Assembly (NCBI GenBank): GCA_000163555.2
Contig: ADAC02000001.1
Span: forward strand, 1,116,001 to 1,180,000
Length of the DNA stretch: 64,000 nt
Direction: 5' to 3'
Source: an alpha proteobacterium HIMB114
GTDB lineage: Bacteria > Pseudomonadota > Alphaproteobacteria > Pelagibacterales > Pelagibacteraceae
Positions 1-64,000 of this stretch are shown one piece after another; position 1 is the stretch's first letter; every line of letters starts with the position of its first letter. A program made the position numbers and the translations under genes. The notes beneath the pieces were generated by a model. It was not told the origin of the DNA. It worked only from the letters and a program-made list of their open reading frames with translations, and did no database searches.

Positions 1-19
1 AAGTAAAAAAAATTAAAAA

Positions 20-523
20 ATGAATAGAATTGAAGAAATTGAAAAGAAACATTTAGAACAAGTTTCTGCTGGAAAAAAAATAACAGAATTTTTCCCTGGA
101 GACACAATTAAAGTTAACGTTAGAATTGTAGAAGGAAAGAGACAAAGAGTTCAGGCTTTTGAGGGAGTTTGTATAGCTAAGAAAAATGGTGGAATTAATT
201 CTTCATTCACAGTCAGGAAAGTTTCTTTTGGTGAAGGTGTTGAAAGAGTGTTCCAATTATACAGTCCAAACCTAGACTCTGTTGAATTGATACGTTCTGG
301 AAAAGTAAGAAGAGCTAAACTTTATTATTTAAGAGACAGAAGTGGTAAATCTGCTCGTATTAACGAAAAAATCAAAAAGAAATTAGGTATAGAAGTAGTT
401 CAAGAAGCTAAAAAAGAGCAAGTAGTTAGCGAAAACTCAATAAAAGACGATGTAGAAAAGCAACCTGCTCCAACTGAAACAAAATCAGAAAATCCTAAAG
501 ATACAAATCAAGAAAAAAAATAA
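20..523 (+). CDS. rplS: 50S ribosomal protein L19
   Basis: Large-subunit ribosomal protein at the 30S-50S interface. The first 120 or so residues follow the L19 family throughout, including FFPGDTIKV near residue 25, the [12 protein letters not shown] strand and the [18 protein letters not shown] block near residue 100. The usual bacterial length is about 115-130 residues. This protein has 167, because a tail of about 45 residues rich in K, E, Q, N and P follows the folded domain and looks disordered. The ATG at base 20 gives the canonical N-terminus. The gene leads directly into leuC after 7 bases, an order seen in other alphaproteobacteria; the usual upstream partner trmD would lie outside the window. 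Confidence 0.97.
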
Positions 524-530
524 TCATATA

Positions 531-1937
531 ATGGCTCAAACATTATACGACAAATTATTCGATAATCATTTGGTGGCAAAACAGGAAGATGGCACATGTT
601 TATTGTACATTGATAGACACTTAGTTCACGAAGTAACTAGCCCACAAGCTTTTGAAGGCTTGAGAATGAATAATAGAAAAGTCAAGCACCCAGAGTATAC
701 ATTGGCTGTTGCTGATCACAACGTTCCTACAACAGATCGTAGCAAACCAATTGAAAATGAAGATTCAAGAATTCAATATGAAACTTTAGATAATAACTGC
801 AAAGAGTTTGGTATCGATTTTTTTGGTTTAAATGATATTCGACAAGGAATTGTTCATGTGATTGGGCCAGAGCAAGGTTTAACACAACCGGGTATGACAA
901 TAGTTTGTGGTGATAGTCATACAGCAACGCACGGCGCGTTTGGCGCTTTAGCATTTGGAATTGGCACGTCAGAAGTTGAACACGTATTAGCAACTCAAAC
1001 TTTGATTCAACAAAAATCTAAGAACATGAAAATTGAAATTCAAGGTAAACTTCCAACAGGAGTAACTGCCAAAGACATTATCTTAACAATAATTGGTAAG
1101 ATAGGAACGGCGGGTGGAACTGGTTTCGTAATTGAGTATTGTGGTGAGGCAATTAAGAATTTAACAATGGAAGAAAGAATGACAGTCTGCAATATGTCTA
1201 TTGAGGCAGGTGCAAGAGCTGGGATTATTCAACCAGATGAAAAAACAGTTGAATTTTTAAAAGATAGACCTTTATCTCCAAAAGGTGAAAATTGGGAGAA
1301 AGCAAAAAACTATTGGTTGTCATTAAAATCTGATGAAGGTGCAAAATATGATGAGACACTAATTTTAAAAGCAGAAGAAATAATTCCTTCCGTAACATGG
1401 GGAACTAGTCCTGAAGATGTATTGCCAATAAATGCTTCAGTGCCTGGACCAGAAAAATTTTCTGACTCAGATAAACGAAAAGCAGTAGAAAGATCTTTGG
1501 ATTATATGGGATTAAGCCCTAATACTAAATTAGATGAAATTTCTATTGATAAGGTTTTTATTGGATCATGTACAAATGGAAGAATTCAAGATCTAAGAGC
1601 AGCAGCAGAAATTTTAAAAGGTAAAAAAATTGCAAAAAATGTTACTGGCTACGTTGTTCCAGGCTCTGGGTTAGTTAAAAAACAAGCAGAAGAAGAAGGA
1701 TTAGATAAAATTTTTATAGACTCTGGACTTGAATGGAGAAACGCAGGTTGTTCAATGTGTTTAGGCATGAACCCTGATCAATTAAAACCCCAAGAAAGAT
1801 GCGCGTCTACATCAAATAGAAATTTTGAAGGAAGACAAGGCAGAGGTGGAAGAACTCATTTATGTAGTCCTGCAATGGCAGCAGCAGCAGCTATTGAAGG
1901 AAAATTAACTGATGTAAGAAAGTTTTATAATGGATAA
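531..1937 (+). CDS. leuC: 3-isopropylmalate dehydratase large subunit
   Basis: Large subunit of isopropylmalate isomerase, which converts 2-isopropylmalate to 3-isopropylmalate in leucine synthesis together with LeuD. The three cysteines that hold the [4Fe-4S] cluster are present: Cys347 in GSCTNGRI, and Cys407 and Cys410 in [10 protein letters not shown]. The [21 protein letters not shown] and [11 protein letters not shown] motifs are intact. At 468 residues it is the bacterial LeuC length. The gene starts 7 bases after rplS and its stop overlaps the leuD start by 8 bases, so leuC, leuD and leuB are very probably translated from one message. Confidence 0.98.
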
Positions 1938-2538
1938 GTTTACCCAAGTTAAAAGTATTCCTGCGTATCTACCAATTGTAAATGTTGATACCGATATGAT
2001 CATTCCAAAGCAGTTTTTAAAAACTATTAAAAGAACCGGTCTTGGTAAAAGTTTATTTTTTGAATTAAGATATGATGAGCAAGGAAATCCTTTAAAAGAA
2101 TTTGTTTTAAATCAAGAACCTTACAATCAATCTAAAGTTTTGATTGGAGAAAAAAACTTCGGCTGCGGATCATCAAGAGAGCACGCTCCTTGGTCATTAC
2201 TTGATTTTGGTATTAAGGTTGTTATTGCACCATCCTTTGCCGATATTTTTTACAATAACTGTTTTAAGAATGGAATTTTACCTATCGTTTTAAAAGATGA
2301 AGAAATTAAAGAATTAGCTGAACTATCAAAGGAAAAAAAAGAAATTATAATAAATTTAGAAGAACAAAAAATTGAAAAAGGAGACAATAGACCTTTTGAT
2401 TTTGATGTTGAGCCATTTAGAAAAGAATGTTTGATGAATGGTTATGATGATATTGCCTTGAGTCTAAAAAAAACAAGCGATGTTGAGAACTATATAGAAA
2501 AACAAAAAAAAGCTACGCCTTGGTTATTTAGTGCCTAA
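1930..2538 (+). CDS. leuD: 3-isopropylmalate dehydratase small subunit
   Basis: Small subunit of isopropylmalate isomerase, carrying the swivel domain that completes the LeuC active site. The [16 protein letters not shown]-terminal motif and GSSREHAPW near residue 80 are typical, as is the length of 202 residues. The ATG at 1930 lies inside the last codons of leuC, and the leuD stop overlaps the GTG start of leuB by 8 bases, which suggests translational coupling through the whole operon. Confidence 0.98.
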
Positions 2539-3631
2539 AAATTTATTACTACTTGCTGGAGACGGTATCGGTCCAGAAATAATGGATGAGGTAAAAAAAA
2601 TTATCTCTTGGTTAAATTCAAATAAAAATTTAGAGCTAAATGTTACAGAAGAATTGGCTGGCGGAGTATCATATGATAAACACAAAACTCCATTGACAGA
2701 TGATGTTCTCTATAAAGCAATGGATAGTGATGCAGTTTTGCTAGGAGCTGTGGGTGGTCCGAAATATGATCAGCTTGAATTTTCTAAAAGACCAGAAAGA
2801 GCGTTATTAAGATTAAGAAAAGAATTGAGGTTGTTTGCAAACTTAAGACCAGCAATATGCTTTTCTGAACTTGTAAGTGCCTCAAGTTTGAAACCAGAAA
2901 TTGTTTCTGATCTGGATATCATGATTGTAAGAGAGCTGACTGGAGGAATTTACTTTGGTGAGCCTCGTGGAGTTGAGCCGATCGCTAATGGAGAAAAAAG
3001 AGGTGTCAACACACATGTTTACACTTCGAAAGAAATTATTAGAGTTGCAAAGGTAGCTTTTGATCTTGCCAAAAAAAGAAATAAAAAAGTTACATCAGCT
3101 GAGAAATCTAATGTGATGGAAGCTGGAATGCTTTGGAAAGAAGAAGTTCAAAAATTTTATGATGAAAATAAAAATTATAAAGATGTTGAACTAAGCCATA
3201 TGCTAGCTGATAATTGCGCGATGCAACTCGTTAGAAATCCAAAACAATTTGATGTGATTGTTACTGACAACTTGTTTGGAGATATGCTTTCGGATGAAGC
3301 TGCAATGTTAACTGGATCTTTAGGAATGTTACCTTCCGCTTCATTAAGTGAAAAAGATAAAAATGGAAGAATTAGGTCAATGTATGAACCTTGCCACGGC
3401 TCTGCTCCTGATATTGCTGGTCAAGGAATCGCAAACCCACTTGCAATGATCCTTAGTTTTGCAATGGCTCTTAAATACTCGTTAGATTTAGATGATGTTG
3501 CTGACGAAATTGACTCTGCTGTAAAGGCAGTTTTAAAAGACGGCCTTAGAACACCAGATATTATGGAAGATGGAAAGCGAAAAGTTTCAACTTCTGAAAT
3601 GGGATCAGCAATCATCGATAAATTAAAGTAA
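2531..3631 (+). CDS. leuB: 3-isopropylmalate dehydrogenase
   Basis: Oxidatively decarboxylates 3-isopropylmalate to 2-oxoisocaproate with NAD, the third leucine-specific step. The N-terminal [15 protein letters not shown], the [14 protein letters not shown] motif near residue 137, the DKSN-type motif (here [10 protein letters not shown]) near residue 190 and the metal-binding [27 protein letters not shown] near residue 245 identify the family. The length is 366 residues. The start is GTG at 2531, inside the end of leuD; no other start preserves the conserved N-terminus. About 64 bases without a gene follow before sdhC. Confidence 0.98.
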
Positions 3632-3695
3632 TTTAATTTAAATTGAGACATATTGTGATTTTGAATAATTTTTATTTTCAGTTAGATTAATCTCT

Positions 3696-4064
3696 ATGAA
3701 ATTTGAAAGTCCTTTGTCTCCACACTTACAAGTTTATAAATGGCAGTTGTCATCTTTACTATCCATTACACACAGAATGACATCTATATTTAACTTAATG
3801 GGTATGATGTTTTTTGCATTGTGGATCTTCATGCTTTTTTTGGGAGAGGATGTTTATAAATATTTTGAAATTTTTTCTGCCACAGTTATTGGTAAGTTTA
3901 TTTTTGTGGGCATAATTTGGTCTTTTTCTTATCATTTATTAAATGGTATCAGGCATTTATTTTGGGACATGGGCTATGGTTATGAAATCAAAACAGCAAA
4001 TTTAAGTGGTATTTTTGTTTTATTATCGTCGTTTATTTTAACTTTTTTGGTTTGGGTGTTTTAA
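3696..4064 (+). CDS. sdhC: Succinate dehydrogenase cytochrome b556 subunit
   Basis: Membrane anchor of complex II that helps bind heme b and ubiquinone. Residues 1-25 carry the family signature SPLSPHLQVYKWQLSSLLSITHR, and the second signature H-L-NGIRHLFWDMGYG is near residues 82-95, containing the heme-ligand histidine. Three hydrophobic segments are visible at about residues 30-50, 65-82 and 103-120. The length of 122 residues is normal. The start is preceded by a perfect 10-base palindrome, AGATTAATCT (3684-3693), rather than by a Shine-Dalgarno sequence. The stop codon shares one base with the sdhD start. Confidence 0.96.
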   Translation: MKFESPLSPHLQVYKWQLSSLLSITHRMTSIFNLMGMMFFALWIFMLFLGEDVYKYFEIFSATVIGKFIFVGIIWSFSYHLLNGIRHLFWDMGYGYEIKTANLSGIFVLLSSFILTFLVWVF

Positions 4065-4393
4065 TGAATCACGTTGTTTCAAAATGGTTATTACAAAGAG
4101 TGGCAGCAGTTATTTTATTACCATTTTTAGTTTGGTTTTTATTTCATTTTGATAATTTAATGACATTTAGTTATTCAGATGCAGTTATGTTTTTAAATAA
4201 TAAGATTTATGTAGGCATATTAAGTTTGGTATTTCTTTTAGCATTTTTTCATATGAGAATTGGAATGGGAGAAATATTCGAAGATTATATTCATAATGAA
4301 AAAGTAAAAAAAATAGCTAGTGGCTTAATATTATTAATTTCTTTAATAATTCCTATTGCCGCTATCTCAGCAATGGTTATATTAGGATTATGA
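4064..4393 (+). CDS. sdhD: Succinate dehydrogenase membrane anchor subunit
   Basis: Second hydrophobic anchor of complex II. I start it at the ATG at 4064, which overlaps the sdhC stop by one base (TAATG) and gives [18 protein letters not shown], the usual beginning; an in-frame TTG at 4052 would only add four residues. The 109-residue protein has three transmembrane segments and the [20 protein letters not shown] segment near residues 66-85, where the heme-ligand histidine is expected. Its stop overlaps the sdhA start by 4 bases. Confidence 0.95.
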
Positions 4394-6168
4394 GTTACGA
4401 CGTAATTAATCATGAATACGATGTAGTTGTAGTGGGCGCGGGAGGCTCAGGTCTTAGAGCTGCCGTTGGTCTATCTGAGGCCGGCTTAAAAACTGCGTGT
4501 GTTTCAAAAGTATTTCCAACAAGAAGTCATACAGCAGCAGCGCAAGGTGGGATCTCAGCTGCTTTAGGAAATATGTGTGAAGATGATTGGCGATGGCATA
4601 TGTATGACACTGTAAAAGGAGCTGATTGGCTTGGTGATCAAGATGCAATTGAATTTCTGTGTAAGGAAGCGCCTCAAGCAGTTATCGAACTTGAAAAATA
4701 TGGAGTTCCATTTAGCAGAACTGAAGAAGGCAAAATTTATCAAAGACCATTTGGCGGAATGACAAAGAACTACGGAAACGGTGTGGTTCAAAGAACTTGT
4801 GCGGCAGCAGATCGAACAGGTCACGCTATCCTTCATACTCTTTATGGACAAGCTCTTAAAAGAGACACTGAGTTTTTCATTGAATATTTTGCGCTTGATT
4901 TAATTATGGAAAATGGAAAGTGCCAAGGAATTATTGCATGGAATTTACAAGACGGAACTATTCATCGTTTTAGATCTAAGATGGTCATACTTGCAACGGG
5001 TGGCTACGGAAGAGCTTATTTTTCTGCAACTTCTGCTCATACTTGTACTGGTGATGGTGGTGGAATGGTACTTAGAGCGGGACTTCCTTTGCAAGATATG
5101 GAGTTTGTTCAGTTTCATCCAACAGGAATTTATGGTGCTGGATGTTTAATTACAGAAGGTAGTAGAGGCGAGGGTGGATTTTTAGTTAATTCAGAGGGTG
5201 AGAGATTTATGGAAAGATATGCGCCTTCAGCAAAAGATTTAGCTTCTAGAGATGTTGTCTCAAGATCAATGACAGTCGAAATTAACGAAGGCAGAGGAGT
5301 AGGAAAAAATAAAGACCATATCTTTTTACATTTAAATCATCTGGACTCCAAAATTTTAAAAGAAAGATTGCCTGGTATTTCGGAATCTGCAAAAGTTTTT
5401 GCTGGTGTTGATGTTACAAAAGAGCCAATACCAGTATTACCTACAGTTCATTATAATATGGGTGGAATTCCTACGAATTATTTCGGAGAAGTTTTAAGCA
5501 AAGACGCAAATGGTTCAGATACTATTGTTGATGGTTTAATGGCTGTTGGCGAGGCTGCCTGTGTTTCAGTGCACGGAGCAAACCGTTTAGGATCTAATTC
5601 TTTAATCGATCTTGTGGTATTTGGTAAAGCTGCAGCGGTAAGAGCTGCTGAAAAAGTTAAGCCAAATTCTAAACACGAAGATATTTCAGATGCAGAAACC
5701 CAAAAATGCTTAGATCGTTTTGATAAAATGAGAAATGCTGACGGTGATACACCAACATCTGTTTTAAGAGATAAAATGCAAAGAACTATGCAAAGCAAAT
5801 GTGCAGTCTTTAGAACTGACAAAACATTGAGAGAAGGTTTAAATGAAATTCAAGAACCTTGGCAAGGATTAAATAATATATCTATTAAAGATAGATCTTT
5901 AATTTTTAATACTGATTTGGTCGAAGCGTTAGAATTTGATAATTTAATTAGACAGTCACAGGTGACCGTTGCTTCTGCTGAGAATAGAAAAGAAAGTAGA
6001 GGAGCTCATTCTAGAGAAGATTTCAAAGAAAGAGACGATAATAATTGGATGAAACATACTTTAGCGTGGCATGAAGATGGAAAAGTAAAACTAAATTATA
6101 GAGATGTTCATAACTACACTTTAACGAACGATGTTCAATATTTTCCTCCAAAAGCAAGAGTATACTAA
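4390..6168 (+). CDS. sdhA: Succinate dehydrogenase flavoprotein subunit
   Basis: Catalytic subunit of complex II; it oxidises succinate to fumarate on the inner face of the cytoplasmic membrane, linking the TCA cycle to the quinone pool. The [17 protein letters not shown] dinucleotide-binding motif is near residue 17. SHTAAAQGG near residue 46 contains the histidine that covalently binds FAD. The substrate-site blocks FHPTGIYG and [11 protein letters not shown] are intact. The 592-residue length is normal for an alphaproteobacterial SdhA. It starts at an ATGA overlap with sdhD and ends 2 bases before sdhB. Confidence 0.99.
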
Positions 6169-6170
6169 TT

Positions 6171-6953
6171 ATGGTTCAGTTTAATCTTCCAAAAAATTCA
6201 AAAATAAAAAAAGGCAATTATTTTAAATCAGTCTCTGAGTCAAAAAATATTAAAAAAGTAAATGTTTATAGATGGAATCCAGATAAAGATGCAAATCCCA
6301 GAGTAGATACTTATGAGGTGGATATGGATAATTGTGGTCCAATGGTTTTAGATGCATTAATAAAAATCAAAAATGAAATTGACTCAACTCTAACATTTAG
6401 AAGATCATGTCGAGAAGGTATCTGTGGATCTTGTGCAATGAATATTGATGGTTCGAATACACTTGCTTGTACAAAATCAGCTAGAGAAATTAAAGGTGAA
6501 ATAAATATTAATCCTTTACCTCACATGCCTGTCATTAAAGATCTAGTTCCAAACTTAAAACAACTTTACAAACAGTATCAATCTGTAGAACCTTGGATGC
6601 AATCGAATAAGAGTTCAAATGGTAGCGAAGGTTTGCAAACAATTGAGGATAGATCGAAGTTAGATGGTTTATATGAATGCATATTGTGTGCATGCTGCTC
6701 AACTTCATGCCCTAGTTACTGGTGGAATGGAGATAAATATTTAGGTCCAGCAGTTTTATTACAAGCTTATCGATGGATCATTGATAGTCGAGATGAGGAA
6801 AGACAAAAAAGATTAAAAAAAGTAGCTGATGAATTAAAGTTATTTAGGTGCCATACTATTATGAACTGCACAAATGCCTGCCCAAAAGGATTGAATCCAG
6901 CAAAAGCAATTGGTTCTATTAAAAAAATGCTGGTGACCGAAAAGTCAGCATAG
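6171..6953 (+). CDS. sdhB: Succinate dehydrogenase iron-sulfur subunit
   Basis: Electron-transfer subunit of complex II carrying three clusters. The plant-type [2Fe-2S] motif CREGICGSC is near residue 80; the [17 protein letters not shown] block near residue 169 and [17 protein letters not shown] near residue 227 supply the [4Fe-4S] and [3Fe-4S] clusters. The length is 260 residues. It completes sdhCDAB and is followed after 13 bases by mmsA, which may be co-transcribed. Confidence 0.99.
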
Positions 6954-6966
6954 TAATATCAAAATT

Positions 6967-8460
6967 ATGAAAAATATTTTCCACTTTGTGGATGGAAAAG
7001 AGTTTAAAGGTGAAAGCAAAAGATTAGCTGATGTTTTTAATCCAGCAACTGGTGAAGTGCAGGCCAAAGTTAATTTGGCATCAAAATCTGATGTTAATGT
7101 AGCAATACAAGTTGCATCAAAGGCTGTTCCAGAATGGGCAGATACTCCACCAATTACGAGGGCAAGAATATTATTTAAATTTAAGGAACTGATCGAAAAA
7201 AATTCAGATGAACTAACTAAACTTATAGTTGCTGAACATGGAAAAGTTTATGACGATGCAAAAGGTTCATTAACACGAGGATTAGAAGTTGTTGAGTTTG
7301 CTTGTGGCATCCCTCATCTTTTAAAAGGAGAGTTTACAGAAAATGTTGGAAGAGGAGTGGATAGTTGGTCTATGAGACAACCCTTGGGAGTTTGCGCTGG
7401 TATTACACCATTTAATTTTCCAGCTATGGTTCCAATGTGGATGTTCCCAGTGGCTTTAGCATGTGGAAATACTTTTATATTAAAACCATCAGAGAAAGAC
7501 CCAAGTTGTTCAATGATGCTAGCTGACTTATTAAAACAAGCGGGTTTACCTGACGGAGTATTTAATGTTGTGAATGGTGACAAGGAATCTGTTGATGCAC
7601 TTTTAGAGCATAAAGATGTAGCTGCAATTAGTTTTGTAGGATCAACAGGAATAGCAAAATATATTTATGAAAATGCAGCAAAATTTGAAAAAAGAGTTCA
7701 AGCATTAGGTGGGGCAAAAAATCATTGTGTAGTTATGCCAGACTCTGATCTTGATCAAGCAGTTAATGGATTAATGGGAGCTGCATATGGTTCTGCTGGT
7801 GAAAGATGCATGGCTCAGTCAGTAGCAGTTGCCGTCGGAAATGTAGGTGACGAATTAGTAAAAAGACTTTCTCAAAAAGTTGAAGCTTTAAAAGTTGGAC
7901 CGGGTATGGACAAAACATCCGAAATGGGACCACTGGTAACCAAAGAACATTTAGATAAAGTCAGAGGCTATGTGGATCTAGGCATTGAAGAAGGTGCAAA
8001 ACTAGTTGTTGATGGCAGAAATTTAAAATTACAAGGATATGAAAATGGCTTTTATATTGGAGGGTGCTTATTTGATCATGTAACTGAAAATATGAGAATT
8101 TATAAGGAAGAGATTTTTGGTCCAGTTCTATCTGTTGTTAGAGTTAAAGATTTTAATACTGCTGTTGATTTAATAAATAATCATGAATATGGAAACGGAA
8201 CATCTATTTTCACTAGAGATGGAGACAGCGCCAGAACTTTTACAAACAAAATTAAAGTGGGAATGGTGGGAGTCAATATACCAATACCAGTTCCAATGGC
8301 ATTTCATAGCTTTGGCGGGTGGAAGCGCTCTTTATTTGGCGACCAGCATATGCATGGACCTGAAGGAGTAAGATTTTATACAAAATTAAAAACTATTACT
8401 TCAAGATGGCCTTCAGGAATAAAAGATAATCCTGAATTTACAATGCCAACAATGAAATAA
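6967..8460 (+). CDS. mmsA: CoA-acylating methylmalonate-semialdehyde dehydrogenase
   Basis: Aldehyde dehydrogenase superfamily enzyme that converts (methyl)malonate semialdehyde to propionyl- or acetyl-CoA in valine, thymine or inositol breakdown. The [18 protein letters not shown] block, the NAD motif SFVGST near residue 222 and the catalytic cysteine in [11 protein letters not shown] near residue 280 are present. The 497-residue length and the [22 protein letters not shown]-terminal motif are specific for the MmsA subfamily rather than generic ALDHs. It lies between sdhB and asd, with no valine-degradation neighbours here, so the substrate is inferred from the family. Confidence 0.93.
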
Positions 8461-8474
8461 AGATTTCTAATTTT

Positions 8475-8504
8475 TTAACATTTTTTTAAAAATTGGTTTA
8501 TAGT
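8475..8504 (+). promoter_or_regulatory. Candidate sigma-70-type promoter for asd
   Basis: A -35 box TTAACA (8475-8480, 5 of 6 consensus bases) is separated by 18 bases from a -10 box TATAGT (8499-8504, 5 of 6). The asd ATG is only 6 bases after the -10 box, so transcription from here would give an almost leaderless message. No Shine-Dalgarno sequence precedes asd, which fits. Confidence 0.5.
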
Positions 8505-8510
8505 TAATTT

Positions 8511-9629
8511 ATGAGCATTACACGTGTTGGATTTGTCGGCTGGAGAGGAATGGTTGGTTCTGTTTTAATTAACAGAATGATCGAAGAAGGCGATTTTAAA
8601 AAGATTAAAGAGCCAGTTTTTTTTAGCACTTCGCAGTCCGGCAAAGAAGGTCCTGATATTGGAAAAGGTGAAAATATTTTACAAGATGCTTTCGATATTG
8701 AATCTCTAAAAAAAATGGATATCATTTTAACTTGCCAAGGTAGCGATTACACAAAAAAAATTTTTAAAAATTTAAGAAATAATGGATGGAAAGGTTTTTG
8801 GATTGATGCTGCGTCCAATTTAAGAATGGAAGAGTCGAGCACAATTGTATTAGATCCTATTAATAAAAACCTTATTAAAGACGCGTTAAAAAAAGGAAAA
8901 AAAGAATTTATTGGTGGAAACTGCACTATTAGCTGTATGTTGATGGGTGTTGGGGGTTTGTTAAAAAATGGTTTGGTAGAATGGGCAACCTCTATGACTT
9001 ATCAGGCCGCCTCGGGAGGAGGAGCTCAAAATATGAGAGAGTTACTTAATCAGATGGGCCACTTACATAATGGCGCGAAAGATCTTTTAAAAGATCCAGC
9101 TTCTGAAATTTTAGAAATTGATAAGCAGGTTCGCAGTGAAATGAATTCTAAAAATTTCCCCATTGATCATTTTGGAGTGCCGCTGGCAGGTAGCTTGATA
9201 CCATGGATTGATTCAAAATTAGATAATGGCCAGTCTAGAGAAGAGTGGAAAGCTTTTGCTGAAACTAACAAAATTTTAGGAAATTCAAAACCTGTACCAA
9301 TTGATGGAACTTGTGTAAGAGTAGGTGCAATGCGTTCTCATAGTGCGGCATTAACCATAAAACTTAATAAGAAGTTACCGTTAAATGAAATTGAAAATAT
9401 CATTGAACAAACCAGCGAATGGACTAAGCTAATCCCAAATGAAAAAGAAATTACAATTAAAGAATTGAGCCCAGCAAAAGTAAGTGGCTCATTAACCATT
9501 CCTGTTGGTAGAGTAAGAAAATTAAATATTGGCGATGATTATCTTAATGTGTTTACCGTCGGTGACCAATTATTATGGGGAGCTGCTGAACCTTTAAGAA
9601 GAATGTTAAATATAGTTTTGCATCATTAA
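8511..9629 (+). CDS. asd: Aspartate-semialdehyde dehydrogenase, enterobacterial-type
   Basis: Reduces aspartyl phosphate to aspartate semialdehyde for lysine, threonine and methionine synthesis. The N-terminal VGFVGWRGMVGSVLINRMIEE, the ATYQAASGGGAQNMRELL-type block, and VPLAGSLIPWIDSKLDNGQS near residue 222 match the long enterobacterial Asd group along the whole length. The catalytic cysteine is in GGNCTISCML near residue 137. It has 372 residues, whereas most alphaproteobacteria carry a shorter Asd of about 340 residues from another subgroup, so transfer from a gammaproteobacterium-like source is possible. The gene stands alone with its own predicted promoter. Downstream product users in this window are lysA and, for the homoserine branch, metX. 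Confidence 0.96.
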   Translation: MSITRVGFVGWRGMVGSVLINRMIEEGDFKKIKEPVFFSTSQSGKEGPDIGKGENILQDAFDIESLKKMDIILTCQGSDYTKKIFKNLRNNGWKGFWIDAASNLRMEESSTIVLDPINKNLIKDALKKGKKEFIGGNCTISCMLMGVGGLLKNGLVEWATSMTYQAASGGGAQNMRELLNQMGHLHNGAKDLLKDPASEILEIDKQVRSEMNSKNFPIDHFGVPLAGSLIPWIDSKLDNGQSREEWKAFAETNKILGNSKPVPIDGTCVRVGAMRSHSAALTIKLNKKLPLNEIENIIEQTSEWTKLIPNEKEITIKELSPAKVSGSLTIPVGRVRKLNIGDDYLNVFTVGDQLLWGAAEPLRRMLNIVLHH

Positions 9630-9670
9630 ACTTCATAGAAATATACAATTTTACTGCTTCAATTTAGTCT

Positions 9671-9698
9671 TTGATTTTTGTTATCCATTAAATATATA
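9671..9698 (+). promoter_or_regulatory. Candidate promoter for the mdh-suc operon
   Basis: A -35-like TTGATT (9671-9676) is followed after 16 bases by TATATA (9693-9698) in the 75-base gap between asd and mdh. The mdh ATG lies 6 bases after the -10 box, again implying a very short leader. The boxes match 4 of 6 bases each, so this is a weak call in such AT-rich sequence. Confidence 0.35.
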
Positions 9699-9704
9699 TC
9701 CTGC

Positions 9705-10664
9705 ATGAAAAAAATTTCTCTTATAGGTGCTGGTCAAATTGGTGGAACTTTAGCCCATCTCATCGGATTGAAAGAACTTGCAAATGAAGTTGTTCTTTTT
9801 GATGTTGCCGAAGGTGTTGCAAAAGGAAAAGCCTTAGACATTGCTCAATCATCTGCAATAGATGGTTTTGATGTTAATTTTGTAGGAACAAATAATTATG
9901 ACGATACAAAAAACTCTGATGTTATAATTATAACTGCTGGCATTCCAAGAAAACCTGGAATGACTAGAGATGATTTATTAGGAACTAATTTAAAAATTAT
10001 TAAACAGGTTGGAGAAGGAATTGCAAAATCATCTCCTAATGCTTTTGTTATTTGTGTTACAAACCCCCTAGATGTTATTGTTATGGCCTTGCAAAAATAT
10101 TCTGGACTTCCAAAAAACAAAGTTGTGGGGATGGCTGGAGTGTTAGATACATCAAGATTTAAATTATTTTTATCAAAAGAACTTAATGTACCTATCAAAA
10201 AAATAGACTCTTTTGTTCTTGGCGGTCATGGAGATACAATGGTTCCTGTTCCAAATAGGACTACAATAGATGGCAAAAATTTAATGGATTTTATTAAAGA
10301 TGGAAAATTGTTAAAAGAAAAATTGGACTCTATCATTGATAGAACTAGAAAAGGTGGTGCGGAAATCGTTAAATTTTTAGGAAATGGTTCCGCTTTTTAT
10401 GCACCAGCTGCTTCAGCTATTGATATGGCAGAATCATACTTAAAAGATCAAAAGAAAACATTACCATGTGCAGTTTATTTGGAAAATAAATATGGTGTAA
10501 GTGATCTTTATGCAGGTGTACCGGCAGTTATTGGATCCAATGGCATTGAAAAAGTAATTGAGTTAGATTTAGATGAAGAGGAGAAAAAGAACTTTGATAT
10601 TTCAATTGCGGCAGTTAATGAATTATTAGATGCTGCAAAAAATATCGATCCGTCTTTAAAATAA
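9705..10664 (+). CDS. mdh: Malate dehydrogenase
   Basis: NAD-dependent oxidation of malate to oxaloacetate in the TCA cycle. I start it at the ATG at 9705, which gives [19 protein letters not shown] with the Rossmann glycine motif at residues 8-13; an upstream in-frame TTG would add nine residues and is unlikely. [20 protein letters not shown] near residue 77, the VTNPLD segment and the catalytic histidine in [10 protein letters not shown] near residue 176 are present. It is the LDH-like malate dehydrogenase usual in alphaproteobacteria, with 319 residues. It heads the mdh-sucCDAB-lpd cluster. Confidence 0.98.
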
Positions 10665-10667
10665 AAA

Positions 10668-11828
10668 TTGAACATTCACGAGCATCAAGCAAAAGAAATT
10701 TTAAAAAAATTTGGAGCACCAGTTCCAAATGGTTGTCCAGTATTTAGTTTAGATGAATTAGAAGCGGCAGCAAAAAAAATTACTACTAATAAAATTGTTT
10801 TAAAGGCTCAAATCCACGCGGGCGGTAGAGGAAAAGCTGGGGGCGTAAAGTTAGTAAATAATTTAAATGAATTAAAAAAAGAAGCCAAAGAGCTGTTTGG
10901 AAAGGTGCTAGTTACTCATCAAACAGGTCCGCAAGGCAGAGAAGTTAAAAGGTTATATTTAGAAGACGCCTCTGAAATTGATCAGGAGCTTTACCTATCT
11001 TGTCTTGTAGATAGAGCTACTTCGAAAATAGCTTTTATTTCCAGTGCAGAAGGAGGAATGGATATTGAAGAGGTAGCAGCTAAAACACCTGAAAAAATTA
11101 TCACTACACGTGTTGGTATCGAAGATAAAGTGAATGATAAAGATGTATTAGATATTTTAAAACCGTTTAATCTTGATGGAAATGCTTTAGAAGATGGAAA
11201 AAAAATTGTTCAAGCATTGTATCAGTCATTAATTAAAACTGATGCAAATTTAATTGAAGTAAATCCATTAATCTTAACCAAAGATAACAAAGTTATATGT
11301 TTGGATGCTAAAATTAATTTTGACGACAATGCTTTATTTAGACATCCTGAAATCTTAGAATTAAGAGATCAAAATGAAGAAGACCCAATGGAAATTGAAG
11401 CTAGTAAGTATGATTTAGCTTATATAAAATTAGATGGCCAAATTGGATGCATGGTTAACGGCGCGGGCTTAGCGATGGCGACAATGGATATTATTAACCT
11501 TTATGGATCTGAACCAGCAAACTTTTTAGATGTTGGAGGTGGTGCCTCAAAAGAAAAAGTTACAGCAGCATTTAAAATTATTTTATCAGATAAAAACGTA
11601 AAAGGGATTTTAATTAATATTTTTGGAGGAATAATGAGATGCGATGTGATTGCTGAAGGTGTAATTGCAGCTGCAAAAGAGACAGAATTAAATATTCCTT
11701 TAGTTGTAAGATTGGCTGGTACAAATTTTGAAAAGGGAAAAGAAATATTAAATAATTCTGGTTTAAAGATTATTCCTGCAGATGATTTAAATGATGCTGC
11801 TAAAAAAATAGTAGAGGCTATTAAATAA
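10668..11828 (+). CDS. sucC: Succinyl-CoA synthetase beta subunit
   Basis: ADP-forming succinate-CoA ligase beta chain, which makes ATP (or GTP) from succinyl-CoA. The protein begins [16 protein letters not shown], the universal SucC N-terminus, so the TTG at 10668 must be the start codon; it is 3 bases after the mdh stop. The ATP-grasp signature [17 protein letters not shown] is at about residues 46-62, and the [15 protein letters not shown] motif is near residue 318. The length is 386 residues. The weak TTG start without a visible ribosome-binding site suggests translational coupling to mdh. Confidence 0.98.
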
Positions 11829-12704
11829 ATGTCAGTACTCGTTAATAAAGATACAAAATTGATATGCCAAGGTTTTACTGGTGCAAATGGTACGTTCCAT
11901 TCTGAACAAGCTTTAGCGTATGGTACAAATTTAGTTGGTGGTGTTACGCCAAAAAAAGGTGGCCAGGTTCATCTGGGAAAACCAGTTTTTAATACTGTTA
12001 AAGAAGCAGTTGACGAAACAAGAGCAGATGCAACAATGATTTATGTTCCAGCTAAATTTGCAGCATCGGCAATTATTGAAGCAATAGATGCAAAAATTCC
12101 TTTGATTGTATGTATCACTGAAGGAATACCAATTCTTGATATGATTAAAGTTAAAGAAAAATTACAAGACTCTAATTCAAGATTAATAGGACCAAACTGC
12201 CCAGGTATTATAACCCCTGACGAATGTAAGATTGGTATTATGCCAGGACATATTCATAAAAAAGGAACTGTTGGTATTGTATCAAGATCTGGAACTTTAA
12301 CTTATGAAGCGGTAGCTCAAACCACAGCAGAAGGTTTAGGGCAATCAACGTGTATTGGTATTGGTGGCGATCCTGTTAACGGAACTAACTTTATTGATTG
12401 TTTGGATTTATTTTTAAAAGACGAAAAAACTGAGTCTATTATTATGATTGGTGAAATTGGTGGATCTGCAGAAGAAGAAGCTGCTGAATTTTTAAAGAAT
12501 AATTCAATAAAAAAGCCAACAGTTGGATTTATTGCAGGCATTACTGCTCCTCCAGGAAGAAGAATGGGTCACGCTGGTGCTATCATTGCAGGAGGAAAAG
12601 GTGGTGCCAAAGATAAGATTAAAACTATGCAATCTTGTGGAATAACTGTTACAGACTCTCCAGCTGATATTGGAAAAACATTGAAATCAGTATTAAATGG
12701 TTGA
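11829..12704 (+). CDS. sucD: Succinyl-CoA synthetase alpha subunit
   Basis: Alpha chain of succinyl-CoA synthetase. It carries the CoA-binding N-terminal domain ([20 protein letters not shown] near residue 14), IGPNCPGII near residue 122 and the phosphorylated histidine in [18 protein letters not shown] near residue 245. The length of 291 residues is standard. It begins on the base after the sucC stop, as expected for subunits made in equal amounts. Confidence 0.99.
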
Positions 12705-12721
12705 TATAATACCAATTAATA

Positions 12722-15655
12722 ATGTCAGCTTCTAAAAATAAATTATTTGAAACTACTTCTTTTTTAAGCAAATCAAATTCTTCTTATATAGAATTGATGT
12801 ATGAGAAATATAGTAACAGCCCAGATAATGTTCCTGAAAGCTGGAGACAATACTTTGAAGGAATTAATGATAATCAAGATTTAGTAAAAAAAGACGTTTC
12901 TGGCGCATCATGGACACCAAAAAAACTTAAACATACCTCTGAAATTGATCCAGATATTTATGAAAAATTTATTCCAGAAAACTTAAATTATTCTCTCGAA
13001 AGCAAAATTGCCGAAGAGAAACCGCAAAGCTCTTCAAGTGACATCGAAAGCAGTACCAAAGATTCTGTTAGGGCTATAATGATGATTAGAGCGTATCGTA
13101 TTAGAGGACATCTTCAATCTGAGCTTGATCCTTTAGAATTATCAAAAAAAGAATATGCACCAGAACTTGATCCTAAAACTTATGGATTTACTGATTCAGA
13201 TATGAATAAAAAAATCTTTTTAGATGAAGTATTAGGATTGAAGTATGCTACTTTGAAAGAAATATTAGATATTCTTAAAAGAACTTATTGTTCAAATATA
13301 GGTTTTGAATTTATGCACATGAATGATCCAGAAGAAAAAAGCTGGATACAAGCTCGTATAGAAGGAAAAGATAAAGAGATACATTTTACCGAAAGAGGAA
13401 AAAAGGCAATATTGAATAGATTAATAGAAGCCGAGGGCTTTGAAAAATATCTTGCAAAAAAATATGTTGGAACCAAAAGATTTGGATTAGATGGATGCGA
13501 GGCTCTTATTCCAGCAATGGAGCAGATTATTAAAAGAGGGGGTGCATTGGGTTGTAAGGAAGTAAAAATTGGTATGCCCCACAGAGGAAGATTAAACATA
13601 CTTACAAATGTAATTCAAAAACCATTAAAAAAAATTTTTAAAGAATTTGCTGGAGATCCTGGAATAGCAAGTGGTGGAGTATCTGGTGATGTAAAATATC
13701 ACTTAGGAGCATCCGCAAATAGAGAATTTGATGGAAATTTAGTTCATGTGAGTTTAACAGCAAACCCTTCGCATTTAGAAGCTGTAAATCCTGTAGTGTT
13801 AGGTCAAACAAGAGCAAAACAAGATTTTCATAAAGATAAAGATAGGAAGCGGGTAATACCAATTTTACTTCATGGAGACGCGGCTTTTGCAGGACAGGGT
13901 ATTGTAGCTGAGTGTTTTGCTATGTCAGGTTTAACTGGTCATAATATAGGTGGAACTATTCATATTATTGTAAATAATCAAATTGGATTTACTACACAGC
14001 CTGAATTTTCAAGATCTTCACCCTACCCATCGGAAGTAGCTAAAATGGTTCAAGCCCCTATATTCCATGTCAACGGTGATGATCCTGAAGCAGTCACTTA
14101 CTGTGCAAAGATTGCAACAGAGTATAGACAAAAATTTAATAGGGACGTTGTTATAGATATATTTTGTTATAGAAAATTTGGGCATAACGAAGGTGATGAG
14201 CCATCATTTACTCAGCCATTAATGTACAAAAAAATCAAAAAACATGAGTCTACTTTATCCAAATATTCAAAACAACTAATTGATGAAGGTAGTATATCTG
14301 AAGAATATTTTAAAAATGAATTAGCAAATTATCAAAAAATATTAGATGAAGAGTTTGAAGCTTCTAAAAATTATAAATCAAATGAATTTGATTGGTTCAC
14401 CGGAGTATGGTCAAAATTTACTTCTGAAATAGGTCAAGATAGAAGAGGTGTAACTGGTGTTGATATTGAAAAAATAAAAACATTAGGGAGAAAATTAAGT
14501 ACAATTCCTTCAACATTTAATCCTCACAAAACAATATCAAGAATATTTGAAAATAGATTAAATATGCTTGAAACAGGAAAAGAAATTGATTGGGCGCTTG
14601 CTGAAACTCTGGCATTGGGGACAATTTCTAATGAGGGTTATGGAGTTAGATTAGTTGGGCAAGATTCTGTAAGAGGAACTTTTAGCCATAGGCACGCAGG
14701 TATAAATGATCAAGAAACTGGCGAAAGGTATTATCCAATTAAAAACCTTTCTTCAAATCAAGGGAAAGTAGAAATTATAGATAGTTTATTATCTGAAATG
14801 GGAGTTTTGGGTTTTGAATATGGTTACTCTTTAACAGATCCTGATTCATTAGTTTTATGGGAAGCTCAATTCGGAGATTTTGCAAATGGTGCCCAGGTAA
14901 TTTTTGATCAATTTATAAGTTCTGGTGAAAAAAAATGGACTCGTGCTAGTGGACTTGTAATGCTTTTACCTCACGGATACGAAGGTCAAGGACCCGAACA
15001 TTCTTCAGCTAGAGTTGAAAGATATTTACAGGCATGTGCTCAAGAAAATATTCAAGTAGTAAATTGCACAACACCAGCAAATTATTTTCATGCACTAAGA
15101 AGGCAGCTTCATCGTCCTTTCAGAAAACCATTAGTAGTATTCACACCAAAATCATTATTGAGACACAAAAGGTGCATTTCTGAAATTGAAGATTTTACAA
15201 AAGAAAATTCATTTCACAGGGTGCTTTCAGATAAAGCAGAATATTCTCAATACAATATGATACCATTGGCAAAGGACGAAGAAATTGAGAAAGTTATTTT
15301 GTGCACTGGTAAGATTTATTATGATTTAGTTGATGAAAGAGAAAAGCAAAAAGCAAACAAAGTTCAATTAGTTAGAATTGAACAACTTTATCCTTTCCCA
15401 GCTAAAACCTTGGCAAGGCATTTGAATAGATTTTTAAACGCAAAAAGTTTCGTCTGGTGTCAAGAGGAGCCTCAAAACATGGGATGCTGGAATCATGTTG
15501 AAAGATATATTAATCGAACTTTAGAGATTATAGACGCAAAATCCAAATCACTTCAATATACTGGAAGAAATCCGTCAGCTTCACCAGCAAGTGGCTATCT
15601 CAAAAAACATCTTGCCCAACAGCAAGAAATTGTTACAAAAGCGATAACAATATAA
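12722..15655 (+). CDS. sucA: 2-oxoglutarate dehydrogenase E1 component
   Basis: Thiamine-diphosphate-dependent decarboxylase of the 2-oxoglutarate dehydrogenase complex. The N-terminal [25 protein letters not shown] segment is the E2-binding region typical of E1o. [11 protein letters not shown] near residue 282, [15 protein letters not shown] near residue 342, the TPP/Mg segment with [16 protein letters not shown] near residue 380 and the C-terminal [12 protein letters not shown] are all conserved. The 977-residue length is normal. Its stop shares one base with the sucB start. Confidence 0.99.
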
Positions 15656-16911
15656 TGAGCACCCCAATCTTAGTTCCTACGCTTGGAGAATCTGTTACAG
15701 AGGCCACAGTTGCAAAGTGGATTAAAAAATCTGGTGACAATGTAAATGAGGATGAGCCTATAGTCGAGCTTGAAACAGATAAAGTTAGTGTTGAAGTAAC
15801 CTCACCAACATCAGGAGTACTATCTGAGATAAGTATTAAAGAAGGAGAAACAGTTGGAGTAGGAACAAAACTTGGAGAGATTGGTGAAGTAGGATCAGTT
15901 TCTATTGCTCAAGTTAAAAAAGAAGAAAATAAAGTAAAAGAGATTAAAAAAGAAGAAATATCAGATATATCAAAAAAAGAAGAATTAATTCTAGAGAAAG
16001 AGGCACCTCAAAAAGAAGCGGCAAAAGTTGTTCCAATTAACTTAGAAAAAAAATCAGTTGATCCATCTCCTGCAGCAAAAAGAGTAATTGTAGAAAATAA
16101 TTTAGACGTCTCAAGCATTCAGGGTACAGGAAAAAGAGGTCAAATTTTAAAAAGTGATTTGATTGGATTAATGGGAGTAAATCCTGGTTTAGATAAGAAA
16201 TTTCAAGACAAAGGTCCTGAAGAGCGAGTTAAAATGACTAGACTAAGGGCAACAATCGCTAAAAGGCTAAAGGAAGCACAAAATACTGCAGCGATGTTGA
16301 CGACTTTTAATGAAGTAGACATGTCAATGATAATGCAAATTAGAAAGGATAACAAAGAGGAGTTTGAAAAGATTTATGGTGTAAAACTTGGCTTTATGTC
16401 CTTTTTTGTAAAAGCATGTGTAAGTGCATTGCAAACATTTCCAGCAGTAAATGCAGAGATTCAAGGCGAGGAAATAGTATATAAAAATTATTATAATATT
16501 GGAGTGGCTGTTGGCACTGACAAAGGTTTAGTTGTGCCAGTAGTTAGAAGTGCAGACCAAATGTCATTTGCTGATATTGAAAAAGAAATTATTAATCTTG
16601 GTGGCAAGTCTAGGGATGGTCAACTATCTATTGAAGAACTTCAAGGTGGAACATTTACAATCACAAATGGTGGCATTTATGGTTCAATGTTATCAACACC
16701 AATTTTAAATCCGCCCCAGTCAGGTGTTTTAGGGATGCATAACATAGTCCAGAGACCGATTGTAATTAATGGAAAAATAGAAATTCGTCCAATGATGTAT
16801 TTGGCTTTATCATACGATCATAGAATTATTGATGGTAAAGAAGCAGTTTCTTTTTTAGTACGCGTTAAAGAAATTTTAGAAGATCCAAGAAGATTATTTT
16901 TAAATTTATAA
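15655..16911 (+). CDS. sucB: Dihydrolipoyl succinyltransferase (E2)
   Basis: E2 core of the 2-oxoglutarate dehydrogenase complex. Residues 1-77 form one lipoyl domain with the modified lysine in [11 protein letters not shown] (Lys43). A charged K/E-rich linker of about 60 residues follows. The peripheral-subunit-binding domain is [14 protein letters not shown] with [13 protein letters not shown] near residues 138-170. The catalytic domain ends with the HxxxDG motif in [12 protein letters not shown] near residue 388. The length is 418 residues. It overlaps sucA and lpdA by single bases, so the three complex genes are one translational unit. Confidence 0.98.
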
Positions 16912-18308
16912 TGGAAAATTTTGATGTAATTGTTATCGGTGGTGGTCCAGGCGGATATGTATGTGCAATTCGTGCGGCACAACTAGGACACAAAACAGCA
17001 TGTATTGAGTCGAGAGGTTCTCTTGGTGGGACATGTTTGAATGTAGGATGCATACCTTCAAAATCATTGCTTCATTCCGCAGAGATGTTTCATAAAGCTA
17101 ATAAAGAATTTGATAAAATTGGAATTACGACTAATGGCTTATCTTTAGATATATCTAAGATGATGAGTCATAAGCTGAAAACTGTTGACGGATTAACAAA
17201 AGGTATAGAGTTTTTATTTAAAAAAAATAAAGTTACATACATAAAAGGACACGGTAGTTTTGCATCAAATAATACAGTAAATATAAAAAATTCAGACGGA
17301 TCTGATAGCCAAGTAACAGGCAAACATATAATTATAGCTACAGGATCTTCTGTAGCTACATTGCCAAATATAAATATTGATGAAAAAGTTATAGTATCAT
17401 CAACTGGTGCCTTAGCATTAGAAAAAGTCCCAAATAAAATGGTTGTGATTGGTGGTGGCGTTATTGGTCTTGAGCTTGGATCTGCATGGATGAAATTAGG
17501 TGCCGATGTAGAAGTTGTTGAATACATGAATCATATTCTTCCAGGAATGGATAGAGAAGTTTCAGATAGCTTTCATAAAATTTTAAAAAGACAAGGAATG
17601 AAATTTAATCTTTCATCAAAAGTTAATAAAGTTAATAGTGATGGGTCAAAAGCCACTGTAGAGTTTGAAAAAGATGGCTCAAATAATATTTTAGAGGCAG
17701 ACGTGGTATTAGTTTGTGTTGGTCGAAAGGCTAATACAGACGGCCTTGGGCTAGAAAATATAAATATTGAAAAAGATGAAAAAGGAAGAGTAAAGATTGA
17801 TAAGCATTTTAAAACAAATGTTAAAAACGTATATGCGATTGGTGATGTTGTGGTTGGACCTATGTTAGCTCATAAAGCCGAGGAAGAAGGTATCGCTGTA
17901 GCTGAGATGATTTCAGGCAAATATGGACATGTAAATTATGATGTAATTCCCGGGGTAGTTTATACACATCCAGAAGTTGCTTCTGTTGGAAAAACTGAAG
18001 AGGAGTTGAAACAAGTTTCAATTGAATACAAGGTAGGAAAATTTCCTTTTATGGCAAATTCAAAAGCTAAAGTTAATGATGAAGCTGATGGATTTGTAAA
18101 AATCCTAGCTGATAAAAAAACTGATAAAGTTTTAGGTGTTCACATCGTAGGTCCTGATGCAGGAAATCTAATTGCTGAACTTGCTTTAGCCATGGAGTTT
18201 GGTGCAAGCTCTGAAGATATTGCTCGAACGTGTCATGCGCATCCTACTTTAACAGAGGCTGTTAAGGAAGCTGCGTTAGCAGTAGACAAGAGACCAATAC
18301 ACATGTAG
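16911..18308 (+). CDS. lpdA: Dihydrolipoyl dehydrogenase (E3)
   Basis: FAD-linked E3 component that reoxidises dihydrolipoamide with NAD. The FAD motif [21 protein letters not shown] is at the N-terminus, the redox disulfide is in [13 protein letters not shown] near residues 40-52, the NAD-binding [13 protein letters not shown] is near residue 181, and the catalytic [14 protein letters not shown] is near residue 443. The length is 465 residues. Its place directly behind sucB indicates it serves the 2-oxoglutarate complex, though it could also serve other lipoyl complexes. A 72-base AT-rich gap with no clear terminator separates it from priA. Confidence 0.98.
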
Positions 18309-18380
18309 TTTTAAATAAATTTTTTATACTATTTTAAATAATTAATTTTTTACAATCATTGAGATATAACAAGTGTACTG

Positions 18381-20351
18381 ATGCTTGTAGATATTTTATT
18401 ACCCTTAAATTTTGATCAAACTTTTACTTATAAAATAGATCAAAAAGTAGAAGTCGGGAGTATAGTATCAGCATCTTTTAAAAATAAAGAAATTATTGGT
18501 ATTGTATGGAGCCTTAATTCTAAACCTCTTATAAAAGACATTAAAATAAAAAAAATTACTAAAATTTTAGATCTTCCTGTATTTTCAATAAATAAAATTA
18601 ACTTTATAAAACAAATGTCAAATTACAATCTTATTAAAAAAGGATTGGTTCTAAAGTTATTTTTATACAAGAACGGGCTCAAAAGTTTTGAAAAAGGATT
18701 AAAAAAAATTAATGATTTTACAGAGTTTAAACCAAAAATTAATTTAAATAAAAATTTAAATTCTGAGCAAGAAGATATTTTAAAAAATATTGAAAAAAAA
18801 ATAGATTTTAAAAAATATTCAACAAATTTACTTCAAGGAATTCCAGGGTCGGGAAAAACTCATATTTATTTTGAAATTATAAAAAAAGCTCTAGAAGAAA
18901 ATTATCAAGTTTTAGTTCTGCTTCCGGAAAAGGGATTAAGTGAGCAAATTGCAAAAAGATTTAAAGATTTTTTTCAATATGAACCTGCCATTTGGCACTC
19001 TGGAATAAAAGATAAAATTAAAAAAAAAATTTGGAAAGGTGTTTTTAAAAATGAAATAAAACTTATTCTTGGTGCTCGATCAGCATTGTTTCTTCCTTTT
19101 CAAAATTTAAAGTTAATTGTCATTGATGAAGAACATGACGCCTCATATAAACAAGAAGAAGGTATATCTTTTAATGCAAGAGATATGGCAATCCTACAAG
19201 CTTCAATAGATCAATTTCCTACTTTTTTGGTTAGCGCAACTCCATCAGTTGAAACTTTTTATAATTCAAAAAATAAAAAATATAATTATTTTTCTTTAAA
19301 AAATCGCTTTAACCAATCTGAGTTGCCAGAGATTCAAACTATAAAATTAACTAAAGATAATATTTCTGAGAATAATTTTATTTCTGAATTAGTAGTTAAA
19401 GAAGTCAAAAATTATCTCAAAACTGGGGATCAAGTTTTATTTTTTTTAAACCGAAGAGGTCACTCAACATTTGTTTTTTGCTACAAATGTATGAAAAGAT
19501 TAGAATGTCCAAAATGTTCTGTTGGATTGGTTTATCATAAGAGAGATAATACTGCTTTATGTCATTATTGTAATTATTCAACTAAACTTGAAAGACAATG
19601 TAAGGATAATTCAAAATGTAACTTTAAGTTTTATGGTTTAGGGTTAGAAAAAGTATTTGAAGAAATAAAAAATAAATTCAAAGGTTATAATGCAGATATT
19701 CTTTCAAGTGATTTAACTGAATACAATGCATTTTCAGATAAATTAAAAAATATTGAAGAAAATAAAACCAAGATAATTGTAGCAACGCAGATTGTCTCAA
19801 AAGGTTTTAATTTTAAACACTTAAATTGTATTGTGGCCGTAAATTGTGACAGCGCATTTCTTGGAAATGATATAAGGTCCTCAGAAAAAAATTATCAATT
19901 ATTATATCAATTATCTGGAAGGGCGGGTCGTTTTAATAAAAAGTCCAAAATTTTTTTACAAACATTTGATGATAAAAATAATATTTTTGAGTCTTTAAAA
20001 AAATTTAACTCAGATAATTTTTATAAAAAAGAGATTGATTTTAGGGAATATTCTAATTTGCCTCCTTTTTATAAATTCATATCTATTGTTGTTTCGGGTA
20101 AAAATAGTTTTCATGTTGAAAAATATGCAGTTCAATTAAAACAAACTTTGCCTAAGAATGAATTCATTGAAATATACGGTCCAGTTTCAGCAGTGATTTC
20201 AAAAATAAAATCAGATTATCGCTTTCGATTATTAATTAAATACAACCCTAAAGTTACCCCACAAGCGCAAATTAAAAAAAAACTTGAACTTGCTCAATTA
20301 CCTAAGAATCTGAAACTACAAGTCGACGTAGATCCTTTAAATTTTGTTTAA
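18381..20351 (+). CDS. priA: Primosomal protein N' (replication restart helicase)
   Basis: Superfamily 2 helicase that reloads the replisome at stalled forks. Visible features are the N-terminal DNA-binding region (VDILLPLNFDQTFTYKI), Walker A GIPGSGKTH near residue 154, the DEEHD box near residue 250, VSATPSVET, paired cysteines of two zinc sites (CYKCMKRLECPKC and CHYCN... near residues 370-410), and the motif VI region LYQLSGRAGR near residue 513. At 656 residues it is shorter than E. coli PriA (732). The ATG at 18381 gives the canonical N-terminus. priA upstream of atpH is a familiar alphaproteobacterial order. Confidence 0.95.
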   Translation: MLVDILLPLNFDQTFTYKIDQKVEVGSIVSASFKNKEIIGIVWSLNSKPLIKDIKIKKITKILDLPVFSINKINFIKQMSNYNLIKKGLVLKLFLYKNGLKSFEKGLKKINDFTEFKPKINLNKNLNSEQEDILKNIEKKIDFKKYSTNLLQGIPGSGKTHIYFEIIKKALEENYQVLVLLPEKGLSEQIAKRFKDFFQYEPAIWHSGIKDKIKKKIWKGVFKNEIKLILGARSALFLPFQNLKLIVIDEEHDASYKQEEGISFNARDMAILQASIDQFPTFLVSATPSVETFYNSKNKKYNYFSLKNRFNQSELPEIQTIKLTKDNISENNFISELVVKEVKNYLKTGDQVLFFLNRRGHSTFVFCYKCMKRLECPKCSVGLVYHKRDNTALCHYCNYSTKLERQCKDNSKCNFKFYGLGLEKVFEEIKNKFKGYNADILSSDLTEYNAFSDKLKNIEENKTKIIVATQIVSKGFNFKHLNCIVAVNCDSAFLGNDIRSSEKNYQLLYQLSGRAGRFNKKSKIFLQTFDDKNNIFESLKKFNSDNFYKKEIDFREYSNLPPFYKFISIVVSGKNSFHVEKYAVQLKQTLPKNEFIEIYGPVSAVISKIKSDYRFRLLIKYNPKVTPQAQIKKKLELAQLPKNLKLQVDVDPLNFV

Positions 20352-20361
20352 TTATGACATC

Positions 20362-20389
20362 TTGTCCACCAGATCTGGCTTGATATGGC
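20362..20389 (+). promoter_or_regulatory. Candidate atp operon promoter with a palindrome in the spacer
   Basis: In the 79-base gap between priA and atpH, TTGTCC (20362-20367) and TATGGC (20384-20389) are 16 bases apart, and the -10 box is preceded by TG one base upstream as in extended -10 promoters. The spacer contains a perfect 10-base palindrome, CCAGATCTGG (20369-20378), unusually GC-rich for this genome. The matches to consensus are 4 of 6 and 3 of 6, so the promoter is a hypothesis; the palindrome itself is seen directly. Confidence 0.35.
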
Positions 20390-20403
20390 TATTCCTCAAT
20401 GGT

Positions 20404-20430
20404 AATTATCAGCCCAAAAAAGGGATAATT
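20404..20430 (+). promoter_or_regulatory. Stem-loop over the atpH ribosome-binding site
   Basis: AATTAT (20404-20409) pairs with ATAATT (20425-20430), and CCC (20413-20415) pairs with GGG (20422-20424) around an AAAAAA loop, with a three-base bulge CAG on the 5' side. The GGG is the only Shine-Dalgarno-like element before atpH, and the stem ends on the base before the TTG start codon. If the stem forms it would hide the ribosome-binding site. Function is inferred. Confidence 0.45.
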
Positions 20431-20979
20431 TTGACTCAAAATACACGTAATTTTGCAGATGCAGCTGGGCGATATGCACTTTCTTTGTTTGAGATAAGTA
20501 GTGAAGAAAAAGTTTTAGATCAAATTGAGCAAAATATAAAATTTATTGATATTGCTTTAAATCAGTCCAGTGATTTTAAGAAGTTTGTGAAAAATCCAAC
20601 TTTAAAAAAAATTGATAGATTAAAAGTTATAGAGGAGCTTGGCAAAAAAAATGATTTTAACAATCTATTTGTAAATTTTTTAAAAATCTTAGTCGAGAAA
20701 AATCGTTTCTTTTTTTTAGAAAAAATTGTTAAAGATTTTAAAAATATTATATCTGACTTCAGAGGCGAATTAAATGCAATCGTTTCGATGCCAACTAAAA
20801 TGTCAGATGCTCAAATTAAAGAAATTGAAAGTATGCTTAATAACGTTCTTCAAAAGAAAGTAAATCTAGATTTTAAATTTGATCCAAGTTTAATTTCTGG
20901 AGCCAAACTTCAAATAGGCAGCTTGATGGTGGATGATACTGCCAAAGCTAAATTTAACAAAATATTAAATAACTTGTAG
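20431..20979 (+). CDS. atpH: ATP synthase F1 subunit delta
   Basis: Delta subunit (OSCP-like) that joins F1 to the peripheral stalk of ATP synthase. I place the start at the TTG at 20431, preceded by AGGGAT, giving a 182-residue protein that begins MTQNTRNFADAAGRYALSLFEIS; starting at an earlier TTG inside priA would add 29 residues with no family resemblance. The C-terminal block GAKLQIGSLMVDDTAKAKFNKILNNL is typical of the family. It leads atpHAGDC; the Fo genes (a, c, b) are not in this window, as usual in alphaproteobacteria. Confidence 0.93.
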   Translation: MTQNTRNFADAAGRYALSLFEISSEEKVLDQIEQNIKFIDIALNQSSDFKKFVKNPTLKKIDRLKVIEELGKKNDFNNLFVNFLKILVEKNRFFFLEKIVKDFKNIISDFRGELNAIVSMPTKMSDAQIKEIESMLNNVLQKKVNLDFKFDPSLISGAKLQIGSLMVDDTAKAKFNKILNNL

Positions 20980-20988
20980 GAGATAAAA

Positions 20989-22521
20989 ATGGATATTAAC
21001 CCTTCTGAAATAACAAAAGTAATAAAAGACCAGATAAAAAACTTTGGTAAAGACGCTGAAGTTTCTGAGGTTGGACAGGTGCTATCCGTAGGAGATGGTA
21101 TTGCGAGAATTTATGGATTGGATAACGTTGAAGCTGGAGAAATGGTTGAGTTTTCTGAGGGAACAAAAGGTATGGCTCTTAACCTTGAAACAGATAACGT
21201 TGGTGTAGTTATTTTTGGAGATGATTCTCATATCAAAGAAGGAGATACCGTAAAAAGAACAGGTGAAATTGTTGACGTTCCTGTAGGAAAAGAATTGTTA
21301 GGAAGAGTTGTTGATGGTCTAGGAAATCCAATTGATGGAAAAGGTCCAATTAATTCAAAAGAGAAAAAAAGAGTTGAAGTTAAGGCTCCAGGAATAATTC
21401 CAAGGAAATCAGTTAATGAGCCAATGCAAACAGGATTGAAAGCAATTGATAGTTTGATTCCAATTGGAAGAGGTCAAAGGGAATTAATTATTGGTGATAG
21501 ACAAACTGGAAAAACTGCTATCGCAATTGATACTATTATTAATCAAAAAGAAATTAATAAATCAGATGACGAAACCAAGAAATTATATTGCGTATATGTA
21601 GCAATTGGTCAAAAAAGATCGACAGTAGCACAGATAGTTAAGACGTTAGAAGATGCAGGTGCAATGGAGTATTCAATTGTTGTAGCCGCTACCGCTTCTG
21701 ATCCTGCTCCACTACAATTCTTAGCTCCATATACTGGTTGTGCCATGGGTGAGTTTTTTAGAGATAATGGAATGCACGGTTTGATAGTTTATGATGATTT
21801 ATCAAAACAGGCTGTAGCATATAGACAAATGTCATTATTATTGAGAAGACCTCCAGGAAGGGAAGCTTTCCCGGGGGATGTGTTTTATTTACACAGCAGA
21901 TTGCTAGAACGAGCAGCGAAACTAAATGATGAAAACGGCGGTGGATCTTTAACCGCATTACCAATAATTGAAACTCAAGCGAGTGACGTTTCTGCTTATA
22001 TTCCTACAAATGTAATTTCAATTACAGATGGTCAAATTTTCTTAGAAACTGAATTATTTTTCCAAGGTGTACGACCAGCAGTTAACGTAGGTATTTCAGT
22101 ATCTAGGGTTGGTTCAGCTGCACAAATTAAAGCTATGAAACAAGTTGCGGGTACTATTAAGCTTGAGTTAGCACAATATCGAGAAATGGCGGCATTTGCT
22201 CAGTTTGGTTCTGATTTAGATGCATCGACTCAACAGCTTTTGAACAGAGGATCAAAACTAACTGAACTTCTTAAACAAGGTCAATACTCTCCTTTGAAAG
22301 TTGAAGAACAGGTTGTGTCAATTTTTGCTGGAGTTAAAGGTTTTCTGGATGATATTGATAATTCAAAAATTAAAGATTTTGAAGATCAACTACTAAGTGC
22401 AATTAAATCTCAAGCGCCTGATATTTTGAGTAATATTGTATCTTCTGGAAAATTAGACGAAGCTAATGAAGCTAAGTTAAAAGATTTCATTACAAACTTT
22501 AAAAAGGAATTTTTAAAATAA
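20989..22521 (+). CDS. atpA: ATP synthase F1 subunit alpha
   Basis: Nucleotide-binding, mainly structural alpha subunit of F1. The Walker A motif GDRQTGKTA is near residue 169, the [17 protein letters not shown] block is near residue 195 and the ATP synthase signature [17 protein letters not shown] is near residue 364. The length is 510 residues. A good ribosome-binding site, TAGGAGAT, lies 8 bases before the ATG and overlaps the atpH stop codon, in contrast to the weak atpH start, which fits the need for three alpha chains per delta. Confidence 0.99.
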
Positions 22522-22523
22522 AA

Positions 22524-23405
22524 ATGCCAAGTTTAAAGGATTTAAGAAATCGAATAACTAGCGTTAAATCTACGCAAAAAATTACCAAGGCTATGAAAAT
22601 GGTTGCTGCTGCAAAGTTGAGAAAAGCACAAGAAAATGCTGAAAAAGGAAGAGCATACTCTGAAAAAATGAATCAGATTATTAACAATCTTAAAAGTTCA
22701 ATAACTGACGCTTCATCTGCTCCCAAACTTCTTGCAGGTACAGGTAAGAGCGATGTTCACCTTTGTTTGATAATGACAGCTGATAGAGGTTTATGTGGAG
22801 GATTTAATACTAATATAGTTAAAAAAGCGAGGGAGCATTTTAACCAGGTAATAAATTCTAATCAAAAACTAAAAATTATTACTGTTGGTTCAAAAGGTTC
22901 TGATCAACTTAGAAGAAACTTTAAAGATTATATAGTAGAAAAAATATCTTATAAAAATTTAAAGACTATCTCTGTTAATGAAGCTTCTGAGCTAACAAGC
23001 AAAATTATAACAATGTTTAATAATAATGAGTTTGATGTTTGTACGATTTTTTACAATAAGTTTAAATCGGTGATTTCTCAAGAGCCACAAGCTCAACAAA
23101 TTATTCCAGTAGAAAGTTCAGATACAAAAGAAATAGAAGAAACTAATGATACTCAATATGAATTCGAACCAGATGAAAATGAAATTTTGGAGCATTTACT
23201 GCCTCAGAATATAACAACACAGATTTTTAAAGCATTTTTAGAAAATGCTGCTAGTGAGCAAGGATCCAGAATGTCTGCAATGGACAATGCAACGCGTAAT
23301 GCAGGTGATTTAATAGATAAACTAACAATTAACTATAACAGAAGTAGACAGGCCGTCATCACTAAAGAGCTGATTGAAATCATCTCTGGTGCGGAGTCAT
23401 TATAA
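22524..23405 (+). CDS. atpG: ATP synthase F1 subunit gamma
   Basis: Central rotating shaft of F1. The N-terminal LRNRITSVKSTQKITKAMKMVAAAKLRKAQ coil (split here only in description), the LIMTADRGLCGGFNTNI motif near residue 83 and the C-terminal coil SEQGSRMSAMDNATRNAGDLIDKL to ITKELIEIISGAESL are conserved. The length of 293 residues is normal. It begins 2 bases after the atpA stop, which suggests coupled translation. Confidence 0.98.
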   Translation: MPSLKDLRNRITSVKSTQKITKAMKMVAAAKLRKAQENAEKGRAYSEKMNQIINNLKSSITDASSAPKLLAGTGKSDVHLCLIMTADRGLCGGFNTNIVKKAREHFNQVINSNQKLKIITVGSKGSDQLRRNFKDYIVEKISYKNLKTISVNEASELTSKIITMFNNNEFDVCTIFYNKFKSVISQEPQAQQIIPVESSDTKEIEETNDTQYEFEPDENEILEHLLPQNITTQIFKAFLENAASEQGSRMSAMDNATRNAGDLIDKLTINYNRSRQAVITKELIEIISGAESL

Positions 23406-24839
<1,434 letters not shown>

Positions 24840-24842
24840 ATT

Positions 24843-25226
24843 ATGCAAGTTGATATTGTTACTCCAGAGAAAGTTCTTTTTTCTGAAAAAGATATTTCAA
24901 TGGTTACAATACCAGGTATTGAAGGTCAGATGGGTATACTAGATAATCATTTACCGGTTGTAACCTTTTTGAAGCCTGGAGTAATAAATATAGAAAAAAG
25001 TGAAAATAAATACTTTTTTACAACTGGCGGCGTAGTTGATTTCAAGAATAACTCTCTAAGTATACTTTGCCAAGAAGTGTTTGATGTTAAAGATTTTTCA
25101 GATAAACAAATTAATAACCTAAAAGAAAGAGCTAACAAAAAATTAGAAGATACAAACTCAACTGATCATGATATTTTTATCTCTAATGCATTGATTGATG
25201 AATTAAATCTTCTTAAAACTAAATAG
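24843..25226 (+). CDS. atpC: ATP synthase F1 subunit epsilon
   Basis: Epsilon subunit, which sits on the gamma shaft and can inhibit ATP hydrolysis. The beta-sandwich domain begins MQVDIVTPEKVLFSEKDISMVTIPGIEGQMGIL and covers about 85 residues; a short helical C-terminal domain ends at residue 127. It is the last gene of atpHAGDC. Its final 8 bases overlap the end of the convergent rppH, and no terminator hairpin is visible between the two operons. Confidence 0.97.
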   Translation: MQVDIVTPEKVLFSEKDISMVTIPGIEGQMGILDNHLPVVTFLKPGVINIEKSENKYFFTTGGVVDFKNNSLSILCQEVFDVKDFSDKQINNLKERANKKLEDTNSTDHDIFISNALIDELNLLKTK

Positions 25227-25686
25227 AAGTTCGAAATTCTTTAATTATAGATTCGTAAAGTTTTTTTTTAAAAGGTACTATTAGCCCTGGCAATTCATCT
25301 AGATCTACCCATTTCCATTCATTAAATTCAGGGTGCTTTTGATTGATATTAATTTCACTATCTGGTCCTAAAAATTTCATTAAAAACCATTTTTGTTTTT
25401 GACCTTTGTATTTACCTTTCCAAATTTTTCCCAAAAGATGATTTGGAAGATCATATATAAATTCTTTTTTGGAACTTTGAACAATTCTTATTGATTGAAT
25501 TCCAGTTTCTTCAAATAATTCTCGTTTAGCTGCAGTTTCAAAGTCCTCATCTTTATCAACACCTCCCTGAGGCATTTGCCACGCTTCTTGATTATCTATT
25601 CTTTTTCCGACAAAAATTTTTTTTTGATCATTAAAAATCATTATACCGACACCATTGCGATATGGTAAATCATTTAAATTTTTCAT
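25219..25686 (-). CDS. rppH: RNA pyrophosphohydrolase (Nudix)
   Basis: Nudix hydrolase of the RppH/NudH/IalA group, which removes pyrophosphate from 5' ends of RNAs and starts their decay. The Nudix box runs GGVDKDEDFETAAKRELFEETGI at about residues 41-63, with the expected REx2EExGx glutamates. The N-terminal LPYRNGVGIMIFN and the MPQGG motif before the box are typical of RppH. The 155-residue length is normal. The gene is the last of the rplU-led operon, linked to ctpA by an ATGA overlap. Confidence 0.95.
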   Translation of the reverse strand: MKNLNDLPYRNGVGIMIFNDQKKIFVGKRIDNQEAWQMPQGGVDKDEDFETAAKRELFEETGIQSIRIVQSSKKEFIYDLPNHLLGKIWKGKYKGQKQKWFLMKFLGPDSEININQKHPEFNEWKWVDLDELPGLIVPFKKKLYESIIKEFRTSI

Positions 25687-26825
25687 GAGTCTTCTTTTAA
25701 AAGATTAATAGCGTATTTGAGCTGGTTGTCTGTTTTTGTATTAATTTTAAAATTGTCTTTATTTCTTTTAACTGTAATGTCTGGCTCGACTCCTTTTTCA
25801 TGTATAGACTCACCAGATGGCAAATAATATTTGGCTGTTGTTAGTCTTAGACCACCTCTATTTTTTAATGGAATAATTGATTGAACTGATCCTTTGCCAA
25901 AACTTTTTTCACCTAATAAAATTGCTCTTTTATGATCTTTTAATGCACCTGAAACAATCTCAGATGCAGATGCGGATCCTTGATTAATAAGAACAATCAA
26001 AGGTTTTTTATTAATTTTGTCACCTTTTCTAGCATTATAAATTTTAATATCATTTTTATCTCTTCCTCTGGTAGATACTATTTCACCTCCATCAAGAAAA
26101 GTTTCTGTAATTTTAATTGCTTGAGATAGTAGTCCGCCCGGATTATTTCTAAGATCTAAAATATAACCATTTAGCTTTTTGTTAGGCAATTTATTTAACT
26201 GTTTTAACAACTGATTATGGCTTTGCTCATTAAAAGCACGTAATCTTATATAACCAACATTTTCCTTAACTTCTGCAGTCACCTCTCTAATTTTTATAAT
26301 GTCTCTTGTAATTTGAAATTTTAATTCATCTTCAACATCAACTCTTCGAACTGTAATTTCAATTTTTGTTCCAACTTTCCCTCTCATGAGTTTGACAGCA
26401 TCTAACAGCGTCATTCCTTTCACTTGTTTGTTATCTATTTTGACAATGAAATCACCTGCTTGTACACCAGCTTTATCAGCAGGCGTTCCTTCAATTGGGG
26501 TTATAATTTTTACAAGACCGGCTTCCATAGTAATTTCAATACCCAGTCCACCAAACTCTCCTTTAGTATCATCATTCATATTTCTAAATGACTCTGGACT
26601 CATGTACGCGGAATAAGGATCAAGGGATTGAAGCATTCCATTTATAGCTGAATCAATAACTTCACTTTGATCCACTTCGTCGACGTATTCTTTTTTAAGT
26701 GTATTTAAAACATCACTAAATAAATCTAACTTTTCATAAAGTTTATCACTTGGATTGGCTTTTACAGGACCCCATAGCAATATGCTAAAAGAAAAGACTA
26801 AAATATATTTTAAAAATAAATTCAT
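25683..26825 (-). CDS. ctpA: Carboxy-terminal processing protease, S41 family
   Basis: Periplasmic serine protease of family S41A that trims C-termini. A signal peptide ends near residue 23 (KYILVFSFSILLWGPVKA). A PDZ domain spans about residues 85-165 (GGLGIEITMEAGLVKIITPI). The catalytic serine is in NQGSASASEIVSG near residue 281 and the catalytic lysine in GEKSFGKGSVQ near residue 306. The length of 380 residues is slightly short. In many alphaproteobacteria an envC-like peptidase gene lies between rlmH and ctpA; here they touch, so that gene is absent at this site. Confidence 0.95.
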   Translation of the reverse strand: MNLFLKYILVFSFSILLWGPVKANPSDKLYEKLDLFSDVLNTLKKEYVDEVDQSEVIDSAINGMLQSLDPYSAYMSPESFRNMNDDTKGEFGGLGIEITMEAGLVKIITPIEGTPADKAGVQAGDFIVKIDNKQVKGMTLLDAVKLMRGKVGTKIEITVRRVDVEDELKFQITRDIIKIREVTAEVKENVGYIRLRAFNEQSHNQLLKQLNKLPNKKLNGYILDLRNNPGGLLSQAIKITETFLDGGEIVSTRGRDKNDIKIYNARKGDKINKKPLIVLINQGSASASEIVSGALKDHKRAILLGEKSFGKGSVQSIIPLKNRGGLRLTTAKYYLPSGESIHEKGVEPDITVKRNKDNFKINTKTDNQLKYAINLLKEDS

Positions 26826-27247
26826 TAACTTTTATGATAAGGGTGATTTGTTAATATTGTAGCACATCTATAGATTTGTTCACACAAAATAACTCTGGCT
26901 AAGGAATGTGGAAAGGTCATTTTGCCCAAAGAAATTTTTTCATATTTTTCATAATTGTTAGAAAAACCTTCAGGTTTACCTATATAAAAATTTAATGATT
27001 CTACTCTATTGTTGTTTAGTGTTTTTATCATTCCTACTAAGTCCATAGTATTTATATTTTTGCCTTTCTCATCTAAAATTAAATTTTTTGTATTTTTACT
27101 ATTATTTGTTTTATTTGGCTTATTCTTTATTTCTAAGTTTAGTATTCCACTTTTTTTTAATGAGAGGGTTCTTTTGATGTATATATTACATAATTCATTT
27201 TCGAGCCCTTTGTTTAAACGGCCTTCACACAAGATGGAGATTTTCAT
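26825..27247 (-). CDS. rlmH: 23S rRNA pseudouridine-1915 N3-methyltransferase
   Basis: SPOUT-family methyltransferase that modifies pseudouridine 1915 in helix 69 of 23S rRNA. The ATG at 27247 overlaps the rsfS stop by one base and gives MKISILCEGRLNKGLENELC, the right N-terminus; a longer version running into rsfS is not supported. The C-terminal signature MTFPHSLARVILCEQIYRC and NHPYHKS is intact and forms the SAM knot. The length is 140 residues, slightly under the usual 155. Confidence 0.95.
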   Translation of the reverse strand: MKISILCEGRLNKGLENELCNIYIKRTLSLKKSGILNLEIKNKPNKTNNSKNTKNLILDEKGKNINTMDLVGMIKTLNNNRVESLNFYIGKPEGFSNNYEKYEKISLGKMTFPHSLARVILCEQIYRCATILTNHPYHKS

Positions 27248-27591
27248 TAAACAGTAATTTGCTGTTTTGGCAAAACATCTTCCCACATTTTTTCAAGATT
27301 ATAAGAAGATCTTTTTTCTGGATGAAAAATATGAATAATAACTTCAATGGCATCAATTAGCTTCCAATCATTACTTTCTTGCCCTTCAATTCTGCAATTA
27401 TCAATTCCATAGGACTTTAGTTTTTGTGCTGTTATTTCTGAAATAGCTTGAATATGCCTTGAAGATGTCCCGCTTGCTATAACCATATAGTCAGCAATTG
27501 AACTCTTATCTTTAAGGTCTATTATAACAATATCTTGAGCTTTGTTATCGTCTAAAATTTGGTGAACTTTATCTATAATTCTATTTTTCAA
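27247..27591 (-). CDS. rsfS: Ribosome silencing factor RsfS
   Basis: Binds L14 on the 50S subunit and blocks subunit joining when nutrients run short. The signature DIVIIDLKDKSSIADYMVIASGTSSRH is at about residues 20-46, followed by EGQESNDWKLIDAIEVIIHIFHPEKRSSYNLEKMW. The 114-residue protein starts with TTG at 27591, 4 bases after the nadD stop; no ATG is available near the conserved N-terminus. The nadD-rsfS-rlmH order is widely conserved. Confidence 0.94.
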   Translation of the reverse strand: MKNRIIDKVHQILDDNKAQDIVIIDLKDKSSIADYMVIASGTSSRHIQAISEITAQKLKSYGIDNCRIEGQESNDWKLIDAIEVIIHIFHPEKRSSYNLEKMWEDVLPKQQITV

Positions 27592-27595
27592 ATTA

Positions 27596-28177
27596 TTAAT
27601 CTGTCTTTAATTTATATAATCTATTTTTAATATTTGATGAAGATATTTTTACACCTTTATCTTTTATATAAATCCATGCTTTTTTAGGGAAAATATCATT
27701 AGCTTTATAATTTTTTATTAAATATTTATGATTTTTTCTATAAAAAACCGTTTTTTTAATTTCTTTCAAATAACCTGGTCTGCTTATTATAACAAGAGTA
27801 CTAGAATTTAGTATAGATGATAATTTTTTCCATTTATGTAAAAATTTAATATTATCTAAACCAATAAGAAAAAAAAATTTTTTATCTTTATATTTCATTT
27901 TTAAAGTGTTTAATAATTGATAAGAATATTTTTTATCAAAATCATTTATTTTTATATTTTTAATTTTACTAGTTATTTTTTTAGATAAAATTTTTCTTTG
28001 CCTAAAATTATAAAAATATTTTTTTTTTACCAAAGGATTTTTTTTAGATACAGACCATATTAATTTATTAAGCTTTAATTTTTTTATAAATAATTTCGCT
28101 ATGTGAAGATGTCCTTTATGAGGAGGGTCAAAAGATCCTCCAAAAATTCCTATTCTCTTTTTTTCCTTTTTATTCAA
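27596..28177 (-). CDS. nadD: Nicotinate-nucleotide adenylyltransferase
   Basis: Adenylates nicotinate mononucleotide in NAD synthesis. The nucleotidyltransferase motif GIFGGSFDPPHKGHLHIAK is at about residues 10-28, and the C-terminal SSSNIKNRLYKL resembles the ISSTxIR motif. The length is 193 residues. The start is TTG at 28177, nested in the proA stop as TTGA, which makes translation dependent on proA likely. The gene is exceptionally lysine- and A/T-rich compared with its neighbours. Confidence 0.93.
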   Translation of the reverse strand: MNKKEKKRIGIFGGSFDPPHKGHLHIAKLFIKKLKLNKLIWSVSKKNPLVKKKYFYNFRQRKILSKKITSKIKNIKINDFDKKYSYQLLNTLKMKYKDKKFFFLIGLDNIKFLHKWKKLSSILNSSTLVIISRPGYLKEIKKTVFYRKNHKYLIKNYKANDIFPKKAWIYIKDKGVKISSSNIKNRLYKLKTD

Positions 28178-29429
28178 GGACGTATTTGACCTTTACCGTT
28201 AACTACATATTTGTAAGTAACAAGCTGTTCTAATCCTACCGGTCCTCTTGGATGCATTTTATTTGTAGAAATCCCTACTTCAGATCCAAGACCAAATTCA
28301 TATCCATCAGCAAATTGTGTAGAGGCATTTGTCATTACAATTGAGCTTTGAATTTGCTTAGAAAATTTAATTATGTTTTTTTTGTCATTAGAAATTATAC
28401 ATTCTGTATGGTTTGTTCCATATTTTTTTATATGGCTGATTGCTTCATCAATATTATCAACAATTTTTACTGAAATTTTTGAATCCAAGTATTCTGTACT
28501 CCAGTCTTTTTCTTTTACTGGCAATGTAAATCTACATATTTTTTTTATATTTTTATCACCAATAATTTTACAACCATGATTATTAAGTTTTTCTAAAATA
28601 TATTTAATATCATTTTTTTTAACGGACTTATGAATTAATAGCGTTTCAGCCGCACCACAAATACTTGTTCTACGTAACTTTGAATTAAATATAATTTTTT
28701 CTGCTTTTTCTAAATTATAAGATTTGTCCAGATATACATGACATAAACCTTCCAAATGTCCTATTGTAGGTACACTTGATAAGTCCAAAACTTTTTTAAC
28801 TAGTCCTTTTCCTCCACGAGGAATTATGATGTCGATATAGGCAGACATTTTGGAAAGCATTAGATCTACTAATTTTCTATCTGTATTATTTACTAATTGT
28901 ATACAATCTTGGTTAATCTTATTTTTTTTTAAACTTGCTCTAAATAAATTAGAAATTGCAATATTTGATCTAAAGGCCTCTTTGCCACCCCTTAAAATAG
29001 CAGCATTTCCTGATTTGAAACTTAATACTGATACGTCAGAAGTAACATTTGGCCTTGCTTCATAAATAACACCCAGCACACCTATTGGCATAGTTACTCG
29101 GTTTATAACTAATCCATTTGGCCTTTTCCATTTGGCCAATATTTTATTTGTTGGGTCTTTAAATGATATAACTTCTTCAATTGAAGCTAGGATAGATTTG
29201 ATTCTATCTAAATTTAACATGCTCCTGTCTATTAAATTATCCTTAAGCTTATTTTTTTTGCTATTAATAATATCATTTTTATTTGCATTTAGAATTTGCT
29301 TAGTATTATTTTTAATTTCAGAATAAAAAGTTTTGAGTACAGCATTTTTTTTTTTATCATTAATATTAGATAAATCTTCCGAAGCTTTTTTTGCTTTTTT
29401 TCCTAATGTTTGAATATATTTTAATTTAC

Positions 29430-29433
<4 letters not shown>
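28174..29433 (-). CDS. proA: Gamma-glutamyl phosphate reductase
   Basis: Second enzyme of proline synthesis, reducing glutamyl-5-phosphate to the semialdehyde. The family blocks PIGVLGVIYEARPNVTSDVSVL near residue 117, LRGGKEAFRSN, the VPTIGHLEGLCHVYLD segment and RTSICGAAETLL with the catalytic cysteine near residue 259 are present. The length is 419 residues. ATGA overlaps with proB upstream and nadD downstream put it firmly inside the rplU-led operon. Confidence 0.97.
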
Positions 29434-31513
<2,080 letters not shown>

Positions 31514-31547
31514 TTAAATTAATTTAAGACTAATGTCTTAATATGAT

Positions 31548-31802
31548 TTAGTGGGGAACTACAGAAATGAAAGTTTTGCCAAATTTTTTCTTTTGAAACT
31601 TCACAGTCCCTTCAATTTTAGAAAAAATAGTATGATCTCTTCCCATACCTACATTTTGACCTGGGTACATTTTAGTACCTCTTTGTCTATAAATAATATT
31701 TCCTGGAATAACTTTTTGGCCACCATATTTTTTTACGCCAAGTCTACGACCTTCACTATCTCTGCCGTTTTTCGATGAACCACCAGCTTTTTTAGTTGCC
31801 AT
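31548..31802 (-). CDS. rpmA: 50S ribosomal protein L27
   Basis: Ribosomal protein whose N-terminal tail reaches the peptidyl transferase centre. The protein begins [29 protein letters not shown], the standard bacterial form without a cleaved leader, and contains [28 protein letters not shown]. The length is 84 residues. The start lies 10 bases after an inverted repeat that spans the rplU stop codon, and there is no Shine-Dalgarno sequence, so its translation may depend on ribosomes finishing rplU. Confidence 0.98.
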
Positions 31803-31812
31803 AATTATTTAT

Positions 31813-31840
31813 ACCACTACGCACTTTTTTTAGTAGTGGT
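31813..31840 (-). repeat. Inverted repeat spanning the rplU stop codon
   Basis: ACCACTAC (31813-31820) and GTAGTGGT (31833-31840) are perfect 8-base complements around a 12-base loop. On the minus-strand message the stem covers the last codons and the TAG stop of rplU and ends 10 bases before the rpmA ATG. No U run follows, so it does not look like an intrinsic terminator; a coupling, processing or stability element is more likely. Confidence 0.6.
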
Positions 31841-32206
31841 TTTATCCTTTTTTACTTCAGTTTTTTTTGCTTCAGATAAGAGTTTTCCACCTTTACCAAA
31901 GATTCTTGTAATTTGTACAACGCTCATTTTTTGTCTATGACCATTTTTTCGTCTTGAGTTATGTCTTCTTCTTTTCTTGAAAATTAATACTGTCTTATTT
32001 TTTGTTTGCTTTACAATTTTTCCCTCAACTTTTGCACCTTCAATTAGAGGAGATCCTAATTCCATATCTTGGTTATTATTAATCAAGAGCACTTCTTTGA
32101 ACTCTATAGATTTACCTTCTTCTTGAGGAAGTTTTTCTATTCTTAATTTGTCATTGGCGCTCACTTTGTATTGTTTGCCACCTGTGTTGATTACTGCAAA
32201 AGTCAT
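31817..32206 (-). CDS. rplU: 50S ribosomal protein L21
   Basis: Ribosomal protein that binds 23S rRNA together with L20. I start it at the ATG at 32206, giving MTFAVINTGGKQYKVSANDKLRIEKL, the family N-terminus; ten more upstream residues are possible but fall across the predicted promoter start point. RRRHNSRRKNGHRQKMSVVQITRI near residue 75 is the conserved basic loop. A tail of about 25 residues rich in K and T extends past the usual 103-residue end, giving 129 residues. It heads the long minus-strand operon. Confidence 0.97.
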   Translation of the reverse strand: MTFAVINTGGKQYKVSANDKLRIEKLPQEEGKSIEFKEVLLINNNQDMELGSPLIEGAKVEGKIVKQTKNKTVLIFKKRRRHNSRRKNGHRQKMSVVQITRIFGKGGKLLSEAKKTEVKKDKTTTKKSA

Positions 32207-32222
32207 GTTTTTAATTTGGCGC

Positions 32223-32250
32223 AATATAGCCACCACTGTTATTATGTCAA
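32223..32250 (-). promoter_or_regulatory. Near-consensus promoter of the rplU-led operon
   Basis: On the minus strand a perfect -35 box TTGACA (32245-32250) is followed after 16 bases by TATATT (32223-32228, 5 of 6). Transcription would start near 32216, leaving a leader of about 10 bases before rplU. It sits in the short gap behind gloB and is the best sigma-70-type promoter in the window, as expected for ribosomal protein genes. Confidence 0.75.
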
Positions 32251-32269
32251 GAAAACAGGAGATACTTAA

Positions 32270-33040
32270 TTAAAAATTATCCTTTAATTCTCTTAGTTTT
32301 TTAAAGACCATTTGAGGTTCTGATGTTTTTAAACCAAGTTTTTCAATTATTGTATTTTCATCACATCTAAAAAAAATATTATTCTTTTTTTCATCAGAAA
32401 TTGTAGTTGGTATTGTTGGTAATCCTTTTTGTCTGAGTTCTCTAACCTCATCTCCTCTCTTTTTTAAATTATGATTATCGGCATCATATGCTAAGCAAAA
32501 TTTTAAATTGCTTTCCGTGTATTCATGACCGCAGTATATTTTAGTCTCTTCAGGGAGAGATTTTATTTTCATAACTGATTTATACATTTGTTCAGGTGTA
32601 CCTTCAAAAATTCTTCCACACCCAAGAGAAAAAACTACATCTCCCACAAAAGCTAATTTATTTTTTTTAAAAAAATAAAAGATATGTCCGCTAGTGTGTC
32701 CTGGTGCAAAATTTAATTCAATTTCTTCATCTTCAAAATTAAATATTTCTTTATCTTTAATTTGAATATCGATACCTGGAATCCTGCGAGAGTCATTTTT
32801 AAAACCAATTATTTTACAATTATATTTTTCTTTTAATTCATTATTGCCACCAACGTGATCAGCATGGTGGTGAGTAATTAAAATATACTCTAATTTTAAC
32901 CCAAGTTTTTTTATTGAATTTATGACTGGCTCAGCTTCAGCTGGATCTACCACAATCGCTTTTTTTGTTATAGGATTAGAAATAATATAAGAATAGTTAT
33001 CTGATAGACAATGAACCAAATTTACCTGCAATAAACTCAT
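32270..33040 (-). CDS. gloB: Hydroxyacylglutathione hydrolase (glyoxalase II)
   Basis: Metallo-beta-lactamase-fold enzyme that hydrolyses S-lactoylglutathione, the second step of methylglyoxal removal. The metal motif THHHADHVGG is near residue 56, a further histidine is in APGHTSGHIFYFF near residue 113, and YCGHEYTESNLKFCL near residue 169 is the glyoxalase II signature. The length is 256 residues. Its ATG is separated by a single base from the ATG of the divergent methyltransferase gene. Confidence 0.95.
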   Translation of the reverse strand: MSLLQVNLVHCLSDNYSYIISNPITKKAIVVDPAEAEPVINSIKKLGLKLEYILITHHHADHVGGNNELKEKYNCKIIGFKNDSRRIPGIDIQIKDKEIFNFEDEEIELNFAPGHTSGHIFYFFKKNKLAFVGDVVFSLGCGRIFEGTPEQMYKSVMKIKSLPEETKIYCGHEYTESNLKFCLAYDADNHNLKKRGDEVRELRQKGLPTIPTTISDEKKNNIFFRCDENTIIEKLGLKTSEPQMVFKKLRELKDNF

Positions 33041-33041
33041 A

Positions 33042-33749
33042 ATGTATTTAGATATTTTAAATTATCAGAAATTTTATGTTAGTGCTATTGGAAAGTTTTT
33101 AGCTCATCGTATTGAAAACCAATTAAAAAAATATTGTTACCTATATGACAACCAGAATATTGGATGTTTTGGTTATGCTCATCCTTATTTAAGTTTTTTA
33201 AAAGAATACAATCTTTCAATTTCTTACTGTTATTCTAAAAGAATGGGCATATCTGATGAAGCTGTAATCAAAGGTAAAAAAATTTTAATTGATGAAGAAA
33301 GAATACCTTTTCAAGACTCTTTTTTTGATCATGTTTTTTTAATTCATTATTTAGAAAATAATAATAATACTAAATTGAGTCTTAGAGAAATATGGAGATC
33401 ATTATCTCCAGAAGGTAAATTGTATATTCTTATACCTAACAAAAAATCATCTTGGTATTTATCTGATAAAAGCCCTTTTTCTTCTGGTAATGGATTTTCA
33501 AAAAAACAGATTAGTCAATTATTAGAGGAAAGTTTTTTTGACATACAATCAATCGAACGATTAATTTATTTTCCAAACCTAAATATTAAATTTATTAATC
33601 ATGATTTAATTGAAAAATTTGGCTCGATTTTATTTAAATACTTTAATGGTGTTTATTTTTGTGTTGTTAAAAAAAGAATTTACGCAAACATAAAAAACCA
33701 AGATTTAATTAAGTCAAGCTTGGTTAAAAAAGTGATAAAAAAAATATAA
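33042..33749 (+). CDS. SAM-dependent methyltransferase-like protein
   Basis: Class I methyltransferase-type protein of unknown substrate. It resembles the alphaproteobacterial methyltransferases encoded divergently from gloB: the N-terminal LDILNYQKFYVSAIGKFLAHRIE, the acidic strand end and DSFFDHVFLIHYLENNNN (near residue 90) followed by LREIWRSLSPEGKLYILIPNKKS are family features. The SAM motif I is degenerate (NIGCFGYAHPYLSFL instead of a glycine-rich loop), which is usual in this group. It has 235 residues and its stop lies 1 base before the metW stop on the other strand. Confidence 0.8.
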   Translation: MYLDILNYQKFYVSAIGKFLAHRIENQLKKYCYLYDNQNIGCFGYAHPYLSFLKEYNLSISYCYSKRMGISDEAVIKGKKILIDEERIPFQDSFFDHVFLIHYLENNNNTKLSLREIWRSLSPEGKLYILIPNKKSSWYLSDKSPFSSGNGFSKKQISQLLEESFFDIQSIERLIYFPNLNIKFINHDLIEKFGSILFKYFNGVYFCVVKKRIYANIKNQDLIKSSLVKKVIKKI

Positions 33750-33750
33750 T

Positions 33751-34347
33751 CTATTTACTTACAACAAATACACCCAATTCTGAGACTAAATTTTTAATCT
33801 CTAAATTATTTGATGTAATATCACTGATTTTATTTGAAGAAATTGAAATTGATTTAATTACATTGATATTATCTAACGAACACAAATTATAAAAATCTTT
33901 GATTGAACTCATATGTAAATTTGGAGTGTCATACCAAGAATGTGGTAGTGTTTTTGTAACTGGCATTGTCCCTGTTACCAATAAATTTAATCTCACTTTC
34001 CAATAACCAAAATTTGGTATCGTAATTATTGCTTGTTTAGCAATTCTTAGTAATTCATTTAAAACTTTTCTTGGTTCATAAAACTGCTGAATTGCTTGGT
34101 TTAATATTGCTATATCAAATGATTGATTTGGATAGTTTACTAAGTCTTTTTCAGCATCACCCTCAACAACCGCAAGTCCTTTAGCTAGGCATTCTTGAAC
34201 ATTTTTTTGATTGATCTCCAAACCTCTTCCGTCAATTCTTTTATTTCTTTTTAGATAAAGTAATAAGTTACCATCGCCACAGCCTACATCGAGCACCTTA
34301 GAGTTTATATCAATTAATCCTGCTAGAACATCATCTTGAATTTTCAT
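33751..34347 (-). CDS. metW: Methionine biosynthesis protein MetW
   Basis: Methyltransferase-fold protein always found next to metX and thought to assist homoserine acylation. The SAM-binding motif KVLDVGCGDGNLLLYLK is near residue 17, and the Met W features NQAIQQFYEPRKVLNELLRIA, PNFGYWKVRLNLL and PHSWYDTPNLHMSSIKDF follow. I choose the ATG at 34347, because GAGG stands 9 bases before it; an ATG at 34360-34362 in the same frame would add five residues. It gives 198 residues and overlaps the metX end by 17 bases. Confidence 0.93.
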   Translation of the reverse strand: MKIQDDVLAGLIDINSKVLDVGCGDGNLLLYLKRNKRIDGRGLEINQKNVQECLAKGLAVVEGDAEKDLVNYPNQSFDIAILNQAIQQFYEPRKVLNELLRIAKQAIITIPNFGYWKVRLNLLVTGTMPVTKTLPHSWYDTPNLHMSSIKDFYNLCSLDNINVIKSISISSNKISDITSNNLEIKNLVSELGVFVVSK

Positions 34348-35470
34348 TTTTAAAGTCCTCATATGTAGAGTCTAGAAAACCTTTTAAGGTTTGGAAAAAC
34401 TCTGGTTCATTTACTAAAAAAGAGTCATGACCATTATTTGTAACAATATTTACAAAACTAACTTGTGCACCTATAGAATTGAGAGCAATGACTATTTTTT
34501 TACTTTCTTCAGTTGTGTAAAGCCAGTCAGTTGAAAATGAAATAATACAAAATTTTACATTAGTGTTTTTGAAAGCTTTTGATAAATCACCATTATTTAA
34601 TTTATATAGATCAAAATAATCCATAGCTCTTGTAATATATAAATAAGAATTAGCATCAAAACGATCTACAAATGCATATCCTTGATATTTTAAATAGCTT
34701 TCAACTTGAAAGTCAGCATCAAATGAGAAGTTCAAACCGTCTCCTTCTTGCAGTTTTCTTCCAAATCTACTTTGAAGTCCTTGCTCAGATAAATAACTAA
34801 TATGACCAGCCATTCTTGCAACAGCAAGTCCATTTCTAGGAACTTTTCCTGATAAGAAATAATTTCCAGAGTCCCAATTGGGATCTGCCATAATAGCTTG
34901 TCGCGCTAATTCATTAAAAGCTATATTTTGAGCAGAGTGACTTGCCGCACATGCAATTGGTACTGAAGAAAAAGTTCTTTCAGGATACAATGAGCAAAAT
35001 TGTAAAGCCTGCATACCGCCCATTGATCCACCTAAAACTGATAAAGTTTTTTTTATTCCTAAAAAATCTAATAGGTGAGTTTGTGCACCTACCATGTCTT
35101 TGATTGTAATTACTGGAAAATCGAGACCATAAGGTTTGTTTGTTTTCGGATTAATTTCTTTTGGACCTGTGCTGCCCATACAGCCACCTAGGACATTGGC
35201 ACATATTACAAAATATTTATCGGTATCTATTGGTAATCCAGAGCCTACTACTTGATTCCACCATCCCTCTCGACCAGTCACATTATTTGTACCAGTTACA
35301 AACTGATCTCCTGACAGAGCGTGAAAAACTAAAATCGCATTTGATTTAGTTTCATCTAAGTTGCCATATGTCTCATAGGCAATATCAAATTTTTCTAAAG
35401 TTTCACCACAATCTAATTTAAGCGGTGCATTTATGGTGATTTTTTTAACTTTACTGTAATCAATATTCAT
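34331..35470 (-). CDS. metX: Homoserine O-acyltransferase MetX
   Basis: Alpha/beta-hydrolase-fold enzyme that acylates homoserine at the start of methionine synthesis. The acyl donor (acetyl- or succinyl-CoA) cannot be told from the motifs alone. The nucleophile is in LGGSMGGMQALQF near residue 148, the catalytic aspartate in FSTDWLYT near residue 317 and the histidine in NNGHDSFLV near residue 350. NVLGGCMGSTGP near residue 98 is a family block. The length is 379 residues. A SAM-II-type riboswitch leader precedes it, so methionine/SAM sufficiency should shut it down. It is translated ahead of metW, as in other alphaproteobacteria. Confidence 0.96.
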   Translation of the reverse strand: MNIDYSKVKKITINAPLKLDCGETLEKFDIAYETYGNLDETKSNAILVFHALSGDQFVTGTNNVTGREGWWNQVVGSGLPIDTDKYFVICANVLGGCMGSTGPKEINPKTNKPYGLDFPVITIKDMVGAQTHLLDFLGIKKTLSVLGGSMGGMQALQFCSLYPERTFSSVPIACAASHSAQNIAFNELARQAIMADPNWDSGNYFLSGKVPRNGLAVARMAGHISYLSEQGLQSRFGRKLQEGDGLNFSFDADFQVESYLKYQGYAFVDRFDANSYLYITRAMDYFDLYKLNNGDLSKAFKNTNVKFCIISFSTDWLYTTEESKKIVIALNSIGAQVSFVNIVTNNGHDSFLVNEPEFFQTLKGFLDSTYEDFKNENSR

Positions 35471-35476
35471 TTTTAA

Positions 35477-35493
35477 AAATCGCTTAGCGATTT
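35477..35493 (-). promoter_or_regulatory. Perfect hairpin between the riboswitch and metX start
   Basis: The minus-strand leader reads AAATCGC-TAA-GCGATTT, a perfect 7-base-pair stem with a three-base loop, followed by two more U residues. It stands between the GAGG ribosome-binding site (35494-35497) and the metX ATG (35468-35470). The linear distance from GAGG to ATG is too long for initiation, but with the stem folded it falls to roughly 6-8 bases. A weak intrinsic terminator is the alternative reading. Confidence 0.6.
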
Positions 35494-35538
35494 CCTCTTT
35501 AGCTGTTTGTTATCGCCCGCAATTCGGTAAATCGGCGG
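35494..35538 (-). promoter_or_regulatory. SAM-II-type riboswitch upstream of metX
   Basis: Transcribed on the minus strand, this leader carries the SAM-II landmarks: a GC-rich first strand CGCC, GATTTACCGAATTGC directly behind it, the returning strand GGCG, then AGCTAAAGAGG. The recalled SAM-II structure RNA from marine metagenome sequence has GATTTAACCGTATTGC and AGCTAAAAAGGG in the same order. SAM-II aptamers control metX in alphaproteobacteria, and the aptamer's 3' strand contains the GAGG ribosome-binding site, so SAM binding would block translation. The aptamer starts where the predicted promoter would start transcription. Match is by eye, not by covariance search. Confidence 0.82.
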
Positions 35539-35544
35539 TGCCGT

Positions 35545-35573
35545 TTTGTACTAAAAGGCTGATTCTTTGTCAA
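35545..35573 (-). promoter_or_regulatory. Promoter of metXW
   Basis: On the minus strand a perfect TTGACA (35568-35573) is followed after 17 bases by TACAAA (35545-35550, 4 of 6). The expected start point, about 7 bases on, coincides with the 5' edge of the SAM-II-like aptamer, which supports both calls. The divergent hisC gene must be transcribed from the remaining 50 bases or from overlapping sequence. Confidence 0.65.
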
Positions 35574-35624
35574 ACTATCAACTTCTTTTGATTGTATTCT
35601 AGAAGTGTTGTAAGTACTTGAAAA

Positions 35625-36698
35625 ATGACTTTACCAAAGCCAAAAACTGTAAATGTAGATTTGTATATTGGTGGACTATCAAATATCCAAAATGTTTCAA
35701 ATCCAGTTAAATTATCTGCGAATGAGTCTGCTCTTGGTCCTTCGCCCAAGGTTCTAGAGATATTTAAGAGTGGTTTTAATTTAAAAAAATATCCTGATGG
35801 CAAAAGTAGCAAATTAAAAGAAACAATTGCTAAAAAGTTCTCTATAAATGAAGATCAAATTCTAATTGGCTCAGGTTCTGATGAAATAATAAGTTTAATA
35901 TGCCAATCATTTTTGAATAAAGATGATGAAGTGATTATGTCCGAAGACTCATTTTTAATGTACAGAATTTACTCGCAATTAAATGGTGCAGTAGTCAGGT
36001 TTGCAAAAAATGAAAATAATAAATTTTCTGTTAGCGAAACTTTAAAGTTAGTAACAAATAAAACAAAAATAGTTTTCATTGCAAATCCTAATAATCCATC
36101 TGGAACGTATATTAATTCTGATGAGCTTTTGAAATTAAGAAAAAATTTGCCAGAAAATATTTTACTGATGGTTGACGATGCATATGCAGAATTTGTAACC
36201 AAAAATGATTATAAAAGTGGTTTAGATATTTTTAAAAATTCCAAAAATACAGTAGTTTCTAGAACTTTTTCTAAAATTTTTGGATTAGCCAATCTTAGAT
36301 TAGGATGGGGTTATGGTTCCAAAGAAATTATAGAAGCTGCAAACTTATTTCGACCTCCTTTTAATATATCTGGTATAGCTGAAAAAGCTGGATGTGCTGC
36401 AATTTTAGATGATGAATGGATTAAAAAAAATGTCGAACATAATGAGAAATGGTCAAAAATTATTTTTGAAAAAATTTCTTCAAAAAATATTATAGCAAAT
36501 GATCCTGTAGCAAATTTTTTCTTATTAAATTTTGATAATGCTAAACTTAACTCAGAACAAGCTTTTGATATATTTATAAATAATAAAATCTTACTAAGAA
36601 AAATGAATACCTATGGTATAAAAAATTCATTAAGGGTTACTATTGGTACCGATGAGGAAAATAAAACTTTTTTAGATATTTTGGATAAAAATTTTTAA
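35625..36698 (+). CDS. hisC: Histidinol-phosphate aminotransferase
   Basis: PLP-dependent class I/II aminotransferase acting on imidazole acetol phosphate in histidine synthesis; in this operon it probably also transaminates aromatic keto acids. ANPNNPSGTYI near residue 150, DDAYAEF near residue 184 and the PLP lysine in SRTFSKIFGLANLRLGWGYG near residue 215 are present. The 357-residue length fits HisC. It overlaps tyrA by one base, and a hisC paralogue next to prephenate dehydrogenase is the usual alphaproteobacterial arrangement for tyrosine and phenylalanine synthesis. It is divergent from metX. Confidence 0.92.
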   Translation: MTLPKPKTVNVDLYIGGLSNIQNVSNPVKLSANESALGPSPKVLEIFKSGFNLKKYPDGKSSKLKETIAKKFSINEDQILIGSGSDEIISLICQSFLNKDDEVIMSEDSFLMYRIYSQLNGAVVRFAKNENNKFSVSETLKLVTNKTKIVFIANPNNPSGTYINSDELLKLRKNLPENILLMVDDAYAEFVTKNDYKSGLDIFKNSKNTVVSRTFSKIFGLANLRLGWGYGSKEIIEAANLFRPPFNISGIAEKAGCAAILDDEWIKKNVEHNEKWSKIIFEKISSKNIIANDPVANFFLLNFDNAKLNSEQAFDIFINNKILLRKMNTYGIKNSLRVTIGTDEENKTFLDILDKNF

Positions 36699-37570
36699 TG
36701 AATAATATTACAATAATTGGAATTGGTTTAATTGGCTCTTCTCTTGCTAGAGCAATCAGGCACAATTATTCAAAAGTTTTGATTAACTTTATTGATGTGT
36801 CAGAGGATAATCTTAAAAAAAGTAAAAGTTTATCTTTGGCAGATAGTTACAATACTAAAATTAACTCGGACGTTGAGAAATCAGAATTTATTTTTATTTG
36901 TACACCAATAAGTGCTTACAAAAGTATTTTTGATGATCTTTCAAAACTTAATTTAGATCAAACAATTATAACAGATGTTGGATCATCTAAGGTTGAGGTC
37001 ATAAAGCTAGCGAATGAATTTCTAAAGAATAAAGTTTTTGTACCAGGTCATCCGATTGCGGGAACTGAAAAAAGTGGTCCGGAAAATGGATTTAAAGATT
37101 TGTTTAAAAACAAATGGTTTATTTCAAATACTTGCGAACTTTGTGACGAAACACACATAAAAAAAGTTAATGATATTTGGAAAAATTTAGGATCAAAAAT
37201 AGAAACAATGAATTCTAAAGATCACGATTCTATTATGGCCATAACAAGTCATATACCTCATTTGATCGCCTATAACATTGTAGGTACTGCAAGTGAGTTA
37301 GAAGACGACATTAAGTCTGAAGTTATAAAATTTAGTGCCAGTGGGTTCAGGGACTTTACTAGGATTGCCTCTTCAGACCCTACTATGTGGAGAGATATTA
37401 TGTTGAGCAATAAAACTGAAATTATCTCATTATTAGAAAAGTTTAATAGTGACTTATCTAAAATCTTAGACGCAATTAAAAGTAATGATGGAAAGTTTTT
37501 ATTTGAAAAATTTAAAAAAACAAAAGAAATAAGAGAAAAAATTATTGAAGCAGGTTTAGATAAAAATTAA
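36698..37570 (+). CDS. tyrA: Prephenate/arogenate dehydrogenase
   Basis: NAD-dependent oxidative decarboxylation of prephenate (or arogenate) in tyrosine synthesis. The dinucleotide motif IIGIGLIGSSLARAIR is at the N-terminus, and the family block VPGHPIAGTEKSGPENGFKDLF is near residues 113-134, followed by the helical dimerisation domain with AITSHIPHLIAYNIVG near residue 180. There is no fused chorismate mutase. The length is 290 residues. Translation is coupled to hisC through TAATG. The end overlaps the convergent plsC by 4 bases. Confidence 0.93.
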   Translation: MNNITIIGIGLIGSSLARAIRHNYSKVLINFIDVSEDNLKKSKSLSLADSYNTKINSDVEKSEFIFICTPISAYKSIFDDLSKLNLDQTIITDVGSSKVEVIKLANEFLKNKVFVPGHPIAGTEKSGPENGFKDLFKNKWFISNTCELCDETHIKKVNDIWKNLGSKIETMNSKDHDSIMAITSHIPHLIAYNIVGTASELEDDIKSEVIKFSASGFRDFTRIASSDPTMWRDIMLSNKTEIISLLEKFNSDLSKILDAIKSNDGKFLFEKFKKTKEIREKIIEAGLDKN

Positions 37571-38253
37571 TTGTAAAAAGATTCTTCAAGTTTTTTCAAA
37601 AATTCTTCTCCTGTTAGATTTGGCTCAATAATATCTTTAAAGATAAAATTAATTTCTCCAGGATATTTTAAAAAACTTTTTTTTGGCCAAACCTTACCAG
37701 TATCTAGTTTAATTGGCAGACAGGCTATATTTAAGTTTTCATATATTCTTCTAGCGCCCTTTTTAAGTGGAACATTTTCATTGTAAGGTACTCGAGTTCC
37801 TTGAGGAAAAATGATTAACGTTTTTCCATTAGAAATATTTTGCATGATTTGGTCTGAAAAATTTAAGTTATTTTTAGTAATTTTCCCACGATCAATTGGA
37901 ATACAATTTAGTTTTTTTAAGCACCAACCAAACACTGGAATACTCATTAATTCTTTTTTAAGAACAAAAAAATTGTTCGGTACTATGTAATTATATACAA
38001 AAGTTTCAAACATTGATTGATGTGCAGAAGCGATAAAAAATTTATGTTCAGTTTTTAGTTTTTCAGATCCTATAATATTTACTTTAGTATTTAGTAAAAT
38101 CTTACACAAAAAAATAAAATACCAGCCCAATAATGAACTTAATTTTCTTAAAAAAGATGATGGCAAAATTAAAAGTGGTATTGAAATTAAGCAACAAGTA
38201 ATAATTCCCAGATATAAAAATATATTAAATATTAAAGATCTAAAAAAAATCAC
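37567..38253 (-). CDS. plsC: 1-acyl-sn-glycerol-3-phosphate acyltransferase
   Basis: Membrane-bound acyltransferase that makes phosphatidic acid from lysophosphatidic acid. A long hydrophobic N-terminal segment spans residues 5-50. The acyltransferase motifs are SAHQSMFETFVYN near residue 75 (in place of the usual HX4D, as in other alphaproteobacterial PlsC proteins), CIPIDRGK near residue 116 and FPQGTRVPYNE near residue 149. The length is 228 residues. The start is GTG at 38253, 1 base after the lysA stop, so it is probably coupled to lysA. Confidence 0.9.
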   Translation of the reverse strand: MIFFRSLIFNIFLYLGIITCCLISIPLLILPSSFLRKLSSLLGWYFIFLCKILLNTKVNIIGSEKLKTEHKFFIASAHQSMFETFVYNYIVPNNFFVLKKELMSIPVFGWCLKKLNCIPIDRGKITKNNLNFSDQIMQNISNGKTLIIFPQGTRVPYNENVPLKKGARRIYENLNIACLPIKLDTGKVWPKKSFLKYPGEINFIFKDIIEPNLTGEEFLKKLEESFYN

Positions 38254-38254
38254 T

Positions 38255-39487
38255 TTAGACTATATTTTCAATTTTCTGTCTTTTTCTTACAGACTTTAAT
38301 TTCTTTTTATCTACAATAATTTCTTCTATTAAAGGGCGCATATTATAATTAGAACTTAAAGTTCTTCCGTATGCACCGCAGTTTGTAATGCATACTAAGT
38401 CTTCTTCTTTAAGAATTGAATAGTTTTTATAAATTCCAAAAGTATCACTACTTTCACAAATAGGGCCTACAAATTCAATTTTTTTATTGAATTTTTTAAA
38501 ATTTTTTTCAATTGGTAAAATTTCATGAAAGGCTTCATAGATAGCAGATCTTGCCATATCATTCATTCCTGTATCTATAATAATAAAATACTTTTCTCGC
38601 GTTTTTTTTACATAAATAACTTTTGAGATTATTATTCCAGCATTACCCGTTAAGAATCTTCCTATCTCAAAAATTATTTTAACCTTTTGTTTCTTATAAA
38701 ACTTTGCAACTTCTTTTCCAAATTTTTTAAAATCAAAGTTTTTATCACCTTTAAAATAAGGAATTCCCATTCCTCCACCTAAATCTACATAATCAACTTC
38801 ATGATTAGTTTTTCCTAATTTTAATAAAAGTTTAGATATTAATTTCAAAACTTTTTTATAAGCACCTATATCTTTAATTTGACTTCCAATATGAACACTT
38901 AATAAGTGGATTTTAATATTTTTGAGATTTTTTTTTGAATTTAAAATTTGAAAAAAATCACTGATACTTACTCCAAATTTGTTAACCTTGGTTCCTGTTG
39001 CTATTTTTTTGTTTGTTTTAGCCTTAATGTCAGGATTAATTCTAATACCTATTTTAACGATTTTATTTAATTTTTTTGAAATTTTATTTATTGAAAGAAT
39101 CTCACTTTCTGACTCAGCATTAATTGACAATATTCCCTTTTGAATAGCAAATTTTATTTCATCCTCAGTTTTGCCGACTCCAGAAAATACTATTTTTTTT
39201 GGACTAATTCCTGCTTTTAGTGCTAATTTTAATTCTCCAGCAGATACAACATCTGCTCCAACATTATTTTTTTTTAATTCTCTTATTACTTGGATATTGG
39301 AATTAGCTTTAACAGCGTAGCAAATTAGTGGATTACTTTTCTTTAAAGATGATTGAACTAACTTAATATTTTTTTTTATCTGGTCTGCTGAATAAATATA
39401 AAATGGAGTTTTATGTTTTTTTGCAATTTTTTTTAAATCAAAATTATTTATAAAAAGCTTTTTATTTTTGGTCTTTAAGTAATCCAT
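38255..39487 (-). CDS. lysA: Diaminopimelate decarboxylase
   Basis: PLP enzyme for the last step of lysine synthesis. The PLP lysine is in CYAVKANSN near residue 58; LLSVHIGSQI is near residue 199, DLGGGMGIPY near residue 235, and GPICESSDTFG near residue 348 is the C-terminal active-site block. The length is 410 residues. Only 6 bases separate it from the LptM-like lipoprotein gene, matching the widely seen lptM-lysA order. Confidence 0.96.
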   Translation of the reverse strand: MDYLKTKNKKLFINNFDLKKIAKKHKTPFYIYSADQIKKNIKLVQSSLKKSNPLICYAVKANSNIQVIRELKKNNVGADVVSAGELKLALKAGISPKKIVFSGVGKTEDEIKFAIQKGILSINAESESEILSINKISKKLNKIVKIGIRINPDIKAKTNKKIATGTKVNKFGVSISDFFQILNSKKNLKNIKIHLLSVHIGSQIKDIGAYKKVLKLISKLLLKLGKTNHEVDYVDLGGGMGIPYFKGDKNFDFKKFGKEVAKFYKKQKVKIIFEIGRFLTGNAGIIISKVIYVKKTREKYFIIIDTGMNDMARSAIYEAFHEILPIEKNFKKFNKKIEFVGPICESSDTFGIYKNYSILKEEDLVCITNCGAYGRTLSSNYNMRPLIEEIIVDKKKLKSVRKRQKIENIV

Positions 39488-39493
39488 TTAGAT

Positions 39494-39607
39494 TTAGGAT
39501 TGTTTTAAAATTAAATTAGTTTTCTCTTGGTAAACAGGCGGCCCCTTTTTTCCACACGAAGTAAACATAAATGATAAAATTAATACTAAGAGAGATATTT
39601 TTTTCAT
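39494..39607 (-). CDS. LptM-like small lipoprotein
   Basis: A 37-residue open frame starting with ATG at 39607, 4 bases inside argH (ATGA). It reads as a lipoprotein: basic start MKKISLL, hydrophobic core, and lipobox FTSC with the cysteine at residue 18. The sequence CGKKGPPVY directly after the cysteine matches the LptM/YifL signature (CGxKGPLY). LptM helps mature the LptDE lipopolysaccharide translocon. Its place between argH and lysA agrees with the common lptM-lysA pairing. Too short for most gene finders, hence easy to miss. The family call rests on the motif and position. Confidence 0.85.
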   Translation of the reverse strand: MKKISLLVLILSFMFTSCGKKGPPVYQEKTNLILKQS

Positions 39608-40992
39608 TTAAATTCCTTTTTTAATTTCTTTAACATTTTAACTACATTTTTTATTGAAGTTCCACCATAAGAGGTTTTGGAATTAACAGAATTTTCAATT
39701 TTTAAAGCTTTTATCACATCAGGTTTGATTAATTTGTCAATTTTCTTAATTTCAGAGAAGCTTAATTGATTTAAAGATAAATTTTTCTTTTCTGCGACAT
39801 TAACTAATTTTGCAGATTTTTTATGCGCCTCTCTAAAACTTAAACCTTTTTTTACGAGATAGTCTGCAAAATCTGTAGCAGTTGTGTACCCATAATTTGC
39901 AAATTTTTTCATAATTGCTTTGTTGGGAGATATACTTTCTACCAATTCTTTTGCTATTTTAAGATTTAAATTTAATATTTTAAAAGTTTCAAATACCGGC
40001 TTCTTATCTTCTTGCATATCTTTGAAGTAAGACAAAGGTAATCCTTTCATTGTAACTAATAGAGAGTTTAAGTTTCCATATATAGCGCCAGATTTACCTC
40101 TTAATAGTTCGGCGCCATCCGGGTTTTTTTTCTGAGGCATGATTGATGAACCTGTAAGCATTTTATCGTTAATGTTGATCATATTGACAATATCTGAGTT
40201 CCATAAAATAATTTCTTCAGCAAGTCTTGATAAGTGCATGGAGCAAAGACTTGATACAAATAAAAATTCTATCGCATAATCTCTATCAGACACTCCATCT
40301 ATTGAATTATCAGTTGGTTTTAAAAACCCTAATTGTTTTGAAGTATAAAATCTGTCGATTGCGAAACCTGTTCCTGCTAGTGCAGCAGATCCTAAAGGAT
40401 TCTCAGATGTATTTTTGATCACATTCGTAAATTTTTTATGATCTCTTTTGAACATTTCAATATACGCCAATAGATAATGGGAAAATAAAACTGGTTGAGC
40501 ATTTTTTAAATGTGTAAAGCCAGGCATAATCACATTTTTATTTTTTTCAGCTAATTTTATTAATGCTTTAATTAATTTTTTAATTTCTATGTTTAAATTT
40601 TGTGAGGCATCAATGACCCATAATTTAAAGTCTGTAGTAACCTGGTCATTTCTTGATCTTGCTATATGTAAAAATCCTGCGGTTGGTCCAATAATTTCAA
40701 AAAGTCTTTTTTCTATGTTCAAATGGATATCCTCATTTGATTGTGAAAATTTAAACTTTTTTGATTGAATTTCTTTTCTAATTTTTTCAAGTCCATTTAC
40801 AATTTTTTTAGAGATATCTGATTTGATAATTTTTTGTTTTGCTAGCATTTTACAATGAGCAATAGAACCATTGATATCTTGTTGATATAATTCTTTATCG
40901 ACATCTATTGATGCATTTATTTTAGTTAAAAGTTCTGAAGGTTTAGATTTCATTCTTGTACCCCAAACTTTATTTGTTTTAGTTTTGCCCAT
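39604..40992 (-). CDS. argH: Argininosuccinate lyase
   Basis: Cleaves argininosuccinate to arginine and fumarate. The fumarase/ASL superfamily motif GSSIMPQKKNPDGAELLRG is near residue 280 and carries the catalytic serine; HIARSRNDQVTTDFKLWV is near residue 108. The length is 462 residues. It is divergent from a TlpA-like thioredoxin gene, the order usual in alphaproteobacteria, and leads into the lipoprotein gene and lysA. Confidence 0.97.
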   Translation of the reverse strand: MGKTKTNKVWGTRMKSKPSELLTKINASIDVDKELYQQDINGSIAHCKMLAKQKIIKSDISKKIVNGLEKIRKEIQSKKFKFSQSNEDIHLNIEKRLFEIIGPTAGFLHIARSRNDQVTTDFKLWVIDASQNLNIEIKKLIKALIKLAEKNKNVIMPGFTHLKNAQPVLFSHYLLAYIEMFKRDHKKFTNVIKNTSENPLGSAALAGTGFAIDRFYTSKQLGFLKPTDNSIDGVSDRDYAIEFLFVSSLCSMHLSRLAEEIILWNSDIVNMININDKMLTGSSIMPQKKNPDGAELLRGKSGAIYGNLNSLLVTMKGLPLSYFKDMQEDKKPVFETFKILNLNLKIAKELVESISPNKAIMKKFANYGYTTATDFADYLVKKGLSFREAHKKSAKLVNVAEKKNLSLNQLSFSEIKKIDKLIKPDVIKALKIENSVNSKTSYGGTSIKNVVKMLKKLKKEFK

Positions 40993-41011
40993 ATTAATTT
41001 AATATTAATTT

Positions 41012-41542
41012 ATGTTTCGCAATTTTATATTATTTTTATTTATATTTTTTATTCTTAATACTAATAGTGGATATTCACAACCCAATATAAGTAAATCGTT
41101 TACCAACATAATACTTCAAAAAAATCCAAAATTACTACCGAACATCGAGGTTAAAAACAAAGATGGTAAAACAATCATTTTTAATGATTTTTCCTCAAAA
41201 TTAACTCTAATTAATTTCTGGGCGACATGGTGCGCTCCTTGCAAAAAAGAACTTCCAAAGCTAGATCGTTTATATGATCAAACATCTCGAGATCAGTTAA
41301 AGATAATTTTAATTAATATAGAAAAAAAGAAATTTGAGGATATTCAAAGTTTTTTAGATAATCTTTCAATTAAAAATTTAACAAGTTATTTTGATAATAA
41401 TTTAAAGTTAACTAGAGAGTTTGGATTAAGAGGTATACCAATAACATTAATTGTAAATTCAGACAAAAAAGAAGTTGCAAGAGTTATAGGTGATCTTGAC
41501 TTTACAGATCCAAAATTTATTGAATGGGTTAAGTCTTATTAG
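41012..41542 (+). CDS. TlpA-like periplasmic thioredoxin
   Basis: Secreted or membrane-anchored disulfide reductase of the TlpA/ResA group. A signal peptide or anchor covers residues 1-22 (FILFLFIFFILNTNSGYS). The thioredoxin active site is NFWATWCAPCKKELP near residues 70-84, and the cis-proline loop is GLRGIPITLIVN near residue 142. The length is 176 residues. Genes of this type beside argH in alphaproteobacteria are often named TlpA and serve cytochrome c oxidase or cytochrome c maturation; the partner here is unknown. Confidence 0.88.
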   Translation: MFRNFILFLFIFFILNTNSGYSQPNISKSFTNIILQKNPKLLPNIEVKNKDGKTIIFNDFSSKLTLINFWATWCAPCKKELPKLDRLYDQTSRDQLKIILINIEKKKFEDIQSFLDNLSIKNLTSYFDNNLKLTREFGLRGIPITLIVNSDKKEVARVIGDLDFTDPKFIEWVKSY

Positions 41543-41746
41543 TTATTTGCCCGTTACATATGCTAAAGACATTAAAATCACTATGGCACAAAATTGAAGC
41601 ATTATTCTCATTTGCATTAATTTGTTACTCTTTCTCTTGCTATCTAAATCACCGCCTTTAAAAAACGTTTTTAACCCTCTGATAAGAACTACAGCTACTG
41701 ATATCATAGCTAAAATAGCAATAAATTTTAATGTATTTTCTGACAT
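41543..41746 (-). CDS. Twin transmembrane helix protein, HIG1-like
   Basis: Small inner-membrane protein of 67 residues from the ATG at 41746. Two hydrophobic helices (about residues 6-24 and 44-64) flank a basic loop, and the motif SNKLMQMRIMLQFCAI matches the hypoxia-induced HIG1-type proteins of alphaproteobacteria, which relate to mitochondrial respiratory supercomplex factors. A TTG-started version 13 residues longer is possible but lacks support. The stop touches the tlpA-like stop on the other strand. Role in respiration is inferred from the family only. Confidence 0.75.
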   Translation of the reverse strand: MSENTLKFIAILAMISVAVVLIRGLKTFFKGGDLDSKRKSNKLMQMRIMLQFCAIVILMSLAYVTGK

Positions 41747-41788
41747 TGGTTTGTCTCTAGCATAAAAAAGTATTAAAGATAACAAAAA

Positions 41789-42433
41789 ATGTCTCTTAAA
41801 TATTTAGAATTAAAAAATACATCAGAGAAGTGCAGTAAATTAATTTTCATTTTACATGGGTATGGAGCAGATTCTAATGATTTGTTTTCAATTGCCACAT
41901 ATTGGCAAAGATTTTTGCCAGATGCTTTTTTTTGCGTTCCAAACGCTCCAAATTCATGTCAAGTTAACCCGGCTGGATTTGAGTGGTTTGATTTGATGCA
42001 AACAGATAACGATAAAATTACTCAAGAAAGTTTAGTTTCTTTAGAAAAACTTCAAGAAACAATTGATCAAAAATTAGATGATCTTAAAATAGAGCATAAC
42101 AAATTAATTCTAGTTGGTTTTTCCCAAGGAACTATGATGAGCGTCCAGTATGCAATAAGACAGAAGAAAAAAATTGCTGGTGTGCTAGGATATTCAGGCA
42201 AGATTTATAATTACGAATTATTAGAAAAAGAACTAACTTCTAAACCTAGAATGAGATTTTTGCATGGCAATATTGATGAAATAGTTCCAATAGATGAAAT
42301 GTATAAATCAGTTGAATTTTTGAAAAAAAAAGATTTCGAAGTTGATTGTAAAGCTTATGAGGGCTTAGGACATTCTATATCGCCAGACGGTTTGAGTGAT
42401 GGACTAGACTTTATAAAAAACTTAACTTCATAA
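41789..42433 (+). CDS. Carboxylesterase/phospholipase, YpfH-like
   Basis: Alpha/beta hydrolase of the small carboxylesterase family (phospholipase/carboxylesterase, EstB/YpfH). The oxyanion region is IFILHGYGADSNDLF near residue 20, the nucleophile serine is in LVGFSQGTMMSVQ near residue 113, the acid is in GNIDEIVPID near residue 172 and the histidine in EGLGHSISPDGL near residue 197. The length is 214 residues. The natural ester is unknown. It stands alone, divergent from the HIG1-like gene. Confidence 0.88.
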   Translation: MSLKYLELKNTSEKCSKLIFILHGYGADSNDLFSIATYWQRFLPDAFFCVPNAPNSCQVNPAGFEWFDLMQTDNDKITQESLVSLEKLQETIDQKLDDLKIEHNKLILVGFSQGTMMSVQYAIRQKKKIAGVLGYSGKIYNYELLEKELTSKPRMRFLHGNIDEIVPIDEMYKSVEFLKKKDFEVDCKAYEGLGHSISPDGLSDGLDFIKNLTS

Positions 42434-42477
42434 AAGTTTAACTTGCGATTAGTTATAAATATATGTAATTTTTAAAT

Positions 42478-43047
42478 ATGATTGCATCATCAAGTGAATA
42501 TTTGCCGCTTGAAAAATGTCCGGCGCTTGTTTTAAATGCCGATTATAGACCTTTAAGTTATTATCCCTTATCATTATGGAGTTGGCAGGATGCAGTTAGA
42601 GATGTTTTTTTGGATAGAGTAAACATCGTATCAACATACGATAGAGAGATAAGAAGCCCATCTTTTTCTATGAAGTTACCCAGCGTAATTTCATTGAAAC
42701 ATTTTGTAAAACCATCAGAGTTTCCGAATTTTACAAGATTTAATGTTTTTTTAAGAGATAAATTTACTTGCTTGTATTGTGGTGATAAAAAAAATTTAAC
42801 TTTTGATCATGTTGTTCCAAAATCTTTAGGAGGTTTGACGACTTGGGAAAATGTAGCAACAGCATGCTCTCCATGCAATGTAAGAAAAGGTGGTAAAATG
42901 CCTAAAGCATGTGGAATGATTCCATCAGTACAACCTTATAAACCAACAGAAGAGCAACTCCATCGAAATGGAAGACACTTTCCTCCGAATTTTTTACATG
43001 AAAGTTGGTTGGATTATCTTTATTGGGATGTTAAGCTTGAACCTTAA
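42478..43047 (+). CDS. HNH endonuclease family protein
   Basis: A 189-residue protein with an HNH domain. CLYCGDKKNLTFDHVVPKSLGGLTTWENVATAC-SPCN (residues about 98-136) holds two CxxC zinc pairs and the HNH core with DHVVPKS. The N-terminal part ALVLNADYRPLSYYPLSLWSWQDAVRDVFLDRV is shared by a conserved proteobacterial group of housekeeping-like HNH proteins of unknown function, not by restriction enzymes or homing endonucleases. No methylase or mobile element is nearby. The end meets coq7 tail to tail with no gap. Confidence 0.85.
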   Translation: MIASSSEYLPLEKCPALVLNADYRPLSYYPLSLWSWQDAVRDVFLDRVNIVSTYDREIRSPSFSMKLPSVISLKHFVKPSEFPNFTRFNVFLRDKFTCLYCGDKKNLTFDHVVPKSLGGLTTWENVATACSPCNVRKGGKMPKACGMIPSVQPYKPTEEQLHRNGRHFPPNFLHESWLDYLYWDVKLEP

Positions 43048-43584
43048 TTAAATTCTCTTTGCTACTTCAATAGCAACTTTAGATCCTGTTTTTATCGCAA
43101 AGTCTAAGATACCATACGCTCCTTTTTTAGTTGCACCTTCTTCATAAGCAATATCACGATGTTCTAGTTCTTCTTGTCTGAATTTTTTTATTTTTTTTAA
43201 TAATTCTTTTTCTTTGGTTTCTTCAGATTCCAAATGTTCAATTTGAGATAGATAATGTTTATCTATTACTTCTTCCACCGAAGCTGTACAAAGCATTGTA
43301 GCTTTTTTTCCCATTAGTCCCGTAACAAAACCTAAGCTTACGCCAAGCAAATCCCACAATGGTATTAACAATGTAGGTCTAACTTTTCTTTCAGCAAGCT
43401 GTTGCTCAAAATACTTTAAATGCTCTTTTTCATGTTCTTTCATTTCAGCAATTTTACTTTCCATTTCTGGATCTGATTTTAAAAGTTGTAATGCTAAAAG
43501 TTGTCCATCATAAATATTGACTGCCCCGCGTTCTCCAGCGTGATCTACTCGTATAATTTCTTCAATTTTTTTGTCTTTGTTCAT
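43048..43584 (-). CDS. coq7: 3-demethoxyubiquinol 3-hydroxylase Coq7
   Basis: Di-iron oxygenase for a late hydroxylation in ubiquinone synthesis. The iron-ligand motifs are RVDHAGERGAVNIYDGQ near residue 13, EMKEHEKEHLKYF near residue 48, and the C-terminal EELEHRDIAYEEGA near residue 136. The length is 178 residues, typical for the short alphaproteobacterial and mitochondrial form. It overlaps the dsbB-like gene upstream by 23 bases. Confidence 0.94.
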   Translation of the reverse strand: MNKDKKIEEIIRVDHAGERGAVNIYDGQLLALQLLKSDPEMESKIAEMKEHEKEHLKYFEQQLAERKVRPTLLIPLWDLLGVSLGFVTGLMGKKATMLCTASVEEVIDKHYLSQIEHLESEETKEKELLKKIKKFRQEELEHRDIAYEEGATKKGAYGILDFAIKTGSKVAIEVAKRI

Positions 43585-44041
43585 TTCTAAAAATATAAAT
43601 ACATATTATCAAAAAAGATAAATTTGTTAACAAGTTTAGTGTTGAAAGCGATAATCCAAATAATCTAAAAGTTACTTTAGAGCAGCCAGACATACCCTGT
43701 TTTTCTAATTGCTTCAAAAGATCGCTGCTATTATTAGTATTTTTCTTAATAGAGCAAACTTCTGTTTCAGAAAAAATTTTTTGTTCAATACCGACGTGAT
43801 AAAATGAGATCAGTATGTTTATAGAAATTGATAAAATTAAAACATAAAGAAATTTAAAAAATTTAATTTTGTCAAAAACCAAAAAAGTTAAAATAATTAA
43901 ATTTAAAAAATAAGGAATTCTTTGGTATTTGCAGAGATTGCAAGCATAAACACCCATGCCATATTCGATGTAATAAACTGTTGAAAGTATTAAAATGTTT
44001 ATAACAAATAAAATTTGATACGTTTTACTAATACTAAACAT
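43562..44041 (-). CDS. DsbB-like disulfide bond formation protein
   Basis: Four-helix membrane protein that would reoxidise a DsbA partner using quinone. The first redox pair is CNLCKYQRIPY near residues 34-37; a second pair of cysteines lies in TEVCSIKK near residue 96 and GMSGCSKVTF near residue 118, both in a periplasmic loop. Hydrophobic helices surround these. The length is 159 residues. The neighbouring TlpA-like gene and cytochrome c gene give plausible disulfide clients. It overlaps coq7 by 23 bases. Confidence 0.85.
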   Translation of the reverse strand: MFSISKTYQILFVINILILSTVYYIEYGMGVYACNLCKYQRIPYFLNLIILTFLVFDKIKFFKFLYVLILSISINILISFYHVGIEQKIFSETEVCSIKKNTNNSSDLLKQLEKQGMSGCSKVTFRLFGLSLSTLNLLTNLSFLIICIYIFRNEQRQKN

Positions 44042-44658
44042 TAATTAATAAAAGATTCATAATTATTATAAATTAGATAGGCAATATAAAATCCGATTAA
44101 TAAAAGTCCTGTAATTATAATCATTATTTTTCCTGAAAACTTTTGAATATATGGAAGTATCTTATGTCCAAAAAAACTAAGCAATCCTGCTAAAATAAAA
44201 AATCTTGAACCACGCGTTAAAGTAGCCACTAAAATAAATATAAAAAAATTAAAATGGATTAACCCGCTTGAAATTGTTAAAAGTTTAAAAGGAACAGGCG
44301 TAAATCCTGCAATTGCTAACAAAATAATCCAGGCCCAGAACCCTTTACCAACTTGAACTTGATCCTTGAAACTTTTGAAACCTTCAAACCCGTAAAATTC
44401 AAAAATATGGATACCTATTTCTTGGTAAAAAAAATATCCAATTGCATATCCAATAATACCGCCAACTACAGATGATATCGTGGCAATAGTTGCAATTTGC
44501 AACCATCTTTTTTTTTGAGCCAAAGTCATTGGTATAATCATGACATCTGGAGGTATTGGAAAAAAAATAGACTCTATTATGCATACAAAAGATAAAAAGA
44601 ATCTTGCACTTTTATGGGCTGCAAGAGCTACAGTTTTATTAAACAAGTCTTTAAACAT
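44041..44658 (-). CDS. YqaA/DedA-family membrane protein
   Basis: SNARE-associated (VTT) domain membrane protein of the YqaA subgroup. Features are the N-terminal amphipathic segment AAHKSARFFLSFVCIIESIFFPIPPDVMIIPM with the FPIPPD motif near residue 35, several hydrophobic helices, and FTPVPFKLLTISSGLIHFNF near residue 120. DedA-family proteins influence membrane homeostasis and lipid carrier flipping; the substrate of this subgroup is unknown. The length is 205 residues. It is divergent from tRNA-Leu. Confidence 0.85.
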   Translation of the reverse strand: MFKDLFNKTVALAAHKSARFFLSFVCIIESIFFPIPPDVMIIPMTLAQKKRWLQIATIATISSVVGGIIGYAIGYFFYQEIGIHIFEFYGFEGFKSFKDQVQVGKGFWAWIILLAIAGFTPVPFKLLTISSGLIHFNFFIFILVATLTRGSRFFILAGLLSFFGHKILPYIQKFSGKIMIIITGLLLIGFYIAYLIYNNYESFIN

Positions 44659-44740
44659 AAATTATAAGAATTATAATAATGTATATATGAAATTTAAAAA
44701 AGCAGTACAAAAACCTTTTTTAATCGTAAAACAAAAAATA

Positions 44741-44823
44741 GGGCGAATGGCGGAATTGGTAGACGCAGCGGACTCAAAATCCGCCGGGAAACCTTAAGGG
44801 TTCGACTCCCTTTTCGCCCACCA
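44741..44823 (+). tRNA. tRNA-Leu (anticodon CAA)
   Basis: The acceptor stem GGGCGAA pairs with TTCGCCC, the anticodon stem is GCGGA/TCCGC with loop CTCAAAA (anticodon CAA at 44775-44777, reading TTG), the T arm is AAGGG-TTCGACT-CCCTT, and a longer variable arm marks a class II tRNA. The CCA end is encoded at 44821-44823. The next gene's ATG begins two bases later. Confidence 0.96.
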
Positions 44824-44824
44824 T

Positions 44825-46516
44825 ATGGAATTTAAAAAATTAAATAATCTATTTGAGTTATACCAAATACAAAGTGAAAAATTTTCCAATTTAGATTTTT
44901 TGCATTCAATTGATAAAAATAAAAAAGTAGATGCATTAAAATGGTCTGATGTATCCAAAAAGGTAGAAATATTTTCAACTTTCTTAAATATCCAGGGAGT
45001 CAAGAAAGGAGATAGGGTAATGTTGGTCTCAGAAGGTCGACCAGAATGGATGATTAGTGATCTATCCATATTAGCAAATGATGCGATTACGGTACCCAAT
45101 TACACTACTTATACTCAAAAAGATTTCGAATTTGTTTTAAAAGATGCTGATCCAATAGGATTAATTGTATCAAGCGAAAAATTATTAAAAACTATTTTAG
45201 ATGCATGTAGCCAGATTAATTTTCAATTTAAATTTATTATAAGTTTTGACAAAATAGAAAATGTTCAGAATTTTCATGAACTTAAAAACAATTTAAATAA
45301 AAATATTAGATGCAAATCTTTAAGAAACGATCCAGCTTGCATTATTTATACTTCTGGAACACAAGGTAATCCCAAGGGAGTTGTTTTAAGTCATGGAGGA
45401 ATAATTTCAAATTGTGAAGACTCAAAAAATTTAGTTGATGAGTTACAGGTTAAAAATCCTAGATTTATAACATGGTTACCATTATCACACTCTTACGAGC
45501 ATACAGTTCAATTCGTACAAATTGCGCTCGGCGCTAAAATATTTTACTCGCCTGTTATTGAAAAATTATTAGATAATATAAAAATTGCAAAACCACATGT
45601 AATGACCGCAGTCCCTAGATTTTATAATAATCTTTATAACAAAATGATGAGTGGAGTTTTAAAATCATCTTCTTTTAAAAAGAGATTATTTTTAAAAACT
45701 GTAGAATTGGGATCAAAGGATTTTAAAAATAAGAAGCTTTCTATAATAGAAAAATTTATAAATTATTTATTAAATATCTTGGTAAGGAAAAAGGTAATTA
45801 AAAATTTCGGTGGAAATTTAAAAGCATTTGTCTCAGGTGGAGGGCCCTTGGATCAAAATGTTGGACTATTCTTAAATTCTTTAGGTCTAAAAACATTGCA
45901 GGGGTATGGCCTAACGGAAACCTCTCCCGTGGTATCATGTAATCCAGTCAATAAAATTAAGATAGAAACAGTAGGAGCCATTTTTTCTAACAATAAGGTT
46001 AAAATTGCTGAGGATGGTGAAATACTTGTTAAGGGTGAAAACATAATGTTGGGTTATTGGAAAAACGAAGATGCCACAAACCAAGTGCTAAAAAATGGCT
46101 GGCTTCATACAGGCGATGTTGGTGAAATTGATGACGAAGGTTATTTAAAAATTACTGATAGAAAAAAAGATATTATTGTTACACTTGGTGGAGATAATAT
46201 TTCTCCATCTAAGATTGAAAATTTACTCTGTCTTCATGATGAAATTGAACAAGCGTATGTTCACGGTGATAATCAAAAATATTTATCATGTTTGTTAGTT
46301 TTAAATAAAAATTTTAGTGAAGATCAAGAAATTATAAAAAAACTTATTGAGCAAACAAATAAATCATTAACAGTTATTGAAAAAATAAAAAAATTTAAAG
46401 TAGTTAAAGAAGAATTTACAATTAAAAATGAATTACTAACACCAACAATGAAAATAAGAAGGCACAAAATAAAAACTAAATACAAAAATATTTTAGAAAA
46501 CTTTTATAAAATTTAA
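44825..46516 (+). CDS. AMP-dependent acyl-CoA ligase (long-chain type)
   Basis: Activates a carboxylic acid, probably a long-chain fatty acid, to its CoA thioester. The P-loop-like CIIYTSGTQGNPKGVVLSHGG is near residue 173, TWLPLSHSYEHT near residue 216, QGYGLTETSPVVSCNP near residue 362 and the hinge DGWLHTGDVGEI-type segment NGWLHTGDVGEIDDEGYLKITDRKKDI near residue 425. The length is 563 residues, in the range of long-chain acyl-CoA synthetases. The ATG is only one base after the tRNA-Leu CCA end, with no room for a separate ribosome-binding site. No beta-oxidation genes are adjacent, so the substrate is uncertain. Confidence 0.88.
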   Translation: MEFKKLNNLFELYQIQSEKFSNLDFLHSIDKNKKVDALKWSDVSKKVEIFSTFLNIQGVKKGDRVMLVSEGRPEWMISDLSILANDAITVPNYTTYTQKDFEFVLKDADPIGLIVSSEKLLKTILDACSQINFQFKFIISFDKIENVQNFHELKNNLNKNIRCKSLRNDPACIIYTSGTQGNPKGVVLSHGGIISNCEDSKNLVDELQVKNPRFITWLPLSHSYEHTVQFVQIALGAKIFYSPVIEKLLDNIKIAKPHVMTAVPRFYNNLYNKMMSGVLKSSSFKKRLFLKTVELGSKDFKNKKLSIIEKFINYLLNILVRKKVIKNFGGNLKAFVSGGGPLDQNVGLFLNSLGLKTLQGYGLTETSPVVSCNPVNKIKIETVGAIFSNNKVKIAEDGEILVKGENIMLGYWKNEDATNQVLKNGWLHTGDVGEIDDEGYLKITDRKKDIIVTLGGDNISPSKIENLLCLHDEIEQAYVHGDNQKYLSCLLVLNKNFSEDQEIIKKLIEQTNKSLTVIEKIKKFKVVKEEFTIKNELLTPTMKIRRHKIKTKYKNILENFYKI

Positions 46517-46585
46517 CTAAAAACACTGAAAACATTAACTTTTTTACAAAATAATTTTTTTTTAATTTAAACTTTGAATTGAAAT

Positions 46586-46611
46586 AAATTTTTTAAAAAT
46601 TTTTAAAAATT
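46586..46611. other. Phased A-tracts (likely curved DNA)
   Basis: Three AnTn tracts follow each other at 46586-46594, 46595-46604 and 46605-46611, with TpA steps 10 bases apart. Tracts in phase with the helical turn bend DNA. They lie about 20-45 bases upstream of the -35 box of the lysine-rich peptide gene, where curvature or an UP element would raise transcription. The remaining spacer back to 46517 is nearly pure A/T and holds no gene. Confidence 0.5.
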
Positions 46612-46629
46612 ATAAACATTTGACTTTAA

Positions 46630-46658
46630 TTGCGAATTAGTTTTTAAATTAACATAAT
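46630..46658 (+). promoter_or_regulatory. Promoter of the lysine-rich peptide gene
   Basis: TTGCGA (46630-46635, 4 of 6) and CATAAT (46653-46658, 5 of 6) are 17 bases apart. Transcription would begin near 46665, which is the first base of a perfect hairpin, leaving a leader of about 50 bases. The phased A-tracts lie just upstream. Confidence 0.5.
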
Positions 46659-46663
46659 AACGA

Positions 46664-46685
46664 ATCACATATTAAATTATGTGAT
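46664..46685 (+). promoter_or_regulatory. Hairpin at the 5' end of the lysine-rich peptide message
   Basis: ATCACATA (46664-46671) and TATGTGAT (46678-46685) are perfect 8-base complements around a TTAAAT loop. It coincides with the predicted transcription start, so the message would carry a stem at its extreme 5' end. Such 5' stems commonly protect messages from decay. A dyad binding site for a regulator is the alternative. Confidence 0.55.
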
Positions 46686-46713
46686 GCTCCAAACTTTAAA
46701 GGGAGGAACGGAG

Positions 46714-46830
46714 ATGGCTAAAAGAAGAAAAAAAGCTAAAAAGGCTACTAAGAAAAAAGCCAAAAAAGCTAAAAAAGCTAAAAAGAAAACTAAAAAGAAA
46801 AAAGCTACTAAAAGAAGAAAGAAAAGATAG
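46714..46830 (+). CDS. Lysine-rich 38-residue basic peptide, H1-like
   Basis: A 38-residue protein of 22 lysines, 5 arginines, 7 alanines, 3 threonines and the initial methionine, with no acidic residue. It starts MAKRRKKAKKATKKKAKK, continues with repeated KKA units and ends KRRKKR. It resembles the tails of histone H1-like bacterial proteins, so binding to DNA or RNA is likely, but there is no domain to prove it. The ribosome-binding region AAAGGGAGGAACGGAG directly before the ATG is the strongest in the window. It has its own promoter, 5' hairpin and terminator, so it is a single-gene unit. It is probably highly expressed. Too short for ordinary gene calling. Confidence 0.8.
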   Translation: MAKRRKKAKKATKKKAKKAKKAKKKTKKKKATKRRKKR

Positions 46831-46857
46831 TTTTTTACTTTTAAGTAATCTTTTTAT

Positions 46858-46895
46858 AAAAAAACGCTCTTCTCATTCGGAAGGGCGTTTTTTTT
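46858..46895. terminator. Bidirectional intrinsic terminator
   Basis: AAAACGCTCTTC (46861-46872) pairs with GAAGGGCGTTTT (46880-46891) around a 7-base loop, with one G-T pair. T8 follows on the plus strand (46888-46895) and A7 precedes it, giving a U run on the minus strand as well. It ends both the lysine-rich peptide gene and the convergent carD, whose stop codon lies at its edge. Confidence 0.9.
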
Positions 46896-47661
46896 ATGCA
46901 GGTGTATTAGAAGTTTCCTCTACTTTTTTACCAAGAGCTTTGTTAAGTCTTGCTTTACCTTCTTCTTCAGAAATTTTTAGCACAATAGATACTTCACCAA
47001 GCAATCTATCATAAGCTTTTTCAAACAATTGACGTTCACTGTAAGACTGGTCAACTGGCATGTCAGTATTCTTATTTAAATCTCTTACTACTTCAGCAAT
47101 TTGATAGATGTCACCTGAATTAATTTTTTGCTCATATTCTGCTGCTCGTCTACTCCACATTGTCCTTTTAATTTTTGCTTTACCTTTCAAAATTGAAAGA
47201 GCTTTATTTATCTGGTTTAAACTAGATAGGGGCCTTAGATGCTGCTGTTGATTAGTTGGAATCGTAAGATTTAATTTATCTTTTGTGATTTCAATTTTAT
47301 AAACGCTGGCTTCGATACCTGCTATTGTAAGTTTGTCTACAGATATAATTTGACCAATTCCGTGCTTTGGGTAAATCACATAATCTTTAACTTTATATGT
47401 CCTTTTTTCAGTTTCTTGTTTTTTTATTTTTTTTATTTCTATAATTTCATTTTGTTGAGAAGATTTAAATTGAGTATTCTGAATAGGTGTCTTTTCAACA
47501 ACTTTTTTACTTAAATCTTTTTTAGGTATTTTAGGTTGTTTCGTCTTAGCTGTTTTTTTTAAGGCTCTTTTTACAACTTTTTTACTAGTTTTTTTTACTA
47601 CTTTTTTTGTAACTTTTTTCTTAACAACTTTTTTTGATTTTGTTTTCGTCTTTTTTGGCAT
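46894..47661 (-). CDS. CarD-family regulator with a lysine-rich N-terminal tail
   Basis: Transcription regulator that binds RNA polymerase and stabilises open promoter complexes, as known for CarD/CdnL proteins. Residues 1-60 are a low-complexity tail made mainly of K, V, T and A. A short linker follows, and the CarD/TRCF-interaction domain begins near residue 90 (KVKDYVIYPKHGIGQI) with the helical DNA-binding part containing MWSRRAAEYEQKINSGD and YDRLLGEVSIV. Most alphaproteobacterial CarD proteins are about 165-200 residues; this one has 255 because of the tail. It is next to fdxA, as in other alphaproteobacteria, and faces the lysine-rich peptide gene across a shared terminator. Confidence 0.92.
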   Translation of the reverse strand: MPKKTKTKSKKVVKKKVTKKVVKKTSKKVVKRALKKTAKTKQPKIPKKDLSKKVVEKTPIQNTQFKSSQQNEIIEIKKIKKQETEKRTYKVKDYVIYPKHGIGQIISVDKLTIAGIEASVYKIEITKDKLNLTIPTNQQQHLRPLSSLNQINKALSILKGKAKIKRTMWSRRAAEYEQKINSGDIYQIAEVVRDLNKNTDMPVDQSYSERQLFEKAYDRLLGEVSIVLKISEEEGKARLNKALGKKVEETSNTPA

Positions 47662-47672
47662 AGATGCAGTGG

Positions 47673-47699
47673 ATTATATTATTAATACATTCTTTTCAA
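47673..47699 (-). promoter_or_regulatory. Candidate carD promoter
   Basis: On the minus strand a perfect TATAAT (47673-47678) is preceded by TTGAAA (47694-47699, 5 of 6) with a short 15-base spacer. It lies in the 61-base gap between fdxA and carD and would give a leader of about 5 bases, so the message would start almost at the ATG. The short spacer lowers confidence. Confidence 0.45.
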
Positions 47700-47722
47700 T
47701 CTTAATTAGTAAAGAGATAATA

Positions 47723-48046
47723 TTATTTTTTTTCGAAATACTTATTAAATTTATCTTTTTCGTCTTTATATTTTTCCCAATCATTCAATGGCTCTTTCTT
47801 TTTCGAAATATTTGGCCATTTTAAAGAATATTCTTTGTTAACTAATAACATTTCTTCAACGTTGGCATTTGTATCTGGTTCAATTGCATCTATAGGACAC
47901 TCTGGTTCGCAAACTCCACAATCAATACATTCGTCAGGATTAATCACAAGCATATTTTCACCCTCATAGAAACAATCTACTGGGCATACATCAACACAGT
48001 CAGTAAGTTTACATTTTATACATTTTTCATTTACTATATAAGTCAT
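47723..48046 (-). CDS. fdxA: Ferredoxin FdxA (7Fe-8S type)
   Basis: Small bacterial ferredoxin with two iron-sulfur clusters. The N-terminal [29 protein letters not shown] and the second motif [16 protein letters not shown] give the pattern of the FdxA group that binds one [3Fe-4S] and one [4Fe-4S] cluster. The tail with [13 protein letters not shown] (near residue 75) is typical. The length is 107 residues. It follows the TerB-like gene with an ATGA overlap and lies ahead of carD. Confidence 0.95.
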
Positions 48047-48456
48047 TTTTTAATTTTTAATTTAATTTCTCCTAAATCTTTATTTTCAATATAAATTAGA
48101 CCAGCAACTTTTCTCACCAGTCTATCTTCAAACTGACATAATTGATTGTCCGAGTATATTACTTTGAGCATCATTTCAACAATTTCTAGCCTTTGCTCAT
48201 ATTGTAATTTTTTAATTTCTTTAGTCATATTAAGTATTTCTACAGAATCTTTTTCTTTTTTTTCAGAATAATTATAAAGTTTATCTATGTAATTTTTATC
48301 TTTTAATCCAAGTTCAAATAAACTTTCTTTAATTATTCTAATTTCTTTATCATCCAATTGATTGTCAGTTTTTGCAGCATGTATCAGAAGCATACATGTC
48401 GCAATTTCTATGTCTTTAAAATTTTGTTTTTGATCTTTTTCTTTATTCCAAAACAT
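48043..48456 (-). CDS. TerB-like domain protein
   Basis: A 137-residue, mostly helical acidic protein with the TerB fold pattern: [31 protein letters not shown] near residue 17, and a second repeat-like [30 protein letters not shown] near residue 95, both with the acidic D-x-DxxE metal-site spacing. Proteins of this type are widespread and their function is unclear; a link to tellurite resistance should not be assumed. It is sandwiched between the helicase and fdxA, where many alphaproteobacteria have a small S4-domain RNA-binding gene instead. Confidence 0.75.
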
Positions 48457-48459
48457 TAG

Positions 48460-50931
48460 TTAAATTTTTAGTTTTTCTAAAACTGAAAATGCATTTGATA
48501 CTTGCTTTTTTTTAGTTTGTTTGATTTTTTTAGGTAAATATTTAAACTCAGCTTCATTATCAGAGTTAATAAGTTGGTACCCTAAAATTTTAACAAATTG
48601 AATAAAATCATCTTTTGTACAACCAAGCAAATTTATGATTTTTGCATCTAGTTTAAATTTAAAATTTTTGGATCTTGATAAAATTTCAAGAAATAATCTT
48701 TCAAGAATATCTACTCTGATAATAAATTTACCAAAAGTTTCGAAGCCACAAATTCTTAAAAATTTATCATCTTTATTTTGAAAATTTTTTAAAAAATTTA
48801 ATCCAAAATTTGGATAATTTATATCTTTCTTATAATTAAAACATTTCCATAAAATAGTTTTAAACTTAACTGCATTAGGCCTGATCATCCTTGGTTGGTA
48901 AATATGATATTTTCCTATTTTTATTCCTTTCTTTCTTAATTCAAACCTTTCCTGTTTTGAGACATTTTTAATAATTTCATTTGCCTCTTTTCTTTCCAGT
49001 ACTCCATTATTTTCAAATAATTGATAACTCAGTCCTCGCGCAAATGAATTTTTTAAGCTTGCCTTTTCAATAGAAAGCAAGTCATTTAAATGAATATTTT
49101 TTTCATCTTCAAGCCATTTTTCTAAATTAGTTTTTAATTGAGCATAATCATGGTCTTGAAGGGTATCATCAGTGATTAATTTTATTGAAGGATTAAGGTA
49201 ATTTTTTCCAGGTTTTAATTCAGCAACTTTTTTATTTTCCCAATAAATTTTACAATCCTCCTTTAATTCTAATTTATTTAAATTTTTAGAAATAGTATTA
49301 ATTCTATTTTTTAACTCTTCTTGAGCTCCAGATCTTGCAGCCTTTTTTAGTGATTTAATATCTGTGTCTAAATTTGATTTAGAATAGTCCAATTCAATTT
49401 TAAGACCATTTATTTTCCCAATATAATGATCATTAATAAATATCTTATCTTGCTCAACAATTTTAGTATCAAGCTCAATATCTTGTTTTAACCCTTTAGA
49501 TAAAACACTTATTCTTTTGTCAACAAAACTTTTTGTTAGTTCTTCGTGAAGTTTTTCAGATAATTTATCTTCAATATCTTTAGTTTTAGCAATCCAATAA
49601 TCAGCATTTTCTACCCAGTTACTTTTATTTGAAACATAGGACCATGTTCTTACATAAGAAATTCTATTTGCTAAGCTATCAATGTTTCCTTCAAAATTAT
49701 TTAAATTATTTAATTGTTGTTTCATCCAATCGTTAGTTATCTTTCCTTTATCTGAAGATAAGAAGGAGAACACCTTATAAATTATATCAGTATGTTCATT
49801 ATATGAACTTTTGGTAAAATCTGGTATTTGGCAACATTCCCATAATAATTTTACTTGGTGATTACTATTTGAAAAATTTAAATTTAATTTCTCTGAAACT
49901 AAATACCTAAAAGTACTTTCATCTATTAAATCTTTATTTCTAACAAGATTTTCGTATTTTGGTTTTAAGTTTAAGCTATTAATTAATGCAGAACATGATG
50001 AAAAATCTAATTCAGAGTTTCTCCAAAATATATTTAATACATCATCAAATTTATGATTTTCTAATTTTTCAATTTGTTCATCAGTCAATTTTTCGCATTC
50101 ACCCGTAGTTCCAAACGAACCATCATTCATATATCTTCCTGCTCGTCCACTGATTTGACCAATTTCACTATCTCTTAAATTTCTAATTTGTTTTCCATCA
50201 TATTTTTTTAAACCACTGAAATATACATTTTCAATATCCATGTTTATGCCCATACCAATAGCATCTGTAGCAATTAAAAAATCAACATCACCAGACTGAT
50301 AGATGTCTACTTGAGAATTTCTTGTTTTTGGACTTAGAGAGCCCATAACTACTGCCGCTCCACCTTTTTGACGCCTTACAAATTCTGCTAAAGCATAAAC
50401 ATCATCAACAGAAAAAGCGATGATGGCACTCCTTGGTTTAATTCTAGATATCTTTTTGTAACCTGAATAAGTTAATTTAGAGAGCCTTTCACGATAAATA
50501 AATTCTGTTTCAGGTACCAAGGTAGTAATTAATTTTTTAATTGTATCAGATCCTAAAAACATAGTTAATTTATCACCTCTAAAATTTAAAAGGCGATCAG
50601 TAAAAATATGTCCACGCTCTGGGTCTGCACACATTTGTATTTCATCAATTGCAACAAATTCGAAATTAATATCAAGGGGCATTGATTCAACTGTACAAAG
50701 ATAATAATCAGATTTCGGAGGTATAATTTTTTCTTCGCCTGTTACTAATGCTACACGTTCTGGGCCAATTCTATTTACAATTTTGTCATAAACTTCTCTA
50801 GCAAGTAACCTCAATGGAAATCCCATTACTCCATTGCCGTGCTCGAGCATTCTTTCGATAGCAAGAAAAGTTTTGCCTGTATTGGTAGGACCCAGTATAG
50901 CTAAAATCTGAGAATTGGTTATTTGTGTCAT
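48460..50931 (-). CDS. SUV3-like superfamily 2 helicase
   Basis: RNA/DNA helicase related to mitochondrial SUV3 and alphaproteobacterial MgpS-type proteins. Motif I is ILGPTNTGKTFLA near residue 12, motif II is VAIDEIQMCADPERG near residue 91, the third region has MGSLSPKTRN and ATDAIGMGINMDIENVYFSG near residue 222, and motif VI is IGQISGRAGRYM near residue 257. The C-terminal half (residues about 330-823) is K/N/E-rich and less conserved. It could unwind structured RNA for decay. It heads the helicase-TerB-fdxA operon. Confidence 0.85.
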   Translation of the reverse strand: MTQITNSQILAILGPTNTGKTFLAIERMLEHGNGVMGFPLRLLAREVYDKIVNRIGPERVALVTGEEKIIPPKSDYYLCTVESMPLDINFEFVAIDEIQMCADPERGHIFTDRLLNFRGDKLTMFLGSDTIKKLITTLVPETEFIYRERLSKLTYSGYKKISRIKPRSAIIAFSVDDVYALAEFVRRQKGGAAVVMGSLSPKTRNSQVDIYQSGDVDFLIATDAIGMGINMDIENVYFSGLKKYDGKQIRNLRDSEIGQISGRAGRYMNDGSFGTTGECEKLTDEQIEKLENHKFDDVLNIFWRNSELDFSSCSALINSLNLKPKYENLVRNKDLIDESTFRYLVSEKLNLNFSNSNHQVKLLWECCQIPDFTKSSYNEHTDIIYKVFSFLSSDKGKITNDWMKQQLNNLNNFEGNIDSLANRISYVRTWSYVSNKSNWVENADYWIAKTKDIEDKLSEKLHEELTKSFVDKRISVLSKGLKQDIELDTKIVEQDKIFINDHYIGKINGLKIELDYSKSNLDTDIKSLKKAARSGAQEELKNRINTISKNLNKLELKEDCKIYWENKKVAELKPGKNYLNPSIKLITDDTLQDHDYAQLKTNLEKWLEDEKNIHLNDLLSIEKASLKNSFARGLSYQLFENNGVLERKEANEIIKNVSKQERFELRKKGIKIGKYHIYQPRMIRPNAVKFKTILWKCFNYKKDINYPNFGLNFLKNFQNKDDKFLRICGFETFGKFIIRVDILERLFLEILSRSKNFKFKLDAKIINLLGCTKDDFIQFVKILGYQLINSDNEAEFKYLPKKIKQTKKKQVSNAFSVLEKLKI

Positions 50932-51014
50932 AAAATTTTTGACCTACTATATTTTGATAGAGTACAAGAACAAATTATGGATAAAAGGCGACCGAATCAA
51001 CCATAAAAATGTTC

Positions 51015-51770
51015 TTATTTAAACAATGGTCTTTTTATCGAACTGAGTTTTAGAGATTTTTTTTCAAGTTCAGAAATAACATTGCGAGTCTTCATTTTTA
51101 TCACTTTCTTTCTTGATCCAAATGCGTGAATGCATTCTTTTTTATTAATTGAAATTGCAACATGTCCTTTCCAAAATAAAAGATCCCCTTTTTTAATTTG
51201 TCTTAAATTAATTTTTTTTTTAAAAAATTTTTCTTGATCTTTGCTATCTCTAGGACATTTTAAAAAATTATTTTTCATTAGTTCTTGAACTAATCCAGAG
51301 CAATCGATACCATCAATAGTGTTACCACCCCACACGTACTTAACATTTATAAAAATTTTAATTTTTTCTAAAAAATTAATTTTTTTAATTTTCTCGATTA
51401 ATTTTATGTCAGTGTTTTTTATCCATAAATCACCAATCATTGAAAATTTCGGAGTTATTTTTGAAATATAAACTTTGGAATTTAAATATAAATATTTTTT
51501 AGTTTTTGATTGTACGTTATTACGTTTAAACAGATATGCTTTACCACTGTTTACGATATAATTTTGCTTTAACTGAATATTATCGAGATGCTTTTTTTTA
51601 ATATAACCATAATATTTATCACTTTGCGTATAACCATAATATAAATCTTTAATTTGTTTTAATTTTATAAATTTTTCACCAAAAATTACTTCTTTCAGCT
51701 TTTCTGATTTTGTATTAGCTTTTTTAAAAAGCGAGGATTTATTTTTTTTTATAAAATAAACATTATTCAT
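51015..51770 (-). CDS. NlpC/P60 family peptidase
   Basis: Putative murein peptide hydrolase. Two SH3-like segments occupy residues 1-125 (FKKANTKSEKLKEVIFGEKFIKL). The NlpC/P60 domain has the catalytic cysteine in GIDCSGLVQELM near residue 159 and the histidine in WKGHVAISINKKECIHAFG near residue 205. No signal peptide is visible, as in other alphaproteobacterial NlpC proteins with SH3 domains, which include gamma-glutamyl-meso-diaminopimelate peptidases that act on recycled peptides in the cytoplasm. The length is 251 residues. It is coupled to the zinc-ribbon gene by a one-base overlap. Confidence 0.88.
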   Translation of the reverse strand: MNNVYFIKKNKSSLFKKANTKSEKLKEVIFGEKFIKLKQIKDLYYGYTQSDKYYGYIKKKHLDNIQLKQNYIVNSGKAYLFKRNNVQSKTKKYLYLNSKVYISKITPKFSMIGDLWIKNTDIKLIEKIKKINFLEKIKIFINVKYVWGGNTIDGIDCSGLVQELMKNNFLKCPRDSKDQEKFFKKKINLRQIKKGDLLFWKGHVAISINKKECIHAFGSRKKVIKMKTRNVISELEKKSLKLSSIKRPLFK

Positions 51771-52234
51771 TAAATTTTATTTTGTATATTTTTTATAGCT
51801 TTCAAGGTTGCCTCTTTAATAAAAATTATATTAGCTTTTAATATTTCAGTAATAATTTCTAAACTTTCATAGAAATTTATAAGAGAGGGATTTGAAGAAA
51901 TTACTAAATCTTTATAATGAAATGCCAATTTGTAAATTATAAAAATTAAGAGAAAAAATATCAAAATTAAAATTAATAAATTTGATCTTTTTTCTTCTTT
52001 TTCTTTAGGTTTTTTTTTGTTTGATAGTTTAGATTTATTTTTAGTGGGATTCATTTCTTTCAATAAATCTTTTTGATTATTTTCTTCAAGGTTTTGATTG
52101 CTGACTAGGTTTGTTTTAAATTCTTGGTACCACTCTTCATTACAAATTGAACATTGCAAGGTTCTTCCAGGTGGTATGATTTCTTCATCTGGGATTTTAA
52201 ACTTGTATTTCTTACATTTGCATTCAATAATCAT
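51770..52234 (-). CDS. Zinc-ribbon membrane protein, MJ0042 type
   Basis: A 154-residue protein starting with a zinc finger: CKCKKYKFKIPDEEIIPPG near residues 4-22 and LQCSICNEEWYQEF near residue 26 form the two Cys pairs of an MJ0042-type ribbon. A K/N-rich linker follows, then one transmembrane helix at about residues 87-107 (LLILILIFFLLIFIIY) and a short C-terminal domain. In other alphaproteobacteria similar proteins sit near ftsE/ftsX or cell-division genes. Function unknown. It is divergent from the TauE-like gene with only 31 bases between. Confidence 0.75.
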   Translation of the reverse strand: MIIECKCKKYKFKIPDEEIIPPGRTLQCSICNEEWYQEFKTNLVSNQNLEENNQKDLLKEMNPTKNKSKLSNKKKPKEKEEKRSNLLILILIFFLLIFIIYKLAFHYKDLVISSNPSLINFYESLEIITEILKANIIFIKEATLKAIKNIQNKI

Positions 52235-52265
52235 ATATTATTTGTATTATAAAATTTAAAACCTA

Positions 52266-53024
52266 ATGATATCGATATCGAATATAGATTCTATAATATT
52301 AATTCAAGTAGTATTAATTTTTTTAGTAGGTGGGATGGTCAAAGGTCTAATAGGTGTTGGACTTCCAACTGTGACGCTTACATTGTTAAGTTTTGTATTT
52401 GATATAAAAGATTCAATATCAATCATATTAATTCCAGTAATTTTAACAAATTTTTACCAGATGCTAGATGGTAACTATTTAAGAGAAATTATTAGTGATG
52501 TTAAATTCTTTCTGATTGGATCATTTTTATTTATTTTTCCAGGTTTTTATTTTTTAACTATATTAAAGTCAGATACTATTTTGATAATTTTAGCATTATT
52601 ATTGATTATTAATTCACTCTTTTCATTGATGAAGTATGAAATTAAAATAAAGAATTATAAATCTAAAAAAATTCAATTAATAATAGGCTCAATGACAGGA
52701 CTTACTACAGGGGTAACTAGTATTTATACGATGCCTTTTATTTTCCTTATTCAATCACTCAAATACTCAAAAAATAAAGTTATTCAGTTAATGGGCTTAA
52801 GTTTTTTTATATTTGCCTCCATGCAATTAGTATTATTTAGCTCATATCAAATGATTAATTTTAATAAACTACTTGTCTCTTTATTGGCATGTTTTCCAAT
52901 ATTGATTGGGGTTTATTTTGGTTCAGTATTGAGAAAAAGAATTAGTGAAAGTTTTTTTAAAACTTTATTTAATATGATGTTGGTTATTATGGGTGGTTTA
53001 TTAATAATTAAAATTATTTTTTAG
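52266..53024 (+). CDS. TauE/SafE-family membrane permease
   Basis: Integral membrane protein of the TSUP (TauE/SafE/YfcA) family with about eight hydrophobic helices across 252 residues. The family repeat GGMVKGLIGVGLPTVTL is near residue 22 and its second copy GSMTGLTTGVTSIYTMPFIFL is near residue 140. TSUP members export or import sulfite, sulfoacetate or other small organosulfur anions; in SAR11 such proteins are plausible in sulfonate or organosulfur handling, but no dedicated enzyme genes are adjacent. Its end overlaps the convergent EF-hand gene by 11 bases. Confidence 0.85.
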   Translation: MISISNIDSIILIQVVLIFLVGGMVKGLIGVGLPTVTLTLLSFVFDIKDSISIILIPVILTNFYQMLDGNYLREIISDVKFFLIGSFLFIFPGFYFLTILKSDTILIILALLLIINSLFSLMKYEIKIKNYKSKKIQLIIGSMTGLTTGVTSIYTMPFIFLIQSLKYSKNKVIQLMGLSFFIFASMQLVLFSSYQMINFNKLLVSLLACFPILIGVYFGSVLRKRISESFFKTLFNMMLVIMGGLLIIKIIF

Positions 53025-53337
53025 TATTTTGTTTTTTCTTAAAATTTTCTATTTCTTCTTTTGAAAGCTTTCCGTCTTTATTGGTATCAATCTTTTTTGC
53101 CAATTCCGTTCTTCTTTTAGCTTGTTCTTTTTTAGCATTGATTATCCTTTGTTTATAAGCCTCATTTTCTTTTGCATCAATTTTTCCATCTTTATTGATA
53201 TCAACAAGATCAAATCTTTTTTCTAATGCTTTAATATTTCTATCAATAAACTCTTTTTTTGTGATTGTTTTGAATTCAGCTTTAGCGTTTGTAATTATTA
53301 ATAGCGTAATAATTATTAAATTTCTTAATATATTCAT
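53014..53337 (-). CDS. EF-hand calcium-binding protein, exported
   Basis: Small secreted protein of 107 residues from the ATG at 53337. A signal peptide covers about residues 1-20 (LRNLIIITLLIITNAKA). Two canonical EF-hand loops follow: DINKDGKIDAKE near residue 48 and DTNKDGKLSKEE near residue 83, each with D-x-D/N-x-D and a terminal glutamate. The rest is lysine-rich helix. Function is unknown; periplasmic calcium binding is the simplest reading. It is third in line after the cytochrome c and AmpG-like genes on the same strand. Confidence 0.82.
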   Translation of the reverse strand: MNILRNLIIITLLIITNAKAEFKTITKKEFIDRNIKALEKRFDLVDINKDGKIDAKENEAYKQRIINAKKEQAKRRTELAKKIDTNKDGKLSKEEIENFKKKQNTKK

Positions 53338-53372
53338 GACCCCAAGTATCATCACTCAATAAAGCTGTAAAA

Positions 53373-54830
53373 TTATAATTTTCTTTTATTAAGAAAAATG
53401 ACTAAAAAAATTACAGGAAAACCTAAAACGGCTGTAAATATAAAAAAACTTGGGTAATCTATCACATCAACTATTCCACCAGCATATCCAGCAATAAGTT
53501 TTGGGATAAAAAGCATTAAAGAAGTGAAAAGAGCATATTGTGTAGCTGTAAATTTAATTGAAGTTAAAGATGATAAATAAACAACAAAGGCTGCTCCAGC
53601 AAATCCACTTGCTAAATTATCTGCAATAATAATTGTTGCTAAATAAAATAAGTTTTTTTCTATGATAGCAAGAAAAGCAAACAAAACATTAGTCAATGCA
53701 GCTGTGATTGCCCCTATTAATAAGCTTTTATAAGTTCCAAATCTCATCGCAAAAGTTCCACCAAGTATTCCACCTAGGATTGTTGCAATTAATCCAAAAA
53801 ATTTAGAGAATGTTGCTATATCTTTAATTTCATAACCTTTTTCTAAGTAAAAAATATTTGCCATAACTCCCATCACTACGTCTGCTATTCTATATAGCCC
53901 AATTAAAAGAAGTATCATTAATGCAATTTTTTTATATCGTTTGAAAAAATCAACAATAGGATTAATAAATATTTCACGTGATTGTTTTTTTGGTAAAAAA
54001 TTAATTTTTTCTAAAATTAAAAGAGAGATCAGAGCTACTCCAAAGCTAAATATTATTTTGAAAATATTATAAAAAAAATTATAAAAATGATTTAATATTT
54101 TAACCTCTGGAATATTAAGAAAAAATACAAAAAAAATTAATATTGATAAAATGGTAGAAAAAGTAAATTTTAATTGATTTTTATAATTTATTTTTTTTAC
54201 TTTATTATTAGTTGGCTCTTTACATAAGGCTGTTGAAATGAAACCTATGATCATAAAAAAACCTATAATTTGATAGACATTTTTCCATACTTCGGTTTGA
54301 TAATTTTCTTCGCTCATAATTGACGCTAACCAAAGACTTCCTGCGCCAGAAACAATCATTGCAATCCTATATCCTGCTAAATACATAGATGCTAGGGGTC
54401 CTTGTTTTTTTTCAGGAGCTGATTCAATCCTAAATGCATCTATTACAATGTCTTGAGTGGCGCTAAAGATGGCAATTAGCACAATAGCAAATGCCATAAA
54501 TTTTAAATTATTTTGTGGGTCAGAGTATGATGTTAATATAATTGAAAAAAAAATTAGAATTTGTGTAATTAGTAACCAACTTTTTCTGTGACCAATTTTG
54601 TGAAGTAAAGGGATTTCAAATTTATCTACTATTGGGCTCCATAAAAATTTGAAGGAGTAAGCAAAGCCAGCCCAGCTAAATAGTGTAACAGTACTTCGTT
54701 CTACTCCAGCCTTTACTAGCCATACTGACAGGGTAGAAAATACAAGCATGATAGGTAAGCCGGCTGAAAAGCCCAAGCCACCCATAATCATCACTTCTTT
54801 TTTTGTAAATATAGATAGATCTTTAATCAT
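53373..54830 (-). CDS. AmpG-like MFS permease
   Basis: Major facilitator superfamily protein of the AmpG group, 485 residues from the ATG at 54830 and about 12 or more hydrophobic helices. GGLGFSAGLPIMLVFSTLSVWLVKAG near the N-terminus and WAGFAYSFKFLWSPIVDKFEIPLL near residue 47 are AmpG signatures, as is ATQDIVIDAFRIE near residue 125. AmpG imports anhydromuropeptides for cell-wall recycling, which agrees with the NlpC/P60 gene 2 kb away. A 12-base perfect palindrome TTAAGATCTTAA (54844-54855) lies just upstream of its start. Confidence 0.85.
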   Translation of the reverse strand: MIKDLSIFTKKEVMIMGGLGFSAGLPIMLVFSTLSVWLVKAGVERSTVTLFSWAGFAYSFKFLWSPIVDKFEIPLLHKIGHRKSWLLITQILIFFSIILTSYSDPQNNLKFMAFAIVLIAIFSATQDIVIDAFRIESAPEKKQGPLASMYLAGYRIAMIVSGAGSLWLASIMSEENYQTEVWKNVYQIIGFFMIIGFISTALCKEPTNNKVKKINYKNQLKFTFSTILSILIFFVFFLNIPEVKILNHFYNFFYNIFKIIFSFGVALISLLILEKINFLPKKQSREIFINPIVDFFKRYKKIALMILLLIGLYRIADVVMGVMANIFYLEKGYEIKDIATFSKFFGLIATILGGILGGTFAMRFGTYKSLLIGAITAALTNVLFAFLAIIEKNLFYLATIIIADNLASGFAGAAFVVYLSSLTSIKFTATQYALFTSLMLFIPKLIAGYAGGIVDVIDYPSFFIFTAVLGFPVIFLVIFLNKRKL

Positions 54831-54866
54831 CAAATTTTATAAATTAAGATCTTAAAGGAGTTTAAA

Positions 54867-55409
54867 TTATTTTAAAGGCGCAGGAGAATCGCTCTTGCTA
54901 TTCATATAAGCAATCACATTTGCTCTATCACTGTCTTTTTTTAAGCCAGCAAAACCCATTTTTGTACCTTTTATATACTTCATAGGTTTATGCAAAAATC
55001 CGTTTAATTCTTCAAATGTCCAATTTTTTCCGTATCCACTTAAAGCTGCAGAGTATTTAAATCCTTCTACTGCTCCCACTTTTTTATTTACTACACCCCA
55101 AAGACCAGGACCAATTTTATTCGCTCCACCTTTATCAATGCTATGACAAGCGGCACATTTTTTAAATACCTTTGCTCCCGCCTCAATTGATGCTGATGCT
55201 AGAAGAGGTGTAATCGGGGCAAGTGATGCTTCAACTTTTTTCTCAGCTACTTGCCCAGTTGTTGTTTGCTCTACACCTTCAATTTTATACGCTGATTTTT
55301 CAGGTTTATCGACATGGTAAATAACATTTCCAATTTCTTTAATACCAATGAAAACTAATGCAGTTGTTAAAATTGCTGCTGCGATTTTATTAAATTCAAA
55401 ACTATCCAT
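54867..55409 (-). CDS. Membrane-anchored cytochrome c (CycM type)
   Basis: Class I c-type cytochrome of 180 residues anchored by an uncleaved N-terminal helix (residues 8-27, IAAAILTTALVFIGIKEIGNVIY). An extended linker rich in E, K, A and P follows. The heme-binding motif is KKCAACHSIDKGG near residue 84, and the distal methionine is in GTKMGFAGLKK near residue 150. In alphaproteobacteria such CycM proteins carry electrons from the bc1 complex to the aa3 oxidase. It is divergent from kdsB. Confidence 0.92.
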   Translation of the reverse strand: MDSFEFNKIAAAILTTALVFIGIKEIGNVIYHVDKPEKSAYKIEGVEQTTTGQVAEKKVEASLAPITPLLASASIEAGAKVFKKCAACHSIDKGGANKIGPGLWGVVNKKVGAVEGFKYSAALSGYGKNWTFEELNGFLHKPMKYIKGTKMGFAGLKKDSDRANVIAYMNSKSDSPAPLK

Positions 55410-55483
55410 TACTTAATTGAAGAATTCATATATTATTTTTAGAGAGATTTAGAGTATAAATAACGTAACAGTTGTCGCACTTA

Positions 55484-56203
55484 ATGAATAAAACAGCAAT
55501 AATAATTCCAAGCCACCTTGCAGCAAAAAGACTTCCAAATAAACCTTTATTGAAAATTCATGGCAAAGCAATGATCTCACATGTATGGGAAAGGTCTAAA
55601 GCCTCAAATGTAACAGATGTATTCGTAGCAACCGCAGATACAGAAATTCTCAATGAAATAAAAAATAACGGGGGTAACGCTATATTAACCGGCAAACAAC
55701 ATACAACTGGAAGCGATAGAATTCATGAAGCTATAGACAAATTACAACTTGATCATGATATCATTATTAACGTTCAAGGCGATATGCCTATGATAAATCC
55801 TGAAACAATTAATTTAATAAATAATTTTATGATTGCTAACCCAAATGTAAATATCTCTACTGTAGCTAGTGAAATATCTAAAGATGAAACTGAAGATAAA
55901 AATGTTGTTAAAGCAGTCACTGAGCACGACTTAAAAAAAAATAAATTTCAAAAAGCACTAAATTTTGTAAGAGAAATATCTAATGAAAAATTTTATTATC
56001 ATCATATTGGATTATATGCCTACAGAAAAAATGTTTTAAATAAATTTGTAAATATGCAAAAAACTGAAAATGAAATTAATAGAAGTCTTGAGCAGATGAG
56101 ATTTTTAGATCATAATATTGATATTTTTGTTGGATATACGCATGATAATCCATTAAGTGTAGACACCAAAGAAGATTTAGAAAAAATTAGAAAATTTATA
56201 TGA
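55484..56203 (+). CDS. kdsB: 3-deoxy-manno-octulosonate cytidylyltransferase
   Basis: Activates KDO as CMP-KDO for lipopolysaccharide core synthesis, which tells that this cell has an outer membrane. The N-terminal IIPSHLAAKRLPNKPL, VFVATADTEI, the LTGKQHTTGSDRIHEA motif near residue 66 and INVQGDMPMI near residue 97 are family signatures. The ATG at 55484 is chosen over an upstream TTG because it begins the conserved region. It gives 239 residues and overlaps pheA by ATGA. Confidence 0.95.
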   Translation: MNKTAIIIPSHLAAKRLPNKPLLKIHGKAMISHVWERSKASNVTDVFVATADTEILNEIKNNGGNAILTGKQHTTGSDRIHEAIDKLQLDHDIIINVQGDMPMINPETINLINNFMIANPNVNISTVASEISKDETEDKNVVKAVTEHDLKKNKFQKALNFVREISNEKFYYHHIGLYAYRKNVLNKFVNMQKTENEINRSLEQMRFLDHNIDIFVGYTHDNPLSVDTKEDLEKIRKFI

Positions 56204-57045
56204 AACAAAAAATTGCTATACAAGGTGAACTTGGTTCTTACTCTCATTTGGCTGCAACAGAAATATTTGGTGATATTGAAGTTGTTCCATGTAAAACGTT
56301 TGACCAAGCATTAGATTTAGTAAAAAATAATAAAGATATAAAAGCTGTTATCCCAATTGAAAATTCAATTGCTGGAAGAGTTGCAGATGTACATTATTTA
56401 TTGCCAAAATATAAACTAAGTGTGATTGGTGAGTCTTTTCATAAAGTTAACCATTGTTTACTTACTCTTAACGGTAATGATTTAAAAAATATAAAGTATG
56501 TTAAAAGCCATTCGCATGCAATTGGACAATGCCATCAAAAAATTAATAAATATAATTTAAGCCCAATTATTGAAGCAGATACAGCAGGTGCTGCAAAAAA
56601 ATTGAGTGAGGAAAAATCTTTAGATGTTGCTGTTATTGCATCTGAATTGGCAGCTCAAATTTATAATCTAAATATAATTGAAAAAAATTTTGAGGATATT
56701 TCAGGAAATACTACGAGGTTTTTAACAATGTCTTCAGACAAAATAAATTTGATAGGTTATGAAAAAAATAAAAAATTTATTACGACTTGTATTTTTAAAT
56801 TAAAAAGCTTACCCGCAGCGTTGTATAATTCTTTAGGTGGTTTTGCCGTGAATAATGTTAACCTTACAAAACTTGAAAGCTTTACTGTAAATAATTCTTT
56901 TGATCAGGCGTTATTTTATTTGGATATTGAAGGGCATGCTAAAGAACCCAAAGTAGAAACCGCGCTTGAAACTTTAAAAAAGAATACTGAAAGTCTAGAT
57001 ATTTTGGGAGTTTATTTGGCCTCTGATTATAGAAATAATCATTAG
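56200..57045 (+). CDS. pheA: Prephenate dehydratase
   Basis: Converts prephenate to phenylpyruvate for phenylalanine synthesis. The catalytic domain covers about residues 1-180, with AIQGELGSYSHLAA at the start and the TRF motif in ISGNTTRFLTMS near residue 170. An ACT regulatory domain follows (ALYNSLGGFAVNNVNLTKLESFTV near residue 207, FYLDIEGHA near residue 245). The E. coli-type ESRP motif reads ESFT here, as in many alphaproteobacteria. There is no fused chorismate mutase. The length is 281 residues. Confidence 0.95.
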   Translation: MKQKIAIQGELGSYSHLAATEIFGDIEVVPCKTFDQALDLVKNNKDIKAVIPIENSIAGRVADVHYLLPKYKLSVIGESFHKVNHCLLTLNGNDLKNIKYVKSHSHAIGQCHQKINKYNLSPIIEADTAGAAKKLSEEKSLDVAVIASELAAQIYNLNIIEKNFEDISGNTTRFLTMSSDKINLIGYEKNKKFITTCIFKLKSLPAALYNSLGGFAVNNVNLTKLESFTVNNSFDQALFYLDIEGHAKEPKVETALETLKKNTESLDILGVYLASDYRNNH

Positions 57046-57083
57046 TCCACAGATTCAATCCTGTAGATTTTAGTCTAAGTTGT

Positions 57084-57089
57084 TATATT
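57084..57089 (+). promoter_or_regulatory. -10 box of the SRP RNA gene
   Basis: TATATT (5 of 6) lies 6 bases before the first base of the SRP RNA. The matching -35 region near 57062 (TGTAGA) is poor. The spacing to the RNA 5' end is what supports the call. Confidence 0.45.
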
Positions 57090-57094
57090 GCTAT

Positions 57095-57190
57095 GGGGGA
57101 TTGGTAACAGGTGGATGTTACGCTAATCCGGTCAGGTTCGAAAGAAAGCAGCCGTACCGTAAATTTTTCAGGTTGTTATTCAGTTCCCCG
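57095..57190 (+). ncRNA. ffs: Signal recognition particle RNA (small bacterial type)
   Basis: About 96 bases with the universal SRP domain IV: GGTCAGGT near 57130, the GAAA-type tetraloop with flanking AAGCAGCC near 57147, and closing strands. The outer helix pairs GGGGA..GGTAAC at the 5' end with GTTAT..TTCCCC at the 3' end. It lacks the Alu domain, the usual form in proteobacteria. Five T residues follow directly, and the dnaX ATG begins at 57200. The ffs-dnaX-ybaB-recR order is common. Confidence 0.96.
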
Positions 57191-57199
57191 TTTTTAATT

Positions 57200-58861
57200 A
57201 TGGATAATAACAGAAAACCACTCGCGTTAAGGTATAGACCTCAAAAGTTTCAAGAACTCATTGGTCAAGATTCAATGGTTATATCTATTCAAAATGCAAT
57301 TAAATTAAAAAGAATCCCAAATGCATATTTACTTACTGGTATTAGAGGAACTGGAAAAACCACAACTGCAAGAATTATAGCTAAAGCTATTAATTGCAAA
57401 GTTGATTTTGCCTCAGATCAAAAATGCAGTGAAGGCGATTTCTGTCATTGTGAGTCTATTACAAACTCTAACCATATAGATATCTTAGAAATGGATGCTG
57501 CATCCAAAACTGGTATTGATGATATAAGAGAAATTTTAGAAGCCTCAAAATATCATCCTTCCACTGCTGAGTACAAAGTTTTTATAATTGACGAAGTTCA
57601 TATGCTTTCAAAACAAGCATTTAATGCCTTACTAAAAACTCTTGAAGAGCCACCACCACATCTAAAATTTATTCTTGCAACTACTGAAGTAAAAAAAATT
57701 CCGGTTACAATTTTGTCAAGATGTCAAAGATTTGATCTCAGAAGAATTAAAGTTGAAGAAATGAAATCATTTCTTAGAAAAATCTGTGATAAAGAAGAAG
57801 CAGATGTTGATGAAAATTCTTTAACCTTAATGTCCAAATCCTCTGAAGGATCAGTTAGAGACGCATTATCTATATTGGATCAAGCAATTATTACTTATAA
57901 TTTAATGGGTGAGAAGGTTACTGAAGACAAAGTTAGAACCATGTTAGGTCTTGCTGATGATACAAAAATTGTAGATTTAATGTCTTATATTGTTGAGGGC
58001 AATATCGAAAAATCAATTAATGCAGTTGAGGAAATTTTTGATATTGGAGCTGATCCCAAATTAGTACTCCATAGTTTACTAGATGTTTGTTATCTTATGA
58101 CAAGAACAAAAACTCTTGGAAAAATTTCAAAAGATTTATCTGTTTCAGAGTCTGATGCTGAAAGATTGAATGTCATGGTTAAAGATTTGGACATGACTTA
58201 TCTTACTATGTTATGGCATTTCTTAATTAAAGGTTTAGAAGATCTAAATTTATATCCAAATCTTTCAATTGCTTTTCAAATGCTTTTAACAAGATTGTGT
58301 CATTTAAAAAATATGCCTGATCCGCAATCAGTTTATGAGAGTAAAGAGGAATCTAAAATAAATACTGAGCATAATAAAACTTCAAATCAAAAAATTAATC
58401 TTCAATCAACAACACAAATTAAAAATGTTTCTCAAGAAATTGAAAGTCCAAAGCAAAATTTAAATCAGAATAATCTGACTTCAAAAATTAATAGTTTTGA
58501 AGAACTCATTTCATTAGTAGAAAAAAAAAAAGAAATTGAACTTAAATTTGATCTTGAAAGAAATATAAGACTTGTAAAATTTTCTGAAGGAAAAATTGAT
58601 ATTGAATTCAATGAAAAATTATCAAAAAATTTTATAAAAAACCTGACTTCACGATTATTAGAGTGGACTGGAAATAGATGGATTATTACATTATCGAAAA
58701 GTAAAGGAGATCAAACAATTTACGAAAAAAAAAATGAAGTAAAAAAAATGCTATTTGAGGATGCCAAAAAAACTGAAATTTATAAAAAGGTTATGGAACT
58801 TTTTCCTAATGCAGAATTAACAAATGTAGAAGAGGTAGGAAAGAAAGAAGAGGATATATAA
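57200..58861 (+). CDS. dnaX: DNA polymerase III subunits gamma/tau
   Basis: Clamp-loader ATPase of the replicative polymerase. I start at the ATG at 57200 (LALRYRPQKFQELIGQ at residues 8-23); a longer frame would read through the SRP RNA and is rejected. Walker A is GIRGTGKTTTARII near residue 48, the zinc cysteines are in CKVDFA..KCSEGDFCHC near residue 67, Walker B is IIDEVHMLS near residue 129, and SRCQRFDLRRI is near residue 173. The 553-residue protein has a K/N-rich linker and a tau-like end. An 11-A tract at codons 441-444 could produce a shorter gamma form by slippage. Confidence 0.97.
   Translation: MDNNRKPLALRYRPQKFQELIGQDSMVISIQNAIKLKRIPNAYLLTGIRGTGKTTTARIIAKAINCKVDFASDQKCSEGDFCHCESITNSNHIDILEMDAASKTGIDDIREILEASKYHPSTAEYKVFIIDEVHMLSKQAFNALLKTLEEPPPHLKFILATTEVKKIPVTILSRCQRFDLRRIKVEEMKSFLRKICDKEEADVDENSLTLMSKSSEGSVRDALSILDQAIITYNLMGEKVTEDKVRTMLGLADDTKIVDLMSYIVEGNIEKSINAVEEIFDIGADPKLVLHSLLDVCYLMTRTKTLGKISKDLSVSESDAERLNVMVKDLDMTYLTMLWHFLIKGLEDLNLYPNLSIAFQMLLTRLCHLKNMPDPQSVYESKEESKINTEHNKTSNQKINLQSTTQIKNVSQEIESPKQNLNQNNLTSKINSFEELISLVEKKKEIELKFDLERNIRLVKFSEGKIDIEFNEKLSKNFIKNLTSRLLEWTGNRWIITLSKSKGDQTIYEKKNEVKKMLFEDAKKTEIYKKVMELFPNAELTNVEEVGKKEEDI
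58521..58531 (+). other. A11 tract, candidate slippage site in dnaX
   Basis: Eleven consecutive A residues cover codons 441-444 of dnaX. Adding one A changes the reading so that after three lysines come arginine, asparagine and a TGA stop, giving 446 residues; losing one A leads to a TAA stop about 12 codons later. E. coli gamma has 431 residues and tau 643, so the truncation point is the right place. Further A runs of 10 (58725-58734) and 8 are in the tail. Confidence 0.45.
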
Positions 58862-59179
58862 ATGGATTTTAGCAAAATGCTTAAGCAGGCGCAGGAAATG
58901 CAACAAAAAATGATGGAAGCAAAAGATGGACTAAAGAATGTAATTGCAGAGGGTGTATCTGGTGGTGGAGCGATTAAAGTTCAAATGAATGGCCATTTTG
59001 AGGTAATAAAAATTGATATTAGTGATGAAATTTTAAAAGAAGAAAAGGGTGTTATGGAAGATTTAATAGTTGCCGCGACTAATAATGCAAAAAAAGAGGT
59101 TGAAGGTAAGACGCAAGAAGAAATGTCCAAACTTACTGGTGGATTTAAAATGCCACCAGGATTTAAGTTTCCGATGTAA
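58862..59179 (+). CDS. ybaB: YbaB/EbfC nucleoid-associated protein
   Basis: Small DNA-binding dimer of 105 residues. The N-terminal coiled coil MLKQAQEMQQKMMEAKDGL, the central AEGVSGGGAIKVQMNGHFEVIKIDIS and the C-terminal MEDLIVAATNNAKKEVEGKTQEEMSKLTGG are family features. It begins one base after the dnaX stop and is followed by recR 2 bases on, the standard dnaX-ybaB-recR order. Confidence 0.97.
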   Translation: MDFSKMLKQAQEMQQKMMEAKDGLKNVIAEGVSGGGAIKVQMNGHFEVIKIDISDEILKEEKGVMEDLIVAATNNAKKEVEGKTQEEMSKLTGGFKMPPGFKFPM

Positions 59180-59181
59180 CG

Positions 59182-59799
59182 ATGAAATTCACTGAACCTG
59201 TATTAGATAACTTAATTAGCCTAATATCACGCCTTCCCGGTTTAGGGCCAAAATCTGCAAGAAGAATTGCATTACATCTTTTTAAGAACAAAGAAAATTT
59301 AATGAAGCCTTTAGCGGATACGCTGGGTATTGCTCATGAAAAAATTTTAAGATGTAAAATTTGTGGCGCTATTAAATCTGTAGATGCAAATTGTACGATT
59401 AGTAAATGTGAATATATCGATAATTCTTATGATCAGCTTTGTATTGTTGAAAATATAGCGGATATGTGGGCAATGGAGGCAACGAATATTTACAAGGGTC
59501 ATTATCATATTCTTGGCGGAACTTTATCGGCCTTAAATGGTTCAGATCCCGAGTCTTTATTGATTGGCTCTCTTATAGACAGAGTAAAAAAAAATAATGT
59601 TAAAGAAGTAATTATTGCAACTTCAGCAACAATCGAGGGTCAGACTACTGCACATTATATTAATGATAGTTTGAAAAACCTAAACATTAAAATTACTAAA
59701 TTAGCACATGGCTTACCAGTTGGAAGCGAGATTGAATATTTAGATGATGGAACATTATTTTCAGCTTTTAAATATAGAAATTCTATAGGAGAAAAGTAA
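59182..59799 (+). CDS. recR: Recombination mediator RecR
   Basis: Acts with RecFO to load RecA on gapped DNA. The helix-hairpin-helix SRLPGLGPKSARRIALHLF is near residue 14, the zinc finger CKICGAIKSVDANCTISKC near residue 58 has the four cysteines, and the Toprim domain starts LCIVENIADMWAMEATNIYKGHYHILGG near residue 86. The length is 205 residues. The gene ends one base before def. Confidence 0.97.
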   Translation: MKFTEPVLDNLISLISRLPGLGPKSARRIALHLFKNKENLMKPLADTLGIAHEKILRCKICGAIKSVDANCTISKCEYIDNSYDQLCIVENIADMWAMEATNIYKGHYHILGGTLSALNGSDPESLLIGSLIDRVKKNNVKEVIIATSATIEGQTTAHYINDSLKNLNIKITKLAHGLPVGSEIEYLDDGTLFSAFKYRNSIGEK

Positions 59800-60315
59800 A
59801 TGTCAGTGTTAGAAATTCTAAAAGAGCCAGATCCAATTCTTAGAAAAAAGTCTGACGAAGTTTCAAAAGTTGATAATGATATTAGAGCGTTGATGGATAA
59901 TATGTTAGAGACGATGTATCAAGCACCAGGTATTGGGCTTGCAGCACCTCAAGTTGGAATTTTAAAGAAAGTAATTGTTATAGATCTTGCAAAAGAGGAT
60001 GAGCCAAAAAAACCATTATTTATTGCAAATCCAAAAATTATTTGGAAGTCTGATGAATTAAGTTCTAGGGAAGAAGGATGCTTATCTATCCCTGGATACT
60101 TTGCGGAAGTAGTTAGACCTACAAAATGCAAACTTCAGTATCTTGATTATGATGGCAAGCAACAAGAGATTGAAGCTGAAGATCTCCTATCTACTTGCAT
60201 TCAGCATGAAGTGGATCATTGTGATGGTGTACTTTTTATCGATTATTTATCAAAGTTAAAAAAAGATATGATTATAAAAAAATTAATTAAAGCAAAAAAA
60301 GAACAACAAGTTTAA
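59800..60315 (+). CDS. def: Peptide deformylase
   Basis: Removes the N-formyl group from new proteins. Motif I is GIGLAAPQVG near residue 46, motif II EEGCLSIPG near residue 93 contributes a metal-ligand cysteine, and motif III QHEVDHCDGVLFID near residue 135 provides the two histidines and the catalytic glutamate. The length is 171 residues. A ribosome-binding site, TAGGAGA, lies before the ATG inside the end of recR. The next gene is fmt, its functional counterpart. Confidence 0.98.
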   Translation: MSVLEILKEPDPILRKKSDEVSKVDNDIRALMDNMLETMYQAPGIGLAAPQVGILKKVIVIDLAKEDEPKKPLFIANPKIIWKSDELSSREEGCLSIPGYFAEVVRPTKCKLQYLDYDGKQQEIEAEDLLSTCIQHEVDHCDGVLFIDYLSKLKKDMIIKKLIKAKKEQQV

Positions 60316-60328
60316 TAATCGAAATATT

Positions 60329-61219
60329 ATGAAAATAGCATTTATGGGAACACCAAGTTTTGCTGTTCCTGCACTTAAAAAAATTAATGAAGTCTTTAAA
60401 GTTGATACTGTATTTACTCAACCTCCAAGAAAATCTAAAAGGGGAATGAAGGAGTTATCGAGCCAAGTTCATGAAATATCAAACCAATTAAATTTAGACG
60501 TCAGAACGCCAAATCGATTAAATGATGATTTAGAATTTTTTAAATCAAAAAAATTTAGTTTAGTAGTTGTAGCTGCCTATGGACAAATTATACCAGATGA
60601 TTTTTTAAAAGAATGTTTGTTTATTAATATTCATGCATCGCTTTTACCAAGCTGGAGGGGTGCAGCTCCTATACAGCGGTCATTAATGAATAAAGATAAA
60701 TCTACAGGGATTTCTATAATGAAAATTGAAAAAGAGCTTGATAGTGGACCAGTTTTACTAAAACAAAGCCTTCCAATAAATATTTACTCTAAGTATGGGG
60801 ATGTTGAGCATAAACTCTCCGAAATCGGATCAGATTTAATTGTAAAAGCTATTGAGCTTATAAATGAGGGGAAATATGAATTTAAAGAACAAAATCATAA
60901 TTTAAAAACATATGCTAAAAAAATTACAAAGGAAGATGAAAAAATTATTTGGAACATGGAAGCCGAAACTGTTGTTGCTCGCATACATGCGCTAGCTCCA
61001 AGCCCTGGGTCATATTTTGATTATAATAATGAAAAATTAAAAATATTCGAGTGTAAGTTATCAGATAAAATAGCGGAAAAACCAGGTCATATTCATATTG
61101 TAGATGAACGCCTTTTTATTGCATGCAAAGATAAATACATTGAAATTTTAGAAATCCAAAAGCCCGGTAAAAATAAACAAAAAATTAAAGAGTTTCTAAA
61201 AGGTTATAAATTTAATTGA
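60329..61219 (+). CDS. fmt: Methionyl-tRNA formyltransferase
   Basis: Formylates initiator Met-tRNA using 10-formyl-tetrahydrofolate. The N-terminal IAFMGTPSFAVPALKKI, the active-site LFINIHASLLPSWRGAAPIQRSLM near residue 98 and the C-terminal domain with RIHALAPSPGSYF near residue 221 are conserved. The length of 296 residues is slightly short. It lies between def and truA and overlaps truA by one base. Confidence 0.97.
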   Translation: MKIAFMGTPSFAVPALKKINEVFKVDTVFTQPPRKSKRGMKELSSQVHEISNQLNLDVRTPNRLNDDLEFFKSKKFSLVVVAAYGQIIPDDFLKECLFINIHASLLPSWRGAAPIQRSLMNKDKSTGISIMKIEKELDSGPVLLKQSLPINIYSKYGDVEHKLSEIGSDLIVKAIELINEGKYEFKEQNHNLKTYAKKITKEDEKIIWNMEAETVVARIHALAPSPGSYFDYNNEKLKIFECKLSDKIAEKPGHIHIVDERLFIACKDKYIEILEIQKPGKNKQKIKEFLKGYKFN

Positions 61220-61956
61220 TGCATCGTTATAAAGCTGTTGTTGAATATAATGGTACAGATTTTGAGGGTTGGCAGTCACAACCCAGTGGAAATACAGTTC
61301 AACAAATAATAGAGAAATCTTTTCTAGAAATACAATTAAATAAAACAAAAATTTTTGGCTCAGGAAGAACAGATTCAGGTGTTCATGCTACAGGACAAGT
61401 TTTTCACTTTGATTATGAGGATAAACTTGATTGTAAAAAAATATTACTTGGACTTAATCATTTTTTAAAAAAAAAAAATATAAGTGTATTATCTTTAGAT
61501 TTCACAAATAATAATTTCGACTCTCGTAGAGATGCAAAATTAAGAACATACACATATAAAATCTTAAACCGCATAGCTTCGCCGGTAATTCTAGAAAATC
61601 AGGTTTGGCATGTAATAAAAAATTTAGATTTTAAATTAATGCAGAAGGCTTCTCAAATATTTCTTGGATCACACGATTTTACAACCTTTAGAGCTTCTTC
61701 TTGTGAAGCTACATCTCCAATCAGAGAAATCATTTATTCAGAATTAAAGAAAAATAATGATCAAATCATTTATATAGTTAAATCAAGATCATTTCTGCAG
61801 CATCAAGTAAGGTCTATGGTTGGTGCCATTAAATTTGTTGGAGAAAAAAAATGGTCATTGAAAGATCTTGATGAAGCTTTAAAATCAAAAAATAGAAATA
61901 ATTGTGCAACACCTGCACCTGCATGTGGTTTGTATTTAGAAAACGTTGAATACTAA
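61219..61956 (+). CDS. truA: tRNA pseudouridine(38-40) synthase
   Basis: Makes pseudouridine at positions 38-40 of tRNA anticodon stems. The ATG at 61219 overlaps the fmt stop as TGATG. YKAVVEYNGTDFEGWQSQPSGNTVQ is at the N-terminus, and the catalytic aspartate is in GSGRTDSGVHATGQV near residue 50. HDFTTFRASSCE near residue 150 and QVRSMVGAIKFVGEKKW near residue 194 are family blocks. The length is 245 residues. Confidence 0.97.
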   Translation: MHRYKAVVEYNGTDFEGWQSQPSGNTVQQIIEKSFLEIQLNKTKIFGSGRTDSGVHATGQVFHFDYEDKLDCKKILLGLNHFLKKKNISVLSLDFTNNNFDSRRDAKLRTYTYKILNRIASPVILENQVWHVIKNLDFKLMQKASQIFLGSHDFTTFRASSCEATSPIREIIYSELKKNNDQIIYIVKSRSFLQHQVRSMVGAIKFVGEKKWSLKDLDEALKSKNRNNCATPAPACGLYLENVEY

Positions 61957-61957
61957 A

Positions 61958-63892
61958 ATGGAAAATAAATTATTATGGAGCGCAGATAAAGCCAGAAAGA
62001 AAAATTCTAGTATAAAAAATTTTGCTGATAAAATTTCTCAGAAATATAAAATTGATTTTAGTGATGACTTTTTAAAATTACATGATTGGTCAATTAAAAA
62101 TCCTTCTAATTTTTGGAGTGAGTATTGGGATTATGCAAATATTATTGGAAAAAAAGGTAATAAAATAATAGATAGTGATAAAGTTTTTTACAAAAATAAA
62201 TTTTTTTCTGACTCTAAAATAAATTTTGCAGAAAACTTATTAATTAAAAATAATAATGATATTGCAATTCATTCATTAAAAGAAAATGGTTTAAATGAGT
62301 CTGTTACTTGGAAAGAGCTTCGTAAAAAAGTTTTTAAAATTTCATCTTTTTTAAATAAAATTGGATTAGTTAAAAATGATCGTGTTGCAGCATATGTGCC
62401 CAATGTTATTGAAACAGTAATAAGCTTTTTAGCAGCTGCTAAAAATGGATGTATATGGTCAAGTTGTTCACCAGATTTCGGCATTCAAGGTATAGTAGAT
62501 CGCTTTAAACAAATAGAGCCAAAAGTTCTTTTTACTTGTGATTATTATTTTTATAATGGGAAAAAAATTGATGTCCTCAATAGGATTCCAGACATTTTAA
62601 AACAAATACCCTCAATAAAAAAAGTTATAGTTTTTAGTTACAACAAGTCAGACTCTACAAAACATGATTACGATAAATTTGATGAAATTTTAAAGGCATC
62701 CGATGAAAACAGTAATTTTGAAAGATTTGAATTTAATCACCCTATTTACATTTTATATTCTAGCGGGACTACAGGGATTCCAAAGTGTATCGTACATGGC
62801 GCTGGCAATGCTTTAATTGAACAAAAAAAGGAACTATCGATTCATTGCGATGTAAAAGAAAACGATAAAGTTTTTTATTTCACAACCACTGGATGGATGA
62901 TGTGGAATTGGCAAGTTGCAGCTTTATCATGTGAGGCATCAATATATTTATATGATGGTTCACCTTTTTATCCCTCTCTTGATGTATTGATTAAATATTG
63001 TGAAAAAAATAAATTCACATTATTTGGTGTTGGTGCAAAATATATTGACCATCTAAAGAATGAAAAATTTGATGGTTTAAAGTACGATTTAAGTAATCTA
63101 AAAACTATTACATCTACAGGATCACCTTTGGTTAGTGAAAGTTTTGAATATATTTATAAAAATATTAAAGAAGATGTTCATTTGTCATCAATTAGTGGAG
63201 GAACGGATATTGTTGGATGTTTAGTAATTGGCAATGTCTTGCAATCTGTTTATGCAGGAGAAATTCAAAGTCCAAGTTTGGGAATTGAAATTGATATTCT
63301 AGATGACGATGGAAATAGTATTTTGAGTAATGAAAAAGGAGAATTGGTTGTTAAAAAACCTTTTCCTTCAATGCCTGTAAAGTTTTGGAATGATTCTGAT
63401 GAGACAAAAATCAAATCTGCATATTTTGAAAAATATAATAATATTTGGCATCACGCTGACTATATTCAAAAAACTAAAAATAAGGGATATATAATTTATG
63501 GAAGATCAGATGCCACATTAAAGCCTGGAGGAGTTAGGATTGGAACTGCAGAAATTTATAGACAGGTTGAAAGTTTTGAGGAAATTTCAGAAGCTTTGGT
63601 TGTCGGACAAGACCATAATGATGATGTAAGGATCGTGCTCTTTGTTAAGCTTAAAGAGGAATTGATTTTAAATGATGAATTAATAAAGAATATTAAATCT
63701 AAAATTAGAAAAAATTGTTCGCCAAGACATGTTCCTTCAATTATTAAAAGTTGCCCAGATATTCCAAGAACCAAAAGTGGAAAAATTGTAGAAATTGCAG
63801 TTAGAAAAATTTTAAATAAACAAAAAATTAATAATATAGAAGCTCTTGCAAATCCAGAAGCATTAGAGTTTTTTGAAAACTTAAAAATTTAA
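61958..63892 (+). CDS. Acetoacetyl-CoA synthetase
   Basis: Acyl-AMP-forming ligase that activates acetoacetate. The N-terminal LHDWSIKNPSNFWSEYWDY near residue 42 and NFAENLL near residue 88 are typical of acetoacetyl-CoA synthetases, and the P-loop-like YILYSSGTTGIPKCIVHGAG is near residue 264. TGWMMWNWQVAALSCEASIYLYDG near residue 310, the hinge YGRSDATLKPGGVRIG near residue 512 and the acylation-controlled lysine in PRTKSGKIVEIAVRK near residue 605 follow. I use the ATG at 61958, 1 base after the truA stop. The length of 644 residues is family-typical. It allows use of acetoacetate as carbon. Confidence 0.93.
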   Translation: MENKLLWSADKARKKNSSIKNFADKISQKYKIDFSDDFLKLHDWSIKNPSNFWSEYWDYANIIGKKGNKIIDSDKVFYKNKFFSDSKINFAENLLIKNNNDIAIHSLKENGLNESVTWKELRKKVFKISSFLNKIGLVKNDRVAAYVPNVIETVISFLAAAKNGCIWSSCSPDFGIQGIVDRFKQIEPKVLFTCDYYFYNGKKIDVLNRIPDILKQIPSIKKVIVFSYNKSDSTKHDYDKFDEILKASDENSNFERFEFNHPIYILYSSGTTGIPKCIVHGAGNALIEQKKELSIHCDVKENDKVFYFTTTGWMMWNWQVAALSCEASIYLYDGSPFYPSLDVLIKYCEKNKFTLFGVGAKYIDHLKNEKFDGLKYDLSNLKTITSTGSPLVSESFEYIYKNIKEDVHLSSISGGTDIVGCLVIGNVLQSVYAGEIQSPSLGIEIDILDDDGNSILSNEKGELVVKKPFPSMPVKFWNDSDETKIKSAYFEKYNNIWHHADYIQKTKNKGYIIYGRSDATLKPGGVRIGTAEIYRQVESFEEISEALVVGQDHNDDVRIVLFVKLKEELILNDELIKNIKSKIRKNCSPRHVPSIIKSCPDIPRTKSGKIVEIAVRKILNKQKINNIEALANPEALEFFENLKI

Positions 63893-64000
63893 TTTTCAAT
63901 TAAAGCTTTAACATGTTCATAGGCACTTTCTTTAAGCGCATCAAGATCATAACCACCTTCCAAGATTGAAACTATTCTGCCATCGCAAATGTTATCGGCT
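63889..64000 (-). CDS. Histone deacetylase family protein, C-terminal end (partial)
   Basis: The minus strand encodes the last 36 residues of a protein cut by the window edge. The sequence GRIVSILEGGYDLDALKESAYEHVKALIEN matches the C-terminal signature of bacterial histone-deacetylase/acetoin-utilisation (AcuC-like) amidohydrolases, where (G/R)xVSxLEGGYD contains active-site glycines. The stop codon overlaps the acetoacetyl-CoA synthetase stop by three bases on opposite strands. The substrate cannot be judged from this fragment. Confidence 0.85.
   Translation of the reverse strand, partial: ADNICDGRIVSILEGGYDLDALKESAYEHVKALIEN

Follow-up and report, generated by a model that had tools for sequence, protein, structure and literature searches.

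A conserved gene for a very small lysine-rich peptide beside carD in the Pelagibacterales, with its own leader hairpin and a possible role as a nucleoid polycation

A 38-codon open reading frame in the alphaproteobacterium HIMB114 is a genuine protein-coding gene, under purifying selection for its lysine, arginine and alanine composition, and orthologues lie beside carD in two families of the Pelagibacterales (SAR11). As far as sequence comparison can tell, its product would be a very short, disordered polycation with a charge-based affinity for nucleic acid, most likely the chromosome; we give this reading, a protamine-sized nucleoid peptide resembling the tail of histone H1, a probability of about 0.5. 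All coordinates below refer to the window, by which we mean the whole stretch of DNA analysed (64,000 nucleotides; positions 1,116,001 to 1,180,000 of contig ADAC02000001.1). The host genome measures 1.24 Mb and is assembled as a single contig; the peptide gene is preceded on the same strand by an AMP-binding (acyl-CoA ligase-like) gene and followed by a convergent carD. The features of the locus are as follows.

46620..46625, + strand: -35 element TTGACT (TTGACA in most relatives); TTGAC is invariant in 66/66 loci
46643..46648, + strand: TTTAAA, a probable weak -10 element, placed by the conserved spacing (17 bp after the -35 element)
46661..46685, + strand: 5'-leader hairpin opening with CGAATC(A), stem 46664-46671/46678-46685; CGAATC is present in 66/66 loci
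46699..46706, + strand: Shine-Dalgarno sequence AAGGGAGG, -11.3 kcal/mol against the anti-Shine-Dalgarno; GRGAG is conserved
46714..46830, + strand: gene for the 38-residue peptide MAKRRKKAKKATKKKAKKAKKAKKKTKKKKATKRRKKR, with an orthologous open frame, synonymous excess and A-run avoidance
46858..46895, either strand: bidirectional intrinsic terminator with a 16-bp stem, common to the peptide gene and the convergent carD
46894..47661, - strand: carD (CarD_TRCF_RID and CarD_C domains; Pfam PF02559, PF21095)

A recount of the translation (K22 R5 A7 T3 M1) agrees with the first-pass annotation of this DNA, which had described 38 residues, 27 of them basic and none acidic. A DNA search of 40 relatives recovered the region in 7/7 genus mates and, with carD as anchor, the same ORF was found in 17 Pelagibacteraceae genomes and three genomes of the sister family, as well as in 46/46 named Pelagibacterales loci with sufficient flank (48 retrieved). 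Our ortholog set comprises 66 loci from the two families, 65 of them distinct across promoter, leader and ORF start, some entries possibly being one genome reached via two routes. At all 66 an ATG preceded by a Shine-Dalgarno sequence opens a K/R-rich frame whose length differences are in-frame only, and no frameshift interrupts it at the 65 distinct loci. With the caution that the sequences are related, so that significance is somewhat overstated while the direction is clear, codon differences across 13 disjoint close pairs divide into 21 synonymous and 14 nonsynonymous, where a synonymous share of 0.19-0.26 would be expected (p 9e-8 to 2e-5), and runs of nine or more A in the peptide genes number 2 against 65 expected from synonymous-codon shuffling. 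The predominance of synonymous change that the first-pass annotation had proposed looking for is therefore present, and 8 of the 14 nonsynonymous changes are K/R exchanges. Other genes of the window show no A-run avoidance (23 runs of nine or more, 26.6 expected). Alanine and threonine codons of the peptide genes in the genus are almost all NNT (GCT 0.90, ACT 1.00), a bias that is less extreme in ribosomal-protein genes (0.46 and 0.43, respectively). Over 46714-46827 and its orthologues, proline codons, like those for alanine and threonine, are also mostly NNT.

The conserved frame, the synonymous excess, the K/R-conservative changes and the avoided A-runs are the reasons why we regard the ORF as coding. 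One could argue instead that what has been conserved is a small RNA or a leader with a regulatory role and that the ORF is incidental, given that conservation of the leader DNA is highest at the hairpin and CGAATC, but a frame open in 66/66 loci, together with the substitution pattern and a codon choice that avoids A-runs, makes this highly improbable.

The gene is close to universal in the order. Of the 154 Pelagibacterales genomes with a completeness of at least 90%, 130 contain a composite pattern (-35 element, CGAATCA and GRGAG), one copy each, while the reversed pattern used as a control gives two occurrences in total across the same genomes. A profile search rescued seven of the 24 pattern-negative genomes, including both single-contig ones, which raises the count to 137/154; in one pattern-negative genome (G221) the start of the ORF is truncated by a contig end. 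The remaining negatives are all draft assemblies, and assembly gaps are the likely cause of the absence, loss being conceivable. Outside the order the pattern has only three matches among 288 genomes of the class, unrelated-looking and apparently due to chance, and no peptide ORF lies beside carD in 28 alphaproteobacterial loci or in the further non-Pelagibacterales loci scanned. A K-rich frame at one locus outside the order (L034) was considered as a homologue and rejected, being carD's own tail. A class-wide search with the sister-family protein gave no match but, having been run without a positive control, is uninformative.

Length varies widely within the order. Across the 66 loci the peptide has 20-91 residues with a K/R fraction of 0.53-0.83; the N-terminal end (MAKRRKKAKK) is conserved, the C-terminal end is K/R-rich (KKAKKRRRR in most) and the middle is elastic. 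Members from the Pelagibacteraceae have a median of 25 aa, most having 20-30 residues and most no proline. Genus g12 has 50-58 residues with KPAA-type repeats, and the sister-family orthologue has 80-91, built of AAPKKK repeats of the H1-tail type (MEELKVIFAKARKKAKKKAAPKKK...), yet with the same -35 element, CGAATCA hairpin and carD neighbour as the Pelagibacteraceae gene. Proline repeats (KPAA or AAPKK) are thus found in the sister family and in genus g12 and are absent from the window's own peptide. Since charge is kept while length is not, we infer that charge matters rather than fold and that the product probably works as a polycation.

The regulatory DNA upstream is conserved as well. With the -35 element at 46620-46625 and a 17-bp spacer, transcription should start near 46655, a few bases before CGAATC, which would place the entire hairpin within the mRNA. 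The -10 sequence differs among relatives but stays A/T-rich, and CGAATC starts 37-41 bases past the first base of TTGAC (40 or 41 in 58/65; the value 37 occurs once, all others being 39-41). The promoter of the first-pass annotation, described there with 17-base spacing, was probably placed 10 bp off; the match it presumably had in mind, TTGCGA-17-CATAAT (46630-46658), is not conserved among loci and was rejected. Its phased upstream A-tracts did not hold up either: A/T tracts are present, but their centres lie an irregular 5-12.5 bp apart. As for CGAATC itself, methylation by CcrM at GANTC cannot alone be the cause, as GAATC is the only GANTC form kept; in the 66 loci it is always preceded by C and almost always followed by A. 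CcrM methylation may still be an added function of GAATC. GANTC is scarce across the whole window (121 sites against ~179 expected).

The perfect 8-bp hairpin previously noticed at the predicted transcript start was found again at 46664-46685 (ATCACATA/TATGTGAT). A helix of 6-10 bp is present in 53 of 54 distinct leaders, with a mean z of -3.0 relative to shuffles preserving CGAATCA, and is individually supported at p<=0.05 in 34/54. The 3' arm tracks the 5' arm by G-U wobbles (GATTTG, GGTTCG), and A-T/T-A stem exchanges separate clades (CACATA/TATGTG vs CACTTA/TAAGTG); given these wobbles and paired exchanges, the hairpin suits a function as RNA better than one as a DNA operator. The ompA and papA leaders are 5' stabilisers of their mRNAs, according to studies cited in a review (PMC3997798), and by analogy a hairpin placed this close to the transcript's start may stabilise this mRNA. 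The 12 CGAATCA sites of the genome include no second promoter-plus-hairpin, on which ground a genome-wide CGAATCA regulon was rejected, and a known RNA family was likewise discarded for the leader, Rfam giving only a tRNA and the SRP RNA in the window. In the window's genus the predicted fold also allows CTCC just past the hairpin to pair with GGAG of the Shine-Dalgarno region (46687-46713), and the sister family has CCC/GGG at this position; translational control by such pairing is possible.

The Shine-Dalgarno sequence had been called the strongest in the window, and it is the best of 61 starts, the next, among 60 long ORFs, reaching -7.9 kcal/mol; only the best ribosomal-protein start (-11.5 kcal/mol) exceeds it. 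The strong bidirectional terminator of the first-pass annotation is equally real, with hairpin energies of -18.5 kcal/mol on the + strand and -13.7 on the - strand; it was seen by folding, while a simple terminator scan did not list it, and in the relatives examined by eye a comparable hairpin with a T-tail lies 3' of the ORF. Shine-Dalgarno strength, the conserved -35 element and the terminator together point, if only indirectly, to high expression.

The link with carD also deserves attention. Synteny with carD had been suggested as a check, and in both families carD does lie next to the peptide gene in convergent orientation; the sister family has a different gene on the upstream side, while carD keeps its place. 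By eye, the upstream neighbour at three sister-family loci (L113, L124 and L128) resembles a CsaA/tRNA-binding domain and not an acyl-CoA ligase. CarD carries a lysine-rich N-terminal tail, here of ~84 residues (47410-47661, - strand) and in the sister family made of KKKVAKKKVAKKK repeats, and such an extension is encoded at 64/65 Pelagibacterales loci as opposed to 7/58 other alphaproteobacterial ones, so that both convergent neighbours bear polycations. By analogy with CrsL, a 5.7-kDa disordered CarD partner (PMC12709188), the peptide might be a small disordered accessory of CarD and RNA polymerase that works with CarD in transcription, and an adjacency kept in both families while the other neighbour changes would fit. 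On the other hand, the two genes are convergent with separate promoters, CrsL is another kind of sequence with a conserved hydrophobic stretch, and the peptide and the CarD tail are both positive, which makes direct binding to the tail unlikely; we consider a CarD accessory improbable. The common terminator alone could account for the lasting adjacency.

Taken together, the AAPKKK protein of the sister family, the CarD tail and the persistent carD adjacency favour the coating of the nucleoid, or of nucleic acid in general. The first-pass annotation had inferred a histone H1-like nucleoid or RNA-binding peptide: the H1-like part is supported by the sister-family AAPKKK and genus g12 KPAA repeats, and either DNA or RNA could be the target. 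Counting against the nucleoid reading is that three HU/IHF-family genes in the genome already supply nucleoid proteins. Conserved ends and a length of 20-30 residues could equally fit a lineage-specific ribosomal peptide lodged in rRNA, like eL41, bS22 and mS38, with the 5' hairpin as its autogenous control site. In favour of such a role are the lack of acidic residues, the short median length seen in the Pelagibacteraceae, a Shine-Dalgarno sequence on a par with those of ribosomal proteins and a single, near-universal copy, and the eL41 site is reported vacant in bacteria except for bS22 (PMC7005279). However, a fixed rRNA pocket would poorly accommodate orthologues of 50-91 aa with AAPKKK or KPAA repeats, the leader hairpin lacks a second genomic copy, and neither phmmer nor profile searches matched eL41 or any PDB chain (a single weak match, E 0.52), although an eL41 control query recovers its own family; as short basic sequences offer little statistical power, this missing match is weak evidence. 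We hold a ribosomal role to be rather unlikely, though it is the chief alternative. A polyphosphate-granule tether was also considered and is disfavoured, as a search of the genome for PPK1 found none. The genome encodes two further K-rich proteins, namely one of 341 residues with a K-rich N-terminal ~100 (L190; G000:C1:949000-950900, -) and one of 161 with a K-rich N-terminus followed by a hydrophobic stretch (L191; G000:C1:265400-267000, +).

If the preferred reading of a nucleic-acid-coating polycation is right, a sigma-70 promoter would yield an mRNA of ~240 nt with the hairpin a few bases from its 5' end, where it might guard the transcript against 5'-end-dependent decay or act as a site of control. 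Translation from a Shine-Dalgarno sequence of ribosomal-protein grade would give a high yield of peptide, which would neutralise and compact DNA (perhaps RNA), possibly in cooperation with its lysine-tailed neighbour CarD.

Databases and literature offered little guidance. Members of both length classes lack a Pfam match, those tried against NCBIfam and PHROGs gave none there either, and no paper on such a SAR11 peptide was found; in a survey of SAR11 intergenic RNAs (PMC2704228), the main text does not mention carD and Table 1 contains no carD-flanked region. The peptide would have been overlooked because it falls below the length limits of gene finders and its tryptic fragments would be too short for detection, and its gene exemplifies a class that escapes both length cut-offs and tryptic proteomics. 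SAR11 genomes are streamlined, yet two families have kept this gene, complete with a promoter, a structured leader and a terminator of its own. It is a tentative proposition that some of the most abundant ocean bacteria harbour an overlooked, order-wide, protamine-sized nucleoid or ribosomal peptide with its own 5' RNA hairpin control. Were it to condense DNA, it would rank as a chromosomal polycation of very small size, with a bearing on genome packing in very small cells; were it ribosomal, it might occupy the site reported vacant in most bacteria.

Bacterial H1-like polycations are already known, and what is apparently undescribed is a stand-alone, protamine-sized, order-wide form with a conserved RNA leader. 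Chlamydial Hc1 and Hc2 and Bordetella BpH1 are stand-alone H1-like proteins of about 100-200 aa; they share the stand-alone arrangement with the SAR11 peptide but are much longer and come from other lineages, and the SAR11 peptide has no Pfam match. The ribosomal peptides eL41 (eukaryotic form 25 aa, archaeal form 37 aa) and actinobacterial bS22 (33 aa), together with part of mitochondrial mS38, occupy one common small-subunit site (PMC7005279); at 20-40 residues they are similarly small and extremely basic, whereas the SAR11 peptide is elastic in length, of Lys/Ala-rich low complexity and without a sequence match to them. Actinobacterial CrsL is likewise a small protein linked to CarD, a link that in SAR11 consists of gene position only, but it is not a lysine-rich low-complexity chain. 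The C-terminal domains of AlgP and PhaF from Pseudomonas are comparable Lys/Ala(/Pro) low-complexity polycations with a variable number of repeats, and binding to DNA in vitro is documented for the KPAA peptides of AlgP (PMC9239181). While AlgP joins a helical N-terminal domain to a tail of ~195 aa, the SAR11 gene encodes a polycation throughout.
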